A stretch of DNA of 64,000 nucleotides from Rhodothermales bacterium. GTDB lineage: Bacteria; Bacteroidota; Rhodothermia; Rhodothermales; VXPQ01. Below, in pieces: positions 1 through 64,000 of the stretch; the first letter of the stretch is position 1, and each line of letters opens with the position of its first letter. The stretch covers positions 2,030,731 through 2,094,730 of the forward strand of contig OX638293.1 of NCBI GenBank assembly GCA_951812335.1, written 5' to 3'. The notes under the pieces are model-generated. The model did no database searches, was not told the DNA's origin, and saw nothing but the letters and a program-made list of their open reading frames with translations. A program made the translations under genes and the position numbers.

Positions 1-2
1 CC

Positions 3-416
3 GCGCAACTGCATATCGAGGACATGATCCGTCATACGGGCTATCTCCCGCACGGGGAGGCGGTATCCGGCCTGCTCGCAGCAGATGTGCTCTGGATGAC
101 GATCGGGCGAGCCGAGGGCTCCGAGCGAATATGGACCGGGAAGCTGTACGAGTATTTCGGCGCCCGGAAACCGATACTGGGCCTGATTCCGGAGGGCGTG
201 GCGCGCAATGCCCTCAAGGAGTACGGCGCCTCGAAAATAGTGGAACCGGACGCCGCACCGGATGCGATTGCGGATGTGATCGAACAGTTGTACGAGCAGT
301 GGAGCGAGGGACGCCTGCCGCATCCCGATCCGGCATATACAGCCGAATTCGATCGAGAGCGTCTTGCAGGTGCACTGGCCGATATTTTTAACGATATTGT
401 ACAGGAAAGGAGTTGA
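3..416 (+). CDS. Glycosyltransferase family 1/4, C-terminal part (5' end outside window)
   Basis: The frame is already open at base 3, so the start lies upstream of the window. The 137 visible residues look like the second Rossmann half of a GT-B glycosyltransferase. A segment 'GYLPHGEAVSGLLAADVLWM' is followed by 'GKLYEYFGARKPILG', matching the family pattern of a hydrophobic 'aDv' strand and a 'gK.fEYla.gkPil' motif that contacts the nucleotide-sugar donor. A short helical C-terminus ends at TGA 414-416. It would transfer a sugar from an activated donor, probably for surface polysaccharide or glycan, in keeping with the membrane glycosyltransferase two genes downstream. Substrate cannot be told from this part. 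Confidence 0.7.
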   Translation, partial: AQLHIEDMIRHTGYLPHGEAVSGLLAADVLWMTIGRAEGSERIWTGKLYEYFGARKPILGLIPEGVARNALKEYGASKIVEPDAAPDAIADVIEQLYEQWSEGRLPHPDPAYTAEFDRERLAGALADIFNDIVQERS

Positions 417-435
417 ACGGATCACTAGGAATCCC

Positions 436-858
436 ATGCCTGACAAGCCGTTGAATCCGGGCGTAATGGAACGGGTGCTGTCCAGTGACCGGGCGAGCAT
501 CGAACGGATCGTCCCCGAAACGGAAGCCTTTCTCGAAAAACGCGTGACCGATGAATACCTTGCCTATCGTATCGTTCTCCTGACCGTGGAGGCCGTTACG
601 AACGCGATCGAGCACGGAAATCGGTTCGACCGCACGAAGCAGGTCCGTTTCCGGATGGAAGCCGCAGGACAGCGCATCGAAGTGGCTGTAGAGGACGAGG
701 GGAAAGGATTCAATCCCGCAACCCCCGCCGATCCGCTTGCGTGCGAGAATCTCCTGCAGGAGGGAGGGCGCGGTCTGCTCTTCATGCAATCCATGGCCGA
801 CGAGGTCTTGTTCGAGAACGACGGCAGGAAGGTGCGTTTGATCTTCCATGCCGGCTAA
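436..858 (+). CDS. RsbW-like anti-sigma factor / serine kinase (HATPase_c)
   Basis: This 140-residue protein has the GHKL ATPase fold of anti-sigma regulatory kinases. The N box is 'EAVTNAIEHGN' at about residues 54-64, the G1 box is 'VEDEGKGF' at about 90, and the glycine-rich lid is 'GGRGLLFMQSMAD' near 117. Family members bind a sigma factor and phosphorylate an STAS anti-anti-sigma protein; no STAS or sigma gene is visible here, so the partner is unknown. I chose ATG 436, because the longer frame from 364 reads back through the end of the previous gene. The 3' end overlaps the next gene by 11 bp, suggesting translational coupling. Confidence 0.78.
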   Translation: MPDKPLNPGVMERVLSSDRASIERIVPETEAFLEKRVTDEYLAYRIVLLTVEAVTNAIEHGNRFDRTKQVRFRMEAAGQRIEVAVEDEGKGFNPATPADPLACENLLQEGGRGLLFMQSMADEVLFENDGRKVRLIFHAG

Positions 859-2914
859 ACCCTCAGGACTCACCTGGCTCCTTCTCGCGCTGCTTGCTGC
901 GGCTATGGGCGGCATGGCGTGGTGGGCCGCCGCACCGGAAACCCGCGAGGGATTCGTCGTTGCAGCGCTTGCCGCCGGCGCACTCTGCGCATGGCTCTGG
1001 AAACGGGGGGATGTGCCGATGCATCTCGTCATCGGCTTTGCGCTGATCTTGCGGCTGGCCGTATTCTGGCTGCCGCCAGGCCTTTCCGACGACGCCTACC
1101 GGTACGTATGGGACGGTCTAGTACAAGCGGAGGGATATAACCCTTACCTGCATACGCCCGACAGTCCGGAACTGGAAGCGCTGCACGACGAGCCTGTCTA
1201 CGACGAGCTCAATTCGTCCGGCGTCTACACGGTATATCCCCCGGTATCCCAGCTCGTTTTCCGGATAGGGGCCGTCTTCTACCAGCAGGGCTGGGAGGTT
1301 TCCTGGTTCGTCATCAAGGGACTCCTAACGCTCTTCGAGTTTGGAGCGGTGCTTGTGCTGAGCCGCATGCTCCGTCCCCGGCAGTTGTTGCTGTACGCAT
1401 GGAATCCGGCGGTCGTGCTTGCCGGAGCCGGTCAGGGGCACGGCGAAGCGGCCATGGTCCTGTTTCTGGCGCTTACGTTGTTCGCGCTAAAGAACAAACG
1501 GGGCGTGTGGGCTTCCGTCTGGCTGGCCTGCGCCGGAGGCGTCAAACTCTATCCGTTTCTTTTGTTTCCCTTCCTTTGGCGCCGATTCGGCTGGAAAAGC
1601 ATAGCCGCCGGCCTCGGCATGACCATCCTGCCCGCACTGCCTTTCCTGCATCCGGAGGGGATAGGGAAAATGATTTCGTCACTGGATCTCTATGTGCGCC
1701 TTTTCGAATTCAATTCCGGTTTCTACTATGGCATAAAGCACTTCCTGATCCTGCTGACCGGCATGGATCTGAGCAAGCTGCTCGGTCCGGCTCTCGCTGC
1801 GCTATATCTTGCCGGACTGGCGATGCTTTACGCACAGCGTCCCGAATCGGCTGGGAAAGGCTGGAAAATATGGTCCGAATCAGCCGGGGCGGGCCGGGAA
1901 ACATCGCCCGAATCGGCCGGAACCAACTGGAAAACATGGCTAATCCGGCGATACTTCCTGCCGGAGGATGGGGACCTGCGACGCCTTTTTGTCTGGGCGA
2001 CAGGCGGCTTCCTCGTCTTCGCCACCACCGTACACCCCTGGTACCTGCTTGGCGTGCTCGTGCTTGCAGCCCCGGCAGAACGACCCTCCTGGCACTGGTA
2101 CTGGCTTTCGGTGTGCGCGCTCGGCACCTATCTGCTCTATACCGGCGGACCCTACTGGATATGGGTCTGGACAGGGTGGGGAGGATGGACCGTGCTGGCC
2201 GCCTGCCGCTACCGCCGCGCCCTCGTAGACCTTCTGCTGCGGGTGCGCGCTGCCCGAAAAGCGGCTCTGCTGGCGCGTTTTCTGGAGAAGAACCGGTCCG
2301 TGCTCGATGTGGGGGCCGCGGAAGGCTATGTGGGAAGCGAACTGGCGAACCGCCTTGGCGCACAGGTGCAACTGGTGGATATCCTCGACCGGAACAGGAC
2401 CGCGCTCCCTATGGACGTGTACGAAGGCCGACGCTTACCCTACGCTTCCGGCGCCTTTGACGCCTCTCTGCTGGTTTTTGTCCTGCATCACGCCGAATCT
2501 GCGGACGAACTGCTTCGTGAGACGCTCCGTGTGAGCCGCCGCGTGGTAATCCTCGAATCGACCTATGCATCGAAATGGGAGCTGGCGCTGCTTCGCAAGC
2601 TGGATCGACTGGCGAACCATCTGCGGTCGGAGCGGGCTATGCGGAAGCAGGCTGTTGGGGTTGATGCTATCGCAAGGGAAGCAGGAGAGGGACGCCTTCG
2701 GTTTCGGACCCACGCCGAATGGCTGGACTTCTTCCAGGAAGCCGGGACCGATGTGGTATATGCGCAACGCACCTGGCGATGCGTGGACCGTCAATCGCTT
2801 TTCGTGGTGGAGGGAGGAGAGGGCGCAGGATCTGCAAGCAGGGGAGCGCCTTCAAACAAGAAAAGGGTCTCCGGCTCGGCCGGCTGCTCTTCTTCGGCGC
2901 CCTCCGGCCGATAA
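848..2914 (+). CDS. Membrane glycosyltransferase fused to SAM-dependent methyltransferase
   Basis: The 688-residue protein has two parts. Residues 1 to about 465 are a polytopic membrane protein with roughly ten hydrophobic segments, an early acidic 'LSDDAYRYVWDG' loop and a 'NPYLHTPDSPELE' stretch, as in GT-C or GT87-type mannosyltransferases that use polyprenyl-phosphate sugars. From about 478, 'NRSVLDVGAAEGYVGSELA' is motif I of a class I methyltransferase, followed by an acidic 'VDILD' and 'SLLVFVLHH'. The C-terminal methyltransferase is of the Methyltransf_11 type. A cytoplasmic loop carries a three-fold 11-residue repeat. The last 30 residues are Ser/Gly-rich and end beside a dispersed repeat, so the terminus may have been remodelled. 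The order glycosyltransferase then methyltransferase suggests a methylated glycan, which is inference. Confidence 0.7.
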   Translation: MPAKPSGLTWLLLALLAAAMGGMAWWAAAPETREGFVVAALAAGALCAWLWKRGDVPMHLVIGFALILRLAVFWLPPGLSDDAYRYVWDGLVQAEGYNPYLHTPDSPELEALHDEPVYDELNSSGVYTVYPPVSQLVFRIGAVFYQQGWEVSWFVIKGLLTLFEFGAVLVLSRMLRPRQLLLYAWNPAVVLAGAGQGHGEAAMVLFLALTLFALKNKRGVWASVWLACAGGVKLYPFLLFPFLWRRFGWKSIAAGLGMTILPALPFLHPEGIGKMISSLDLYVRLFEFNSGFYYGIKHFLILLTGMDLSKLLGPALAALYLAGLAMLYAQRPESAGKGWKIWSESAGAGRETSPESAGTNWKTWLIRRYFLPEDGDLRRLFVWATGGFLVFATTVHPWYLLGVLVLAAPAERPSWHWYWLSVCALGTYLLYTGGPYWIWVWTGWGGWTVLAACRYRRALVDLLLRVRAARKAALLARFLEKNRSVLDVGAAEGYVGSELANRLGAQVQLVDILDRNRTALPMDVYEGRRLPYASGAFDASLLVFVLHHAESADELLRETLRVSRRVVILESTYASKWELALLRKLDRLANHLRSERAMRKQAVGVDAIAREAGEGRLRFRTHAEWLDFFQEAGTDVVYAQRTWRCVDRQSLFVVEGGEGAGSASRGAPSNKKRVSGSAGCSSSAPSGR
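1841..1939 (+). repeat. 33-bp tandem repeat, three copies, within a coding region
   Basis: Three 33-bp units, each beginning CCGAATC(G/A)G(C/T)(C/T)GG, encode PESAGKGWKIW, SESAGAGRETS and PESAGTNWKTW in a loop between membrane segments of the glycosyltransferase-methyltransferase fusion. The units have diverged, so the expansion is not very recent. Confidence 0.8.
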
Positions 2915-2922
2915 GAACTACA

Positions 2923-2993
2923 GGATACTCTGAGCAAAACCACTTCGCTTAGCACTTCGCGTTCGCAAGTACAGGACATCATGATTCCATCGC
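2923..2993 (-). repeat. Partial copy of dispersed GGATACTCTGATTAA element
   Basis: About 70 bp match the outer end of the dispersed element seen complete at 28519-28772, in reverse orientation: the terminal GGATACTCTGA, then a decayed segment, then 'GGACATCATGATTCCATCG'. Only one terminal repeat is present. The element supplies the last codons and stop of the tetR gene, whose C-terminus (Met-Glu-Ser-stop) reads inside the shared sequence. Confidence 0.75.
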
Positions 2994-3605
2994 GGCGGTC
3001 AGCGTTTCCGCATAGAGGCCGCCGCTGATCAGGAGAATAACCGCATGATTCAGCGCCGCAGCCCTGTGCTCGACAGGGACCTGTGGGGGAGATGCTCCGT
3101 GCAAACGGGCATACGCCCAGGCGCCTTCCATTAGCAAATACAGGCGATGCGCGGTCCCGGCAATGTCCCGGAAGCCCGCGGCGGTACTCCACTTCTCCAG
3201 TTCGGTCCGTATCGCTTCCTTATGCCTGCGGGCAAGCCGGTTCGCCGCATGATCCGGGTCAGGATACTCGCCCAGGGCCATCTGGAAGGGGCATCCCCGG
3301 CAATGGTGCGAACTCGTTCGTTCAGCCAGAGCGGAAAAGAACGCCTTTACTTTTTCGAGCGGCGTTCTCGCACTCTCCGTGCTCTTCCGGAGCCAAGTCA
3401 GGAACTGGGCTGCCTCGACCCCGAGGTATTCGAGCACCAGTTCGTCCTTGGACGAGAAATACCGGTACAGCGTTCGCTTTGCCACATCTGCTTCCCTTGC
3501 GATCGCATCCACGCCGACCGCCTGGTATCCGTATTCCCCGAACAACTTCGCCGCTGCGTTCAGGATATCCGCACGCAGCTGTTCTCCTTGCGCATCCACT
3601 GCCAT
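2979..3605 (-). CDS. TetR/AcrR-family transcriptional repressor
   Basis: This 208-residue protein has the TetR DNA-binding domain at residues 12-60: 'ILNAAAKLFGEYGYQAVGVD' and then the recognition helix 'VAKRTLYRYFSSKDEL'. The ligand domain includes 'CRGCPFQMALGEYPDPDHAA', a pattern of the TetR subfamily in which cysteines are common. The length is normal. The start ATG at 3605 is followed upstream by five operator-like palindromes (3655-3809), so it very likely represses its own promoter. No transporter or enzyme gene stands divergent to it, and the preceding gene is unrelated, so the wider target is unknown. The C-terminus lies in a dispersed repeat. Confidence 0.9.
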   Translation of the reverse strand: MAVDAQGEQLRADILNAAAKLFGEYGYQAVGVDAIAREADVAKRTLYRYFSSKDELVLEYLGVEAAQFLTWLRKSTESARTPLEKVKAFFSALAERTSSHHCRGCPFQMALGEYPDPDHAANRLARRHKEAIRTELEKWSTAAGFRDIAGTAHRLYLLMEGAWAYARLHGASPPQVPVEHRAAALNHAVILLISGGLYAETLTAAMES

Positions 3606-3654
3606 ACCGTCCGTTCGGAATCGCTCTCTGTACGATTTTTCCTCTGGTTTCGCT

Positions 3655-3809
3655 GTAAGTAGACTGATCGGTCTACTTACAAGGGATATGTGGTATACCG
3701 ATCGGTCTACTTATGGTTCTTCTGGTATACTGATCGGTCTACTCTGATCTTTTTGCGGTATACCGTCGGGTTTACTTGCTGGGCGATCCCGGTATACAGA
3801 CTGGTATGC
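3655..3809. promoter_or_regulatory. Array of five TetR-type operator palindromes at 32-34 bp spacing
   Basis: Five 18-bp palindromes begin at 3659, 3693, 3725, 3758 and 3792. The best is GTATACCGATCGGTCTAC at 3693; the first has 10-bp perfect outer arms GTAAGTAGAC and GTCTACTTAC (3655-3680). The right halves decay with distance from the gene: GTCTAC three times, then GTTTAC, then GTATGC. Start-to-start spacings of 34, 32, 33 and 34 bp put every site on about the same face of the helix. They sit directly upstream of the TetR gene and are presumably its binding sites. Confidence 0.8.
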
Positions 3810-4094
3810 CAAGGCGACGGGGGTTTCGAACGGAGCTTGATTCAGACGATGTACCCCGAGAAATGCTGTGTAACGAAGGGGGTAGGTACGGTGAAGCCAG
3901 GCACAGGCCGCCCTCGTTACGAAGACGAAAGGCGTATCCGTTCGATCGAAGGGGGATAGGATAAAGAGGCGGTGCGTGCGGGGGCAGCCACAGAGAGACG
4001 CTTTCAGGCGCTCTATATGACCAAAGGAATACAGATCGAACGAGAGGGGCGCCGTTTCGATCGAAAGTGAATGGGCAAGGCCGGCCTATTTGCC
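3810..4094. other. Gene-free stretch between the operator array and miaA
   Basis: No convincing reading frame, RNA gene or mobile-element end is seen here. An imperfect inverted repeat, GTAACGAAGGGGG near 3870 against CCGCCCTCGTTAC near 3909, could form a stem. Short open frames have no recognisable protein features. Confidence 0.5.
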
Positions 4095-5006
4095 TCAGAA
4101 GCCCAGTGCCTCTCGCACCGCATCAAGGAGCGACTGCGAATCCTGGGTCGCATCCATAAAAATCGCTTCGGGGTCGCCCCTGAACCATGTTTCCTGTCGT
4201 TTGGCGTAGCGGCGCGTGTTTTGCTTGATCAGACGCACCATTTCGTCTTCCGTGATTTCGCCCTTCAGAAACGCGATAGGCTCCCGGTAGCCGATCGTGC
4301 GCAGCGGATTGAGCTCCGGATCGTATCCTGCCTCGAGTAGGCCGCGTACTTCGTCGACAAGACCCGCCGCGAGCATCTCGTCCACGCGGCGCTCGATGCG
4401 GGCATAGAGTTCCTCCCGATTTCGCTGCAAAACGATGGTCCGGAACGCATAGGGAGGAGGCGCCTGGGTTTCGTGAAAGCGGCTGAGAGGGATGCCGGTT
4501 GCCTCGTATACCTCGAGGGCGCGGGCAAGACGTTGCGTTTTGGTCGCGTCCATGGTAGCAGCCGCGCGGGGATCGACCTGCTGCAATGCCTCGTACAGCG
4601 CCTCGGGGCCTTCCTGGTCGAGACGTTTCCGGATATGGGCGCGTATCGAAGGCGGGATGTCGGGAATATCGGCAAGGCCATTCAGGAGGGCCCTTAAATA
4701 CAGGGTGGAGCCGCCCGTAACGAGGGGGATCCGGCCCCGGTCGAGAATATCGGCAATGCGGTCAAGGGCTTCGGACATAAACATACCCGCCGAAAAAGGC
4801 TCTCCGAGGGACCGCTCGTCGATGAAATGGTGCGGAATGCGCTCCAGTACATCCTGACCAGGCTTCGCAACACCGATAGTAAGCTCCCGATATACCTGCC
4901 GGCTATCCGCAGAGATGATTTCTGATTCAAGTAATACTGAAAGATTTATGCCTAATTCTGTCTTACCCACTGAAGTAGGGCCAGTTATAACAGGTATAAG
5001 ATTCAT
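4095..5006 (-). CDS. miaA: tRNA dimethylallyltransferase
   Basis: MiaA transfers a dimethylallyl group to N6 of A37 in tRNAs that read codons starting with U. The 303-residue length is typical. The P-loop 'GPTSVGKTELG' is at residues 8-18, followed by 'IISADSRQVYREL' and 'IPHHFIDE', which are hallmark segments around the catalytic Asp and the tRNA-binding site, and 'VTGGSTLYLRALL' near residue 97. The conserved C-terminal 'KQNTRRYAKRQETWFRGD' is present. The gene stands alone on the minus strand, with the relict fragment 5023-5226 just upstream. Confidence 0.96.
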   Translation of the reverse strand: MNLIPVITGPTSVGKTELGINLSVLLESEIISADSRQVYRELTIGVAKPGQDVLERIPHHFIDERSLGEPFSAGMFMSEALDRIADILDRGRIPLVTGGSTLYLRALLNGLADIPDIPPSIRAHIRKRLDQEGPEALYEALQQVDPRAAATMDATKTQRLARALEVYEATGIPLSRFHETQAPPPYAFRTIVLQRNREELYARIERRVDEMLAAGLVDEVRGLLEAGYDPELNPLRTIGYREPIAFLKGEITEDEMVRLIKQNTRRYAKRQETWFRGDPEAIFMDATQDSQSLLDAVREALGF

Positions 5007-5022
5007 TGTATATATGGGTCAA

Positions 5023-5226
5023 TCAACCTGTTTTGCCGTGTGACATCAGTGTGAGGCAGTTGGCGCCGTGCAACCGGCGCAGAAATTGCTCGAACGCTTC
5101 GGACTCGACATGCACGGCGTTGGCGGTACAATAACGTTCGAAAAACGCAATTGCTTCTGAATCGCCCAAATGATCGAAGGGCAATCGATCAAGCGTCTCT
5201 ATCGGAGCCTTCGTCCAGCGACAGGC
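5023..5226 (-). pseudogene. Possible 3' fragment of a lost gene (67 codons, no start)
   Basis: Between miaA and the subtilase gene, a minus-strand frame of 67 codons is bounded upstream by TAA (5227-5229) and has no plausible start. It reads with protein-like composition: 'APIETLDRLPFDHLGDSEAI', 'AFFERYCTANAVHVESEAF' and 'EQFLRRLHGANCLTL'. The pattern resembles a helical region after the nucleotide domain of an AAA/STAND-type ATPase, but that is only an impression. It is probably the tail of a gene whose front was removed when the neighbouring LRR gene was placed here. Confidence 0.4.
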
Positions 5227-5265
5227 TTACCGGGGGCCTGTGGTATCCACCCGCACGAACATCCC

Positions 5266-8200
5266 TTACCTGACAACCACGAAGCGGCCCACACCTGTTG
5301 AGCTGCCCCCGGGCGATACCGCGATAAGGCGGTACAGGTACAGCCCCGAAGACAGCGCCGCACCGTTCAGTTCAATGCTGTGCTCCCATCCGGAGGCCAG
5401 ATCCACCGGCGCTATAGCAAGCGCGCGCCGGCCCGTTAGGTCCATTACTTCAACGGTCACGCGTGCCGGCCAAGGCAGATCGAACACGATGCGGGTCCAT
5501 GCACGGAAGGGATTCGGGTAATTGCCATGCACGGCAAACGATTCCGGCAATGTCTCGTGCTCAACAGCCACTGGTGAAAACAGCTCAATAGTGAAGTGCA
5601 AACTGTCGGCGGATCCGTTCATGTCGGTCGCAGTGTACGTGTAGGGCAAGGGACCTTGCGTGACTTCCGTCGGCGTACCGCTGATCGTGCGCGTTGCCGA
5701 GTCAAAGCTTAGGCCTGTCGGCAGTGTAGGAGCCAGCGTGTAATCGATCGGCGGCACACCCCCCAAGGCTTCAGGCAAGACCAGCGGCGCAATGGGCTGT
5801 GCTCTGGGAAAGGTTTGATTTGCAATTGTACCTGTAAGATGCAAAGATGCGCAGGTGGGCCCGTCTGTATTCGGGATGCTGCTCAGCCACGCCTGGAAGT
5901 CATTGTCCGCCGGTGCGCACAGTTCCTGGCCGCCAAAGTGGAAAGTGCTTAGACTGTCCAGCTGCATGAGACTCCGCGGCAGCACACCTGTCAGCGAATT
6001 GCCGCGCAGAGACAGCGTTTGCAAAGCCGAAAGATTGCCGAGTTCGGTCGGAAGCGGCCCCGTCAGCGAATTGTTGTGCAGCCATAGCACCTGCAATTCC
6101 GAGAGATTGCCGAGTTCGGGCGGGATCGGCCCGGTTATGTCATTATCGGACAGTAACAGCTGTTGCAATTCCGAAAGATTGCCGATTCCGGCTGGAAGCG
6201 GCCCCGTCAGCGAATTGTTGTGCAGCCATAGCACCTGCAATTCCGAGAGATTGCCGAGTTCGGGCGGGATCGGCCCGGTTATGTCATTATCGGACAGTAA
6301 CAGCTGTTGCAATTCCGAAAGATTGCCGATTCCGGCCGGAAGCGGCCCCGTCAGCGAATTGTCGAACAGCTGCAGCTCTTGCAATTCCGAAAGATTGCCG
6401 ATTCCGGCCGGAAGCGGCCCCGTTAGCGAATTGCCGCGCAGAGACAGCCTTTGCAAAGCCGAGAGATTGCCGAGTTCGGCCAGAAGCGGCCCCGTTAGCG
6501 AATTGCGGGACAGATTCAGCGTTTGCAATTCCGAGAGATTGCCGAGTTCGGCCGGAAGCGGCCCCGTTAGCGAATTGTCGGACAGAGATAACCATCGCAA
6601 TTGCGAAAGATTGCCAATTTCGGCCGGGATCGGCCCCGTTAGCGAATTGTCGGACATCCAAAGCACCTGCAAAGCCGAGAGATTGCCGAGTTCGGCCGGA
6701 AGCGGCCCTGTTAGCGAATTGTCGAACAGCCGCAGATCTTGCAATTTCGAGAGATTGCCGAGTTCGGAAGGGATCGACCCCGTTAGCGAATTGTTGGGCA
6801 GATACAGCTCTTGCAATTCCGAGAGATTGCCGAGTTCGGGCGGAAGCGGTCCCGTTAGCGAATTGCCGCCCAGCCACAACCATAGCAATTCCGAGAGATT
6901 GCCGAGTTCGGGCGGGATCGGTCCACTCAGCACATTGTAGTGCAGATACAGCACTTGCAATTGCGAAAGATTGCCGAGTTCGGAAGGGATCGGCCCGGTC
7001 AGTGAATTGCTGTGCATAGATAACCATACCAATTCCAAGAGATTGCCGAGTTCGGAAGGGATCGGCCCGGTCAGCGAATTGTTGAACAGCTCCAGCAACC
7101 GCAATTCCGAGAGATTGGCGAGTTCGGAAGGGATCGGCCCGGTCAGCGAATTGTTGAACAGCTGCAGCGCCCGCAATTCCGAGAGATTGCCGAGTTCGGA
7201 AGGGATCGGCCCGGTCAGCGAATTGCTGCGCAGATTCAGCCGTTGCAATTCCGAGAGATTACCGAGTTCGGGCGGAAGCGACCCCGTCAGATTATTATTA
7301 AACAACGCCAGCTGATACAGCCATCCCTGACTGAGTAAAACGCCAAACCACGAGGCCAGTGCTTCCTCACTCGGAACCGTCGTGATGTCCCAATGGTCAT
7401 TGCGCGTCCATTCGTCCCCGCCGGTGGCCACGTATAATGCACTCAAGCTTTGATGGACCGGCTCCAGCGACCGGTTGACCCGAAACGAAAGCTGGTCCGC
7501 CTCGTCCTCGTGTGCCCCTTCACGGATGTGCGTGAAGAAACGCACGCGCTGGTTGGCAGGCGCGTCCGAAGCCACCGTAAACTCCAGCCTGACCTCGACC
7601 GAGTCGCCACCGGCCAGGCTTCCGATATCGACCGACGCGGCAGTCAAGTCTATGAATGAATACGGTTCGGCCCCCACAAGCCCCACACTGAGTTGACGGG
7701 CATCGGCCAGGTAATTGACTAACGTTGCCGTTACCGTTACCACATCGCCCGAAGCAATCTGGCGGTCACCGTCGTCGTCCACCCAACTCCAGCGCTTGAG
7801 GCGTACAGCGGGTACAGCCGGCATGTCGAGGGCCGCCAGCGCGTTTACAAACCCCCGCCCGAGCCGTCCGGCCAGGTCCGGATTCTCCGCATCCATATTG
7901 TCGCTCGTAAGCCTAATATGCTCCCGCAGCGCGTCCGGTCCCATGTTGGGAAACCGGGTCTTCACCAATGCCGCCACGCCTGCCGTCAACGGCGACGAAA
8001 ACGACGTCCCGCTGGCAGATATATAGCCGTTGTCTGATCCGGTGGTCACGATGTCCTCGCCCGGAGCAAAAACGTTTACCAGCTTTCCGTAATTCGAGAA
8101 AAACGCCCGTCTGCGCGTGTCTTTCTCCGTTGCACCCACCGACAGCACGCGCGGACTACGGGCCGGATAGAACCGGAACAGATCGTTGCTGAGCGCAAAA

Positions 8201-9201
8201 TTACCGGCGGCGGCTACCACAAGAGCTCCCATGTCCGTAGCCAGATTCAGCGTCTGGTCCGGAAACCTGATAGAATCATCGCGTATCACCAGGCCTCCCC
8301 AGCTCGCATTGATGATATCTGCCCCATTGGCCGCCGCATAGAGGATGCCCTCGTAGCCATAGCAGATATAAAAATCACCCTGCTCGCACCCAGTATTGAT
8401 GTGCATCAGGTCGGCGTTCCAAGCGGCGCCGGCTACCCCCACACCGTTGTCGGTCACCGCGCTGGCCACACCCGCACTGGCTGTGCCGTGATTGGCATTT
8501 AAAGGTGTCTCGGGCAATCCCGTCGGATCGTTGTCCGTGTCGTCGCCGTTGGCGAAGTTGACCCCGTGCACGTCATCGATAAACCCGTTACCGTCGTCAT
8601 CTATGCCGTTGCCCGGAATCTCGCCCGGATTCGTCCATACGTTGGCGTGAAGATCCTCATGGCGCCATTCGCCACCGCCGTCCACGATCGCAATCACGAC
8701 CCGCGGCGCCCCATCCTCGCTTTTGACCTCATCCCAAGCCTCCGGCAAACGCAGGCGCCTGAGTTCCGTCTGGTCGCCAAATCGCGGATCATCAGGATCT
8801 ATACGTTCCCGGATGTGCGATGCCTGCGTGCGGTTAACGAGTACCGGCTCGGCATATACCACGCCAGGGGCCGCAGCCAGATCGCCAGCTACCTGTTCGG
8901 GGTCAGCGCGGGCGCGATAGCGCACATAGTACGTGCGGCGCAGCGCCATCAGATTGCGCCGGGTCTTTGGCGTCGGCTGCACGTGATCCAAAAACGGATA
9001 TACGCGCTCGATCAGGTATACTTCGTATCGATCTGCTCTGCGATCGAAATCCCCCAGCCCGGTTGCGCCGGATTTATTCGCAATGAAGACATCGGAGGCG
9101 AACTGTACCACTACCACATGGTCCGCATATTCGGGTTCGGGACGGTCCTGAGCCGCAGCCAAAGGCGCAACCAAGACCAGAGAGAGCAGCAATGCTGTCA
9201 T
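5266..9201 (-). CDS. Secreted subtilisin-like protease with LRR array and T9SS sorting domain
   Basis: This protein has 1311 residues from ATG 9201, which has AGGCGGAG just upstream and gives a signal peptide 'TALLLSLVLVAPLAAAQ'. In-frame starts at 9237, 9252 and 9348 are possible and would give a more basic N-terminus. The S8 protease domain shows the triad Asp174 (AIVDGGG), His238 (NHGTASAGV) and Ser400 (GTSFSSP). From about 635 to 1070 there are some 18 plant-type 24-residue LRRs of the form 'LPPELGNLSELQxLxLxxNS'. A putative Ig domain (GLSFDSATRTISGTPTE) and a T9SS type A domain (NYPNPF ... LASGW ... SSGLYLYRL) follow. It is expected to cross the outer membrane and be surface-attached or released. 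Substrate unknown. Confidence 0.88.
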   Translation of the reverse strand: MTALLLSLVLVAPLAAAQDRPEPEYADHVVVVQFASDVFIANKSGATGLGDFDRRADRYEVYLIERVYPFLDHVQPTPKTRRNLMALRRTYYVRYRARADPEQVAGDLAAAPGVVYAEPVLVNRTQASHIRERIDPDDPRFGDQTELRRLRLPEAWDEVKSEDGAPRVVIAIVDGGGEWRHEDLHANVWTNPGEIPGNGIDDDGNGFIDDVHGVNFANGDDTDNDPTGLPETPLNANHGTASAGVASAVTDNGVGVAGAAWNADLMHINTGCEQGDFYICYGYEGILYAAANGADIINASWGGLVIRDDSIRFPDQTLNLATDMGALVVAAAGNFALSNDLFRFYPARSPRVLSVGATEKDTRRRAFFSNYGKLVNVFAPGEDIVTTGSDNGYISASGTSFSSPLTAGVAALVKTRFPNMGPDALREHIRLTSDNMDAENPDLAGRLGRGFVNALAALDMPAVPAVRLKRWSWVDDDGDRQIASGDVVTVTATLVNYLADARQLSVGLVGAEPYSFIDLTAASVDIGSLAGGDSVEVRLEFTVASDAPANQRVRFFTHIREGAHEDEADQLSFRVNRSLEPVHQSLSALYVATGGDEWTRNDHWDITTVPSEEALASWFGVLLSQGWLYQLALFNNNLTGSLPPELGNLSELQRLNLRSNSLTGPIPSELGNLSELRALQLFNNSLTGPIPSELANLSELRLLELFNNSLTGPIPSELGNLLELVWLSMHSNSLTGPIPSELGNLSQLQVLYLHYNVLSGPIPPELGNLSELLWLWLGGNSLTGPLPPELGNLSELQELYLPNNSLTGSIPSELGNLSKLQDLRLFDNSLTGPLPAELGNLSALQVLWMSDNSLTGPIPAEIGNLSQLRWLSLSDNSLTGPLPAELGNLSELQTLNLSRNSLTGPLLAELGNLSALQRLSLRGNSLTGPLPAGIGNLSELQELQLFDNSLTGPLPAGIGNLSELQQLLLSDNDITGPIPPELGNLSELQVLWLHNNSLTGPLPAGIGNLSELQQLLLSDNDITGPIPPELGNLSELQVLWLHNNSLTGPLPTELGNLSALQTLSLRGNSLTGVLPRSLMQLDSLSTFHFGGQELCAPADNDFQAWLSSIPNTDGPTCASLHLTGTIANQTFPRAQPIAPLVLPEALGGVPPIDYTLAPTLPTGLSFDSATRTISGTPTEVTQGPLPYTYTATDMNGSADSLHFTIELFSPVAVEHETLPESFAVHGNYPNPFRAWTRIVFDLPWPARVTVEVMDLTGRRALAIAPVDLASGWEHSIELNGAALSSGLYLYRLIAVSPGGSSTGVGRFVVVR
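6061..6348 (-). repeat. Near-identical 144-bp duplication inside the LRR array
   Basis: Bases 6061-6204 and 6205-6348 differ at one position seen by eye. Each encodes two LRRs (48 residues), so the protein repeats two units exactly. The identity contrasts with the divergence of the other LRR units and points to recent unequal exchange or replication slippage. Confidence 0.85.
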
Positions 9202-9304
9202 GCTCCGCCTATCAACTTTGCCGGCAATTACGCCCATCAAGTCACGCGACATTTGTGCAAGTAATAAGGTGTGTAAGGAATCATGGCAATACAGAGAAAG
9301 GTTG

Positions 9305-9353
9305 AGAGGTGGTTCGTTTTGATTGGACAGATTTCGGCGAGATTTCAAGGTGT
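9305..9353 (+). mobile_element. Probable left end of an IS3-family element
   Basis: The sequence AGAGGTGGTTCG..TTGATTGGACAGATTTCGGC..AAGGTGT stands just upstream of a transposase orfA. A closely similar solo copy lies at 12401-12449 in the same orientation without any transposase. Such conserved ends carrying 'TGGACAG' fit IS3-family terminal repeats. The right end of this element was not found. Confidence 0.55.
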
Positions 9354-9396
9354 ACCGTTGCGAACTTGTTCCGATCCAATCAACCAGAGGAGACCC

Positions 9397-9687
9397 ATGT
9401 CAAGACGCACACGCAGAACCCACAGTCCTTCGTCCGAGGCGAAGGTAGCCCTTGCCGCCATGCGCGGCGACAGCACGCTGGCCGAACTCGCAGAACGCTT
9501 CGAGGTGCACCCGAACCAGATACGGTCCCGGAAGAGGCAGCTCACAGAGGGCGCCGAGGAGGCGTTCGTCCGAAGCCGCAACGTTCCGGACGAACGCGAC
9601 AGGAAGATCGAGGCGCTTCACGCAAAGATCGGGGAGTTGTCCATGGAGAAGGATTTTTTATCGAAGGCGCTCGGTCGCGACCGTTAG
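9397..9687 (+). CDS. IS3-family transposase OrfA
   Basis: The 96-residue protein has a helix-turn-helix DNA-binding domain: 'KVALAAMRGDSTLAELAERF' and then 'VHPNQIRSRKRQL', followed by a leucine-zipper-like tail 'IEALHAKIGELSMEKDFLSK', as in OrfA of the IS3 family (transposase IS3/IS911, pfam HTH_Tnp_1). ATG 9397 follows an AGAGGAGA ribosome site. It appears intact, but the catalytic OrfB is truncated, so the element cannot transpose itself. Confidence 0.88.
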   Translation: MSRRTRRTHSPSSEAKVALAAMRGDSTLAELAERFEVHPNQIRSRKRQLTEGAEEAFVRSRNVPDERDRKIEALHAKIGELSMEKDFLSKALGRDR

Positions 9688-9701
9688 CCGAGCGCCGCGC
9701 C

Positions 9702-9887
9702 ATGATAGCGCGCACGCATCGCTTGCCCGTAGTTCGCCAGTGCAAACTTCTCGAACCGGGCCGTTCTACGGCTTACTACCGTCTCCGGGAAGAGAGTGAA
9801 GAGAATCTTGCCGTAATGAAACAGATCGACAGACTCTACATGGAGCGTCCCACGAGCGGATCGCGCACGCTAAAAAGCAATATATAA
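9702..9887 (+). pseudogene. Truncated IS3-family transposase OrfB
   Basis: The frame reads 'MIARTHRLPVVRQCKLLEPG', then 'RSTAYYRLREESEENLAVMK' and 'IDRLYMERPTSGSRTL', the HTH_21 N-terminal part of IS3 OrfB, and then breaks off at TAA 9885-9887. The DDE integrase core (normally about 200 further residues) is absent. The break lies just before the 3' end of the tyrosine recombinase gene. It is in a different frame from OrfA, as expected for a frameshifted OrfAB. Confidence 0.85.
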
Positions 9888-9946
9888 ATCTTATCGACAG
9901 ATCGTAAAGAAGTCAAAAATAGGCGTAAGGAAAATAATCCGCGCGC

Positions 9947-10930
9947 TCAATCGCTTTCCTTCTCAATACGGATATAATCTGCGGCACTGTCGCGCAAGCG
10001 GTCGCGCTGATGAACGTAGACCATGGTCGTCTCGATTTTTTTGTGGCGGGCATGCGACTGCACCTGTTGGATAGAAGCACCGGCCTCGATGGCGAGCGTA
10101 CAGCCTGTGTGCCTGAGCGAATGCGCCCCGATCTCCTGCGGGAGTCCGGCTCGCCGTGCGGTACGATCTACAATGCCGTAGATGGAACGCTCTGAAAGGC
10201 GTCGGCCAAAGCTATTGTTGCTCAGGGAGCGCCAGAGAGGGCCTTCCGTAATGCCATAACAGGTTTTCATGCGTTCGATCTCTTCCACCAGATGCTCGGG
10301 GATTTTAACATACTGATCAGCGCCGCCCTTCGTATCGGGAAGATCGAGCACCCAGTAGTTTCCGAGCGAGCGGATATGCTGTATATCCATGGCGGCAGCT
10401 TCCGAGCGGCGTAACACGCAGTGGAGGAGGGTAAGCAGAAGCGTCCGATCCCGTGGAGCTGTATGCGCTTGCTTGCCATCCGGACCAGGATGCGTTGCAG
10501 CCTGGATGAGCCGTTGGGCCTGCTCGCTGGTCAAAACCACATGAGTACGGTCGCGGCCGCCCGATTTACGGATACGGCGCAATACATGCCGGCTCGCCGG
10601 GTTTCTCGGCAATATGCCAAGGGCCACAAGCCATTCGCAAAACCCCCGAATGGCTGCGATTCGCCGCTTGATGGTAGCCGGCTTGTAGCCATTTTGCTCC
10701 ATCTCCGCGATGTGACGGTTGATGTCGGTAAAGGACAGGTCGCGTACCGTAACGGTATCCACAAAGTCGGACCCGAAGAAAGCGGACAAATCGTCTCCAT
10801 AGGCCTTACGCGTCCGGGGACGGTCGTAACGATCCAGAAAAGCATCGATGAGGTTAGCATCCGGACGGATGATCCCCGTGGCGACATCCATCAAGGCAGT
10901 GGGAGAAAAATCTGAACTCGAGTAGCCCAT
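9947..10930 (-). CDS. Tyrosine recombinase / phage-type integrase (Xer-like)
   Basis: This is a 327-residue recombinase. The N-terminal SAM-like core-binding domain covers residues 20-110 (e.g. 'ATIKRRIAAIRGFCEWLVAL'). The catalytic domain contains the first Arg in 'LLHCVLRRSEAAAM', the box 'HSLRHTGCTLAIEAG' (HxxR), then 'HARHKKIETTMVYVH' with the second His and the nucleophilic Tyr, so all catalytic residues are recognisable. Its size is that of XerC/XerD or small-element integrases. A dif-like 28-bp palindrome is found 194 bp upstream of the start. Two 16-bp direct repeats lie between. No excisionase is seen. Confidence 0.9.
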   Translation of the reverse strand: MGYSSSDFSPTALMDVATGIIRPDANLIDAFLDRYDRPRTRKAYGDDLSAFFGSDFVDTVTVRDLSFTDINRHIAEMEQNGYKPATIKRRIAAIRGFCEWLVALGILPRNPASRHVLRRIRKSGGRDRTHVVLTSEQAQRLIQAATHPGPDGKQAHTAPRDRTLLLTLLHCVLRRSEAAAMDIQHIRSLGNYWVLDLPDTKGGADQYVKIPEHLVEEIERMKTCYGITEGPLWRSLSNNSFGRRLSERSIYGIVDRTARRAGLPQEIGAHSLRHTGCTLAIEAGASIQQVQSHARHKKIETTMVYVHQRDRLRDSAADYIRIEKESD

Positions 10931-10938
10931 TTTTCTGT

Positions 10939-10970
10939 GTAGTTTATATCTGAAGTAGTTTATATCTGAA
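10939..10970. repeat. Two tandem 16-bp repeats upstream of the recombinase
   Basis: GTAGTTTATATCTGAA occurs twice head to tail with no spacer, starting 9 bp upstream of the recombinase start codon. It could be a binding site in the leader of the gene, or a slippage product. Confidence 0.75.
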
Positions 10971-11123
10971 AGGGTGAAAGAACGCTATACCGCACTCGAA
11001 AACGCCGCGGAGAACCGGGTAGGGACGACGACCCGTCCGAGACAACTATACAACCACCCGAGAATACCCACTGAATCCACCCGTATTTTAATCCCGATAA
11101 CCCAATGAGAATACCCTTGTTCT

Positions 11124-11151
11124 ACTTCCGATAAGAACTGTTATCGGAAGT
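11124..11151. other. dif-like 28-bp palindrome (11-6-11)
   Basis: The arms ACTTCCGATAA and TTATCGGAAGT are perfect 11-bp inverted repeats flanking the 6-bp centre GAACTG. This is exactly the 11-6-11 geometry of Xer recombination sites, with the inner ATAA/TTAT of the E. coli dif site. A tyrosine recombinase gene lies 194 bp away. A canonical promoter ends 7 bp to its right, so the palindrome would also form the first bases of a transcript; an operator or leader hairpin is the alternative. Confidence 0.55.
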
Positions 11152-11157
11152 AAATAT

Positions 11158-11186
11158 AGTATAAGAACACTGGAACGGGTTGTCAA
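11158..11186 (-). promoter_or_regulatory. Sigma-70-like promoter reading towards the recombinase
   Basis: On the minus strand TTGACA (11181-11186) is separated by 17 bp from TATACT (11158-11163). The predicted start, about 11151, falls at the edge of the 28-bp palindrome. The transcript would run through the palindrome and about 190 bp of leader into the recombinase gene. A perfect E. coli-type promoter is less usual in Bacteroidota relatives and may mark imported DNA. Confidence 0.6.
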
Positions 11187-11220
11187 GGGGTTTTTTGTTC
11201 TTTTTCGGGAGATGGCGGGG

Positions 11221-11796
11221 CTAAAACCGGAAGGATAAACCGCCATGCCACACGAAATCATTTAAGGACGAGGTCATTCCGTCTATGTTGTACCACTTGG
11301 CGCGATAAGCAGATGAGGCGTTAACGGAAAGAGATTCCGAGACGGGCATCCTGATGCCGATTGTTATTTGCGAAGCCCAACCGTTTATTGCCTCCCGACC
11401 GATATCTACTTTTTTATCTAATACTGGCGAATTGGCATAGCCGCTTAGGCGCCACTGCTCTAAGCCGAACATCACGCTGGTGTACAAGATGGTGCTCTCC
11501 GGCTTCTTCGTCAGAGGAAAGGAGTACATGAGACCCGTAAGTGACGCTATAAGGTTTTGGTCAAGTTTTACGATGTCATCCTTCTCCGATTTGGTATGCC
11601 ACGACACATACCATGCGCTATGCAAATCTCCGACAAGCCTTCTCTCTGCGTGTGCATAAAGGCCAAACGGGAATATCTCATGGTCGAAATTCGTACCGCT
11701 GTAGCCACCTCCAGCGTTCCAGTTGTAAGCCACATCCTGGGCGCCTGCAAAGAATGCTGGCCAGAGAAAACACAGGATTAGAACAAGATATCGCAT
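11221..11796 (-). CDS. Outer-membrane beta-barrel protein, unknown function
   Basis: The 191-residue protein from ATG 11796 begins with a signal peptide 'RYLVLILCFLWPAFFAGAQ'. The remainder alternates polar and hydrophobic residues in short strands with Trp/Tyr girdles, and ends 'WHGGLSFRF', a terminal Phe typical of outer-membrane barrels inserted by BamA. The longer frame from 11910 has no signal-like start and was not used. No family is recognised. It is divergent from the small Cys-rich secreted protein gene with 145 bp between them. A+T is a little higher than in the neighbouring housekeeping genes. Confidence 0.65.
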   Translation of the reverse strand: MRYLVLILCFLWPAFFAGAQDVAYNWNAGGGYSGTNFDHEIFPFGLYAHAERRLVGDLHSAWYVSWHTKSEKDDIVKLDQNLIASLTGLMYSFPLTKKPESTILYTSVMFGLEQWRLSGYANSPVLDKKVDIGREAINGWASQITIGIRMPVSESLSVNASSAYRAKWYNIDGMTSSLNDFVWHGGLSFRF

Positions 11797-11941
11797 GAAA
11801 AATTCCCGGTTTTTGAGACAGCCTTTGACGGAGCATATGATAGCCATCCTTGACACATTATGCAATATGATGTTATTTTTCTTGTCGGCTACGTACAATC
11901 CGTGGCTCAACGTAACGTATTAAGTAAAAACGGAGTAGATC

Positions 11942-12337
11942 ATGAAAACAAAGCTCCCTTTCGTTTTCCTGTTTGCGTTCGGCATCATGCTTGCTAGCCC
12001 ACTCACGGAAACAACCAAGATAGTACAGGGCCAAGTCGTAAAAGTAACACCCGACTGCCCGGAAACCGAAAGCGGTATCCCTCCCCCCGGGTGTAGCAAT
12101 GGAGGTAGCCCCCCATCTAGCCCCCCATCTAACCCTCAACCCCCACCAGAAGAGGAGGGTGACGACGGTGGGACAAGCGCCTGCTGTGGCAACAATAAGG
12201 TGGAAATCAACGGCACATGCTATTCGTGTTTTTATTTAGCTTTCCAGGCTACGGCAGGCTTGGCAAGCTCGGGTTTCAACTGGTTTGCGTTAGGCGCTGG
12301 CTTCGTTACGTACGTTGCATGTCGACTTGCGTGCTGA
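11942..12337 (+). CDS. Small secreted Cys-rich protein, unknown function
   Basis: This 131-residue protein starts with the signal peptide 'KTKLPFVFLFAFGIMLASP', has a Pro/Ser/Glu-rich linker (about 45-75), and ends with a module of about 60 residues holding seven Cys: an 'ACCGN' pair, 'GTCYSC', and the C-terminal 'ACRLAC', with a hydrophobic stretch 'FNWFALGAGFVTYVA' between. The ribosome site GGAG is 7 bp before ATG. The architecture of leader, flexible linker and compact Cys-rich hydrophobic module is seen in secreted toxins, bacteriocin precursors and surface anchors; nothing decides among them. A clear terminator follows at 12367-12398. Confidence 0.65.
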   Translation: MKTKLPFVFLFAFGIMLASPLTETTKIVQGQVVKVTPDCPETESGIPPPGCSNGGSPPSSPPSNPQPPPEEEGDDGGTSACCGNNKVEINGTCYSCFYLAFQATAGLASSGFNWFALGAGFVTYVACRLAC

Positions 12338-12366
12338 CCTTGTAACATATTCTAAATATTGGGTTC

Positions 12367-12398
12367 AAGGCCCCGTCGGTTATTCCGGCGGGGCCTTT
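12367..12398 (+). terminator. Rho-independent terminator after the Cys-rich secreted protein gene
   Basis: AAGGCCCCGTCGG and CCGGCGGGGCCTT pair with one wobble around the loop TTATT, with T residues at the 3' side. It lies 30 bp after the stop codon. Confidence 0.85.
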
Positions 12399-12400
12399 CC

Positions 12401-12449
12401 AGAGGTGGTTCGGGTTGATTGGACAGATTTTGCCGGAATTTAAGGTGTC
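12401..12449 (+). mobile_element. Solo IS-end copy
   Basis: AGAGGTGGTTCG..TTGATTGGACAGATTT..AAGGTGT matches the probable IS3-family left end at 9305-9353, in the same orientation, with several substitutions. No transposase follows. The two copies bracket the recombinase, the dif-like site, the barrel protein and the Cys-rich protein. Confidence 0.55.
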
Positions 12450-12549
12450 ACGGGGCCGTATCCGTATTATAAAGGGCAAACTTCTGCACCCGGATCGCTT
12501 CATTCTGAAAACCGGGATTAAATCCCTACCCCTCTTGCCTTTTATCCCA

Positions 12550-13473
12550 ATGCGGCTGACGCCCCGTTCGCTTTTTGCCTGTATCCTTCTGACGTTCCTG
12601 CTGGTTGCTTGCGGCGGGTCGCAGAACGAACTTCTGCCCGAATCCGTCACGCAGCAAACGGTGTTTACCATAGGTGGCGACCGCCCTGCGACCCTGAAGC
12701 TGCCTATGGGATACGATTTCATGGGGGTCCTTCCTGTCGTGATCGCCCTGCACGGTCACCCAGGCAATTCTATGGGCTTTGATGCGTCTTGGGGGCTTTC
12801 CGAGCGGATCGACGCCGATAACTTTGCACTGATCCTGCCTGAGGGCACGCGTAATCCCGCGAATCGACGCTTCTGGAACGCTACAGGCTACTGCTGCGAC
12901 TTCTTCGAGTCCGGTGTGGATGACGTAGCTTATCTGTCCAGCCTGATCGAAGAGGCAGGCGAGTATATCCAGGTGGGCCACATCTTTTCGGTCGGACATT
13001 CCAACGGCGGATTCATGTCCTACCGCCTTGCCTGCGAAGGTTTTCCGGGCCTGACCGCGATTGCGCCGCTTGCGGGCAGCTCGTTTCTGGATCCAACCCG
13101 TTGCGAGGAAGCACCGCCGGTTTCCGTACTCCACATCCACGGTACCGCAGACCCCATCGTTCTCTATGCAGGAAGAGAAAGAATAAGGATGAACCGCGAC
13201 GGGTACGTCGGCGCTGAGGATGTGGTAGCGCGCTGGGCCAAACGCGCAGGATGCGATCTTTCCAAGGCCGAAGAACTTCCCGCCATCGACATCGACCGTG
13301 CCAACGACGGCGCGGAAACCGACCGCATTCGCTATCGCGAGGGCTGCCAGGACGGCATTACGGTCGAGCTATGGAAAATCAACGAGGGTTCTCACATTCC
13401 CGGGTTTACCCCGAACTATGCGGAGCTCCTGATCGACTGGTTGCTGAACGAATCCCGGACGGAAGCATCGTAA
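12550..13473 (+). CDS. Lipoprotein alpha/beta-hydrolase, PHB-depolymerase/LpqC-like esterase
   Basis: Starting at ATG 12550, the protein has 307 residues with a lipoprotein signal 'RSLFACILLTFLLVACGGS' (Cys after LLVA). The alpha/beta-hydrolase features are the oxyanion segment 'VVIALHGHPGN', the nucleophile elbow 'VGHSNGGFMSYRLAC', a later Asp in 'HIHGTADPIV' and the His in 'NEGSHIPGF'. These fit the polyhydroxybutyrate depolymerase / feruloyl-esterase-like LpqC family. It would hydrolyse esters outside the inner membrane. The frame extends upstream to 12415, but that part is solo IS-end sequence and AT-rich spacer. The stop codon directly abuts a dispersed element. Confidence 0.85.
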   Translation: MRLTPRSLFACILLTFLLVACGGSQNELLPESVTQQTVFTIGGDRPATLKLPMGYDFMGVLPVVIALHGHPGNSMGFDASWGLSERIDADNFALILPEGTRNPANRRFWNATGYCCDFFESGVDDVAYLSSLIEEAGEYIQVGHIFSVGHSNGGFMSYRLACEGFPGLTAIAPLAGSSFLDPTRCEEAPPVSVLHIHGTADPIVLYAGRERIRMNRDGYVGAEDVVARWAKRAGCDLSKAEELPAIDIDRANDGAETDRIRYREGCQDGITVELWKINEGSHIPGFTPNYAELLIDWLLNESRTEAS

Positions 13474-13726
13474 GGATACTCTGATTAATTCTGCAAAGTT
13501 CAGAGGCTTCGAGAAGCGCGCTGGCAAGGAATGACGAAGCAATGTGGCAGGCCCCACATAATGAGGAATGACACAGCAAGCGCGCTTCTCGAAGCCTATC
13601 GAAGGGCGCTTCATGTACGCCATGCACCAAATCACAGCATTTTTCGCTGATTTCAACGACATCGTCATGATGTCCTGTACGCACGAACATGAAGCGCTGA
13701 TCGAAGTAGAATTAATCAGAGTATCC
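13474..13726 (+). mobile_element. Dispersed 253-bp MITE-like element, full copy A
   Basis: The ends GGATACTCTGATTAATTCT and AGAATTAATCAGAGTATCC are perfect 19-bp inverted repeats. Inside, 13505-13522 and 13579-13596 form a perfect 18-bp stem (arm GGCTTCGAGAAGCGCGCT), closing a loop that contains a smaller stem, ATGTGG..CCACAT. No protein-coding capacity. The element begins right after the stop codon of the esterase gene. Confidence 0.88.
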
Positions 13727-13792
13727 GTAAGAAGGTACACTATCGGTAGGTATTAACTGCAACGCCCATTGTCCCGAAACCCCGCAAAAAAC

Positions 13793-14209
13793 ATGAAAGA
13801 ACGGTTCATGCTCAAGGCCCTGGGCCTTCTCCTGATCGTACTCAGCGCTGAAGAAGTTTTGCGATGGCTGATCGGATTGTTCGAAGGACGTATTGGTTTC
13901 GGTCTCGATAAGGACCTGCTCTTATTGCTTATCGGCATCGGGTTGTTTTATGCGCATCCGTTATGGCACAAGGCGGCAAGGGTGTACGTGATCTTGTGCG
14001 GCCTCGCGATCATTGTTATCGCCGCGCTGGCGTTTGCAGGATTCCCGGATATGGGGACTTGGCTGGAGTATGATGATACCCTCCAGGCCATCCCCCCTCC
14101 GTTCGTAGCGCTGTATGCGGCCGTGTTATTAGCGCTCCTCGTGTGGAGTTACGTATTCCTGCATAAAGCGGCTGTTGCGGATGAGGATGCGGAGGAAGTG
14201 TCGAGTTGA
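13793..14209 (+). CDS. Small four-helix membrane protein, unknown function
   Basis: About 138 residues with four hydrophobic segments: 'LKALGLLLIVLSAEEVL', 'LLLLLIGIGLFYAHPLW', 'VYVILCGLAIIVIAALAFAG' and 'VALYAAVLLALLVWSYVFL', then an acidic tail. Starts at 13769, 13793 and 13808 are possible; none has a strong ribosome site. No family is recognised. It converges on the alkD-like gene, with a shared terminator between them. Confidence 0.6.
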   Translation: MKERFMLKALGLLLIVLSAEEVLRWLIGLFEGRIGFGLDKDLLLLLIGIGLFYAHPLWHKAARVYVILCGLAIIVIAALAFAGFPDMGTWLEYDDTLQAIPPPFVALYAAVLLALLVWSYVFLHKAAVADEDAEEVSS

Positions 14210-14240
14210 GAAGGGAATAGGTTCTCCATTCCTCGTCTCA
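14207..14240. terminator. Bidirectional terminator-like stem between convergent genes
   Basis: TGAGAAGGGAATAGG and CCATTCCTCGTCTCA pair imperfectly around GTTCT. The stem begins within the TGA stop of the membrane protein gene and lies 9 bp from the stop of the convergent alkD-like gene. Confidence 0.5.
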
Positions 14241-14248
14241 CGGTACCT

Positions 14249-14953
14249 TCAGATCCGCCCCTCCAGGTAATCCTTACGCGTTTTCTCGTCGAATCGTTCG
14301 ATAGCGTAGCGCAGCATGGTTCGGGGCATATTCCGATAGTGCCGGTTCAGAAAGGCTTCCTCCACCGCAAGGTCCTGCTTCCCTACCTCGCGGAGCATCC
14401 ACCCGACGGCCTTGTGCATCAGGTCCTGGTCGTCGTCAAGGAGCTGTTCGGCCATGGCCAGAATCTCGTCGAAGCGCCCCCGCTTGATGTACCAGTAGGT
14501 AGCGATAACCGCAATGCGGCGCTTCCACAGGCTCTCGTCGCGGACCCAGTCGAAAAGCAGGCGCTTCTCCCCTGACTCCAGGTGCGCGCCCACGATCTTG
14601 TGGGCGGAAGAATCGACGAGGTCCCAATTGTTGACGTACTCGACCCGTTTCAGGTACAAGGAAAATACCGCCTCCTTTTGCGCTTCGTCTCCCCGTTCGT
14701 ACCGCCGGATGAGCATGAAAAGGGCGCATAGCCGGTCTTCATGCCATGGAGACATGAGCAATTGCTCCACCACGGACATATCCGCCGCATCGCAGGTGCG
14801 GGCCAGCTTTCGAAGAACCGGTACGCGGATGCCCCGGAACCGGTCTCCCTCCCCATATTCGCCCGGGCCGGTGCGAAAAAAGCGCGCCGAGTGGGCCGCA
14901 ATGTCGGCATTGCCCGCTTCCTCGAGCCGGGCCTGTATTTCTGCAAGGGTCAT
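14249..14953 (-). CDS. AlkD-like DNA alkylation repair protein
   Basis: The 234-residue protein from ATG 14953 is an all-helical HEAT-like protein of the DNA alkylation repair (AlkD) family, which excises bulky or cationic alkylated purines. Diagnostic segments are 'FRGIRVPVLRKLAR' near 40, 'YVNNWDLVDSSAHKIVG' near 120, 'LLDDDQDLMHKAVGWMLREV' near 180 and 'MPRTMLRYAIE' near the end. The Trp and Asp of 'NNWDLVD' match the catalytic region of the family. The long upstream extension to 15136 overlaps the antitoxin gene in another frame and was rejected. It starts 13 bp after the antitoxin stop, where a MazF-type toxin would be expected. Confidence 0.85.
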   Translation of the reverse strand: MTLAEIQARLEEAGNADIAAHSARFFRTGPGEYGEGDRFRGIRVPVLRKLARTCDAADMSVVEQLLMSPWHEDRLCALFMLIRRYERGDEAQKEAVFSLYLKRVEYVNNWDLVDSSAHKIVGAHLESGEKRLLFDWVRDESLWKRRIAVIATYWYIKRGRFDEILAMAEQLLDDDQDLMHKAVGWMLREVGKQDLAVEEAFLNRHYRNMPRTMLRYAIERFDEKTRKDYLEGRI

Positions 14954-14966
14954 GGTAAAAAACGGC

Positions 14967-15212
14967 TTATTCCCACTCGGTTTCGTCGAATTTAGTGGGT
15001 ACCGGCTCGTCAAGGAGACCATCTTCTCCCCTCTCCCGCATCTTCTTCGCCGCCTCGGCCCATCCGGCACGCGGTGCCGAGATGCGCTCAATGAGCAGAC
15101 CTGACTCCACCACGCGCATCTCAAGCGGGCCTTCAAGGGTTGCCGCCTCGATAAGAGGTTTAGGAATACGGATTCCCTGAGAGTTTCTGATCGGAATGAT
15201 CTTAACCTTCAC
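14967..15212 (-). CDS. AbrB/MazE-family antitoxin-like protein (orphan)
   Basis: An 81-residue SpoVT-AbrB domain protein: 'KIIPIRNSQGIRIPKPLIEA' at residues 4-23 is the swapped-hairpin DNA-binding motif, and the tail '..WAEAAKKMRERGEDGLLDEP' and 'TKFDETEWE' is the toxin-wrapping C-terminus of MazE proteins. MazE represses its own operon and neutralises the MazF endoribonuclease. Here the next gene on the strand, 13 bp later, is AlkD-like and no MazF/PemK fold is nearby, so this copy appears to have lost its toxin. Confidence 0.85.
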   Translation of the reverse strand: MKVKIIPIRNSQGIRIPKPLIEAATLEGPLEMRVVESGLLIERISAPRAGWAEAAKKMRERGEDGLLDEPVPTKFDETEWE

Positions 15213-15370
15213 TTTTCGCCTCGCTTATTGAATCCATATGCAAAGTGATTACTAAAGGGGTTCCTGGCAAAGACGCAAGGCATTCGGCAGCACAAAAGAT
15301 ACCGGACGGACTTATAATAACGACTTGATATAGTGATCCTCCATTGGAACATTCCATTCTTACCCGTCAT

Positions 15371-15448
15371 TTATGCCGTTGAAAATTTGCTTTTTATGCC
15401 GTTGTTATTTCCGCATTTATGCCGTTGTGACTTTTCCATTTATGCCGT
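15371..15448 (+). repeat. Four direct repeats of about 23 bp before the DUF4143 ATPase
   Basis: TTATGCCGTT starts at 15371, 15394, 15417 and 15439; the longer unit is CATTTATGCCGTT plus about ten variable bases, mostly T-rich. The last copy ends 6 bp before the ATG of the ATPase gene, so the array covers the promoter and ribosome-binding region. Spacing of two helical turns suggests a protein-binding array. The remaining part of 15213-15370 shows no other feature. Confidence 0.8.
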
Positions 15449-15454
15449 TCAGCC

Positions 15455-16708
15455 ATGAAATACGTACCAAGAATCATCGAAAAAGAGCTGAAGGAAAAGC
15501 TGGCCGCCGTGGGTGCTGTCGTCATAGAAGGACCGCGGGCATGCGGAAAAACGGAAACCGCCCGGCAGATTGCCGCCAGCGAAGTATTGCTGGATGTGGA
15601 CAAGGATGCACGTGTTCTTGCAGAGATTGACCCTGCACAAGCGCTCGCCGGCCCCACGCCGCGCCTGATCGACGAGTGGCAACTCGAGCCGTCCATATGG
15701 AATCATGTTCGGAGGGCAGTAGATGACCGGCGGGCCCCCGGCCAGTTTATCCTCACGGGGTCCGCAGTACCTGCTGACGACATCACGAGGCACACGGGCG
15801 CCGGACGCCTGACCCGCCTGCGCATGCGCCCCTTTTCCCTGTTTGAAACCGGACATGCTTCCGGAGAAATCTCCCTAACGGAGCTTCTTGAAGGGATGCC
15901 CCCAAAGGCTCCGCAGGCTGAAATACGGATCGCCGCACTCGCCGAACTGATTTGCAAAGGCGGCTGGCCAGGTAATCTGAATCAACCGACAGAACATGTT
16001 TTGGAAGCAAACCAGGATTATCTCAACGAAATTCGGCGAGTGGACATTGCAAGCGCCGATGGAAAAAGGAGAGATCCGGCGAAAGTCGGCTTATTATTGC
16101 GCTCGTTGGCTCGCAACGTGGCAACGCCAGCCGCAATCTCGACGTTGGCCTCAGACATTAGCGAGGGGAACGTCGCCACAATCAAGCAACACACTGCCGC
16201 TCAGTATCTTGACGCGTTGGAGCGAATCATGGTTATAGAGCACCAACCTTCCTGGGCCACAAGCCTGCGATCCCGTTCCGTACTGAGAAATACGCCCGTA
16301 CGCCATTTCACGGATCCGTCGCTTGCCGCAGCGGCGCTTCGGGCAAGTCCCAATCGGCTTTTACAGGACACGAAAACGCTCGGCCTCTTCTTTGAATCCA
16401 TGGTCGTTCGAGACTTGCGCATCTATGCTCAGGCAGCCGACGCCGAGGTATATCATTATCGGGATAAAGACGGTCTTGAAGTGGACGCCATTGTCCAGGC
16501 AATGGACGGTCGCTGGGCGGCCTTCGAGGTCAAACTCGGCAGCCAGCGCACAGACGAAGGCGCCCGTAACCTGCTCAGACTGGCGCAACGCGTAGATCAG
16601 GACCTGTGCGGCAAGCCTTCCATGCTTGCGGTAATCGTTCCGTCGGGATACGGATACATGCGCCCGGACGGCGTGGGCGTTATTCCCATCGGAGCGCTGG
16701 GGCCATGA
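15455..16708 (+). CDS. AAA_14/DUF4143 ATP-binding protein
   Basis: The 417-residue protein starts with a short helix and the P-loop 'IEGPRACGKTETARQ' at about residues 25-39. 'PRLIDEWQLEPSIWNHVRRA' near 67 carries the Walker B acid, and 'GQFILTGSA' near 90 is sensor 1. The C-terminal half has the DUF4143 pattern, including 'FFESMVVRDLRIYA' and a nuclease-like 'EVDAIVQ ... WAAFEVKLG' (E-D-ExK). Such ATPases are widespread in accessory regions with no settled function; the E..ExK set hints at a PD-(D/E)XK-like fold. It is flanked by IS remnants. Confidence 0.88.
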   Translation: MKYVPRIIEKELKEKLAAVGAVVIEGPRACGKTETARQIAASEVLLDVDKDARVLAEIDPAQALAGPTPRLIDEWQLEPSIWNHVRRAVDDRRAPGQFILTGSAVPADDITRHTGAGRLTRLRMRPFSLFETGHASGEISLTELLEGMPPKAPQAEIRIAALAELICKGGWPGNLNQPTEHVLEANQDYLNEIRRVDIASADGKRRDPAKVGLLLRSLARNVATPAAISTLASDISEGNVATIKQHTAAQYLDALERIMVIEHQPSWATSLRSRSVLRNTPVRHFTDPSLAAAALRASPNRLLQDTKTLGLFFESMVVRDLRIYAQAADAEVYHYRDKDGLEVDAIVQAMDGRWAAFEVKLGSQRTDEGARNLLRLAQRVDQDLCGKPSMLAVIVPSGYGYMRPDGVGVIPIGALGP

Positions 16709-16770
16709 CGAGGAGAAACAACCCCTGCGTCGTTTGCGCATGGAGAAGTGGAAGCAAATACAGGCTCCAG

Positions 16771-16847
16771 AGTCCTTCGTCCGGGGTGAAGACAGGCCCT
16801 CGCCGCCGCGCGCAGCGACAGCATGTTGGCGGAGTTCGCCTGGCTTC
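16771..16847 (+). pseudogene. Remnant of an IS3-family orfA
   Basis: About 75 bp starting AGTCCTTCGTCCG match the 5' coding part of orfA at 9424-9500, at roughly three in four bases by eye. It has lost its reading frame and ends abruptly in AT-rich DNA. Bases 16709-16770 and 16940-17094 show nothing recognisable. Confidence 0.7.
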
Positions 16848-16864
16848 AATAATCTATTTTTGCC

Positions 16865-16936
16865 CCTTTTTGAGTAATTTCTATTTAAAAAAGGTATAAT
16901 TTTTACTCAGAAAAGGAGAGTTTTTACTCAAAAAGG
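16865..16936. repeat. AT-rich inverted repeat (CCTTTTTGAGTAA / TTACTCAAAAAGG)
   Basis: Perfect 13-bp arms at 16865-16877 and 16924-16936 enclose 46 bp of strongly AT-rich DNA, and a third imperfect copy TTACTCAGAAAAGG lies between them (about 16903). It may be an operator or the end of a vanished element; no gene is adjacent to it. Confidence 0.6.
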
Positions 16937-17094
16937 CCAAATGCGGCGCTACGCTTAAGAATACTCCGACACGATATTTGCCCGAATATTCCGGTAAATA
17001 TAGCCCAGGGGGTAAAGAACCCCATCAACAGATCGGTCATGTCAGAAACTTTGTGCCTCCGGCGATGAACTGGATCGTCGCCCCCCTCCCAGGC

Positions 17095-19947
17095 TCATTT
17101 AACAAGAATCATCGTACGGACAACCACTTCGTCTCCCGCCTGCAAGCGGTACGCGTACGGACCGCTCGGCAAATGATCTCCACGAAAACGCACCGCATGA
17201 CGGCCCGCAGGCTGAAGCCCGTCAACCAGCACCGCCACCTCGTGCCCCAGCAAGTCGTACACCACAAGACGAACCTTGCCTGCATGGGGCAACGCATAAC
17301 CTATCGTCGTTTCCGGATTGAACGGATTCGGATAGTTGCCCAGAAGCGCCACTGCGGCGGGCAACTCCTCGCTCTCGGTACTCGTCGGCCCGGGTGGCAG
17401 CGTTACGGTCACCGACGCGGAACGGCCGCCGCCATGTATATTCACCGCACGCACATCGAACGTATAGGTCGACCCGTTCGTGAGGCCCGTGACTGTGTAA
17501 CTGCCAGCGTTAGCCTCGCCGGAGCGGCTGTCCGGAATAGCCACCCACTGACTGAAAGGTCCGCCGTTTTCCTTATGTCTGTATGCGTAGTCGATAATCT
17601 CCGATCCTCTGTCATCGGCCGGAGCTTCCCAAGACAACAGTGCTTGTGCTATGTCGGGAGTAGCCTGTAGATTAGCCGGCGTATCCGGCACCACCGAGGC
17701 CCACTCGAATACATCCCACAAATTGACTGCGTTATCCCGGGCCCCAGAGGCTAAAATAGTTCCATCGGGGGAAAACGACACCGTTGAAATACCAGCCACA
17801 TGGCCTGTAAAAGTGGCGATGTTTTCTTTTGTCTCCACGTCCCAGAGCCGGATCGTGTTATCCCACGATCCGGAGGCAAGGGTGCTTCCATCGGGCGAAA
17901 ATGATACGGAAGTAACAAATCTTCTATGCGCATCAAGAATAGCGATATTCTCTTCTGTCTGCACGTCCCAGAGCCGGATCGTGTTATCCCACGATCCGGA
18001 GGCAAGGGTGCTTCCATCGGGCGAAAACGACACCGTTGAAATAGCAGACGTATGACCTGTAAAGGTGGCGATGTTTTCTTTTATCTCCACGTCCCAAATC
18101 TTGACCGTTCTATCTTCCGACCCGGAAGCGAGAATCGTCCCATCAGACGCAAATGACAGAGAAGGAATCGGACCCGTATGCCCCACAAGAGTAGCGATAC
18201 GGACTCGCTTCGCCACGTCCCATAACTCGACCGTGCCAAGTGTGCTATTTGCTCCAGAAGCAAGTATCGTCTCGTCGGGCGAAAATGATACGGATCTAAC
18301 CGATCTTCTATGCGCATCAAGAATAGCGATATTCTCTTCTGTCTGCACGTCCCAGAGCCTGATTGTACCATCTATATAACGCCCCGCCGAAGCCAGGATT
18401 GTCCCATCGGGCGAAAACGACACCGAACTGACTGGCCCTTTATGTCCCTCCAGAATAGCGATGTCTTTTTCTGTCGACATATCCCATAGCCTGATCGTAT
18501 GATCATAGGATGCGGAGGCGAGAATCGTCCTGTCAGGTGAAAACGACACGGACGAGACGGCTTGCGTATGCCCCTCAAGAGTAGCAATATAATTCGGCGA
18601 TATTTCCGCAAGAATAATAGATTTTTTGCCCACATTACCATCCGTATCGACGACCTCGGCGTACATCGAATGAAGGGGAGGATTGGAAAGGCTTTCACCA
18701 CGAACAGAAGGAATGGTGCCATCGTAATCGAATTCGACCAAATCATTTTGTACTCCCGCCAATACACGGCACGCTTTTACTTCACGAAATCCTGCAGCAA
18801 AGTGTGGTCTTAATGTCGTAGCGAACAAAATCGACTGGTGCAATCCCTCCGGATCACTGACTTCGAGATGGACAGGGACACTCTCTGAACCTGCCGGGTA
18901 TACCTGTGGCGAGACGAGTTCGATACTCGGGGGCGGCTCCTCTGCAATGGAGCTATCGGAACTGAAGTAGGGATGCACAGCCAAAAATCCGGCATTGCAT
19001 GCAGATAAACGATTTTGTGCTCCACCACCATACGACATGATGTACGACTCTCTGTGAAAATCATGTTGTAATCCGAAAGTATGTCCAAGTTCATGGGCCA
19101 GAGTTCTGAAGCTAAATCCGTGAGGAATCAACGCAGAACCCCCATTTTTCCCCCTCCGCCCCCCGAAACCATTGGCAAAAAGACCATTCCGTCCGACTCT
19201 ATTTGTACTATTGTCAATGACGATGACATAAACGTTGGCATGGAGATCAAATGCCGAGACAATTTCGTCATATACAGTGCTAGATGTATTGTAAAGATAG
19301 TAGCTATCGGGATGTTGCCCATCCACCCGATGAATCAGGGGTTCGCCCTGCGCATCGGTCTCAAAACGGAATGTTTTGTCCCCGTATCCGCGTGATTGCA
19401 TCGCCCCGGCATAAAAGATCTGTGCGTTGCGAATCTCATCCTTCATCCTCTGTACTACATCTGCACGGAAGTAACGGTCATTCGGCAAAAAGTAGATCAT
19501 CCGCACTGTGCGAGGTTCACCCACATTTAAATCTCCCCGCTGCTTGGCTGCAGAAATACCAACATCACCCCCCCACTCATCAGGATCGAGCGGCAAACAA
19601 AAATTCACTGTGTCGGCAGGACTGGATGTCCGTATAACCGATTGAGGCGACAGACTGGAGAAAGGGGTAGTCTGCCCAGAGGCTGACGGGATAAAAATCT
19701 GCCGGGGGGAGACTTCCCCCTGTGCGTGTGCACGGTTTCCCCAGCACAGTGCGGCAACCGCCATGACGACCGCGACGAGGGCGGGGCGCACCCGGGCCCA
19801 GGCGCCGATTCGGGAAATACGCTTTGCGGATGGCGAGGCAAGAGCGTCAATCAGAGAAACAGATCGTTGATGCCGCACGCCAAGCACAGGCCGCAGCATC
19901 ACACCTGGGCTACGAACCGGATTCGTTTGTTCCCTTCCCGATCTCAT
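17095..19947 (-). CDS. Secreted metalloprotease with WD40 propeller, Fn3 and T9SS sorting domain
   Basis: This 950-residue protein has a signal segment 'PALVAVVMAVAALCWGNRAHAQ' near residue 55 after an unusually long basic N-terminus (a start at the internal Met17 is possible). The metzincin site 'HELGHTFGLQHDF' is near 285, with a 'MSYGGG' Met-turn soon after. From about 450 to 750 lie seven WD40 repeats of the form 'GHTxxVSSVSFSPDGTILAS', enough for a complete seven-bladed propeller. An Fn3 domain (about 760-850) and a T9SS type A domain (NYPNPFNPETTIGYALP ... SGPYAYRLQAG) end the protein. Likely an extracellular protease with a protein-binding propeller; substrate unknown. Confidence 0.88.
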   Translation of the reverse strand: MRSGREQTNPVRSPGVMLRPVLGVRHQRSVSLIDALASPSAKRISRIGAWARVRPALVAVVMAVAALCWGNRAHAQGEVSPRQIFIPSASGQTTPFSSLSPQSVIRTSSPADTVNFCLPLDPDEWGGDVGISAAKQRGDLNVGEPRTVRMIYFLPNDRYFRADVVQRMKDEIRNAQIFYAGAMQSRGYGDKTFRFETDAQGEPLIHRVDGQHPDSYYLYNTSSTVYDEIVSAFDLHANVYVIVIDNSTNRVGRNGLFANGFGGRRGKNGGSALIPHGFSFRTLAHELGHTFGLQHDFHRESYIMSYGGGAQNRLSACNAGFLAVHPYFSSDSSIAEEPPPSIELVSPQVYPAGSESVPVHLEVSDPEGLHQSILFATTLRPHFAAGFREVKACRVLAGVQNDLVEFDYDGTIPSVRGESLSNPPLHSMYAEVVDTDGNVGKKSIILAEISPNYIATLEGHTQAVSSVSFSPDRTILASASYDHTIRLWDMSTEKDIAILEGHKGPVSSVSFSPDGTILASAGRYIDGTIRLWDVQTEENIAILDAHRRSVRSVSFSPDETILASGANSTLGTVELWDVAKRVRIATLVGHTGPIPSLSFASDGTILASGSEDRTVKIWDVEIKENIATFTGHTSAISTVSFSPDGSTLASGSWDNTIRLWDVQTEENIAILDAHRRFVTSVSFSPDGSTLASGSWDNTIRLWDVETKENIATFTGHVAGISTVSFSPDGTILASGARDNAVNLWDVFEWASVVPDTPANLQATPDIAQALLSWEAPADDRGSEIIDYAYRHKENGGPFSQWVAIPDSRSGEANAGSYTVTGLTNGSTYTFDVRAVNIHGGGRSASVTVTLPPGPTSTESEELPAAVALLGNYPNPFNPETTIGYALPHAGKVRLVVYDLLGHEVAVLVDGLQPAGRHAVRFRGDHLPSGPYAYRLQAGDEVVVRTMILVK

Positions 19948-19993
19948 TATCCCGATCCCATTGTCAGGGTATCCGAAGAGCTTGTGATCATCC

Positions 19994-22312
19994 TCACCCC
20001 AAGATCGCCCGGAAACGCTTCAGACGCAAGGCATTCGCCAGGACAAACACACTGGACAGGCTCATGGCGGCGGCCGCGAACACCGGAGACAAAAGATGTC
20101 CGGTGAGCGGATACAATACACCGGCGGCTACCGGAATAAGCGCCACATTGTAGGCGAATGCCCAGAAAAGATTTTGTCTGATATTGCGCAGCGTGCTATG
20201 CGCAAGCGCGCGGGCGTTAACCAGCCCCCTCGGATCGCCCGACATGAGAATAACGTCCCCGGATTCGATCGCGATGTCCGAGCCCGTCCCCATCGCCACG
20301 CCCACATCGGCCCGAGCGAGCGCCGGCGCGTCGTTGATGCCGTCCCCCGTGAACGCCACGCGGCGCCCTTCCTGCCGGTATTGTTGTACCGCGTCGGCTT
20401 TCCGGTCCGGGAGAATGCCTGCGGACACCTCGTCGATCCCGAGACGGCCGGCAACCGCCTCGGCGGCGCGAGGCGCATCGCCTGTAATCATCGCCACCCG
20501 GCACCCCAGCTCCCGTAGCGCCCCGACGCTTTCCGCCGCATGTTCTTTCAGCGGATCCGCAACCCCGAAAATCGCCGCCAGCACGCCATCCGTAGCCATG
20601 AAAATGAGGGTTTTACCCTCTTCAGAGAGCGTACGCACCACATCCGATCGGAATATATCTCCTGCAAGCGGCGACATATCGACATTTTCTGCGGCCAGAA
20701 AGCGTTCGGAGCCGATGTAAACTGTTTTTTTCTCCACCCTGGCCGAAATACCCAGTCCGGAATGGGCCCGGACCCGGGTCGCTTCCGGAACGGATAGCCC
20801 CCGCTCCTCCGCAGCCTCTACGATGGCGTAGCCCAAAGGATGCTCCGAGCGCCTTTCCACGGCAGCGGCAAGACGCAGCACCTCCTCGTCCGACCACGGG
20901 TTACAAGGTATCATGTCCGTCAAGCGTGGACGCCCCTCCGTAAGTGTGCCGGTTTTGTCGAAGGCAACCGTATCGACCTTAGCCAGTAATTCCATAGCGT
21001 CCGCGCTCCTGAAAAGAATTCCCAGTTCGGCGGCCTTGCCTGAACCGACCATGACCGATACGGGGGTAGCCAGCCCCATGGCGCAGGGACACGCGATAAT
21101 CAGTACGGATACAGCGGCTACAAGCGCAAAGGGCAACGCCGGCGCCGGGCCCATTACGAGCCACAACGCAAAGGTCAGAAACGCCACAACGAGTATAGCG
21201 GGCACGAACCATGCCACGACACGATCCGCCAGGCGCTGGATGTGCGGTTTCGATTGCTGAGCTTCCTCGACCATGCGCACGATACAGGCCAGCACCGTAT
21301 CCTCCCCTACCCGTGTGGCCCGGAAACGAAAGCCGCCGCGTCCGTTGATCGTGCCGCCGACCACCTCGTCCCCCGCCTTTTTTTCAACCGGCGCCGGCTC
21401 CCCGGTCAGCATGGACTCGTCTATCCAGGATTCTCCTTCCTCCACGATGCCGTCCACGGGCAACCGCTCTCCCGGACGCACGAGGACGATATCGCCGGCC
21501 ACAACTTCCTCGATAGGAATATCCGTTTCACCATCTGAACGTACCACGCGGGCAAGCGCCGGTTGCAAACCGAGCAGCAACCGCATTGCGGCGCCGGCGC
21601 GCCCCCTGACGCGGACCTCGAGATATTTGCCCAGCAGAATCAGCGCGATGATAGCAGAGGATGCCTCGAAATAGACATGATCGGCGCCGGAGGGCATCAC
21701 GCCGGAAAAAAACATGGCCACCACCGAATACCCGTAGGCAGCGCTAGAGCCAAGCATGACGAGCGTATGCATGTCCGGATGCAGCGTCCGCACCGCTTTC
21801 CAGCCCAGCCGGTAGAACCAGAGACCCGGTCCGAATTGCACAATACTGGCCAGTGCGAACAGGATATACAGAAGGAGCGCCTCCCCGATCAGCATGCGGA
21901 GCCACGACGCGGCCGGAGGCCATAGCATCGGAAACATCTGCAAAGCGAGAATCAGCGAGGCGGGAATCCCCGCAAATACCGCCCGCCGACGCAGGGCCTG
22001 TAGTTCTGCTTCCCGGGCCGTTTCCTCGGCCTCTTCGCGCGCCTTCGCGCCGGAAGCCGCCTCTATCGCCTCGTATCCCGTTTCCCGAACCGCCGCATAC
22101 ATGGCTTCCACAAGCCCGAAGCCGCTCCGGTAGCGTACGCGGGCGCGTTCGGTAGCCAGGTTTACGTCCACCGTCTCCACTCCATCCACACCGGTCAACG
22201 CTTCTTCGACGCGAAGGACGCATCCGGCGCACGTCATGCCGCGTATTCCGAACTGTATTTCCTGCTCCGGTATACGCTGTGGAGAACTGTCGATGGAGTG
22301 GTCAGTGGCCAT
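19994..22312 (-). CDS. copA: Copper-exporting P1B-type ATPase
   Basis: The 772-residue protein has an N-terminal heavy-metal domain with '[15 protein letters not shown]' near residue 26. The translocation motif 'CPC' in '[13 protein letters not shown]' near 405 indicates Cu(I), or less likely Ag(I). The phosphorylated Asp is in 'DKTGTLTEG' near 453, 'HPLGYAIV' carries the HP locus and '[10 protein letters not shown]' near 656 is the hinge. Eight membrane segments are as expected. It would export Cu(I) from the cytoplasm at the cost of ATP. It lies 30 bp downstream of the metalloprotease gene on the same strand, but a functional link is not evident and no CueR/CsoR regulator is nearby. Confidence 0.93.
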
Positions 22313-22342
22313 TTTGCGACGGGAGGCGCAGCGCGGGTTACT

Positions 22343-24844
22343 CTATTCTTCCTGCGGATCCAGTATGTTCTCGATGCGAACAAGTACGTCTTCGAGGTGC
22401 AATACCGTAGGCCGGTCCGGCGCCCTGCGCGCGGCTCGCTGCACATCTCCGCGCAACGTTTCCAGTTCGCCGCGTACGTACGCCCGGATATCGCTCTGAC
22501 TCACGTCGACCGGCGTATAACCGAGGAAACGGCGCGCAGCAGCGGGCGGAGCGGTGACCTCCTCGGTCATTAACCGCTCCATGTCCTCCAGATAGGCGCG
22601 TTGCAGGTTGCGACGCCACGGATCGATCGCTTCGTTGGCGTCCAGTTCGCGCCAGAGACCTTTTCGCAAATCTTCCAGCATATCCAAAGGCGCATACGAA
22701 GCATCGCCGAAGCGGGCTTCCGCCTCGATAAGGCGAGCCAGCCGTTGCGGGTTCAGCAGCAGATCCAACCGGCTGGCCTGAACGCTTCGAACGCGGTCTA
22801 CGGCGCCCGCATGTTCGATCCGGCGAAGGATATCCTCGTCGAGGAGCCACCGGGGCGTATCGAATCCGAATTCGTGCAGAAAAGCCATCGCCCTCGTTTG
22901 CGCATCCCTCGAAACCGTTTCATACACCGGCCCGTCCTGATCGAACGTCTTCGGGGTCTCGTACACCCCTCCGATTCCGCGCGCCACATGGCCGAGATAG
23001 CGCCTCCACTGGACCGCTACCTGCCCGTATATTTCCTCGAGTTGCGCATAATTTTCGCCCTCCTCCCGGGTCCATTCGATCAGGTTCGGAACGATGCGTT
23101 GCAGGTTCGCAATGCCCAACCGGCTTGCTTTCACCGCATCGTCTCCGAGATCCTCCCGCTGCGACCGGGGATCCAGCGGGTTGCCCGTCTGGCGCCCGTA
23201 GAAGTACAACGGATCGCCGGCACGCTCCCTGACCCAGCCGTTCAGCACGGCTTTTATTTCTTCTTCGTTGTCTGCTTCGGGAATGGGCCGGTAGCCCCAG
23301 CGAACGCTCCATTTGTCGTATTCGCCGATCGCGGGCATGAAGTTCGTCACCCCGTCTTCCGGCTGCGCGATGTAGTTGAAGCGGGCGTAATCCATGATCG
23401 AGGGCGCCGTGCCGTGCGTATTCGTAAACGTTGGGGACCGCAGCGAATCCACGGGGAACGCGTAGCTCGATCCCCAGTTGTGCGGCAAGCCGATCGTATG
23501 CCCCACTTCATGGGCGGACACGAAGCGGATCAGCTCTCCCATTACCTCGTCGTCGAACTTCACGGCGCGCGCGTCGGGGTTCGATGCGGCCGTCTGGACA
23601 AAATACCAGTTCCTCAAAAGATTCATCACATTGTGGTACCACCCGATATCGCTCTCTAGAATCTCTCCCGAACGCGGGTCGTGGACATGCGGACCGTAGG
23701 CATTTTCGATGTCCGACGGGAAATAACGAATCACGGAATAGCGTACATCCTCCGGACTGAATTCCGGATCTTCCTCCGCAGAAGGAGGGTCTTTGCCGAT
23801 AATGGCGTTCCGAAAACCGGCTTCCTCGAACGCTACGTTCCAGTCGTCCACCCCCTGTTTGAGGTACGGACGCCACTTCATCGGAGTGGCCGGATCGATG
23901 TAGTACACAATGGGACGCACCGGCTCCACCAGTTCGCCGCGCGCAAACGCTTCGGGATCGCTGGGTTCGAGCCGCCATTTCGTAATGAAGCATTTCTCCT
24001 CCGCCCGCTGTTCATCCGCTCCATAATCGATTGTCTCCACATTGAAGTATCCCACGCGCGCGTCGCAGGGCCGCGGCATCATGAGCTGATCCGGCAAGAG
24101 AACCATGGACTGGTTCATTTCGACAGAGATCGTTCCGGTCGAAGGATTGTCGGGGGGCTCGTCCGCCGCGTAGGTAAGCGTATGGCGCACTTCGACATTG
24201 CGAGGAAAACTTTGAGCCGTATTGACGTAGGAACGATCCTTGTCGAGACTCTTGACCTTGTACTGCGTACGGTTGGACGAACTCAGGCCCAGAAAACGAA
24301 CGTCCGTCGTAAAGAGTTCGGTCGCATCCACGACGGACCGGGTGGAATCGTCGTTTCTGGCGAGAATATCGAAGGCGGCCACTACCGGTTCGAGGTTTGC
24401 ATTCCGGACTGCCTCGTAAATCGGATGCTCCTCGCTCGCGACGCTCTCGTAGGATACGATTCGCAGGAGCACCTTATCCCCCTGCCGCTGCCACCGTAGT
24501 ACCTGCGTGTTGGCTTTTTGTCCCCCGTATCCCATGCCGGCGTGCGTACGCGCCATACGCGTTACCAGCAACATCTCCCGGCCCAGTAACGAATCCGGGA
24601 TTTCGAAGAGGGTTTTCTCCGTATCGCGGTGTACGGCAAACAGTCCCTCGTCCGTGGTCATGCTTTCCTTGACGACCTCGGTATATTTCTTCATCTTCGT
24701 CTCGTCTTTCGACTCGGCGGCAGCCTCAGTGTCTGCAGGCGGGGCTTCTGCAACACGAGCGGTCTGTAGCCCGAAAGCACAACCTCCAAGAAAAACGGCC
24801 AGGGAAAGAAGCGCCAAAAGCGAAGTTGTCCGGGAACGATGCAT
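22343..24844 (-). CDS. Zinc-dependent metalloprotease lipoprotein (DUF5117/DUF5118 type)
   Basis: The protein has 833 residues and a lipoprotein signal 'LLALLSLAVFLGGCAFG'. The metzincin motif 'HEVGHTIGLPHNWGSS' is near residue 441, followed by 'SIMDYARFNYIAQPED', a plausible Met-turn. The N-terminal region ('LFEIPDSLLGREMLLVTRMA') and 'YYIDPATPMKWRPYLKQGV' before the active site are typical of the large DUF5117/zinc-dependent metalloprotease family common in Bacteroidota. Probably periplasmic or surface-anchored. Substrates are unknown for the family. Confidence 0.88.
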   Translation of the reverse strand: MHRSRTTSLLALLSLAVFLGGCAFGLQTARVAEAPPADTEAAAESKDETKMKKYTEVVKESMTTDEGLFAVHRDTEKTLFEIPDSLLGREMLLVTRMARTHAGMGYGGQKANTQVLRWQRQGDKVLLRIVSYESVASEEHPIYEAVRNANLEPVVAAFDILARNDDSTRSVVDATELFTTDVRFLGLSSSNRTQYKVKSLDKDRSYVNTAQSFPRNVEVRHTLTYAADEPPDNPSTGTISVEMNQSMVLLPDQLMMPRPCDARVGYFNVETIDYGADEQRAEEKCFITKWRLEPSDPEAFARGELVEPVRPIVYYIDPATPMKWRPYLKQGVDDWNVAFEEAGFRNAIIGKDPPSAEEDPEFSPEDVRYSVIRYFPSDIENAYGPHVHDPRSGEILESDIGWYHNVMNLLRNWYFVQTAASNPDARAVKFDDEVMGELIRFVSAHEVGHTIGLPHNWGSSYAFPVDSLRSPTFTNTHGTAPSIMDYARFNYIAQPEDGVTNFMPAIGEYDKWSVRWGYRPIPEADNEEEIKAVLNGWVRERAGDPLYFYGRQTGNPLDPRSQREDLGDDAVKASRLGIANLQRIVPNLIEWTREEGENYAQLEEIYGQVAVQWRRYLGHVARGIGGVYETPKTFDQDGPVYETVSRDAQTRAMAFLHEFGFDTPRWLLDEDILRRIEHAGAVDRVRSVQASRLDLLLNPQRLARLIEAEARFGDASYAPLDMLEDLRKGLWRELDANEAIDPWRRNLQRAYLEDMERLMTEEVTAPPAAARRFLGYTPVDVSQSDIRAYVRGELETLRGDVQRAARRAPDRPTVLHLEDVLVRIENILDPQEE

Positions 24845-25017
24845 GGGATCACGTACAATTGAAGAGTGGCGGATAACAGAAGAAACAGGGCGATGAACCC
24901 GGTAAAAGTCCGGCGGAACACAGAGGCGTCTTCGGACAAATGTTCACAACACCCTGTAGCGACAAGCATGATATGCAATTATTGCGTCTGTTGCACGGCA
25001 TCGGATCGTATCGCGTT

Positions 25018-26094
25018 TCACGGTAGAACCGTCCATTCTTTGGAAACGCCGCTAAGATTACGTACCCCGTCTTCGCGCAGGCACACCACATCTTCGATAC
25101 GAATGCCGAATCGACCCGACAGATAAACGCCCGGCTCGATCGACACGACACACCCATCCGGAAGCACATCGTCCACCAGACGAGATAGGCGAGGCCATTC
25201 GTGAATTTCCAGCCCGATGCCGTGCCCGAGGCTGTGCGAAAACGCCTCTTCGTACCCTCCTTTCCGCATTACGTCACGAGCCAACGCATCGACTTCTCTG
25301 GCTTGCATGCCTGCACGGGCATGTCGCAGGGCGCATTCCTGCGCGGAGCGCACCAGATCGTAGACCTCCGGGACCAGCGGATCCGGCGGCCCCACGGCCA
25401 CCGTGCGCGTCATGTCCGAAGCATATCCGTCCAGAAAGCATCCGAAATCGAGTAGAAGTACGTCGCCGGACTGCACTGCGCGATCCGTGGGATGCGCATG
25501 AGGAAGCGCACTGTGGGCGCCGGATGCCACGATGGGATCGAAAGACATCCGATCCGCACCCCGTCTCAGGTGCCCCGCCACAATCTTCGTGGAAATTTCT
25601 TTCTCCGTACGCCCCGGCCTGATCCATTCCTTGAGAGTATCGAACACTTCTCCCGTCAATTCCTGGGCGGCGCGGATACGCTCCAACTCGTCCGGGCTTT
25701 TGCGGGCCATAAGCTCCTGGAGCAGTCCGGACTTTCCTGTCCATTCCACGCCGGGAAAACGCCTTTGAAGCATTTCAAGGGAGAAAACCGTAAGGCGGTC
25801 CGACGCATACGCAACCCGGCGCACACCCTTCAGCAAACCTTCCGCCTCCATGTATTCGAGTGCGTCGCGCTGCGTTGGCCGTATTACATGGACGGACGCA
25901 TCCTTGACTTCCTCCCCCGCCTGCGTACGGTATCGCCCATCCGTCACGAAATGCGCCGCATCCGCACGAACGATCAGCACACCATACGATCCCGTGAAAC
26001 CGCACGCCCAGCGCACATGCGCATAATGGGTCAGGTACAATGCATCCGCGGACAACGTACGGAGCAAGGCTCGGAGAGAAGAGACGCGATCCAC
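25018..26094 (-). CDS. M24 family Xaa-Pro aminopeptidase
   Basis: This 358-residue protein has a creatinase N-terminal domain (to about 120), then the pita-bread fold. Metal ligands are seen in 'LLLDFGCFLDGYASDMTRTV' (two Asp), 'HSLGHGIGLEIHEWPRL' (His), 'SIEPGVYLSGRFGIRIED' (Glu) and the final Glu of 'RIEDVV'. It removes N-terminal residues next to proline (PepP/PepQ type; which of these is not decidable). It is cytoplasmic, with no signal peptide. It lies 51 bp after guaB on the same strand. Confidence 0.9.
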   Translation of the reverse strand: MDRVSSLRALLRTLSADALYLTHYAHVRWACGFTGSYGVLIVRADAAHFVTDGRYRTQAGEEVKDASVHVIRPTQRDALEYMEAEGLLKGVRRVAYASDRLTVFSLEMLQRRFPGVEWTGKSGLLQELMARKSPDELERIRAAQELTGEVFDTLKEWIRPGRTEKEISTKIVAGHLRRGADRMSFDPIVASGAHSALPHAHPTDRAVQSGDVLLLDFGCFLDGYASDMTRTVAVGPPDPLVPEVYDLVRSAQECALRHARAGMQAREVDALARDVMRKGGYEEAFSHSLGHGIGLEIHEWPRLSRLVDDVLPDGCVVSIEPGVYLSGRFGIRIEDVVCLREDGVRNLSGVSKEWTVLP

Positions 26095-26145
26095 GGAAAA
26101 TACTCCGGCAAATAGGGAAAGGCAGGGGGCCCGACACGCGGATAT

Positions 26146-27636
26146 TCAGAGCCGGGTGCTGTAATTGGGCGCTTCCTTCGTGATGAATACATCGTGCGGG
26201 TGACTTTCGCGTTGTCCGGCGCCCGTTACGCGAATAAACCGCGCCGTCTCCTGCAAATCCCGAATGGAAACAGCCCCGCAGTACCCCATCGCAGCCCGCA
26301 AGCCCCCAAGCATTTGGTGCACCACTTCGCCGAGGTTCCCGCCGTACGGAACACGCCCCTCGATCCCCTCCGGAACGAGTTTGGCAAGATCGTCCTCCGC
26401 ATCCTGGAAATATCGATCCTTCGATCCCGATTCCATGGCCCCTACGGAGCCCATGCCCCGGTAGCTTTTGAACTTGCGCCCTTCGTAAAGAATGGTTTCG
26501 CCGGGACTCTCTTCAACACGCGCAAAGAGCCCGCCGATCATCACAGAGTCGGCGCCCGCAGCTAGCGCCTTAGGAATATCTCCAGTCTGCTTGATACCTC
26601 CGTCCGCGATCACCGGTACGCCGTGTTTGTGCGCCACCGCAGCACAGTCCATGATCGCCGTAAGTTGCGGCACGCCAATGCCGGCCACGATGCGGGTCGT
26701 GCAGATAGAGCCGGGTCCGATTCCGACCTTGACTGCAGCGGCTCCTGCGGCAATAACCGCCTCGGCCGCCTCCGCCGTTCCGATGTTGCCGGCAATCACG
26801 TCCCGATCGCCCGAAAGCGCCTTCACCTTCTCCACTGTCTTCAATACGCCGTCGGAGTGTCCATGCGCCGTATCCACGACAAGAAAATCGACGTCGCTCT
26901 CTGCAAGAGCCGCCGCCCGCTCCGACACATCGGGCGTAACACCGAGAGCCGCCCCTACACGCAAGCGTCCATGCATATCCTTGCAGGCATTGGGATACTT
27001 GCGTTTTTTATCGAGATCCTTGAATGTAATAAGCCCCTTGAGATTACCGGCATCGTCCACCACCGGAAGTTTCTCGATCTTGTGCTTTTGCAGGAGCGCC
27101 TCCGCTTGTTCCAGCGTCGTTCCAACAGGCGCGGTCACAAGATTTTCCTGTGTCATCATCTCGCGGAGCAGCGTACGTCCGTCATGCGCGAAGCGCAGAT
27201 CGCGGTTCGTAACGATCCCCACCAGGCGGTTTTCAGCATCGACTACAGGGATGCCCCCGATGTGGTGTCGCTCCATCATCGCACAGGCATCCGCTACCGT
27301 ATCCTCCGGATGCAAGGTGATCGGGTCGAGAATCATACCGCTTTCGGAGCGCTTTACACGACGCACCTCATCCGCTTGCTGCTCGATAGACATGTTTTTG
27401 TGCAGCACCCCGGCACCGCCTTCCCGAGCGATCGCGATCGCCATTCCGGATTCGGTGACCGTGTCCATGGCGGCAGACAACAGCGGAATATTCAATGCAA
27501 TGCGCGGCGTAAGCATCGTTTCAATAGAAACGTCCCGGGGCATGGTAGACGAATGCCGGGGCACAAGCAGCACATCGTCGTAAGTAAGGCCCTCTTTGCG
27601 GATCCGCTCAAAAAGCAGCTTGTCGTCCGTCGTCAT
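26146..27636 (-). CDS. guaB: Inosine-5'-monophosphate dehydrogenase
   Basis: GuaB oxidises IMP to XMP with NAD+, the committed step to GTP. The 496-residue length is standard. '[14 protein letters not shown]' opens the barrel, two CBS domains occupy about 95-215, and the catalytic loop '[19 protein letters not shown]' has the active Cys near 311. '[20 protein letters not shown]' and '[11 protein letters not shown]' (phosphate and flap regions) follow. It stands ten bases downstream of rluB. Confidence 0.97.
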
Positions 27637-27645
27637 GATATCTGT

Positions 27646-28494
27646 TCATTTCATGTGTACCTGGCGTTCGAGCCGCCGGATTTCGAAGGGCTGCAGGCGT
27701 CTCCATTTTCCAGGTCGAACGCCCTTGGCGGTAAGCCCCGCATAATTCACGCGCTCGAGCGCTGTGATCTCGTGCCCAAGCGCTTCGAACATCCGGCGAA
27801 TCTGCCGGTTGCGGCCTTCGTGCATGCGCAACCCAACCTCATGACGGTTGGGTAAGGCAACGTAGGCAACCTCATCGACTTGCGCCAACCCGTCCTCCAA
27901 GTCGACGCCTTTTTTGAGTAGATCGATCTCATGGGGTTTGATGGCGTTTCGGGTGCATACCCGGTACAGTTTATCTACCTCGTAGCGGGGGTGCATCAAC
28001 CGGTGCGCCAGTTCCCCATCGTTTGTGACAAGCAACACGCCCGACGTATCCCGGTCCAGGCGACCCACAGGAAACAGGCTCCCCTTATCGGCAGCCGAGA
28101 GAGTCAAAAGGTCCATCACGGTACGCCGCTTTTTCGGGTCGTGCTTCGTCGTAATCGTATCCTTCGGCTTATTGAGAAGGATGTACTCATGGGGTGAAGT
28201 GGAGATACGTTTCCCGTTGACCTCCACCGTATCGGTCGGCATAACCGAAATAAAGAATTCCCGAACACGCTCCCCGTTCACCTTGACGAGTCCCCGCTCG
28301 ATCAAGCCATCCGCCTCGCGGCGCGAACACACGCCTGCGCGGGCGATATACCGGTTAAGCCGCATGCCCTTAGGCGCCGCATCCTCTCCGTTCCGAGGCG
28401 AACCGGACGGATCCGAGCGGGCCGTCGGTCCGGTATTACCGGCGGGATTTTTCCGCCCCTTTTGTCCCTTTTTTGCAGGTAATCCGGCGGACAT
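27646..28494 (-). CDS. rluB: Pseudouridine synthase RluB/RsuA family
   Basis: From ATG 28494 the protein has 282 residues: a basic disordered N-terminus of about 40 residues, the S4 domain 'MRLNRYIARAGVCSRREAD', and the synthase domain with 'LFPVGRLDRDTSGVLLVTND', in which the Asp of 'GRLDRDTSG' is catalytic. It isomerises a uridine in 23S (RluB) or 16S (RsuA) rRNA; the long S4-linked form favours RluB. The frame is open to 28659, but that extension is read out of the dispersed element at 28519-28772 and is not real coding sequence. Confidence 0.92.
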   Translation of the reverse strand: MSAGLPAKKGQKGRKNPAGNTGPTARSDPSGSPRNGEDAAPKGMRLNRYIARAGVCSRREADGLIERGLVKVNGERVREFFISVMPTDTVEVNGKRISTSPHEYILLNKPKDTITTKHDPKKRRTVMDLLTLSAADKGSLFPVGRLDRDTSGVLLVTNDGELAHRLMHPRYEVDKLYRVCTRNAIKPHEIDLLKKGVDLEDGLAQVDEVAYVALPNRHEVGLRMHEGRNRQIRRMFEALGHEITALERVNYAGLTAKGVRPGKWRRLQPFEIRRLERQVHMK

Positions 28495-28518
28495 TTTAGC
28501 GGATATCGATCCTGGAGA

Positions 28519-28772
28519 GGATACTCTGATTAAGTCCGCAAAGCTCAGAGGTTGAGAGGGGTGCGCCGGCAAGGAATGACGAAGAAGTGTGGCAGGCCCC
28601 ACATAATGAGGAATGACGCGGCCAGCGCACCCCTCGCAGCCTCCCGAAGGGCGCGTCACGTCCGCGACGCAACGAAACCGCAGTGTTTTCTGCTGATTTC
28701 AACGATGGAATCATGATGTCCTTTACACGCGAAAGTAAAGTGCCGGGCGAAGCGGTTTTGATCGGAGTATCC
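28519..28772 (+). mobile_element. Dispersed MITE-like element, full copy B
   Basis: The left end GGATACTCTGATTAAGTCC and right end (GATCGGAGTATCC) define 254 bp. The internal stem is GAGGGGTGCGC (28556-28566) with GCGCACCCCTC (28625-28635), perfectly paired but with a different sequence from copy A. The smaller GTGG..CCAC stem is in its loop. It lies just upstream of rluB; the rest of 28495-28859 shows no gene. Confidence 0.88.
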
Positions 28773-28859
28773 TATAGAAAGTACGCAACGTGTAAAGCTC
28801 CATGAACGAACCAACGCACAATCTGTTCTTTCCCGGAGAATTTTCCGAGCGCGCCCGGA

Positions 28860-29552
28860 CTACTCCTCGATTTCCTGCTCCGCTTGCGGCCCGGCCTTAT
28901 CCTCCGTCCGATCCCGTACCGCGTTGTCCTCCTCCTGTAGTTGAAATAATTCAGCGCGCTCCCGGCTGAAGGAGGGGTCTGCAAGTATTTCCTCAATTTC
29001 GCGCAGGTTCGGAAGATCATCGATATCTCCCAGGCCGAACTGCTCCAGAAACGAATAGGTTGTTCCGTAGATCAGGGGACGCCCCAGGGAATCGCTCCGA
29101 CCCGCTACGTCGATAAACCCTTTTTCCATGAGCTTGCCCAGTGCATAGCCGGAATCGACGCCGCGCACAAAATCGACCTCGGGCTTTGTGACCGGTTGCC
29201 GGTACGCCACGATAGCCAGGGTTTCCATGAGCGAGTGCGACAGTTTCTTTTCGCGTTCGCGATTGAAAAAGGATTTCAGATAGGGAGCGACCGGAGAAAT
29301 GGTCGCCATCCGAAAGCCCGCGGCCCAGCGTTCAATGCGAAAAACGCGTCCGCTCGCCTCATATGCCTCGTTCAGGCTCGCCACCGCCTCCAGCACCTCC
29401 TTATCCGATGGAGTATCGTTCCCTGTGACGTCGCTATACGCCCCGGCAATCTCGCGCGCAGCGACAGGGCGATCCGCCGCGAAGACAAGCGCTTCGGCGA
29501 CATGCGAGAGTGCCCGATCCCCCAGTTCGTGTATGGACGCCATACCGTTCAA
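28860..29552 (-). CDS. scpB: Segregation and condensation protein B
   Basis: ScpB is the winged-helix kite subunit that binds ScpA and SMC to form bacterial condensin. The 230-residue protein shows 'SHVAEALVFAADRPVAAREI' at the start, 'LSHSLMETLAIVAYRQPVTK' near 103 and 'GRSDSLGRPLIYGTTYSFLE' near 150, all strongly conserved. The acidic C-terminal tail is variable in the family. It follows scpA with a 4-bp gap. Confidence 0.95.
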   Translation of the reverse strand: MNGMASIHELGDRALSHVAEALVFAADRPVAAREIAGAYSDVTGNDTPSDKEVLEAVASLNEAYEASGRVFRIERWAAGFRMATISPVAPYLKSFFNREREKKLSHSLMETLAIVAYRQPVTKPEVDFVRGVDSGYALGKLMEKGFIDVAGRSDSLGRPLIYGTTYSFLEQFGLGDIDDLPNLREIEEILADPSFSRERAELFQLQEEDNAVRDRTEDKAGPQAEQEIEE

Positions 29553-29556
29553 TCGT

Positions 29557-30351
29557 CTATTTGCCGTTACCGTTTCGGTCGCCCGAGGCCCCTTCTATCC
29601 GATCGTCCGTACGATCCAGGTCTTCAGAAACCGTCTCGGCCTGCCGGATACGAAGCTCAAGATAAAAACCGATCGGATCTCCTCCGGAAATATGTACACG
29701 CACCCGTTGGGCCTGGACAAGTTCAAGAACCCCGAGAAATGTCGCAACGATAAACGGCCTTGACCGATTCTCGACAAGAGCGGAAAAAGAAAGATGCTTT
29801 TCCCCGGCGAGGCGATCGAGCAGAAACGCGCGCTGTTCTTCGATCGAATATTCTTCGCGCGCTACATCGTGCAGGGCCTCTTCCGGAGCCTCCGCGAGAA
29901 TTCGTTTAAGCGCCGATACAAGATCGAAAACGGACGCATCCAGGACCGGTTTCTCTTCCCATGCGGCGCGTTCGGAAACGGCGCGATTACGCGTAAAGCG
30001 TTCTGCCCGTTCGCTTTCGAGCGTCAGTAAATGTGCAGACGCCTCCTTGTATCGGACGTATTCCAGAAGCCGCTCCACAAGCTCCCGACGAGGATCGACC
30101 GGATCCCCATCTTCGTCGACCTCCTGTCCCGGCAGAAGCATGCGGGCCTTTACGCCGATCAGGACAGCAGCCATGTACAAAAACTCGCCCGCACTGTCGA
30201 GATCGATTCGTTCGAGCAGGCGCACATGCTCAAGATACTCGTCAGCAATACGGGCAACTGGAATATCGAAAATATCCAACTCGTCTCTCCTGATAAAAAA
30301 GAGAAGCAAGTCCAGCGGTCCCTCAAAATCTTTAAGGTTTACCCGATACAT
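29557..30351 (-). CDS. scpA: Segregation and condensation protein A (kleisin)
   Basis: The 264-residue protein begins 'YRVNLKDFEGPLDLLLFFIR', the defining N-terminal kleisin motif that binds the SMC neck, followed by 'DIFDIPVARIADEYLEHV'. The C-terminal winged helix ('LVENRSRPFIVATFLGVLEL') would bind the SMC head. It is the first gene of the scpA-scpB pair; its upstream region is occupied by dispersed element copy C. Confidence 0.95.
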   Translation of the reverse strand: MYRVNLKDFEGPLDLLLFFIRRDELDIFDIPVARIADEYLEHVRLLERIDLDSAGEFLYMAAVLIGVKARMLLPGQEVDEDGDPVDPRRELVERLLEYVRYKEASAHLLTLESERAERFTRNRAVSERAAWEEKPVLDASVFDLVSALKRILAEAPEEALHDVAREEYSIEEQRAFLLDRLAGEKHLSFSALVENRSRPFIVATFLGVLELVQAQRVRVHISGGDPIGFYLELRIRQAETVSEDLDRTDDRIEGASGDRNGNGK

Positions 30352-30355
30352 TTTA

Positions 30356-30609
30356 GGATACTCTGATCAAAACCGCTTTGCTCAGCGCTTCACGTTCGTG
30401 CGTAAAAGATATTATAATTGCGTCGTCGGAATTAACGGAAACGCTGCGAATTCGGGGCATTGCGGGCGTGAAGCGCCCTTCAGGAGGCAGAGAGGGGCAC
30501 GCTGGCTGTGTCATTCCTCATTATGTGGGGCCTGCCACATTGCTTCGTCATTCCTTGCCAGCGCACCCCTTTCAGCCTCCGGACTTTGCGGACTTAATCA
30601 GAGTATCCT
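30356..30609 (-). mobile_element. Dispersed MITE-like element, full copy C
   Basis: The ends GGATACTCTGATCAAAACC and GGACTTAATCAGAGTATCC bound 254 bp, in the opposite orientation to copies A and B. The internal stem resembles copy B (GAGGGG side 30491, CCCCT side about 30566) with two mismatches. It sits between the scpA start and the epimerase stop codon; 30610-30637 holds nothing else. Confidence 0.88.
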
Positions 30610-30637
30610 TAATTCCTTGTTTTGCAAGGAAAAAAGA

Positions 30638-31564
30638 TCAACTATTCAAGTTTTTTCTGAACCATTGTACTGTCTCTTCAAGACCGTGCACAATGTCTGT
30701 GCGGGGTTCCCAACCTAGTTCGCGCCGGGCGAGATCGAAAGCCAGTACGCTCCTGCGCTGTTCGCCAAGCCGCCCTGCTTCATGGCGCCGCTCCATGCCT
30801 GGAGCAATCCGGTTCCGCAAGATATCGAAAAGATCGTTCACACTGGTTTCCACCGCCGTTCCGATGTTGAACGTACCCGATCCGTCGTAAGCCAACGCGC
30901 TCATATTCGCCCGCACCACATCGCCCACGTACACGTAATCCCGTGTTTGCAAACCATCCCCGTAAATAACGGGCTGTTCGGCTCGTAGCATCCGTTGGGC
31001 AAAGATCGCTACGACACCAGCCTCCCCGTGAGGATTCTGTCTTGGTCCGTATACGTTCCCGTAGCGGAGTGCGACAAAGGATATGCCGTACTGATTCCGA
31101 TAATAATCAAGGTATCGTTCCGCGCACAGTTTGGTGACGCCATAGGGAGAAAGGGGTCTGGTAACATGACGTTCATCCTGCGGCGCATATTCCGGTTCGC
31201 CGTAAATGGCTCCTCCTGTCGAGGCGAAAACAACTTTTTTCAATCCCGCCCGGCGCCCGGCCTCCATGAGATTCAGCAATCCAAGGAGATTCACCGTAGC
31301 GTCGAATCGCGGATCGGCAACGGATTTACGCACATCCATTTGGGCCGCATGGTGCACGAATGCCTCGAAACCATGCTCCAGCATACATGCCGAGGCTTCT
31401 TCGGACCGGATGTCCAGCTCGTGGAAAACAGTTCCTTCGGGAATGTTTTCCCGCTGTCCTCCGGAAAGATCGTCAAGGATATGCACTTCGTGACCCGCCT
31501 CGAGCAGGGCCTCGCTTACATGAGAAGCTATAAAGCCGGCGCCGCCGGAAACCAGTATCTTCAT
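30638..31564 (-). CDS. NAD-dependent epimerase/dehydratase (UDP-glucose 4-epimerase-like)
   Basis: The 308-residue protein is an extended short-chain dehydrogenase. 'ILVSGGAGFIASHVSEALLE' is the NAD-binding Rossmann start, 'FASTGGAIYGE' carries the catalytic Ser/Thr region and 'SPYGVTKLCAERYLDYY' the YxxxK pair. 'RYGNVYGPRQNPHGEAGV' is typical of GalE-like nucleotide-sugar epimerases. It probably supplies a UDP-hexose for surface glycans. Its start overlaps the M16 peptidase stop by 4 bp (ATGA), so the two are cotranscribed. Confidence 0.88.
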   Translation of the reverse strand: MKILVSGGAGFIASHVSEALLEAGHEVHILDDLSGGQRENIPEGTVFHELDIRSEEASACMLEHGFEAFVHHAAQMDVRKSVADPRFDATVNLLGLLNLMEAGRRAGLKKVVFASTGGAIYGEPEYAPQDERHVTRPLSPYGVTKLCAERYLDYYRNQYGISFVALRYGNVYGPRQNPHGEAGVVAIFAQRMLRAEQPVIYGDGLQTRDYVYVGDVVRANMSALAYDGSGTFNIGTAVETSVNDLFDILRNRIAPGMERRHEAGRLGEQRRSVLAFDLARRELGWEPRTDIVHGLEETVQWFRKNLNS

Positions 31565-32823
31565 GGATGACTTTCCGGTACAAGAGCAGCGGTCGAAAGC
31601 TGCTCTTCCCTGAACAGCGTGGACGCCACCCGTTGCACATCTTCGACGGTAACCTTCTCGATCGCATCGTTGATCTCGTCAAGACTTAGATACCGTCCGA
31701 AATAAAGTTCCTGCCGCCCGATGCCCATCATGCGGTTGCTCATGCCTTCCAGGCCAAGCATGAGAGCGCCCCGTACCTGGTTTTTGGCCTCGTTGAGCGT
31801 ACGGCTTCCGATCGGGACTTCGACAAAATATCGTAACTCCTTTCGAGTCAATTCTTTCACACGCTCCATTTTGCGTACATCCGAGGCGGCATATATCCCG
31901 AAATCGCCCGAATCCGAGTGCATATTTGCGAAGGACCCGATGCTATAGCAGAAACCGTATTTCTCTCGCACATTCTGGTTGAGCCGGCTCGACATCCCAC
32001 CACCCAATAACGTATTCAACACGCTGAACGCTACCCGATCCCCGTTGCGAACGCCCAGACCGCGCGCACCCATCACGAAATGAGCCTGTTGAATGGGTCG
32101 GGGTTCCACGAAGTCATGGGGGACATAGCCGTTAACGGGCATGCGCCGGATCGGCTGTTCAGTCCTGGGCATATCCGCCAGCGTATCCTGGGCTATACGC
32201 ACGATATTGTCGTGCTCTGCGTTCCCGGCTACTGCAAGCACCACGCGATTCGGAGCATAGTGGCCGTTCATATAATCGCACAACATCGTCCGGTCGAACG
32301 ACTGCACCGTCTCCGGATACCCGATAACGGGAGCGCCGAGCGCATGGCCATCGTATACGACGGATTCGAATCGGTCAAATACGAGATCTTCCGGGGTATC
32401 CTCGTACATTTTCATCTCTTCGAGGATCACGCCCTTCTCCTTCTCAATCTCTTTCTCGGGCAATGTCGGAAAGAGAATAAGATCACAAACCGTATCTATT
32501 GCCCGGGCAAGATGTTCGTCCAGCGCACGAGCATAGTAGCAAGTATACTCCTTGGCCGTAAACGCATTCAGATACCCGCCCACGGACTCCATGCGGCGAG
32601 CAATATGATGCATGCGCCGCTTCCGCGTACCCTTGAACACCATGTGTTCAATAAAATGACTGATGCCGCGCTCTGCAGCGCGTTCGTCCCGGCTACCCGT
32701 TGCGACCCATACCCCCACAGAAATGGATCGAACCGACGGAATACGCTCCGAAAGAACCCGAACGCCGTTCTCCAGCGTGGTCTTCCGGAAGTACGGCGAT
32801 ATGCCGTTCTCCGCTTTCTTCAT
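31561..32823 (-). CDS. M16 family zinc peptidase (pitrilysin/MPP-like)
   Basis: The 420-residue protein has the inverted zinc motif 'HFIEHMVFKGTRKR' (HxxEH) near 57, with the third ligand Glu about 75 residues later in 'EMKMYEDTPEDL'. The M16 C-terminal domain includes 'LGGGMSSRLNQNVREKYGFC' near 272, which is highly conserved. Bacterial proteins of this kind (YmxG/PepR-like) often neighbour pnp, as here. It probably degrades peptides in the cytoplasm. Confidence 0.92.
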   Translation of the reverse strand: MKKAENGISPYFRKTTLENGVRVLSERIPSVRSISVGVWVATGSRDERAAERGISHFIEHMVFKGTRKRRMHHIARRMESVGGYLNAFTAKEYTCYYARALDEHLARAIDTVCDLILFPTLPEKEIEKEKGVILEEMKMYEDTPEDLVFDRFESVVYDGHALGAPVIGYPETVQSFDRTMLCDYMNGHYAPNRVVLAVAGNAEHDNIVRIAQDTLADMPRTEQPIRRMPVNGYVPHDFVEPRPIQQAHFVMGARGLGVRNGDRVAFSVLNTLLGGGMSSRLNQNVREKYGFCYSIGSFANMHSDSGDFGIYAASDVRKMERVKELTRKELRYFVEVPIGSRTLNEAKNQVRGALMLGLEGMSNRMMGIGRQELYFGRYLSLDEINDAIEKVTVEDVQRVASTLFREEQLSTAALVPESHP

Positions 32824-32854
32824 GACGTACTGGAACAGGGAACGATCCCTTTAA

Positions 32855-32891
32855 GGATACTCTGATTAAGTCCGCAAAGCTCAGGGTATCC
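32855..32891. repeat. Minimal 37-bp copy of the dispersed element
   Basis: GGATACTCTGATTAAGTCC, then GCAAAGCTCAG and directly GTATCC: one left end and the last bases of the right end, with everything between removed. TTAA flanks it on both sides. It lies one base from the pnp stop codon and forms a short palindrome. Confidence 0.75.
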
Positions 32892-35174
32892 TTAACGAGG
32901 CCTGCGACTCCGTTGTCCGCCCCCGCTTCGGCCGCCACCGTCACGGCCTCCACGTTCCCGGTAAGACCCTCCTCCTCCTCGACCATCCCGGCGGGGACCC
33001 CCTCCGTGCTGGTTCTGAGGCCGCCGGGGCCTTTCTTCCTGACCGTCTTCTCTCGGCGGCAGGAATGGCTTCCGGCTTAGACGGAGTTTACCGTCATCGC
33101 GAATTTCAATGAGTTCTACCTTGACCTTGTCGCCAACCTGGAAATACTCTTCCACGTTTTCGACATATCCGTGATCAAGTTCGGAGATATGGAGCAGACC
33201 CTCCTTGCCGGGAAGAATCTCGATAATAGCTCCGAAAGCAAGAATGCTCTTTACAGTGCCCTCATATACATCTCCGGGCTCCGGAACCGCCACAATACCC
33301 TTGATCAGGTCAATGGCCGCCTGTCCATCCTCCTGGTTGGTGGCAGAGATCGTTACGATACCCTTCCCGTCCTTGTCCTCGATCTCGATAGAGGTATTCG
33401 TATCGCGCTGCATGCCCTGGATGACCTTCCCGCCCGGTCCGATAATAGCACCGATAAACTCTGCATCGACGGCGATCTGCGTAAGCCGGGGCGCATGAGG
33501 AGACAGATCGTCTCGCGCTTCGGCGATCGTTTCGTCCATGATGTCGAGAATGTGATGCCGCGCGTCCCGCGCCTGCTCCAGCGCCTGCCGAAGCACATCT
33601 CCGGAAAGTCCTGCAATCTTGATGTCCATCTGACAGGCCGTCACACCGTCGCGCGTACCTGTCAGCTTGAAGTCCATATCCCCAAGATGATCTTCCGTGC
33701 CGAGGATATCGGTGAGCACCGCCGTTTGACCATTTTCGCCAATAAGCCCCATCGCGATGCCCGCCACCGGCTTGCGAACAGGAACGCCCGCATCCATCAA
33801 GGCCATGGAACCCGAACATACGGATGCCATGGAGGACGAGCCGTTCGACTCGAGTACATCGGCATTGACGCGAATCGTGTAGGGAAACTCTTCCTCCGAG
33901 GGAAGCATGTACTGCAACGCCCGCTCGGCAAGCATCCCGTGGCCTATTTCCCGGCGGCTGGTGCCGCGAATGAATTTCGCTTCCCCTGTACAAAACGGGG
34001 GGAAGTTGTAATGGAGATAAAACCGCTTGTCATCTGTGGAAAATATCTGGTCCACAGCCTGCACGTCCCGTCCCGTCCCCAGCGTGATAGAGGCAAGCAC
34101 CTGGGTTTCCCCTCGCGTAAAGACCGCCGAGCCGTGTACGCGCGGCAAATAGCCCGTTTCCGTCCATATGTCGCGGACCTCGTTGAGTGCACGCCCGTCG
34201 ATACGGCGGCCCTCGTTCAGAGTCATTGCCCGCATAGCCTGACGCTCGACTGCACGAACCGCCTCACGTATATGTGTCTCCGTGTATCCTTCGGTCGTGG
34301 CCTCTGCCCCATCTTCTCCAAGAAGCTCGGACACCACCTGATCCCTGATATCACGCAACCCGCCGTAGAAAGTACTCTTTTCGTACGGTTTATGGAGGTG
34401 TTCCTCAATCCGCTTACCGACTGTATCAGTGACTTTCTCCAGAACACCGTCCGGCAGCGTCACCAAATTCGGCCGGAACGGCTCAACCTCTCCTGTCTCG
34501 GCCACCAGTTCATGCTGGGCAGCACACAGTTTCCGGATTGCTTCGTGCGCCACATCCATCGCCTCGAGCAGATCCTCTTCGCCAACTTCCTGCATCTCGC
34601 CTTCCACCATCACAATAGCATCCTCCTTACCCGCAACCACGAGATCCATGTCGCTTTCCGCTGTCTCCTCGATCGTCGGGTTGACGATAAAGGCCCCGTC
34701 GACCCGCGCAACGCGGACTTCCGCGATGGGGCCATCGAACGGTGCCCCTGCAAGCATCAGCGCCGCTGACGCGCCCGCACCTGCAAGAACGTCCGCATTA
34801 TACTGGTCGTCGGCAGAAATCACGTACGCGATAATCTGCGTCTCGTGCAAAAATCCATCCGGGAAAAGGGGGCGAAGCGCCCGATCCACCAGGCGCGACG
34901 ACAGCACTTCCTTGTCTGTCGGACGCCCTTCCCGTTTTATGAACCCGCCGGGGATTTTTCCTCCTGCGGAAAATTTTTCGCGATACTCGACCGTGAGTGG
35001 GAAAAAACTCTGCCCGGCGCGCACCTCTTGCGAGATGACCGCGGTGCACAATACCATGGTATCTCCCAATCGGACAACGACCGCGCCGCCTGCCTGCTTG
35101 GCGAGGCGACCTGTCTCTAACGAGATGACCTTACCCGGTGCAATCTCGATTTCTTTACGTACAAATGTTGTCAT
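32892..35174 (-). CDS. pnp: Polyribonucleotide nucleotidyltransferase
   Basis: PNPase degrades RNA 3' to 5' using phosphate. From ATG 35174 the protein has 760 residues: two RNase PH domains (first begins 'KVISLETGRLAKQAGGAVVV'; the second includes 'TSRREIGHGMLAERAL' and 'SGSMALMDAGVPV'), a KH domain ('IIGPGGKVIQGMQRDTNTSI') and an S1 domain ('YEGTVKSILAFGAIIEILPG'). After S1 is an unusual Gly/Arg-rich tail of about 40 residues (RGGGGSYRERGG...). The 189-bp leader between rpsO and pnp has a possible stem near 35288-35316. The 47-residue upstream extension was rejected as leader. Confidence 0.97.
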   Translation of the reverse strand: MTTFVRKEIEIAPGKVISLETGRLAKQAGGAVVVRLGDTMVLCTAVISQEVRAGQSFFPLTVEYREKFSAGGKIPGGFIKREGRPTDKEVLSSRLVDRALRPLFPDGFLHETQIIAYVISADDQYNADVLAGAGASAALMLAGAPFDGPIAEVRVARVDGAFIVNPTIEETAESDMDLVVAGKEDAIVMVEGEMQEVGEEDLLEAMDVAHEAIRKLCAAQHELVAETGEVEPFRPNLVTLPDGVLEKVTDTVGKRIEEHLHKPYEKSTFYGGLRDIRDQVVSELLGEDGAEATTEGYTETHIREAVRAVERQAMRAMTLNEGRRIDGRALNEVRDIWTETGYLPRVHGSAVFTRGETQVLASITLGTGRDVQAVDQIFSTDDKRFYLHYNFPPFCTGEAKFIRGTSRREIGHGMLAERALQYMLPSEEEFPYTIRVNADVLESNGSSSMASVCSGSMALMDAGVPVRKPVAGIAMGLIGENGQTAVLTDILGTEDHLGDMDFKLTGTRDGVTACQMDIKIAGLSGDVLRQALEQARDARHHILDIMDETIAEARDDLSPHAPRLTQIAVDAEFIGAIIGPGGKVIQGMQRDTNTSIEIEDKDGKGIVTISATNQEDGQAAIDLIKGIVAVPEPGDVYEGTVKSILAFGAIIEILPGKEGLLHISELDHGYVENVEEYFQVGDKVKVELIEIRDDGKLRLSRKPFLPPREDGQEERPRRPQNQHGGGPRRDGRGGGGSYRERGGRDGGGRSGGGQRSRRPR

Positions 35175-35363
35175 TTTTCTACTCGTCTCCGTCTTCGTTT
35201 TTTTGCAATGTCCTGCGTTTCGTTCGCCTGTGCAGGGATTCGGTTTCTTACTACTCAGCCTCTCTAACCTCCGGTGCAAATAGGGCCGCATACGTACGAA
35301 CAACGCACGCGGCATATATGGCTCATGCCCTTTGGGGAAATGCAGTGGACCGGGTGCTAAACG

Positions 35364-35630
35364 TTACTTGCGAATGCCCAATTCCTTGATGATAGAACGA
35401 TAACGTTCGATATCCCGGTCCATCAGATAATTGAGCAAACGGCGCCGTTTGCCTACGAGTTTAAGCAATCCGCGCCGCGTAGAGTGGTCTCCCGGATGAC
35501 GCTTAAGGTGTCCGTTCAGTTCGTTGATACGAAGCGTAAAGATCGCAATCTGAACCTCCGGAGCGCCGGTATCGTCAGTCGATTTTCCATAGGTATCGAC
35601 CAACGTTCGTTTCTGCTCTGTCGTAATCAT
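35364..35630 (-). CDS. rpsO: 30S ribosomal protein S15
   Basis: 88 residues from ATG 35630. '[20 protein letters not shown]' and '[20 protein letters not shown]' are the conserved rRNA-contacting helices of S15, which binds the central domain of 16S rRNA and bridges to the 50S subunit. The usual partner order rpsO-pnp is kept. Upstream extension to 35699 was discarded. Confidence 0.97.
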
Positions 35631-35716
35631 GGCGTATTCTCTCCTCTTTAGATTATGCCATCGTAAAGAAGAACGCCTACCCAAAACGGGAAAGCGCACA
35701 AACGGCAGGCGCAGCC

Positions 35717-36673
35717 TTAGCGCCCGTCGAGTATTTGCCTGCTACGCACCCGGTCCTGGAAAAGTTGCCTAATCAGGTCTTTTTGGGATGCAAAACGGCG
35801 CTCATCGCGTGTTCTGGAAACGAATTCCACGCGAAGAAGCTCTCCATACATATCTTCTTCGATGTCAAAGAGATGGACCTCGATCATACGCTGCCCGCCT
35901 CCAAACGTAGGACGAATTCCGATATTCATCATGCCAGCAAGAGAGGAGTTTCCTGGAGATGCATTCCGATCTCTTGACAATCGACACACTCGTACGGCGT
36001 ACACCCCATCGGCGGGTATCGCCTTGCGCGGATGCTCCACAGCAATGTTTGCCGTCGGGAACCCCATTTCCCGTCCACGCCCTTCGCCACGAACGACGCG
36101 GCCGGTAAGGCAATATGGACGCCCCAGCATGTCGGCAGCAGCCTCAACCCCCCCGTCCTCTTCCAGAGCTCGTCTGATCTTGCGGGAGGATACGGCTTGT
36201 TTCTGTATAATCCGGGCAGGCACAATATCCACCGTAAAGCCATGCTTCTTACCCAGCGTACGTAACAAGTCCGCATTACCCCGCCGATCGCGCCCAAAGG
36301 CATGGTCGTAGCCAATGACGATTTCCCGCAATCCAATGCCTCGAACCAGAATATCTTCAACGAATACCTCGGCGGAAAGCCGAGAGAATTCCTTCGTAAA
36401 AGGGAGTATAACAAGCCGATCCAGGCCGATCTCTTCCATAATATCCGCGCGTTCCTCGATAGTCGTCAGCAGGGTCAATGGCGTCCCTTCCACGACTTCG
36501 CGCGGATGCGGGTGGAAGCTCAACACGGTGCCGGTCCCGCCGAGCGCCCCGGCGCGCTCCAGCAAATATCGCAAAATGGCCTGGTGCCCCAAATGCACTC
36601 CATCGAACGTTCCTACGGTTAGCACCGAGGCCATATCCTTTCGGATCTGATCGAGCCCATGTAATCGTTTCAT
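35717..36673 (-). CDS. ribF: Bifunctional riboflavin kinase/FAD synthetase
   Basis: RibF makes FMN and then FAD from riboflavin. The 318-residue protein has the nucleotidyltransferase domain first ('[19 protein letters not shown]', HxGH motif) with '[17 protein letters not shown]', then the flavokinase domain ('[20 protein letters not shown]', 'FPTANI', 'DGVYAVRV'). ATG 36673 overlaps the truB stop by 4 bp; a GTG six bases upstream is also in frame. Confidence 0.96.
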
Positions 36674-37404
36674 GCGCACCGCTCCCGGATGACTTCCTGA
36701 AGAGCATCCACGGTCCAGGCTTCGTTCACCGAGAAGTCGCCGATACTCGTGCGCCGGAGTCGGACGATATGCGCACCTACGCCCAGGGCCTGCCCAAATT
36801 CATGGGCAAGACTGCGAATGTATGTACCCTTGGAACACTCGACCAAAAAGGAAACATCCGTGTTCTTTCTTTCCAGTATCTCGAAAGACCGAATGGTAAC
36901 GATGCGCTTCGAGGGAGCTACCTCCTCACCCCGGCGCATCTTGCGATAGAGGCGCTCGCCTCCTCTCTTGACAGCGGACCAGGCGGGCGTTATCTGTTCA
37001 ATGACGCCAACGAAGCGGTCACGTGCCCGCAGAAGGTCTTCATCTCTGATTCCCGAAGGATCAAGGCGTTCGGTCACCTTTCCATCGGCGTCGTAGGTAT
37101 CGGTGACTTCACCAAGCCGCAACGTTGCTTCGTATGTCTTGGGCAGATTCATAAACTGCTCCATGAGCCGGGTCGCTCGTCCCATCAGTATAATCAGCAA
37201 CCCGGTAGCCAGTGGATCGAGCGTGCCGGCATGCCCCATTTTGCGCACGTCAAGGGTGGGCCTCAGCCTGCGAATCACATCGAACGATGACCATCCTCCA
37301 GGCTTGTCCACAGGCAGTACGGTCGTGTCAAATGTCTCCGGCAATGTCGGAGCCGGATAATAGACTTCTCTAATATCTACATCCCGAATAAAGGGCTGTG
37401 TCAT
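36670..37404 (-). CDS. truB: tRNA pseudouridine-55 synthase
   Basis: TruB converts U55 of the tRNA T-loop to pseudouridine. 244 residues: 'VLPVDKPGGWSSFDVIRRLR' near residue 25, then 'KMGHAGTLDPLATGLLIILM' near 55, with the catalytic Asp in 'GTLDPLATG'. 'LVECSKGTYIRSLAHEFG' is the conserved second motif. ATGA overlaps link it to rbfA upstream and ribF downstream, so translation is coupled. Confidence 0.96.
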   Translation of the reverse strand: MTQPFIRDVDIREVYYPAPTLPETFDTTVLPVDKPGGWSSFDVIRRLRPTLDVRKMGHAGTLDPLATGLLIILMGRATRLMEQFMNLPKTYEATLRLGEVTDTYDADGKVTERLDPSGIRDEDLLRARDRFVGVIEQITPAWSAVKRGGERLYRKMRRGEEVAPSKRIVTIRSFEILERKNTDVSFLVECSKGTYIRSLAHEFGQALGVGAHIVRLRRTSIGDFSVNEAWTVDALQEVIRERCA

Positions 37405-37778
37405 TGCAAACCAGCTTCCCGGTGTTCCCGCTCGGTCCGGATCTGCTCAAAAATCTCGTCCATGTGTTTCGAGGCATGCATGCCCTCGTCAAGAAAGAAC
37501 CGAATGTCCGGAACCGCCCGCAACTGATGGCGAATGCGCCGGGCCAACTCCGATCGGACTTCCGTGGTCAGATCGGTAAAATGCTGGAAAGCGGCACGGC
37601 GCTCCTCGATATCCTGTTCGTAGATACTTACGTCCACATACGCAATGCCCATATCCTTTGTCACGCGAACATTCGTTACAGCGTACATACACGGTATGCG
37701 TTCCGAAAACGCCGTTTGCAGCACACTGGCAATTTCCCGCTGCAACAATCGGGCTACACGTTCGGTGCGGATACTCAT
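37401..37778 (-). CDS. rbfA: 30S ribosome-binding factor A
   Basis: The 125-residue protein from ATG 37778 begins 'RTERVARLLQREIASVL' and has the KH-like segments 'VRVTKDMGIAYVDVSIY' and 'ELARRIRHQLRAVPDIRFFL' of RbfA, which acts late in 16S rRNA maturation and in cold adaptation. It lies 55 bp after infB and overlaps truB by 4 bp. Upstream extension into the infB spacer was rejected. Confidence 0.95.
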   Translation of the reverse strand: MSIRTERVARLLQREIASVLQTAFSERIPCMYAVTNVRVTKDMGIAYVDVSIYEQDIEERRAAFQHFTDLTTEVRSELARRIRHQLRAVPDIRFFLDEGMHASKHMDEIFEQIRTEREHREAGLQ

Positions 37779-37833
37779 GGCGGAGCAAGAAATGGATGGA
37801 AGAGAATCCTTATCAACGCGTACCGGACCGACA

Positions 37834-40719
37834 TCAGGCCGGTGATCCCACCTGAAGCGTACGTTTTTCTTCGATGATCTCATAGCCTTCGACCTGATCT
37901 CCGACCTTGATATCGTTGTACCCCTTGATAGAGATACCGCATTCGAACCCGCTTTGCACCTCACGTACGTCGTCCTTGAAGCGCTTGAGCGAATCGATTT
38001 CCCCCTCGTAGATCACGACCCCTTCGCGAATCACCCGCATATGATCGTTCCGGCGAATTTTGCCCTCGATCACATAGCAGCCGGCTACCGTGCCGGCTTT
38101 GGGCACCTTGAACAGTTCCCGCACTTCCACGGTGCCCTTCGTAACTTCCTTTTCTTCGGGCGACAACAGGCCTTCAAGCGCGTCACGGATATCCTCTATG
38201 GCATCGTAGATGACCGAATACGTGCGAATATCGATTTCCTCCCGTTCGGCCAGCAACCGGGCGCCGGGCGACGGGCGCACCTGAAATCCGATAATCACCG
38301 CATCGGATGCCGAAGCCAGCATCACATCGCTTTCGGTAATCGCGCCGACGCCGCTATGAATAACGTTGAGCGCTACCTCTTCGGTGCTCAGTTTAAGCAG
38401 CGAATCCTCCAGTGCTTCGACCGAGCCACCCACGTCGGCCTTGATAATCAGGTTCAACTCCCTGAAATCGCCGAGCGCCAAACGGCGGCCTATCTCATCC
38501 AGCGTAATATGCTTCTTCTGTCGTAAGGACTGCTCCCGGTGAATCTGTTGGCGGCGTTGTGAAATATCCCGGGCTTCCTTCTCTTCATCCAGCCCGACAA
38601 ACTGATCTCCCGCCTCCGGCGAACCGCTTAACCCCAGCACAAGCGCAGGTTGCGACGGACCGGATTGCTCTACCCGGCGATCCCGCTCATCGAACATGGC
38701 TCGTACGCGACCGTTGTACAGCCCGGCAATGAAGTAGTCGCCTATCTGCAGCGTGCCGTTGCGAACGAGCACAGTAGCCACATTCCCTCGCCCTTTTTCA
38801 AGGCGCGATTCAATCACCACGCCGTCCGCATTCCGGTCCGGATTGGCCTTGAGCTCCATCACTTCCGATTCGAGCAGAATCTTGTCCATCAGATCGCCTA
38901 CCCCTTCGCCTGTGTGGGCGGAAACAAGAGCGCACTGCACTTTACCACCGTATTGTTCGACGAGAACGTTATGATCGGCGAGCTGCTGCATGACCCTTTC
39001 CGGATTTGCCTCTTCCCGGTCGATCTTGTTGATTGCGACAACGATCGGCACCTCGGCAGCCCGGGCATGGTTGATGGCTTCATGGGTCTGAGGCATTACG
39101 GCGTCGTCGGCAGCCACCACAAGCACCACTACGTCCGTAACCGAAGCGCCCCGGGCACGCATTGCAGTAAATGCCTCGTGCCCCGGCGTATCGAGAAATG
39201 TGATATCCCGGCCATCCGAAAGATGCACCTTGTGGGCGCCGATATGCTGCGTAATACCTCCCGCTTCGCCCGCCACCACGTTCGCACTGCGAATGTAGTC
39301 CAGCAAAGAGGTTTTGCCATGATCTACATGGCCCATGACCGTTACGATGGGCGCCCGTACTTTCAGAAGCGCCGGATCGTCTTCCTCGAGTGTGATATCT
39401 TCCGTGCCGAATTCCGTGATGAACTCGACATCGTATTCGTACTCGTCGGCCACGAAAGAAATAGTGTCTGCATCGAGGCGCTGATTGATCGATACGATCA
39501 TCCCCGACTCAAAGAGCTTCTGAATAACCTCATTCACGGGAATGTTCATCAGTGCGGCGAGGTCGCCTGTCGAAACAAATTCGGGCACCCGAAGAATCTG
39601 CTCCTGTTCGCGCTGCTCTTCGATTTCCTGCTCTCGTTGCTCTGCATGGCGTTCTCGCCGACGCCGACGCCGCTGACGGCGGGCGCCACCCGTTCCCTTG
39701 TCAATCTCGCGAAGCGTCTTCTGGAGCGTTTCCTCGATGTCTTCTTCGTCAGCACCTGCCCCTTTGCGACGGCGTTTGCGTTTTGCAGGTTGGCGGCTAT
39801 CTGCTTCCTGAACAATGGATTCCTCCGCTTCACCAGGGGTGACGGTCTTCCGCTTGCGCTTTCTTTTGCGTTTGCGCTTGGCAGGGGTATCATCCTCCAC
39901 CTCGGAAAGATCCATTTTCCCGATCACCGTGGTCCCGGCAAGTTTGTAGCGCTTTGCCGAAAGCGTTTCAGAATCCTCGCCTTCTATCTCTTCCCCATCG
40001 ACGTCCACTACTTCGGCAGCCTTATCTACTGTAACGCCTCCCGGAGAAATCTCCACCTCTTCGCTTTCACGTTCCGCAAACACCTCCTGCACCGGCGTCT
40101 CCTCGACGGACACCTCCCCTTCAGGCGCTTCCTCGGCAGATTCTTCAACGGTGCCCGATTCCCTTTCTGCAACGGGCAGTTCCGCCTCGGCCATCTCCTC
40201 GGATGGCAGGACCGGCTCCTCCTCCGCCTCCATAGGCCCTTCCTGTGCAATAGCGCCCTCGCCATCCGCATCCGATTCCGCAATTTCTTCCGCAGCAATA
40301 ACCCCTTCGGCAACAACGCCTGCTTCCAGAGCCTTCTCTTTTTCGGCCTCTGCAGATTCAGCAAGCAAGGGCTCCGCTACCACTGTCGGCGCCCCGGCTC
40401 CATCGCCCGCTACCGCCGCTTCGCGCGTCTCCTCTGCGGAATCCCCGGCTTCGGGTTTAGGACGAGAAGGTTGCTCTTCCGAAGCAGTCTGGCGGGCCCG
40501 CTTCTTGTGCACGCGTTCCGCCGTTTGCTTGTCGTCGGCGAAAGCGCTCAGCAACTCGTTGTAAGCCGCTTCATCCTGAATGGCCGCATTAATCCCTGAG
40601 CCGGTCAACGCTTCTGCGTAACCGGTCCCTTCAAGATGCTCCTTCAAGGTTTCCAGAGAGACGTTGAGCTCCCTGACCAACTTGAACAGCCGTACTTTCT
40701 TGAACTTTGTTGTCGTCAT
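37834..40719 (-). CDS. infB: Translation initiation factor IF-2
   Basis: IF-2 places initiator tRNA on the 30S subunit and hydrolyses GTP. ATG 40719 gives 961 residues. The N-terminal IF2N domain ('[20 protein letters not shown]') is followed by an acidic extension of about 200 residues (Glu/Ala/Val rich), a Lys/Arg-rich block, a second IF2N-like domain and the G domain: '[20 protein letters not shown]' near 460, '[11 protein letters not shown]' and 'NKID'. The conserved C2 domain ends the protein. It lies in the standard order rimP-nusA-infB-rbfA-truB. Confidence 0.97.
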
Positions 40720-40814
40720 CTGCAACAGGCGCCGATCCACATGCGATCATTCCGGATTGGGAAAGAGAACTTCCCCACTATTCCCGAACCGGAACGTCGA
40801 AACACTTCCCGGCA

Positions 40815-41155
40815 TTATCCTCCTTCAATCTCTTGTTTTATCTCCGGGGCTGGAGCTTCCTCTTCCGTCTCCGGGGCTGGAGCCTCCTGTTCCGTCTCCG
40901 GGGCTGGAGCCTCCTCTTTCATTTCCGGGGCTGGAGCCTCCTGTTCCGCCTCCGGGGCTGGAGCTTCCTCTTCCGTCTCCGGGGCTGGAGCCTCCTGTTC
41001 CGTCTCCGGGGCTGGAGCCTCCTGTTCCGCCTCCGGGGCTGGAGCTTCCTCTTCCGTCTCCGGGGCTGGAGCCTCCTCTTCCATTTCCGGGGCTGGAGCC
41101 TCCTGTTCCGCCTCCGGGGCTGGAGCCTCCTCTTCCATTTCCGGGGCTGGAGCAG
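40815..41155 (-). repeat. 27-bp tandem repeat, about 12 units, at the nusA 3' end
   Basis: Each unit contains TCCGGGGCTGGAGC followed by TTCC/TCTTCC variants. The units encode PAPE..EEA in frame and are nearly identical, apart from a few codons, so copy number should vary between strains. Confidence 0.88.
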
Positions 41156-42425
41156 ATCGAGGCACGAATGCCGCTTCTTCCTCTTCCTCAAACTCGAGCC
41201 GAATCGTCTCCAGCACATGCTGGGCCCTGTCCTGTTCCAAACCGGACCGACGCATCAATTCGTCCACGGAAAGCTCTACGACCTGCTTCGCGGTATCGCA
41301 ACCGATATTACGCAGTTTCTCCAGCGTATCGGGGCTGAAGGCGTCCGCAAACTCGTCGATCTCGACATCTTCCTCATCCTCTGCAATTTCCCGGTATACG
41401 TCTATTTCGTACCCGGCCAGGCGCGAAGCCAACCGGATATTGATACCACCCCGTCCGATCGCCTGGCTGACCTCTTCGGCCTTTACCACTACCTTTGCAC
41501 GCGGCGGATTCAACTCCTCGTTGATTGCTACGCTAACAGGGTTTGCCGGAGAAAGCGCCCGCTCAATCAGGCGATAGGGATCGCTGGAGTATTCCAGCAC
41601 ATCTATATTTTCGTTACCCAGTTCACGAACGACCGCGTGAATACGAACCCCCTTCACGCCTACACAGGCCCCCACCGGATCGATTCGCTCATCGTTGCTC
41701 AGCACAGCCACCTTGGCCCGCTCGCCGGGCTCACGAACGATGCGTTTGATTTCCACGATACCCTCGTATATCTCGGGCACCTCCAGCTCGAACAACCGCT
41801 CCATAAAAACGGGATCGGCCCGGCTAATGATAATCTGAGGATTGTTGCCAAGGTCTCGTTTCACCTCTTGTACAACCGCCCGGAGCATGTCTCCCTTACG
41901 ATAACGATCCTTGAATATCTGCTCCGCACGAGGAAGCACCAGTTCCACCTTGTTGTGAATCACAAGCACCTCGCGCCGCCGCGTCTGGTAGATCTCGCCC
42001 ACCACTACTTCGCCGACCAGGTCGGAGTAATCTTGGTATATTTTTTCTTTTTCGATATCCCGGATGCGCTGACTGAAAGCCTGACGGGCCGTCATTACTG
42101 CGCGACGACCAAACCCCGTGATATTGATCTCACTGGCTACTTCCTCCCCGATCTCGAAATCCTCATCCACCTTTCTCGCGTCATTCAGTTCGATTTCCGT
42201 GACCGGATCCTTCAGGTTCCAGTTTTCCACAATATCCTGGACGTGGATGATCTGGATATCCCCGTTATCCGGATTGAAAATGATGTCGAAGTTGTCGTCT
42301 GCACCGTACCGCTTGCGAATCATGGCTCGAAAAACATCCTCGACGATCAACGTGAGGGAGTCACGATCGATATCCTTTTCGCGCGCAATCTCTGCAAACG
42401 ACGATATAAGTGTCGTGCTCTGCAT
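40815..42425 (-). CDS. nusA: Transcription factor NusA with C-terminal PAPE repeats
   Basis: NusA binds RNA polymerase and controls pausing, termination and antitermination. The first 430 of 536 residues are standard: N-terminal domain, S1 domain ('VGEVVVGEIYQTRRREVLVI'), and KH domains ('ACVGVKGVRIHAVVRELGNE', 'QAIGRGGINIRLASRLAG'), then a helix-hairpin-helix-like segment near 385-425. The last 100 residues or so are twelve 9-residue acidic units of the form PAPE(M/A/T)E(E/Q)EA, ending IEGG. The repeat is the same at DNA level (27 bp units). Confidence 0.96.
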   Translation of the reverse strand: MQSTTLISSFAEIAREKDIDRDSLTLIVEDVFRAMIRKRYGADDNFDIIFNPDNGDIQIIHVQDIVENWNLKDPVTEIELNDARKVDEDFEIGEEVASEINITGFGRRAVMTARQAFSQRIRDIEKEKIYQDYSDLVGEVVVGEIYQTRRREVLVIHNKVELVLPRAEQIFKDRYRKGDMLRAVVQEVKRDLGNNPQIIISRADPVFMERLFELEVPEIYEGIVEIKRIVREPGERAKVAVLSNDERIDPVGACVGVKGVRIHAVVRELGNENIDVLEYSSDPYRLIERALSPANPVSVAINEELNPPRAKVVVKAEEVSQAIGRGGINIRLASRLAGYEIDVYREIAEDEEDVEIDEFADAFSPDTLEKLRNIGCDTAKQVVELSVDELMRRSGLEQDRAQHVLETIRLEFEEEEEAAFVPRSAPAPEMEEEAPAPEAEQEAPAPEMEEEAPAPETEEEAPAPEAEQEAPAPETEQEAPAPETEEEAPAPEAEQEAPAPEMKEEAPAPETEQEAPAPETEEEAPAPEIKQEIEGG

Positions 42426-42485
42426 GTCCAGGTATCTCTTGCCGGTTGGTTTTCGTCTATATCTGCGGAGGCATGCCGGTCGGTT

Positions 42486-42974
42486 TTACCATGGAAGCCG
42501 TACATGGGCCCGTACCACGTCATCCAGGCGGATGCGGCATACATCCGAGCCTGACACAGCCACCTCGATGGCGTCGTCGCCGGCCGCCAGCAATCTGCCG
42601 GTCACCTCCTTATCCCCTGTATCGTCTTCAACCACGTAACGGACGCGTACATCCCGCCCTACATTTTTGCGGTACTGCCGCAACAATACGAGAGGACGAT
42701 CAAGGCCAGGCGTAGACACATTCAACGTATAACGACCCGCAACGATATCCTCCATGTCAAGCAGGAATCCAACCTCGCGGCTGATATGCGTCAGATCGTC
42801 GGCGCCAAACGCCTCGTCGCTGTCCACAAATGCTTCGACCACCCGGGATCCCTTGACGCCACGCACCTTGACCTCGACGAGAAACACTGCCGAATCGGCA
42901 ATAACTTCCTCGACAAGCGCCGCAATGCGCGCACAAAGATCGTCGTATTCCTGCACCTGTGACGGCCCAATCAT
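42486..42974 (-). CDS. rimP: Ribosome maturation factor RimP
   Basis: The 162-residue protein aids 30S assembly. 'LVEEVIADSAVFLVEVKVRG' is the N-terminal fold, 'SREVGFLLDMEDIVAGRYTL' and 'VSTPGLDRPLVLLRQYRKNV' hold the family signature (the SPGLDRPL motif, here STPGLDRPL). It is the first gene of the rimP-nusA-infB cluster, directly after two terminator-like hairpins. Confidence 0.93.
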   Translation of the reverse strand: MIGPSQVQEYDDLCARIAALVEEVIADSAVFLVEVKVRGVKGSRVVEAFVDSDEAFGADDLTHISREVGFLLDMEDIVAGRYTLNVSTPGLDRPLVLLRQYRKNVGRDVRVRYVVEDDTGDKEVTGRLLAAGDDAIEVAVSGSDVCRIRLDDVVRAHVRLPW

Positions 42975-43000
42975 GGATCGCTTCGCGTCTCCCGTGTTAC

Positions 43001-43034
43001 AAAAAAAGCCCGAACCCGATATCCGGGGCGGGCG
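43001..43034 (-). terminator. Terminator-like hairpin 1 (nearer rimP)
   Basis: On the minus strand GCCCGCCCCGG, ATAT, CGGGTTCGGGC forms an imperfect stem followed by seven T. It ends 26 bases before the rimP start, leaving no room for a promoter between, so transcripts reaching rimP must read through it. Confidence 0.65.
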
Positions 43035-43059
43035 CTAATAACGTACATACGCCAACGAC

Positions 43060-43090
43060 AAAAAAAGGCGGCTTCCGGAGAAGCCTCCTT
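43060..43090 (-). terminator. Terminator-like hairpin 2 (further from rimP)
   Basis: On the minus strand AAGGAGGCTTC, TCCG, GAAGCCGCCTT pairs with one mismatch and is followed by T7. It lies 185 bp after the nadB stop codon. Between it and nadB no gene or tRNA is seen. Confidence 0.75.
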
Positions 43091-43276
43091 ACGTATTATG
43101 TCAACCAGAGGCAACACAGCGCAATCTGTGATCTGTGCCGAGTGCCTGGTCGGACACTGCTCCGCAGCAACGTAAAACACTACTTTGCAGGGGTTGTTCC
43201 GATATTCCGGCATATGTCTGCCTGCGATGAGCCGGCACAAAAAAGCGACCGGGGGAAACAGGTATACGGTAACCGC

Positions 43277-44860
43277 TCACATGAGCGTCGGGCGTTTCTC
43301 TTCTTCTACCGGTGCGGGGTAGTCAAGCATGTAATGGAGTCCCCGGCTCTCGCGACGCATTTGAGCGCTCCGGATGATCAGATAGGCCACTGCAATCATA
43401 TTGCGCAATTCGCACAGCTCGACGGAAACACGCGTCCGGCGGTAGAAATCTTCGGTCTCTTCATACAAAAGTCTGGTACGGCGAAACGCACGATCAAGTC
43501 TCGGCGAGGAACGCACCACCCCTACATAATCCCACATCACACGCCTCAGTTCGTCCCGATTGTGCGAAGCAAGCACCCATTCGTGCGGGCGTTCGGCGCC
43601 ACTCGCATCCCATTCCGGGATATCCTGTCTGAAAGACTGTTCATGCACATACTCGATCGCCGCACCCGTCGCCCGCCTGCTGAACACCAGCGCTTCAAGC
43701 ATCGAATTGCTTGCCAGGCGATTGGCGCCGTGCAATCCCGTACATGCAACCTCCCCGCAAGCGAAAAGCCCCGCAATCGAGGTGCGCCCCACATGATCGG
43801 TGAGCACGCCGCCGCATTGATAATGCGCTGCCGGAACGACCGGGATCGGCTGCCGGGCGATATCGATCCCGAAACCGAGGCAAGTGGCATGTATGTACGG
43901 GAATCGCTCCTTGATCACAGCAGCGGGCCGGTGAGAAATATCAAGTAGAACGTACTGTTCGCCGTGCTGCTTGAGCTGATCGTCGATCGCGCGAGCAACA
44001 ATATCTCGGGGGGCCAACTCTTCCCGCTCGTCATAGGAAGGCATGAAACGTTCGCCCTTCATATTGTACAACCGACCTCCCTCCCCGCGCACAGCCTCCG
44101 AGATCAGAAAGGAATCCGCTTCCGGATGATACAGGGACGTCGGATGGAATTGCACGAACTCCATGTTGGCGATCCGGCCCTTGGCCCGATATACCATGGC
44201 CACCCCGTCTCCCGTGGCAACGTCCGGATTGGTGGTGTGGAGATAGACTTCCCCGGAGCCTCCGCTGGCCAGCAACGTCGATCTGGCGAAAAAAATTTCT
44301 ACGCGATCTTCTTTGGAGTCGTATACGTAGGCGCCAAAGCAGCGGATGTCCGGGCGCAACTTCGTGACATGCTGCCCCAGATGATGTTCGGTAATGAGTT
44401 CGACGGCAAAGTGATATTCGAAGGTTACGATATTCGGATGTTTCCGCACCGAAGCAAGAAGAGCGCCCTCCACCTCCCTTCCTGTCGTATCCGCTGCATG
44501 CACAATGCGAGCTGCGGAATGTCCTCCTTCGCGCCCAAGGTGCAATGCCCCGTCACGGCGCGTAAAATCGGCGCCCAGTTCGATAAGCTCGCGCACCCGT
44601 TCGGGACCCTCTTCCACGACGAAACGCACTACCTCGGGATCGCAAAGCCCCGCCCCGGCAATCACCGTATCTTCGAGATGGCTCCCGTAGGAGTCGGCCG
44701 GGGCCATGACTGCGGCAATCCCGCCTTGCGCATAATTGGTGTTCGATTCGGCCGTCTCTTTCTTGGTAACGATGGCCACGGACCCGTGCTCGGCCACCTT
44801 CAGCGCATACGAAAGCCCGGCCACTCCACTGCCAATTACCAGAAAGTCAACCTTGACCAT
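43277..44860 (-). CDS. nadB: L-aspartate oxidase
   Basis: NadB oxidises L-aspartate to iminoaspartate in NAD biosynthesis with FAD. 527 residues: 'DFLVIGSGVAGLSYALKVAE' is the FAD-binding start, 'ESNTNYAQGGIAAVM' near 40 and 'HLGREGGHSAARIVHAADTT' near 110 are active-site segments of the family. 'AAHYQCGGVLTDHVGRTSIAG' (in pieces) and 'GLHGANRLASNSMLEALVFS' near 385 confirm it. nadA and nadC are not in the window. Confidence 0.95.
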   Translation of the reverse strand: MVKVDFLVIGSGVAGLSYALKVAEHGSVAIVTKKETAESNTNYAQGGIAAVMAPADSYGSHLEDTVIAGAGLCDPEVVRFVVEEGPERVRELIELGADFTRRDGALHLGREGGHSAARIVHAADTTGREVEGALLASVRKHPNIVTFEYHFAVELITEHHLGQHVTKLRPDIRCFGAYVYDSKEDRVEIFFARSTLLASGGSGEVYLHTTNPDVATGDGVAMVYRAKGRIANMEFVQFHPTSLYHPEADSFLISEAVRGEGGRLYNMKGERFMPSYDEREELAPRDIVARAIDDQLKQHGEQYVLLDISHRPAAVIKERFPYIHATCLGFGIDIARQPIPVVPAAHYQCGGVLTDHVGRTSIAGLFACGEVACTGLHGANRLASNSMLEALVFSRRATGAAIEYVHEQSFRQDIPEWDASGAERPHEWVLASHNRDELRRVMWDYVGVVRSSPRLDRAFRRTRLLYEETEDFYRRTRVSVELCELRNMIAVAYLIIRSAQMRRESRGLHYMLDYPAPVEEEKRPTLM

Positions 44861-44872
44861 CGCGCTGTTCGT

Positions 44873-45989
44873 CTATGCGTCTGTCCGTTGCATCAAAAAC
44901 GCCTTAATAAACGGTTCGATATCCCCATTCATGACCGCCTGTACATCCGTCACCTTAATATCCGTACGGTGATCGTTGACCATCGTGTAGGGCTGAAATA
45001 CGTACGATCGGATCTGACTGCCCCATTCGATCTTCTTTTTCGAACCCTCTAGCCGGTTCTTTTCCGCTTCCTTGATGTCCTGCTCCAGTCTATAAATACG
45101 ACTTTTGAGCATCGTCTCGGCGCGATCCCGATTCTGAAGCTGGCTGCGCTCCTCGGTACATTCTGCGACGACGCGCGTAGCTTCGCCGTTCGATAACTTC
45201 CCGGTCCAGATCAGCCGGACGCCGGTTTCCACCTTGTTCACGTTCTGGCCGCCCTTGCCTCCGGAGCGGAAGGTCTGAAGTTCCACATCGTCCGGATTCA
45301 GAACAATGTCTATGGTGTCGTCGATCTCCGGATACGCAAACACGCTGGCGAAAGACGTATGCCGCCTGCCGCTGGAATCGAAAGGGGATATCCGTACGAG
45401 CCGATGCACGCCCGTCTCGGACTTCAGGTAGCCATAGGCATGCGGCCCAACCACACGCAAGCCGGCGCTCTTGATCCCCGCCACGTCTCCGACCTGATGC
45501 TCGACAAGTTCGGCTTTGTATCCGCTGCTCTCGGCCCAGCGGGTATACATCCGCAAAAGCATTTCCGCCCAGTCCTGGCTTTCCGTACCTCCGGCACCGG
45601 GATGGATCGTGAGGATGGCGTGGCGCTTGTCGTCCGGCCCCCCCAGCATATTTTTGAATTCGAGCTTCTCCAGCGCTTTTTCCATGCGGACGGTTTCCGC
45701 CTGAATCTCGTCCACAAGATCGGCGCCCTCTTCTTCGGCGAGCAGAAACAGCGTTTCGATATCGTCCGCTTGTCTCGCAAGGGCCTCCCACTCGTCGAGC
45801 CACCCCTGTTCGGCCGACAACTGCATTTCGACCTTGCGCGCTTCGTCCGCATGGCTCCAGAAATCCGGCTCCATACGCTTGCCGTTCAACGCCTCGACAA
45901 TACCCCTGCGGCGATCGACGTCAAAGATAGCCTCCGAGCACCCGCACGCGCTCCAGAAGAGAATGGATATGTTCCTGGGAATATGACAT
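44873..45989 (-). CDS. prfB: Peptide chain release factor 2 (programmed +1 frameshift)
   Basis: RF2 reads UAA and UGA stops and is made only after a +1 frameshift at an early in-frame UGA. The first frame from ATG 45989 encodes 22 residues (MSYSQEHIHSLLERVRVLGG, YL) and meets TGA at 45921-45923. The downstream frame continues at GAC 45920-45922 for 349 residues, total 371. Key motifs: 'GGTESQDWAEMLLRMYTRWA' (GGQ region written in this family as GGT-ESQDW near the domain start), 'RSGGKGGQNVNKVETGVRL' with the catalytic GGQ near 245. An ATG at 45995 is an alternative start. Confidence 0.95.
45918..45935 (-). promoter_or_regulatory. prfB: prfB +1 frameshift signal
   Basis: On the minus strand the order is GGAGGC, TAT, CTT, TGA, C: a Shine-Dalgarno-like GGAGG just upstream of the slippery CTT followed by the UGA stop and C. 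This is the classic RF2 autoregulation site: low RF2 lets the ribosome shift and finish the protein. Confidence 0.93.
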
Positions 45990-46138
45990 GTGCATTAAAA
46001 AAGCAGAACGTATGTCTGCGAACGATCGGGAACGATATCCGCATGACGGGTGCTCGTACGACGCTGCACGCCCATCGTTTCATGGAAGAGCCGCCAAAGG
46101 CGTTCCCAAAGGTTTGTCCTCTCTGTAGCACCGGGGCT

Positions 46139-47338
46139 TTACGCTCGGCGCCGCTCGGCAAACCGCGTAATACGCCGCACCGCCTCCTCGAGTTTATCCA
46201 TAGCCGTGGCGTACGAACAGCGTACATAACCCGCGCCGCTTGGCCCGAAGGCGTCTCCCGGAACGCATGCCACCTGCTCCTCCGTCAGCAATCGTTCCAC
46301 AAAGGCCTCGGACGACAAACCGGTGGAGGTAATATCGGGAAAACAGTAAAAGGCCCCCTCGGGCTCGAAGGTCGGCAACCCGGCGGCCCGCAAGCCGTCC
46401 ACGATAAACCGGCGGCGCTCGTCATAAGAACGGCGCATGCGCTCCACATCCTCATCGCACGTTTCAAGCGCCGCCACGGCCCCTGCCTGCCCCATCGTGG
46501 ACGAACACATCACCACATACTGGTGCATCTTGTACATGGCGTCGCTGAGGGACTCCGGAGCGCAGGCATAACCGATTCGCCAGCCGGTCATCGCATGGTT
46601 CTTCGAAAATCCTCCCGTCAGGATCGTGCGCTCGTAGAGTCCGTCCAGCGATGGCAGACTCACATGCCCCTCTTCGGCCGCCCGGCCATACACCAGCCGG
46701 TCGTATATCTCGTCGGACAGGATAACCAGGTCGTTTTCGATCGCCACGTTCGCGATGTCCTCGAGCGTTTCGCGCCGGAGCACCGCCCCGGTGGGATTGT
46801 TAGGATACCCGATAAAAAGAACCTTCGAACGAGGCGTGATCCGGGCAGCGATATCCTCCGCGGTCACTTGAAACCCGGTCTCCACCCTCGTAGGTATGTA
46901 GACGACCCTCGCGCCGGCGAATTCCGCAAGCGGCCCGTACGAAACGAAGCAGGGTTCGGGGATAAGCACCTCGTCCCCGGGATCGATCGTCGCCAGCATG
47001 GCGATCAGCATGGCTTCGCTGCCACCCACCGTGACGATGATCTGCTTCCGCGGGGAATAGGAAATGCCATAGCGTCGCTCCAGGTTTTCCGAGATCAATC
47101 GACGCAGGCGCAGCAGCCCCGCATTGGCCGTATAGCCGGTTCGCCCCTTGTGCAGAGAGGCGATGGCCGCATCGATGACAGGCTGCGGCGAAACAAAATC
47201 CGGTTCGCCGATGCCCAGGGAGATGACATCCTGCATCGTAGCGGCTATCTCAAAAAACCGACGAATGCCGCTGGGCTGCGTGTTGTTCGCCCGTTTGCTG
47301 ATGAAGCCAGTGGTATGCATCGGGATATGTTCGGACAT
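46139..47338 (-). CDS. PLP-dependent aminotransferase class I/II
   Basis: The 399-residue protein is a fold-type I aminotransferase, subgroup I-gamma. 'ISLGIGEPDFVSPQPVIDAA' near 40, 'YPNNPTGAVL' near 165, and 'TGGFSKNHAMTGWRIGYACA' near 235 with the PLP Lys in 'FSKNHAMTGWR'. 'VRCSYATAMDKLEEAVRRI' holds the substrate Arg region. Typical activities are aspartate, aromatic or kynurenine transamination; the exact substrate is not decidable. ATG 47338 was taken; the frame stays open to 48331 only because it is antisense to the next gene. Confidence 0.92.
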   Translation of the reverse strand: MSEHIPMHTTGFISKRANNTQPSGIRRFFEIAATMQDVISLGIGEPDFVSPQPVIDAAIASLHKGRTGYTANAGLLRLRRLISENLERRYGISYSPRKQIIVTVGGSEAMLIAMLATIDPGDEVLIPEPCFVSYGPLAEFAGARVVYIPTRVETGFQVTAEDIAARITPRSKVLFIGYPNNPTGAVLRRETLEDIANVAIENDLVILSDEIYDRLVYGRAAEEGHVSLPSLDGLYERTILTGGFSKNHAMTGWRIGYACAPESLSDAMYKMHQYVVMCSSTMGQAGAVAALETCDEDVERMRRSYDERRRFIVDGLRAAGLPTFEPEGAFYCFPDITSTGLSSEAFVERLLTEEQVACVPGDAFGPSGAGYVRCSYATAMDKLEEAVRRITRFAERRRA

Positions 47339-47404
47339 GGCGCAAAGGCGTTGAAACCGGATCCGTAGATACTGGAAGATAGTACGGAATCCGTGCAAAC
47401 TTAA

Positions 47405-47423
47405 GGATACTCTGATTAAATCC
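47405..47423 (+). repeat. Half-copy (single end) of the dispersed element
   Basis: GGATACTCTGATTAAATCC, preceded by TTAA, matches the left end of the dispersed element. It stops at the start region of the aldehyde dehydrogenase gene and no other end is found. Confidence 0.65.
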
Positions 47424-47443
47424 ATGAACAAAAGAACAAGACG

Positions 47444-48934
47444 ATGCCCGACCCTTTCCGGAATTTCGTGAACGGATCCTGGCTTGACGCCGCCGACGGT
47501 GCAACGTTCGAGAAGGTCAATCCGGCTCGTACACAGGAGATTATTGGTCTTTTCCCCGAATCCGGGCAAGAGGATATCGACGCCGCGGTTATCGCCGCGC
47601 GCAAGGCCCTCCCTGCCTGGTCGGATACGCCGGCGCCGCAACGAGGAGAGATTCTCCGGCGCATCGGGGATCTGCTGACGGAACGGAAACGGGAGTTGGC
47701 TTTCGAAGAAACCCGCGAAATGGGCAAGCCCTTCGCCGAGACCTGCGGGGATGTTCAGGAGGCCATAGACACCGCATACTATGCGGCCTCGGAAACGCGG
47801 CGGCTCTTCGGACGCACGGTCCCCAGCGAACTTCCGGACAAATTCAACATGAGCATCCGGCATCCCGTGGGCGTCGTCGGCATCGTTACGGCCTGGAATT
47901 TTCCGATCGCCGTACCTACCTGGAAGATATTTCCGGCGCTGGCCTGCGGCAACACGATCGTCTTCAAACCCAGTGAAGACGCACCGCACAGCGGTATGCT
48001 GCTTACGCGCCTTTTCGCTGACGCCGGCGTGCCTGCCGGCGTGTTCAATCTGGTACAGGGAGGCGCCGCCGCCGGCGAAGCGCTCGTCAAGCACCCGGGC
48101 ATAGACGCGGTCTCGTTTACCGGCTCGAACGATGCCGGCTCGAACATCGGCGAGGTGTGCGGAAGACTGAATAAACGTCTCTCTCTCGAAATGGGAGGCA
48201 AAAATGCGCAAATCGTGATGTCGGACGCCGACCTGGATCTCGCGCTCGAGGGTGTATTGTGGGGCGCCTTCGGAACCACCGGCCAGCGCTGCACGGCAAC
48301 AAGCCGGCTTATTCTGCACGAAGCCATCCACGACGTGCTGGTCGAGCGCCTCATCGGACAGGTGCAGGAGCTCGTCCTGGGATACGGCAACGACGAGGGC
48401 ACGGACGTCGGACCGCTCATCAACGAGAAAGCTCTGGAGAAGGTAACCCGCTATGTCGAGATCGGACGCACCGAAGGCGCAACCCTCCGTATCGGTGGGC
48501 GGCAGACCACACAGGGAAGGCTTGGAGAGGGCTTCTTCTTCGAACCCACCCTGTTTACCGGCGTCACGCCGGAGATGCGTATTGCGCGCGAGGAAATCTT
48601 CGGCCCGGTGCTTTCCGTACTCAAGGCCACGTCCTACGAAGAAGCGGTACGCATGGCGAATGCTACGCGCTATGGGCTATCATCCAGTATCTATACCCGG
48701 GACGTACGCCTTGCATACCGCGCCATGAAGGATATAGAGGCCGGCATTACGTACATCAACGGACCGACCATCGGCGCCGAGGCGCACATGCCTTTCGGAG
48801 GGGTCAAGCACACCGGCAACGGCCACCGCGACGGCGGCTGGGAGGTATTCGACTTCTACACGGAAACGAAAACCGTCTACGTGGACTACAGCGGACGTTT
48901 GCAAAAAGCGCAGATGGATAATGTAGCTTCGTAG
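47444..48934 (+). CDS. NAD(P)-dependent aldehyde dehydrogenase
   Basis: 496 residues with the ALDH signatures: 'IVTAWNFPIAVPTWKIFPAL' and 'VFKPSEDAPHS' for nucleotide binding, 'SFTGSNDAGSNIGE', the catalytic Glu in 'LEMGGKNAQIV' near 249 and the catalytic Cys in 'FGTTGQRCTATSRLILHE' near 284. The 'FGTTGQRC' pattern and C-terminal 'MPFGGVKHTGNGHRDGG' resemble ALDH7-type (aminoadipate semialdehyde / lysine catabolism) and 2,5-dioxovalerate enzymes, but the substrate is not certain. Divergent from the aminotransferase by 105 bp, which suggests shared control of an amino-acid pathway. Confidence 0.93.
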   Translation: MPDPFRNFVNGSWLDAADGATFEKVNPARTQEIIGLFPESGQEDIDAAVIAARKALPAWSDTPAPQRGEILRRIGDLLTERKRELAFEETREMGKPFAETCGDVQEAIDTAYYAASETRRLFGRTVPSELPDKFNMSIRHPVGVVGIVTAWNFPIAVPTWKIFPALACGNTIVFKPSEDAPHSGMLLTRLFADAGVPAGVFNLVQGGAAAGEALVKHPGIDAVSFTGSNDAGSNIGEVCGRLNKRLSLEMGGKNAQIVMSDADLDLALEGVLWGAFGTTGQRCTATSRLILHEAIHDVLVERLIGQVQELVLGYGNDEGTDVGPLINEKALEKVTRYVEIGRTEGATLRIGGRQTTQGRLGEGFFFEPTLFTGVTPEMRIAREEIFGPVLSVLKATSYEEAVRMANATRYGLSSSIYTRDVRLAYRAMKDIEAGITYINGPTIGAEAHMPFGGVKHTGNGHRDGGWEVFDFYTETKTVYVDYSGRLQKAQMDNVAS

Positions 48935-49109
48935 GGCGCCGCGCACCCCGGGTTCTCTTGCCAACCGCGATGCAGCGGGGAGATATTAACCGCTGTATGC
49001 TACCCCGCTTGTCAAGGTGGCCGGCGAGTGCAACTATCTCCTGCCCGCTTGCCTTGCTAAGGTTGAGCATTCAAGCGAAACCCTGAGCATGATTCCAGGA
49101 CCATTGTAA

Positions 49110-49134
49110 CCGCCCGGGGGACCATATCGGGCGG
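49110..49134 (-). terminator. Stem-loop after the LRR T9SS gene
   Basis: On the minus strand CCGCCCG and CGGGCGG form a perfect 7-bp stem about 5 bases past the stop codon, without a long T run. The rest of 48935-49109 shows no gene. Confidence 0.5.
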
Positions 49135-49139
49135 CGGGC

Positions 49140-52121
49140 TTAGTGCAGGACTATCATGGACCGCACGTTCCGATAGCCCCCGGCCTGTATCCGGTAATGG
49201 TACAGGCCTGGGGCAAAGCCCGTCGCATCAAAAGAGACGCGGTGCTGCCCCGGGGCCATGAGGGCATCAACTAGCGTTTGCACTTGGCGTCCGAGCATGT
49301 TATAGATCGCAATTTGGACATGGACCGGTTTATTCACATCGAACGGAATATGGGTCACTCCAGTAAAGGGATTGGGATAATTGGGATGCAAGCCAAAGGC
49401 GATCGCATCGGACAACACCTCGTCAACAGCTGTGGGGCTGGCGTCTGAGGCAAGCGGGCGGCTCGTAAGGGTCAAATCCGGTAACAATGGATTGGTAACT
49501 TTGGCATGATACATCGCCCAGGGAGTGTTGATATCTATGCCGAGCTCGGCCGCCGTTGCCCCCGGAATAATCTGACCGTCCTTGTACCACTGGTACCGGT
49601 TGTCGCTGCCACCCGTGCTCAAGGCGAATATGACCTCCGTTGCGGTGCGCTGCAATCTGGTGTCAATGGAATCCTGGGGTGCGTAACCGAACGTCGGAAT
49701 ATCCGTAAGCGCAGCATTGGGTTCCAAATCCTCAAAGCTCATGCGATTATTCGAAACGTCTAGTCCAATCAATGAGGGAAGCCCGGTTAGATCCGGCATG
49801 CCGTCCAGCAGATTGTACTGCACCAACAGCCACCGAAAATTTGTCAACCGACCCAGTTCTAGCGGAATGGAGCCGGTCAACTGGTTGTTGTAAAGCCGCA
49901 AACTCCTGAGGGATGTCAGATTTCCCAGTTCTTTCGGAATAGAGCCGGTCAACTGGTTGTTGGAAAGTGACAAACTCTCGAGGGATGTCAGATTTCCCAG
50001 TTCTTTCGGAATAGAGCCGGTCAACTGGTTGTTGGAAAGAAGCAGACTCCTGAGGGACGTTAGATTTCCCAGTTCTTTCGGAATAGAGCCGGTCAACTGG
50101 TTGTTGTCAAGCCACAAACTCTCGAGGGATGTCAGATTTCCCAGTTCTTTCGGAATAGAGCCGGTCAACTGGTTGTTGTAAAGAAGCAGACTCCTGAGGG
50201 ACGTTAGATTTCCCAGTTCTTTCGGAATAGAGCCGGTCAACTGGTTGTTGTCAAGCCACAAACTCTCGAGGGATGTCAGATTTCCCAGTTCTTTCGGAAT
50301 AGAGCCGGTCAACTGGTTGTTGTCAAGAAGCAGACTCCTGAGGGACGTTAGATTTCCCAGTTCTTTCGGAATAGAGCCGGTCAACTGGTTGTTGTAAAGT
50401 GACAGACTCTCGAGGGATGTCAGATTTCCCAGTTCCGGTGGAATGCCGCTCAGCTCGTTGTCGTCCAGATACAACGTCTCAAGATTTGTCAGATTTCCCA
50501 GTTCCGGTGGAATGCCGCTCAGCTCGTTGTCGTCCAGATACAACGTCTCAAGATTTGTCAGATTTCCCAGTTCCGGTGGAATGCCGCTCAGCTCGTTGTC
50601 GTCCAGATACAACGTCTCAAGATTTGTCAGATTTCCTAGTTCTTTCGGAATAGAGCCAATCAACTGGTTGTTGGAAAGTGACAGACTCTCGAGGGATGTC
50701 AGATTTCCCAGTTCCGGTGGAATGCCGCTCAGCTCGTTGTCGTCCAGATACAACGTCTCAAGATTTGTCAGATTTCCCAGTTCCGGTGGAATGCCGCTCA
50801 GTTGATTGGCGCCCAACCGCAGATTCACGAGGGACGTTAGATTTCCCAGTTCTGGTGGAATGGGGCCGCCCAGGTTGTTTCTGTACAGCACCAGATGCCT
50901 GAGGGATGTTAGATTTTCCAGTTCGTCCGGAATGGAGCCGCTCAGCTCGTTTGCGCCCAGATACAACGTCTCAAGATTTGTCAGATTTCCCAGTTCTTTC
51001 GGAATAGAGCCGGTCAACTGGTTGTTGGAAAGTGACAGACTCCTGAGGGACGTTAGATTTCCCAGTTCTTTCGGAATAGAGCCGGTCAACTGGTTGTTGA
51101 AAAGTGACAAACTCTCGAGGGATGTCAGATTTCCCAGTTCTTTCGGAATAGAGCCGGTCAACTGGTTGTTGGAAAGAAGCAGACCCCTGAGGGACGTTAG
51201 ATTTCCCAGTTCTTTCGGAATAGAGCCGGTCAACTGGTTGTTGTAAAGCCACAAACTCTCGAGGGATGTCAGATTTCCCAGTTCTTTCGGAATAGAGCCG
51301 GTCAACTGGTTGATGGAAAGAAGCAGACTCCTGAGGGACGTTAGATTTCCCAGTTCTTTCGGAATAGAGCCGGTCAACTGGTTGTTGTAAAGCCACAAAC
51401 TCTCGAGGGATGTCAGATTTCCCAGTTCTTTCGGAATAGAGCCGGTCAACTGGTTGTTGGAAAGAAGCAGACTCCTGAGGGACGTTAGATTTCCCAGTTC
51501 CGAGGGAATGAGGCCGCTTAGGCTATTAGAAGCGAGACGAATATAGATAACGCGGCCATCGCTACTCAACGTGATCCCGGCCCAGTCCGCTACAGGCGCT
51601 TGCAGCCACCCGGTGTTATTTGTCCATTGGTCGCCACCGGCTGCCTTATAAAGCTCGACCAAGACCAGTGAGTCGGCTTCGTTCGCTGGCTGGGCATTGA
51701 ATGAAGCAAGCCCGGTGAGATCCGGCATACCGTCCAGACGATTGTGCTGCACTGTTAGCTTCTGAAGCTCTGTCGGATTTCCCGACTCCGGCGCAATGGG
51801 GCTGGTTAACTGGTTCTTCCACAGCCTCCGTTCCCGAAGACTCGTCGGATTGCCCGGCTCCGGCTCAAAGGAGTCGTCCAGGCCGTTGGTGGGGCGAATT
51901 CGGCTAACGCCGCCGCCGCTATCCAAGTCGATCCTCCGCCAGTCCGCTGCGGGCGCTTGCAGCCATCCGGTGTTACTCTTCCAGTTGTCATCACCGGTTG
52001 TCCTATAGAGCTCGATCAAGGCCAGTGAGTCGGCTTCGTTCGCTGGCTGGGCATTTGACGCCGCATGGGCGAACAGACACAGGGTCAGTGCAGCAAGGCT
52101 AAAGAGCGTTTTCATCTTCAA
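49140..52121 (-). CDS. Secreted LRR protein with T9SS sorting domain
   Basis: 993 residues with signal peptide 'MKTLFSLAALTLCLFAHAAS'. Two copies of an LRR cap (each starts 'QPANEADSL' and includes 'NTGWLQAP.ADW') are at about 24-65 and 146-190. The first is followed by degenerate LRRs in which ELGNLT became EPGNPT. From about 200 to 790 there are some 25 LRRs: 24-residue units 'GSIPKELGNLTSLxSLxLxNNQLT' interrupted by a block of 23-residue units 'SGIPPELGNLTNLETLYLDD'. It ends in a T9SS type A domain (NYPNPFTGVTHIPFDV ... APGLYHYRIQAG). A surface or released binding protein; ligand unknown. Confidence 0.9.
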   Translation of the reverse strand: MKMKTLFSLAALTLCLFAHAASNAQPANEADSLALIELYRTTGDDNWKSNTGWLQAPAADWRRIDLDSGGGVSRIRPTNGLDDSFEPEPGNPTSLRERRLWKNQLTSPIAPESGNPTELQKLTVQHNRLDGMPDLTGLASFNAQPANEADSLVLVELYKAAGGDQWTNNTGWLQAPVADWAGITLSSDGRVIYIRLASNSLSGLIPSELGNLTSLRSLLLSNNQLTGSIPKELGNLTSLESLWLYNNQLTGSIPKELGNLTSLRSLLLSINQLTGSIPKELGNLTSLESLWLYNNQLTGSIPKELGNLTSLRGLLLSNNQLTGSIPKELGNLTSLESLSLFNNQLTGSIPKELGNLTSLRSLSLSNNQLTGSIPKELGNLTNLETLYLGANELSGSIPDELENLTSLRHLVLYRNNLGGPIPPELGNLTSLVNLRLGANQLSGIPPELGNLTNLETLYLDDNELSGIPPELGNLTSLESLSLSNNQLIGSIPKELGNLTNLETLYLDDNELSGIPPELGNLTNLETLYLDDNELSGIPPELGNLTNLETLYLDDNELSGIPPELGNLTSLESLSLYNNQLTGSIPKELGNLTSLRSLLLDNNQLTGSIPKELGNLTSLESLWLDNNQLTGSIPKELGNLTSLRSLLLYNNQLTGSIPKELGNLTSLESLWLDNNQLTGSIPKELGNLTSLRSLLLSNNQLTGSIPKELGNLTSLESLSLSNNQLTGSIPKELGNLTSLRSLRLYNNQLTGSIPLELGRLTNFRWLLVQYNLLDGMPDLTGLPSLIGLDVSNNRMSFEDLEPNAALTDIPTFGYAPQDSIDTRLQRTATEVIFALSTGGSDNRYQWYKDGQIIPGATAAELGIDINTPWAMYHAKVTNPLLPDLTLTSRPLASDASPTAVDEVLSDAIAFGLHPNYPNPFTGVTHIPFDVNKPVHVQIAIYNMLGRQVQTLVDALMAPGQHRVSFDATGFAPGLYHYRIQAGGYRNVRSMIVLH
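50420..50800 (-). repeat. Block of 69-bp near-identical LRR units
   Basis: Units starting CCCAGTTCCGGTGGAATGCC, each 69 bp, occur three times in a row from about 50430, then again near 50709 and 50778. They encode 23-residue LRRs one residue shorter than the 72-bp units around them. Identity between units is almost complete. Confidence 0.85.
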
Positions 52122-52180
52122 AATCGAAAAGGGTATGCTCTACATACCAACGCAAGGATATAATAACCTCGGGGCACTTA

Positions 52181-52222
52181 GAAATGGTCCGGAAAAACTG
52201 GACAGTTTTTCCGGACCATTTC
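52181..52222. terminator. Perfect 20-bp palindromic stem after meaB
   Basis: The arm GAAATGGTCCGGAAAAACTG (52181-52200) and its exact complement (52203-52222) are separated by only GA. It lies 7 bp after the meaB stop codon, and 59 bp upstream of the LRR gene start. It could be a bidirectional terminator. The perfect symmetry and the TGGACAG core also recall paired IS ends. Confidence 0.6.
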
Positions 52223-52229
52223 TTTTCAC

Positions 52230-53228
52230 TTATTGCCTTTCGCTCCCTTCCCGGAACGCCTTCAGTAAAAGGTCCGCTGCTTCAGTAACACCTATTTCGT
52301 GCCGGGCAGCTTGCTCCTCGTACTCCGCCAGCAAACTGGAGACCCTGGGATCGGCTCGCACGGCGTCAAGCAGGTGCGCATCGAGCGTTTCGCGCAGCCA
52401 GCAGCCGATCTGCCTGCGCCGGCGCTTCTCAAGATAACCTGACGTTTTGACAAGCTGTTCGTAGTCGCCCAAGTCTTTGCTGATGATATCCAACCCGGAT
52501 TCCTCCTGTGCAGAGCAGGTATGAACAGACGGCGTCCAGTCGGATTCCCTGGCCGGAAAAAGACGGAGGGCCGCTTTCATGCGCCGGGCCTCCAGGCGTA
52601 TGGCCTTCGGGGAATGTGCGTCTTCTTTGGTAAGGATTACCATGTCCGCCTGCTCCATGACGCCGCGCTTCACGCCCTGCAGCTCGTCCCCTGAGCCCGG
52701 GAGCGTCAGGAGCATCAAGAAATCGACCATGTCGCCAACCATTGTTTCCGCCTGGCCGGAACCAACGGTCTCCACGAAAATCGTATTGTACCCGGCAGCT
52801 TCGCACAGTACGATGCTCTGGCGTGTTGCCCCCCCGACCCCTCCGGAACGCCGCTTACCCGGAGTGGGCCGTACAAAGGCATTCGGGTGCCTGGCGAGAC
52901 GTGTCATACGCGTCTTGTCTCCGAGAATACTCCCTCCGGTTCGTTCGCTTGCCGGGTCGTAGGCAAGCACCGCCACGCGCCGATTTTCGGAAGAAACCAG
53001 CCGGGTTCCGAAGGCTTCGATGAAGGTGCTTTTTCCCACACCCGGCGCCCCGGAGATCCCAACGCGGATCGCCTTCCCCGACAGAGGCAGGCAGGCATCG
53101 AGCAGGGTTTGGGCAAGCTCCCGGCGACCGGTCTGAGCGCTTTCCACGAGCGTAATGCCCCTCGCCAGCATGGCTCGATTCCCGACCCTGATGCCTTCGA
53201 ACAGTTCTTCTAAGGGCGGAAAAGTCAC
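52230..53228 (-). CDS. meaB: Methylmalonyl-CoA mutase-associated GTPase
   Basis: MeaB protects and loads methylmalonyl-CoA mutase with adenosylcobalamin. 332 residues: '[20 protein letters not shown]' is the P-loop near 58, '[20 protein letters not shown]' near 90 and '[20 protein letters not shown]' near 155 are family signatures, and the NKxD is 'LTKEDAHS'. The start overlaps the mutase stop by 4 bp (ATGA), so the two are coupled. Confidence 0.95.
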
Positions 53229-56200
53229 GGCGGGTCGATCTCCTCGATCATCCCGATAAGAATCCGGGACGCTGCGTCGGTTACCGGGGTGCCGGGGCCG
53301 AAAATCCCGGACACGCCTGCTTTGTGCAAAAATGCATAGTCCTTCCGGGGAATGACTCCTCCGACCACCACGCGAATATCTTCCCGCCCCATCTTGCGCA
53401 GCGTGGCGATCAACTCGGGCAGAAAGGCCTTATGACCTCCCGCAAGCGTGGAAACGCCCAAAACATGTACGTCATTCTCGACCGCTTGCAAAGCCACCTC
53501 GGCGGGCGTCTGGAATAAAGGCCCGATATCCACATCGAATCCCATATCTGCAAAGGCCGTTGCGATCACTTTTGCCCCCCGGTCGTGCCCGTCCTGCCCG
53601 ATTTTCGCCACGAGAATACGTGGCCGCCGCCCCTGCATTTCGGCGAACAGGCCGGTGAGCCGGAGGATTTCGTCCGAGCTCTCTCCGGACTCGCGGGCGC
53701 GGACATACGCCCCCCCGGCGATGCTGCGACTGGCGAGATGTCTTCCGAATTCTTTTTCCATGGCGGAGGAGATTTCTCCAAGGGTGGCCCGCTGCCGGGC
53801 GGCCTCCACGGCGCATGCCAGTAGGTTTCCTTCCCCTGTACGGGCGCATACGGTCAACGCGTCGAGCGCCTGCCGCACAGCTTCGTCATCGCGAGCCGCC
53901 CGAACGGCGCGCAACCGTGCTATTTGCGCCCCTCGTACGGCGGTATGGTCTATTTCCAGGACATCGATCGGTTCTTCTTCCGGCAGTTCGAACCGGTTGA
54001 CGCCGACGATCACGTCTCCCCCGGCATCGATGCGCGCCTGTTTACGAGCCGCGGCTTCTTCGATACGGGCCATAGGAATGCCTGCTTCGATAGCCCGGGT
54101 CATGCCGCCGGCTTCTTCGATTTCTTCTATCAGCGCCCATGCGCGGCGCGCCAGCCGATCGGTCAGTGTTTCCACATAATACGATCCGCCCAGCGGATCG
54201 ATGGACTCTACAATATCCGTTTCCTGCTGCAAATAAACCTGTGTATTACGTGCAATGCGGGCGGAATCCTCGGTGGGTAGCGCCATGGCCTCGTCGAGGG
54301 CATTCGTGTGCAGCGACTGCGTATGCCCCAGCACCGCAGATAGCGCCTCCAGGCAAGTTCGGGCCACATTGTTGTACGGGTCCTGTTCGGTCAGGCTCCA
54401 GCCGGAGGTCTGGCAATGCGCACGCAGCACCATGGATTTCGGGTTTTCGGGGGAGAACTTCCTGACGATCTTCGCCCATAGCAAGCGCCCGGCCCGCATT
54501 TTAGCGATTTCCATGAAATGGTGCATCCCTATCCCCCAGAAAAAAGAGATGCGGGGGGCAAAATCATCGACGTGCAGTCCGGCCTCGATACCCGTACGAA
54601 GATATTCCAGGCCGTCGGCGAGCGTATAGGCAAGTTCGAGGTCTGCTGTCGCACCCGCCTCCTGCATATGGTAGCCGCTTACGGAAATGGAATTGAATCG
54701 GGGCATGCGGGCTGCGGCGTACCGGAATACGTCGGCCACGATGCGCATGGACGGCCCGGGAGGATATATGTACGTATTGCGCACCATGAATTCCTTCAGA
54801 ATGTCGTTCTGAATGGTGCCGGAAAGCATCGCGGCAGGAACGCCTTGCTCCTCTGCGGCCACGATGTAAAAGGCCATCACGGGCAACACGGCGCCGTTCA
54901 TGGTCATCGACACGGATATCCCTTCGAGGGGGATTCCTTCGAATAGTCTTTTCATATCCTCGACCGTATCGACGGCGACGCCTGCCTTGCCGACATCCCC
55001 TGCGACGCGCTCGTGATCGGAGTCGTACCCCCGGTGGGTGGGCAGATCGAATGCGATGGAGAGGCCCTTTTGTCCGGCGGCCAATGCGTTGCGATAAAAT
55101 GCGTTCGATGCCTCGGCTGTCGAAAAGCCCGCATACTGCCGGATGGTCCAGGGACGCACAAAGTACATCGTCGCGTACGGGCCACGAAGGAAAGGGGGCA
55201 CGCCCGCAGCGTATCCGAGGTGTCCGAGCCCCTCGAGCGCCTCGGGGCCGTACGCCGAATGCTCCTCGATCTCTTCGGCCGTACGCCAGGGCCCGCCGCG
55301 CCGGTCAGGTTTGAGCACAGGAGGGCGGTATGCGGCCAGAAAATCCGGATGCGCCGTCGTCCATCCTTTCGAGCGGGCCATGCGCCGGAACGCCTCCCAT
55401 ACCGATCGGGCAATCCGGTCCGTAAGCACTTCTATGGAGTAGCTGCCGGCCGCCGGGTCATTGACCCTGTCCAGCCAGGCCTCGTGGCGAAGAATATGCT
55501 GAAGATTCCGGGCCAGACGCAGCGCAACATCCGACGGCTCGCCGCCCGCAGCATCGAAGGGGTGCACCGTCAGTACGTCGCAGCCCCCCACCACCGCGCT
55601 GACCGCTTGCGTGGCGGCATGCAGCAGGTTGGCGTGCGGATCGTCCGTTACGGGGTTGCGACCGGCTACGGTGGCATGTATTTCGACGGGCTCGTTCCAT
55701 GCAGGATCGAAAGCACGCGCCACTTGCGGAATAAGCAGCCGCAAGGCGCGAAGCCGGGCTATTTCCGGAATAAAAGACGGGCCCACAGGAACCGAGACGT
55801 ACACATGCCCGAGTATGCGGTCCGGAGCATACCCCCGGTCCGTGAGATGCGCAAGATACCCGGCGATTGTGCAGAGCAGCCGGGTGGTTTCCTCGACGAG
55901 ACCGGCGTCCCGGTACGGCCCGCATCCCGCACACAGAAATCTGTGAGAAGCGGCGGCCACATCGTTGCGGAACGGCTCCCCGGTGGCCAATTCGTCCATG
56001 ATGCGGGCGGCATCGTCCAGCCAGCCCTTGGGAAAGTGTCCTGTGCGGGTATGGATATCGAACGGGTCGAAGGCCGCCGAAAAAGGAGCCGGGGCCACAT
56101 TACTCTGGCGGGCATACGCAAGCAGGTCCTCGAAAACGGAAAGGCTTTCCGCGCCAGCCTCGATGTGGATCGCCGTGGTTTCTATATCGATGTCGCCGAT

Positions 56201-56623
56201 CAGAGCGCCGACGCCTCCGGCCTGCGCTGCAACAGAGACGCCTTCCGGACCCGATATCTCCAGTCCAAGCCGCTGCACGCCGCCGCTGACGGCTTCCTGC
56301 ATACGCCGCCGGGCGACCTTGTACGAGGCCGGATCGTGCAGAGGGACATGCTGGCATACCTGCCAGGAAGAAGAAATGGCGGCGGCGCCTTCGTTGTCGG
56401 ACCGGCGACTCCCGGAAGCAAGATGCGGGATCCCGATCAGGTCTTCAGCGCGATGCCAGGGCCGAATCGCTATACCCTTGCAGAGTTCCCAAGGGGGAAT
56501 GTCTTCGGAATCCTTTATATTCAGCGCTTTCCGGGCCAGTGTTTCCCAGGCTTCGGTCGAAACGGGAGGAAAAGCGTCGAAAAGCCGATCCGGATCACGA
56601 ACCGGTGGGGCGTTCTTATTCAT
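53225..56623 (-). CDS. Methylmalonyl-CoA mutase, fused small and large subunits
   Basis: The enzyme interconverts succinyl-CoA and methylmalonyl-CoA with adenosylcobalamin. ATG 56623 gives 1132 residues. Residues 1 to about 460 resemble the MutA barrel ('[13 protein letters not shown]'-type start, '..[19 protein letters not shown]' near 395). At about 470 comes the MutB start ('[20 protein letters not shown]', '[20 protein letters not shown]'), then '[20 protein letters not shown]' and the B12 motif '[15 protein letters not shown]' (DxHxxG) near 1011. Only one B12-binding domain is present, so the degenerate one of the small subunit is missing. Normally these are two genes. It overlaps the RNA methyltransferase gene by 8 bp and meaB by 4 bp. 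Confidence 0.92.
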
Positions 56624-57206
56624 GCCTTGCTTCCTCAAAGCCTGCTGCAGAGGGCAGCGGATGACCGCCGAGACCGGCATACCGGCGGTAGCCGCGCACG
56701 ATGTCGAATATGGCGATGCCGTAGGCTACGGCAACGTTCAGCGACTGTTTCGCCCCGAATTGCGGTATTTCGAAGGCCACATCCGTTTCGGCGACGAGCC
56801 CTTCGCACACGCCGTGCAATTCGTTGCCGACGATGAGGCAGAGCGGAAAGGAGGATTCCTCAATATCCGTCGTAGGCGTGGGACTGTCCGTTATTTCAAG
56901 CACCCCGATCGTATATCCGTCGCGTTTGAGCGCCTGCACCACAGGAAGAGGATCCCGGTGATATTCCCACCGGACGGTGTCCTGTGCCCCGAGGGCCGTT
57001 TTGTGCAGAGCGCGGTTTTCGGGGGTTCCGGTAATGCCCGTCAAATAAAGCTTTTCGATGAGTGCAGCATCCGAAGTACGGAACATCGCCCCGACATTGT
57101 AGATAGATCGTACATTGTCGAGGAGCACGGAAACAGGATGCCCGGAGAGCGAATGCACCGTTTTCGGATCCGGACGCGGTATTTCCTCGTGTCTGAGTTT
57201 GCGCAT
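56616..57206 (-). CDS. TrmH-family RNA methyltransferase (SpoU type)
   Basis: The 196-residue protein from ATG 57206 has a SPOUT fold: '[20 protein letters not shown]' (motif 1, with catalytic Asn/Arg), '[12 protein letters not shown]' (motif 2) and '[20 protein letters not shown]' (motif 3, the SAM-binding knot). It would 2'-O-methylate ribose in tRNA or rRNA. The longer frame to 57866 is antisense to cmk and was not used. Its coupling to the mutase gene may be accidental. Confidence 0.92.
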
Positions 57207-57275
57207 AGGTAATCTGTCTGCGCCGCATCGGACGCGCACGTTGCAGGATAGCAAAAGTACGGACAAAAAAAGTAC

Positions 57276-57971
57276 GTGATTATTGCCATAGATGGACCGG
57301 CCGGGTCGGGAAAATCCACCACGGCCCGCGCTGTTGCCGAACAACTCGGCTATGTATATGTGGACACCGGGGCCATGTACCGTACGGTCGCTCTCGCCTT
57401 TATCCGCAACGGGGTATCGGCCGAATCGCCGTCTGACGGGAAGGTCCGCGGATTGCTCGCGAATATCCGCCTGGACATGCGTTTCGGGCCGGACGGCATG
57501 CGGATATTTCTGGACGGGCAGGATGTGACCGGGAATATCCGCACCCGCCAGGTTACGGAGGTGGCCAGCCGGGTGGCCGTGATCCCGGAAGTGCGCGAGA
57601 GGATGGTCCAGAAGCAGCGGCGCCTTGCCGGCATACAGGAAAAAGAAAGGGGCGGCGTGGTTCTCGAGGGGCGCGACATCGGCACGATCGTATTTCCCGA
57701 CGCCGATGTGAAAGTATTCATGAAAGCCAGCGTGGAACTGCGCGCACGGCGCCGGTATGAAGAATTGCTGGATAAAGACCCCAATGTATCGTTCCAAGAT
57801 GTGCTGTCCGACATCCGGGCGCGCGACGAGCGGGATGTGTCCCGCGAACTGTCCCCTCTGCACCAAGCGGAAGGCACTATTGAAATAGACACTTCACACA
57901 TAGATCTCCATGAGCAAGTGGCTATGGTAATTCGGGCCGTTCGGGAACGCACAAATCGACCTATTGTATAA
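57276..57971 (+). CDS. cmk: Cytidylate kinase
   Basis: Cmk phosphorylates CMP and dCMP. 231 residues from a GTG at 57276: 'IIAIDGPAGSGKSTTARAVA' (P-loop), 'YVDTGAMYRTVALAFI' and 'VVLEGRDIGTIVFPDADVKV' are diagnostic. It precedes rpsA, as in many bacteria. The short divergent spacer to the RNA methyltransferase gene (69 bp) contains no obvious operator. Confidence 0.94.
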   Translation: MIIAIDGPAGSGKSTTARAVAEQLGYVYVDTGAMYRTVALAFIRNGVSAESPSDGKVRGLLANIRLDMRFGPDGMRIFLDGQDVTGNIRTRQVTEVASRVAVIPEVRERMVQKQRRLAGIQEKERGGVVLEGRDIGTIVFPDADVKVFMKASVELRARRRYEELLDKDPNVSFQDVLSDIRARDERDVSRELSPLHQAEGTIEIDTSHIDLHEQVAMVIRAVRERTNRPIV

Positions 57972-57975
57972 GGTA

Positions 57976-58162
57976 GGATATTCTGATCAAGTCCACTTCG
58001 ATCAGCGCTTCGCGTTTGTGCGTGAAGCGCCCTTCGGGAGGCTACGAGAAGCACGCTGGTTGTGTCATTCCTCATTATGTGGGGCCTGCCACATTGCTTC
58101 GTCATTCCTTGCCAGCGCACTTCTCGCAGCCTCTGAACTTTGCGGACTTAATCAGAGTATCC
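57976..58162 (-). mobile_element. Dispersed MITE-like element, deleted copy D
   Basis: 187 bp with ends GGATATTCTGATCAAGTCC and GGACTTAATCAGAGTATCC. Compared with copy C it lacks about 66 bp between GTGCG and TGAAGCGCCC. The stem is of the GAGAAG/CTTCTC type, as in copy A. It lies between cmk and rpsA. Confidence 0.85.
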
Positions 58163-58175
58163 TAAGATTGCATAA

Positions 58176-58254
58176 AATAATCGCCATGTAGCCAGTGCAG
58201 TGTGCGTTTAGCGGCGTACTTGCTTGGTAGACAACCCTTTTCCTGGCGATTATT
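58176..58254 (+). promoter_or_regulatory. Inverted repeat in the rpsA leader
   Basis: AATAATCGCCA (58176-58186) and TGGCGATTATT (58244-58254) are perfect 11-bp arms 57 bp apart in the untranslated region upstream of rpsA. They could close a leader structure for S1 autoregulation. Nothing else was recognised in 58163-58393. Confidence 0.5.
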
Positions 58255-58393
58255 CAATAAAAACTTAAATAAAAATAAAGGGTCGGTACGGCACAGGAAG
58301 GGTTGTCGGGCGACGCTTTGCAACGCAGGGAGAGTGACCGAAGCTAAAGGGTGCTCCTGAAGTTTTCGTCGGTTTCTCCGATAAACCAACCAT

Positions 58394-60976
58394 ATGGCTG
58401 AAAAGCAGCAAGAAACGTTACAAGATCAAGCAACTCAAAGCAAAGATATTCAATCAGGCAATGACGCCGTGACCGCCGAGGCTCCTGTAGAAGCTGCGAA
58501 GACAGAGGCGGAAGCAAAAGAGGAAGCACCGGCGGCCGAGAGCAGCGAGAGCGGTCCGGAGACCGCCGCTGTCGCCTCGAAAGAGGAGGAAGCACAGCCC
58601 GGAGACGCCGGCGCCGAAGAAAAGGCGGAAGCCGCCGCAGAGGAGGACATCCCCCCTGCCCGGGCTCCCGAGGCGAAAGAGGAGGAAGCCGCCGACATCC
58701 CGAATATTATCGGCTATACCGGGGAGATTATCGGCCCGGTCGTAACCCTCGAGGAAATAGAAGCAGGAGACGAGGAGGAGAAACAGACGGCGCAGACCTA
58801 CGAGGAACTCGAAAAGATGGTCAATGTGTCGTTTACGACCGTCCATGAGCAGGAAATCGTGCATGGACGGGTGGTAAGCGTCGGAGAAAAAGATGTTGTT
58901 ATAGATATAGGGTTCAAGAGTGACGGTATTGTATCTCTGAACGAGTTCGACACCACGCTTTCATCCGGCGACGAGGTGGAAGTACTGGTCGAGCGGCTCG
59001 AGGATTACCATGGTCAGCTCGTGCTTTCCAAGGTAAAAGCCGATCAGCTTCGCCGCTGGCAGCTTATCGAGGAAGCACACGAAAAGGGCGCCATTGTTGA
59101 AGGAACGATCGTACGCCGCATCAAGGGTGGCATGATCGTTGACCTCGATATTGGCGGTATGGAAGCCTTCCTGCCCGGATCTCAGATAGATGTCCGTCCG
59201 GTGCGCGATTTCGATACCTATCTCGAAAAGCGCATGGAGTTCAGGATTGTCAAGCTGAATCCTGCGAACGACAACATCGTCATTTCGCACAAGGCGCTTA
59301 TCGAAAAGGAGCTCGGGGCGCAGCGCGAGAAAATTCTTGCGACGATGGAGGCAGGGCAAATTCTCGAAGGCACTGCCAAGAACATTACCGACTTTGGCAT
59401 TTTCGTCGATCTGGGCGGAGTGGACGGGCTGCTCCACATTACGGATCTATCCTGGGGCCGTGTTTCGCATCCCTCCGAATTGGTGGAGCTCGACCAGAAA
59501 CTCACAGTGGTCGTACTCGACTACGACAAGGACCGCCAGCGCATTTCGCTGGGCCTGAAGCAACTCCAGCCGCATCCGTGGGAAAGCATTGACGAAAAAT
59601 ACGTCGAAAGCAATTCTGTCGAGGGCAAGGTCGTTTCCATTACGGATTACGGCGCCTTTGTGGAACTGGAGAAAGGCATCGAAGGTCTCGTGCACATCTC
59701 CGAGATGAGTTGGACGGAGCACATCCGCCATCCTAGCCAGGTGGTTTCGCTGGGCCAACTGGTGCGGGTCAGGATTCTCAAGATCGACAAGCAAGGGAAA
59801 AAGATTTCCCTCGGTATGAAGCAACTCGATCCGGATCCGTGGGACGGTATTTCAGAACGCTATCCTCCGGGAACGGTCATGTCGGGCAAGGTGCGCAACA
59901 TCACCAATTTCGGGGTGTTCGTGGGCATCGAGCCGGGCATTGACGGACTGGTGCATATTTCCGACCTGTCCTGGACGAAGAAGGTGCGTCACCCGAACGA
60001 AATGGTTCGGAAGGGACAGCCTCTCGATGTCGTTATTCTGAACATCGACGAGGTTTCGCGGCGCATCTCGCTGGGCCACAAGCAAGTGGAAACGAATCCG
60101 TGGAATCAGTTCGCCCAGGCGTATGCCGAAGGAACCGATACGGAAGCGACCGTGGTTCGCGCCAATGAGGGAGGACTCGTTATCGAGCTGCCCCTTGCGG
60201 TCGAGGCCTTTGTGCCTGCCAGTGAACTCCGGAACGGGCCGCATAACTTTCAGGACTTTTATCCGGCCGGGCAGAAACTGCAACTTCGAGTCATCAAGTT
60301 CGACCCGAATCAGAAGGAAATCGTTCTTAGCGAAGTGGCGAAAGAACGCGCCGCCGAGCGCTCGGAAAAAGCCCAGGAGGATCGTGCGCGCCGGGAAACC
60401 AGGAAACGGACATCGCGGGAAGTCGGCAAATACCAGAAGGCATCGGGTGCGGCGGGCCGTACCACGCTCGGAGATATTTCGGGACTGGCGGATCTGAAGG
60501 CGCAGTTCGAGGAGGCGGAGCAGGAGGTCCCGCAGAAGAAAGCAGCGACGCCACAGAAGGCGCCAGCCAAAGCTCCTGCTGCGAAGAAGGAGACGACGGC
60601 CAAGGCCCCTGCTGCGAAGAAGGAGACGACGGCCAAGGCCCCTGCTGCGAAGAAGGAAACGACGGCCAAGGCCCCTGCTGCGAAGAAGGAAACGACGGCC
60701 AAGGCTTCTGCGGCGAAGAAGGAGACGACGGCCAAGACCCCTGCTGCGAAGAAGGAGACGACGGCCAAGACCCCTGCTGCGAAGAAGGAGACGACGGCCA
60801 AGACCCCTGCTGCGAAGAAGGAGACGACGGCCAAGGCCGCAAAGGCGCCGGCTGCGCAAAAGGGGACGAACGAGCCGGCGGCTCAGGCAACTGCCTCCGG
60901 GATCGCAACGGCTGCCAAGAAGACTGCGGCGGCGAAGAAGAAGGATGAAGAGGTGGAGGCGAGTGTGGAGGAGTGA
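58394..60976 (+). CDS. rpsA: 30S ribosomal protein S1 with acidic N-terminus and Lys/Ala tail
   Basis: S1 holds mRNA on the 30S subunit. The protein has 860 residues, against about 560 in most bacteria. Residues 1-130 are an acidic Ala/Glu-rich extension. Six S1 domains follow (e.g. 'GKVVSITDYGAFVELEKGIE', 'GKVRNITNFGVFVGIEPGID', with 'GLVHISEMSW'). The C-terminal 150 residues contain eight tandem 11-residue units (APAAKKETTAK) rich in Lys and Ala, histone-H1-like. ATG 58394 follows CCAACCAT, without a good ribosome site, as S1 genes often lack one. Confidence 0.94.
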   Translation: MAEKQQETLQDQATQSKDIQSGNDAVTAEAPVEAAKTEAEAKEEAPAAESSESGPETAAVASKEEEAQPGDAGAEEKAEAAAEEDIPPARAPEAKEEEAADIPNIIGYTGEIIGPVVTLEEIEAGDEEEKQTAQTYEELEKMVNVSFTTVHEQEIVHGRVVSVGEKDVVIDIGFKSDGIVSLNEFDTTLSSGDEVEVLVERLEDYHGQLVLSKVKADQLRRWQLIEEAHEKGAIVEGTIVRRIKGGMIVDLDIGGMEAFLPGSQIDVRPVRDFDTYLEKRMEFRIVKLNPANDNIVISHKALIEKELGAQREKILATMEAGQILEGTAKNITDFGIFVDLGGVDGLLHITDLSWGRVSHPSELVELDQKLTVVVLDYDKDRQRISLGLKQLQPHPWESIDEKYVESNSVEGKVVSITDYGAFVELEKGIEGLVHISEMSWTEHIRHPSQVVSLGQLVRVRILKIDKQGKKISLGMKQLDPDPWDGISERYPPGTVMSGKVRNITNFGVFVGIEPGIDGLVHISDLSWTKKVRHPNEMVRKGQPLDVVILNIDEVSRRISLGHKQVETNPWNQFAQAYAEGTDTEATVVRANEGGLVIELPLAVEAFVPASELRNGPHNFQDFYPAGQKLQLRVIKFDPNQKEIVLSEVAKERAAERSEKAQEDRARRETRKRTSREVGKYQKASGAAGRTTLGDISGLADLKAQFEEAEQEVPQKKAATPQKAPAKAPAAKKETTAKAPAAKKETTAKAPAAKKETTAKAPAAKKETTAKASAAKKETTAKTPAAKKETTAKTPAAKKETTAKTPAAKKETTAKAAKAPAAQKGTNEPAAQATASGIATAAKKTAAAKKKDEEVEASVEE
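60572..60838 (+). repeat. 33-bp tandem repeat, eight units, at the rpsA 3' end
   Basis: Units of about 33 bp starting GC(T/C)CCTGCTGCGAAGAAGG encode APAAKKETTAK. They differ at a few codons (ASAAKK, TPAAKK). Confidence 0.88.
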
Positions 60977-61002
60977 TTGGGGTGTAGGAAACCCTGGGCA
61001 CA

Positions 61003-61524
61003 TTGAAGGGCAGGCTTATGTGGAGTGCAACAGGGCAAGCTCCTCTTCGCCTTGTCCCAGGTCGGGTTTGTACGCAACTCGTAGCGCTCGATGTGTATTC
61101 CACAGAGCCGCCGACCGCCGCACTGCACGAATTGTTCAGGCATCCGAAGGTCATCGCTACACCGCACATTGCGGCCTCGACGGAGGAAGCTCAGGAAAAA
61201 GTCGCGATGCAGATTACCGAGCAGGTCATTCGTGCGCTATGCGGCGAGGCGGTGCAGACGCCTGTCAACGCGCTGGCTATCCAGATGGCGGCGCAACCGG
61301 ACGCTCAACCCTATTTGAGTCTATCCGATCGTCTTGGCCAGTTGATCGGCCAATTGGGGACTGGGCGTGTTCGGGGAATCACCGTGCGGTGTCGGGGGGA
61401 TGTCCCGCGCCGTTATTCCGAAGTGCTGACGGCGGTTACTGTGGACGAGGTTGTTCCGGCAGCCGTAGTCGGGGAGATTGCGGCGCTGGACGGTATCGAG
61501 GATGTGCGCAGGGTGGAGGCGTAA
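61003..61524 (+). pseudogene. Decayed 3-phosphoglycerate dehydrogenase (serA) fragment
   Basis: From about residue 28 the 173-residue frame matches the end of the SerA catalytic domain: 'ALDVYSTEPPT', 'HPKVIATPHIAASTEEAQEK' and 'VQTPVNALAIQ'. The remaining part of the substrate-binding domain is shortened, and the ACT domain is reduced to its last strand ('GEIAALDGIEDVRRVEA'). The first 300 residues (NAD-binding domain and catalytic Arg) are absent; the first codons of this frame do not belong to SerA. It cannot be an active dehydrogenase. It might be a surviving regulatory stub, but decay after deletions is more likely. Confidence 0.82.
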
Positions 61525-61684
61525 GGCGGGTTCCGGGGGGTTCTGAGCAGTTCTTCTCTTTGAGAATAATAAGTGAAAAATATTTCCGACCTTGTGTTCC
61601 ACCGGCTTCTTCGATGAAATTGTTGCTCTTGCGCCGCAAGCGCATACATGACAATCATAGCATACATATCTCCTGGAGAAGCGA

Positions 61685-64000
61685 ATGAGACCTGCATCCT
61701 GGATCGTCGCGGGTATGGTGGCTTTAACGGTCTCGCTGCTGACGCTGAGCGCGTGCGACGACGGGGCGCTGACGGGCCTGGACGATGTCGATCCGTCTGC
61801 GGGGGCTAATGCGCGTGTCGCCCCCGGGGACAGTACGGCCCGTGCAGGCGGCGTTCCAGGAGAGGGCGCGTCTTCCCTGGATCGGTATGCGCTTTTGGGT
61901 CGGATCTTGAGCGCCGACGGCAATCCGGATAGCGTGCGCGTACATGTCAAATCCTGGCATACGGATTATAACGAGACCGGTTACGCTACGCTCGGCATAC
62001 CTGCGAAGGGTACGATATACCACTGGGGGGCCGCGCATTCGGAGGGGGTAGATATCCATGGAGAGGGAGGCGTTCCCGCGCTTGGACGGGATGCTTTGTA
62101 CGCCCTCTCTTTCGATAGTCCTGCGAGAGGCGATGCGTTACTGGTCCTTTTGCCCTCCGCTGTCGATGTCGATACCGATACGTATTTCACATGGGATAAC
62201 GGCGATATCGCTATTACGTCCCAGGCCATCGGGGCCAGGACGCATATCCTTGAGGATATATCGAGTTATAACGATATTGGGTGGAGAAAAGCCGTTTGCG
62301 CGGGCGGTCGGTTCGGACGAATCGTTTTCGAGGGAGATAGCCTGGATGTGTCTACCGTGTTGCACCGTCGTTTTTATGGCGCCATATCCGGCGAAGCGAC
62401 AGGGGAGATACCGAAAGACGTTTCGGGCTGCGGAACGTCTTCGGATGCTTTCGATGTGCAATTGCTTGGATTCGCGGACGACGATGCGTACCAGATGATC
62501 GATTGGCGTCCGATCGTTTCGGAATCTGTATCGCAATCGGTATCCGGGAAGAGTTCGACGGCGAGTGCGACCGCCAGCGGCAACGGATTGAACCGGTCAA
62601 AACCGGCGGCCCATGCGCCTGCTTCGGTGAATTTGTCGGCGTCCACGGTTAATCAGTCTACTTCGGTCACGTTTTCGGCCTCGCCGGACACGATTTGCAA
62701 AGGGTTATCGTCAACGCTTAGCTGGTCGTCCGAGCACACTACGAGCGTATCGATCGATCAGGGCATCGGTACGGTTGAGACCAAGGGTGAGCGATCGGTT
62801 TCTCCGGATAGGACGACGACGTACACGATCGTGGCGAGAGGTCCGGGAGGAAGCAAATTTGACCGTGCAACCGTGCAGGTTCATCTGCCTCCTTCGGTGA
62901 GTTTGTCCGCGTCTCCGGGCATGATCGATCCCGGGGGTAGTTCGACGCTTGTCTGGTCGTCCGAGCACGCTACGCTCGTATCGATCGATCAGGGCATCGG
63001 TTCGGTTGGGGCGTCGGGAGAGCGATCGGTTTCTCCGGATAGGACGACGACGTACACGATCGTGGCGACAAATCCGTGTGATACCGTTACGGACACGGTG
63101 GCGGTGACGGTGACGGCGGACGCTCAGAACGACAGAGCGGCGCTGGTCGCGCTCTACGACTCGACCGACGGGGACAATTGGAAAACCAATACCAATTGGA
63201 AAAGTAGCGCCGCCATCGGTACGTGGTACGGCGTCACGACCGATAACGCCGGACGGGTGATTTTTCTGAATCTCGACCGGAACTCCCTTTCAGGCTCGAT
63301 CCCGGCAGCGTTGGGCGACTTGACCAAGCTCGTGACACTGGATCTCTACGACAACTCCCTTTCGGGTTCGATCCCGGCAGCGTTGGGCGACTTAACCAAT
63401 CTCGAAAAACTGAGTCTCTACTACAACGACCTGACTGGTTCGATCCCGGCGGAGTTGGGCGACTTGACCAACCTCACGAGCCTGCATCTTTACAGCAACT
63501 CCCTTTCGGGTTCGATCCCGGCGGCGTTGGGCGACTTAACCAACCTCACGAACCTGAATCTCGGTGACAACGACCTTTCGGGATCGATCCCGGCAGAGTT
63601 GGGCGACTTGACCAACCTGACGACACTGTGGATCGGTGAGAACTCCCTTTCGGGTTCGATCCCGGCGGCGTTGGGCGACTTTACCAACCTCGAACACCTG
63701 CATCTCGGTGGCAACTCCCTTTCGGGCTCGATCCCGGCGGCGTTGGGCGACTTGACCAACCTCACGAGCCTGCATCTCTACAACAACTCCCTTTCGGGTT
63801 CGATCCCTGCGGCGTTGGGCGACTTGACCAACCTCAGGAACCTGCATCTCGGTGGCAACTCCCTGACGGGTTCGATTCCGGCGGCGTTAGGCGACTTGAC
63901 CAGCCTCCAAACTCTGCATCTCGGTGGCAACTCCCTGACGGGCTCGATCCCGGCGGCGTTGGGCGACTTGACCAGCCTCGAGGTACTGAGTCTCTTCGAG
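61685..64000 (+). CDS. LRR lipoprotein with Ig-like repeats (3' end outside window)
   Basis: An open frame of 772 codons runs from ATG 61685 to the window edge. The signal peptide ends with the lipobox LSAC (residue 24 Cys). Residues 30-300 are an unrecognised region that includes 'SYNDIGWRKAVCAGGRFGRI' and resembles a pilus-type or carbohydrate-binding domain only vaguely. Two Ig-like repeats, about 310-400 and 405-480, share 'SIDQGIG', 'GERSVSPDRTTTYTIVA' and 'LSASP'. An LRR cap ('DRAALVALYDSTDGDNWKTN') then leads into at least nine 24-residue LRRs ('SLSGSIPAALGDLTNLxxLxL'). The C-terminus is not visible. No T9SS domain can be assessed. Confidence 0.85.
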   Translation, partial: MRPASWIVAGMVALTVSLLTLSACDDGALTGLDDVDPSAGANARVAPGDSTARAGGVPGEGASSLDRYALLGRILSADGNPDSVRVHVKSWHTDYNETGYATLGIPAKGTIYHWGAAHSEGVDIHGEGGVPALGRDALYALSFDSPARGDALLVLLPSAVDVDTDTYFTWDNGDIAITSQAIGARTHILEDISSYNDIGWRKAVCAGGRFGRIVFEGDSLDVSTVLHRRFYGAISGEATGEIPKDVSGCGTSSDAFDVQLLGFADDDAYQMIDWRPIVSESVSQSVSGKSSTASATASGNGLNRSKPAAHAPASVNLSASTVNQSTSVTFSASPDTICKGLSSTLSWSSEHTTSVSIDQGIGTVETKGERSVSPDRTTTYTIVARGPGGSKFDRATVQVHLPPSVSLSASPGMIDPGGSSTLVWSSEHATLVSIDQGIGSVGASGERSVSPDRTTTYTIVATNPCDTVTDTVAVTVTADAQNDRAALVALYDSTDGDNWKTNTNWKSSAAIGTWYGVTTDNAGRVIFLNLDRNSLSGSIPAALGDLTKLVTLDLYDNSLSGSIPAALGDLTNLEKLSLYYNDLTGSIPAELGDLTNLTSLHLYSNSLSGSIPAALGDLTNLTNLNLGDNDLSGSIPAELGDLTNLTTLWIGENSLSGSIPAALGDFTNLEHLHLGGNSLSGSIPAALGDLTNLTSLHLYNNSLSGSIPAALGDLTNLRNLHLGGNSLTGSIPAALGDLTSLQTLHLGGNSLTGSIPAALGDLTSLEVLSLFE

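Follow-up and report, generated by a model that had tools for sequence, protein, structure and literature searches.

Does a tyrosine recombinase gene beside a long perfect palindrome in a Rhodothermales genome serve the chromosome, or an element that has settled there? The question arises from a 64,000-nucleotide stretch (the window; G000:C1:2030731-2094730), whose nearest named relatives are Rhodothermales metagenome-assembled genomes. The first-pass annotation had proposed either a chromosome-resolution unit or a mobile element that uses dif-like DNA. Modules in which a single recombinase gene is linked to its site are already known from XerS/difSL (PMC5357621) and XerH/difH (PMC2731167; PMC5357621), and a full-text search of the open-licence literature found no paper treating Rhodothermales, dif and Xer together. 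Comparison of the window with related genomes makes it quite probable that the locus is a self-contained, single-recombinase module for chromosome dimer resolution, with its site beside the gene at the replication terminus. The locus and its neighbours comprise:

4095-5006, minus strand: miaA, which adjoins xer in genus relatives and several other families and is split off here by a later insertion
9947-10930, minus strand: type I Xer tyrosine recombinase of 327 aa, open reading frame intact, catalytic residues complete
10931-11122, minus strand: leader separating dif from xer, differing among relatives in both length and sequence
11123-11152, no strand: dif-like site with 12-bp perfect inverted arms and a 6-bp centre, TACTTCCGATAA-GAACTG-TTATCGGAAGTA
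11158-11186, minus strand: sigma70-like promoter, TTGACA-17-TATACT, directed through dif towards xer
13769-14209, plus strand: small predicted membrane protein, the dif-side neighbour in genus relatives, split off here by insertion

The palindrome was initially described as two perfect 11-bp arms around a 6-bp centre, a description that holds, with the arms running to 12 bp. Its 28-bp core at 11124-11151 (ACTTCCGATAA-GAACTG-TTATCGGAAGT) has an 11-6-11 layout with inner ATAA and TTAT. At least 22 of its bases are palindromic, compared with an average of 16.3 of 28 in Proteobacterial dif sites (PMC2731167). The palindrome by itself is weak, at best moderately special, evidence because perfect 11-6-11 palindromes occur three times in the window, the other two at 3654 and 52188, where our base-composition estimate expects roughly 0.02 by chance in 64 kb. 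What lifts the site above chance is that it is unique in its genome, kept in six genus genomes and found upstream of homologues in other families. A search at up to 3 mismatches returned this single match in the closed, single-contig genome of 2,686,407 bp, and a search of the same genome for ATAA-N6-TTAT-NNN-AA gave one further match, at 2.134 Mb, whose arms are not dif-like. The palindrome at 3654-3681, near miaA, reads TGTAAGTAGAC-TGATCG-GTCTACTTACA and has a similar, imperfect copy at L050:3931.

The recombinase combines the Pfam Phage_integrase domain with a SAM-like N-terminal domain, and the full catalytic set previously ascribed to this gene is indeed present (R174, K201, H270, R273, H296 and Y305). 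Its closest solved relative is an Xer-like protein (PDB 4a8e, E 8e-12); an AlphaFold model, built from 5 near-identical sequences, had a mean pLDDT of 40 and was not used. A phage origin was considered and rejected, the best phage matches being ordinary integrases at about 30% identity. Among structural entries, PDB 9i5v chain 14 (401 aa), deposited as the ribosome-associated inhibitor RaiA, matches tyrosine recombinases over residues 19-300, which is a fusion or naming matter. The 28-bp site lies upstream of the recombinase gene, 193 bp from its start. Support for the promoter comes from conservation, since chance alone would give 0.6 such matches per 400 bp scanned: TTGACA-17/18-TATACT, with a spacer of 17-18 bp, precedes dif at the same place in 6/6 genus genomes. 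In the two most diverged genus relatives, dif plus promoter (window 11112-11196, or 11117-11196) gives an alignment of ~86%, and the leader between dif and the gene gives none.

Conservation of gene and site extends well beyond the window. The recombinase is present in all six genus genomes at 87-100% identity; that encoded by OX638295.1 is 97% identical to the window's. In each of these genomes (five genus-mates and the window's own) a site lies 102-253 bp upstream of the search-matched region, four of the sites being perfect and two sharing the same single arm change. Recombinases of this family, here termed type I, were recovered from about 35 of 60 order genomes searched, and a type I profile (E below 1e-60) run on a sample of 296 Bacteroidota genomes was confined to the order Rhodothermales. 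All of 30 type I proteins keep the Arg, Lys, His, Arg, His and Tyr positions. An ATAA-N6-TTAT site, mostly GATAA-N6-TTATC, occurs within 0.75 kb upstream in 22/29 type I loci examined; arm sequences differ between families and the spacing stays constant, as in ATGTTTGATAA-GTATTA-TTATCAAACAT of G046 and ACCTGTGATAA-CCCTTA-TTATCAAGGGT of G035. When these loci are pooled with those of a second recombinase type in the order (type II, discussed below), 62 kb of upstream sequence holds 30 sites, about 0.6 being expected from a background density of 0.010 per kb (23 sites over 2.29 Mb sampled), and 56 kb downstream holds 1. Of the seven outer-arm positions, a median of about 2 are mismatched at linked sites versus 5 at background sites, and in some families arms are imperfect at 5-6 of 11 positions. 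Six loci of family f3, together with G039, have no site within 1.5 kb of the gene. At the thresholds applied, neither type of recombinase was recovered from about six order genomes that are near-complete.

The position of the site relative to the replication terminus was assessed by GC skew from sampled stretches, with change-points fitted in 5-kb bins. In two genomes from two families the site falls in the change-point bin or the adjacent one (G012, change-point 3,477,500-3,482,500 and site 3,477,336; G016, change-point 4,462,500-4,467,500 and site 4,465,318), and in G004 it lies inside the fitted interval. The skew passes from positive to negative around the site in G017 and G018 and is ambiguous at the site in G036. 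For the window's own genome the fit used clipped values, because the bin at 447.5 kb read 1.0, probably through masking of bases. The best change-point there, 1,985,000, is 57 kb (2.1% of the chromosome) from the site at 2,041,867; the origin is near 0.58 Mb and skew around the terminus is irregular. Within the window, skew is strongly negative from 16000 to 48000 (about -0.05 to -0.17) and returns to positive values near 50 kb; a local inversion may account for this irregularity beside the terminus. In G007, of family f3, the gene has no adjacent site, and the site AGTTGCGATAA-ATCCAC-TTATCAGAAGT is 75 kb away, where skew flips from +0.087 to -0.114 in adjacent 4-kb bins. Another genome, G021, has a variant site on its main contig, and the dif core of family f3 (GATAAATCCACTTATC) recurs on a second contig (G021:C2:114641-114656), which is possibly a second replicon with its own dif.

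These observations bear on two other readings of the palindrome. It could be a mere expression-control element of the xer leader, an operator or a hairpin, the real dif lying elsewhere; its place immediately behind a good promoter would suit this role, as would the string TTATTATC inside the site, which could act as a -10 box in several families. A control element of this kind would hardly explain the constant 11-6-11 geometry with inner ATAA/TTAT or why even a site remote from its gene, as in G007, lies where the skew switches, and a search of the window's own genome turned up no rival dif candidate; we consider it extremely improbable that the palindrome is only that, and it may be both operator and dif. 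Nor is the recombinase at all likely to be the integrase of an IMEX-like or XerT-like mobile element exploiting or imitating dif, the other answer offered at the outset. Adjacency of an integrase gene to an att-like palindrome is what such an element would show, and paralogues at 47-49% identity in G001, G003 and G005, located elsewhere without a nearby site and set aside here, may belong to elements. Against this, the single copy of the site means that the module is not bracketed by two dif-like sites, as an IMEX would be; no element boundaries were found; the miaA-xer-dif order is conserved (miaA follows type I xer in the genus, G016 and G046); and inheritance within the genus looks vertical. 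The window carries two blocks that relatives lack, one at about 5043-9940 between miaA and xer, with an IS3-like remnant, and one at about 11220-13760 on the dif side; both flank the module and leave the site unsplit. The mobile-element reading has thereby been largely refuted. As to the content of the first block, which is missing from the same place in genus relatives, positions 5266-9348 encode a large subtilisin-like protease with many near-identical leucine-rich repeats. Between that gene and xer, positions 9400-9890 hold an apparently truncated pair of IS3-type transposase-like open reading frames, for which no Pfam match was found.

A third alternative concerns the number of proteins involved. 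The window's genome encodes two PF00589 proteins, the second at C1:40065-40868 (L002:1474-2394, minus strand). This core Xer homologue is present in every order genome examined, and in 28/28 genomes aligned it is without both catalytic arginines, the first replaced by Ser, Gly or Ala and the second by Thr or Ser; the Lys, His and usually Tyr positions are retained. Because the only other recombinase has lost both arginines, one competent enzyme is left in the genome, and the core homologue should not cleave DNA, at most assisting. The proposed search for a second recombinase pair and a dif elsewhere thus ended with a catalytically dead homologue and no other dif-like candidate. No protein scored above the XerD cut-off in 60 order genomes, a cut-off that is strict, since just 4/14 control genomes pass it. 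Order-wide retention with Lys, His and usually Tyr indicates selection on the core homologue for some function, which may be to bind DNA or to regulate, and this protein could occupy one half-site. The system might then be a two-protein Xer, in which the window recombinase cleaves and the second half-site is bound by the dead homologue in a structural or regulatory capacity, an arrangement with which the retention of the homologue and the asymmetric outer arms of some families would agree. We judge it unlikely: arms are identical in the window and G046 sites, so that arm DNA cannot distinguish two proteins there, and the core gene also occurs in genomes carrying the other recombinase type. Strand exchange by XerCD, moreover, uses both active sites.

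Chromosome dimer resolution by one recombinase remains the best-supported reading, and the earlier suggestion of a chromosome-resolution unit gains from the terminus position in closed genomes, the conserved linkage, the catalytic loss in the only other recombinase and the want of another canonical dif candidate. A different conserved dif at the terminus, coupled with a lack of the palindrome in recombinase-bearing genomes, was looked for and not found. In the proposed mechanism, one type I enzyme would bind both identical arms as a dimer. Once a chromosome dimer has arisen through replication and homologous recombination, its two dif copies would meet at the septum, probably with FtsK bringing them there, and a tetramer of this one enzyme would exchange strands across the 6-bp centre to yield two monomers. 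An FtsK gamma domain is encoded in the window's own genome (91.5 bits; gene at 1,989,502), and activation of recombination by FtsK is presumed here by analogy with XerCD, XerS and XerH. About 6 bp separate the -10 box from the start of dif downstream, so that the dif-bound enzyme probably also represses its own promoter.

Several known systems resemble this one in part. XerS/difSL of streptococci and lactococci shares the single recombinase, adjoining site and terminus position, but difSL is 31 bp long with an 11-bp centre and asymmetric arms, and XerS has 356 aa, against a 6-bp centre and 327 aa here (PMC5357621); on the XerS model NF003462 the window protein scores 39.5 bits, the cut-off being 267. 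XerH/difH of Campylobacter and Helicobacter likewise has a single recombinase, usually linked to a site near the terminus (PMC2731167; PMC5357621), but XerH is longer, at about 354-362 aa, and its similarity to the window protein is distant (PDB 5jjv, E 7e-6); difH resembles difSL, and the window site differs in architecture from its published description, so that the system falls outside XerH/difH. The closest site architecture is that of XerL/dif in Legionellales, where a single recombinase acts on uninterrupted 10-12 bp inverted repeats at the terminus; xerL, however, is >400 kb from dif in L. pneumophila and on a plasmid in Coxiella (PMC9765430), whereas gene and site of the window type are linked in most families. 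The comparison with XerL covers site architecture and gene position. With XerCD/dif of E. coli and most bacteria it shares the 28-bp 11-6-11 site, inner ATAA/TTAT, terminus position and FtsK gamma domain, but XerCD employs two active recombinases on partly symmetric arms, and the window protein belongs to its own clade, with scores below the cut-offs for XerC (TIGR02224, 111.2 of 335.15 bits) and XerD (TIGR02225, 103.7 of 329.6 bits). Archaeal XerA/dif also pairs one Xer enzyme with a 28-bp dif (PMC5357621); the XerA model NF040815 gives 101.3 bits, below its cut-off of 220. By the tests made, the window protein is thus not classed as XerC, XerD, XerS, XerA or XerH. One competent enzyme, a palindrome at the terminus and gene linkage (22/29 loci; not in f3) are all present, and on every feature that sequence can test, the system belongs to the single-recombinase Xer/dif functional kind.

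The type II recombinase places this module in a wider setting. It is XerD-like and occurs in 14 genomes of families f4, f5 and f15, all but G053 without type I. An upstream site with CATAA/TTATG arms was found at 8/14 type II loci examined, four of the eight being perfect palindromes (e.g., ATGTAACATAA-CAATAA-TTATGTTACAT), and miaA follows the type II gene in G009, G041, G058 and G033. Type I, type II and the core homologue each form a clade of their own, and a further group outside all three unites E. coli XerC with XerD. Some loci hold both types. In G053 (L219) the order is dif, type II, type I, miaA; in L200 (G018) and L214 (G037) a single dif-like site precedes a type II and a type I gene in tandem, the type I copy being catalytically degenerate; and family f14 has a type I copy lacking its catalytic residues, with a GATAA site on one side and an intact type II gene on the other. 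These arrangements suggest replacement or reduction at one locus. We tentatively propose an order-wide terminus locus, dif-xer-miaA, at which type I (mostly GATAA/TTATC) and type II (CATAA/TTATG) may have replaced each other in place beside a near-palindromic dif. A linked two-recombinase module would have lost now one enzyme, now the other, its arms becoming symmetric and a dead third Xer paralogue being retained throughout.

How a two-recombinase Xer system becomes a one-recombinase system is, to our knowledge, not settled. Because related genomes have either type or both at the same locus, with sites that can be compared in symmetry, the transition could be tested by swapping genes or arms. 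Symmetric sites with a small linked enzyme may also prove handy recombination tools, and for the Rhodothermales themselves likely dif sites are now identified.
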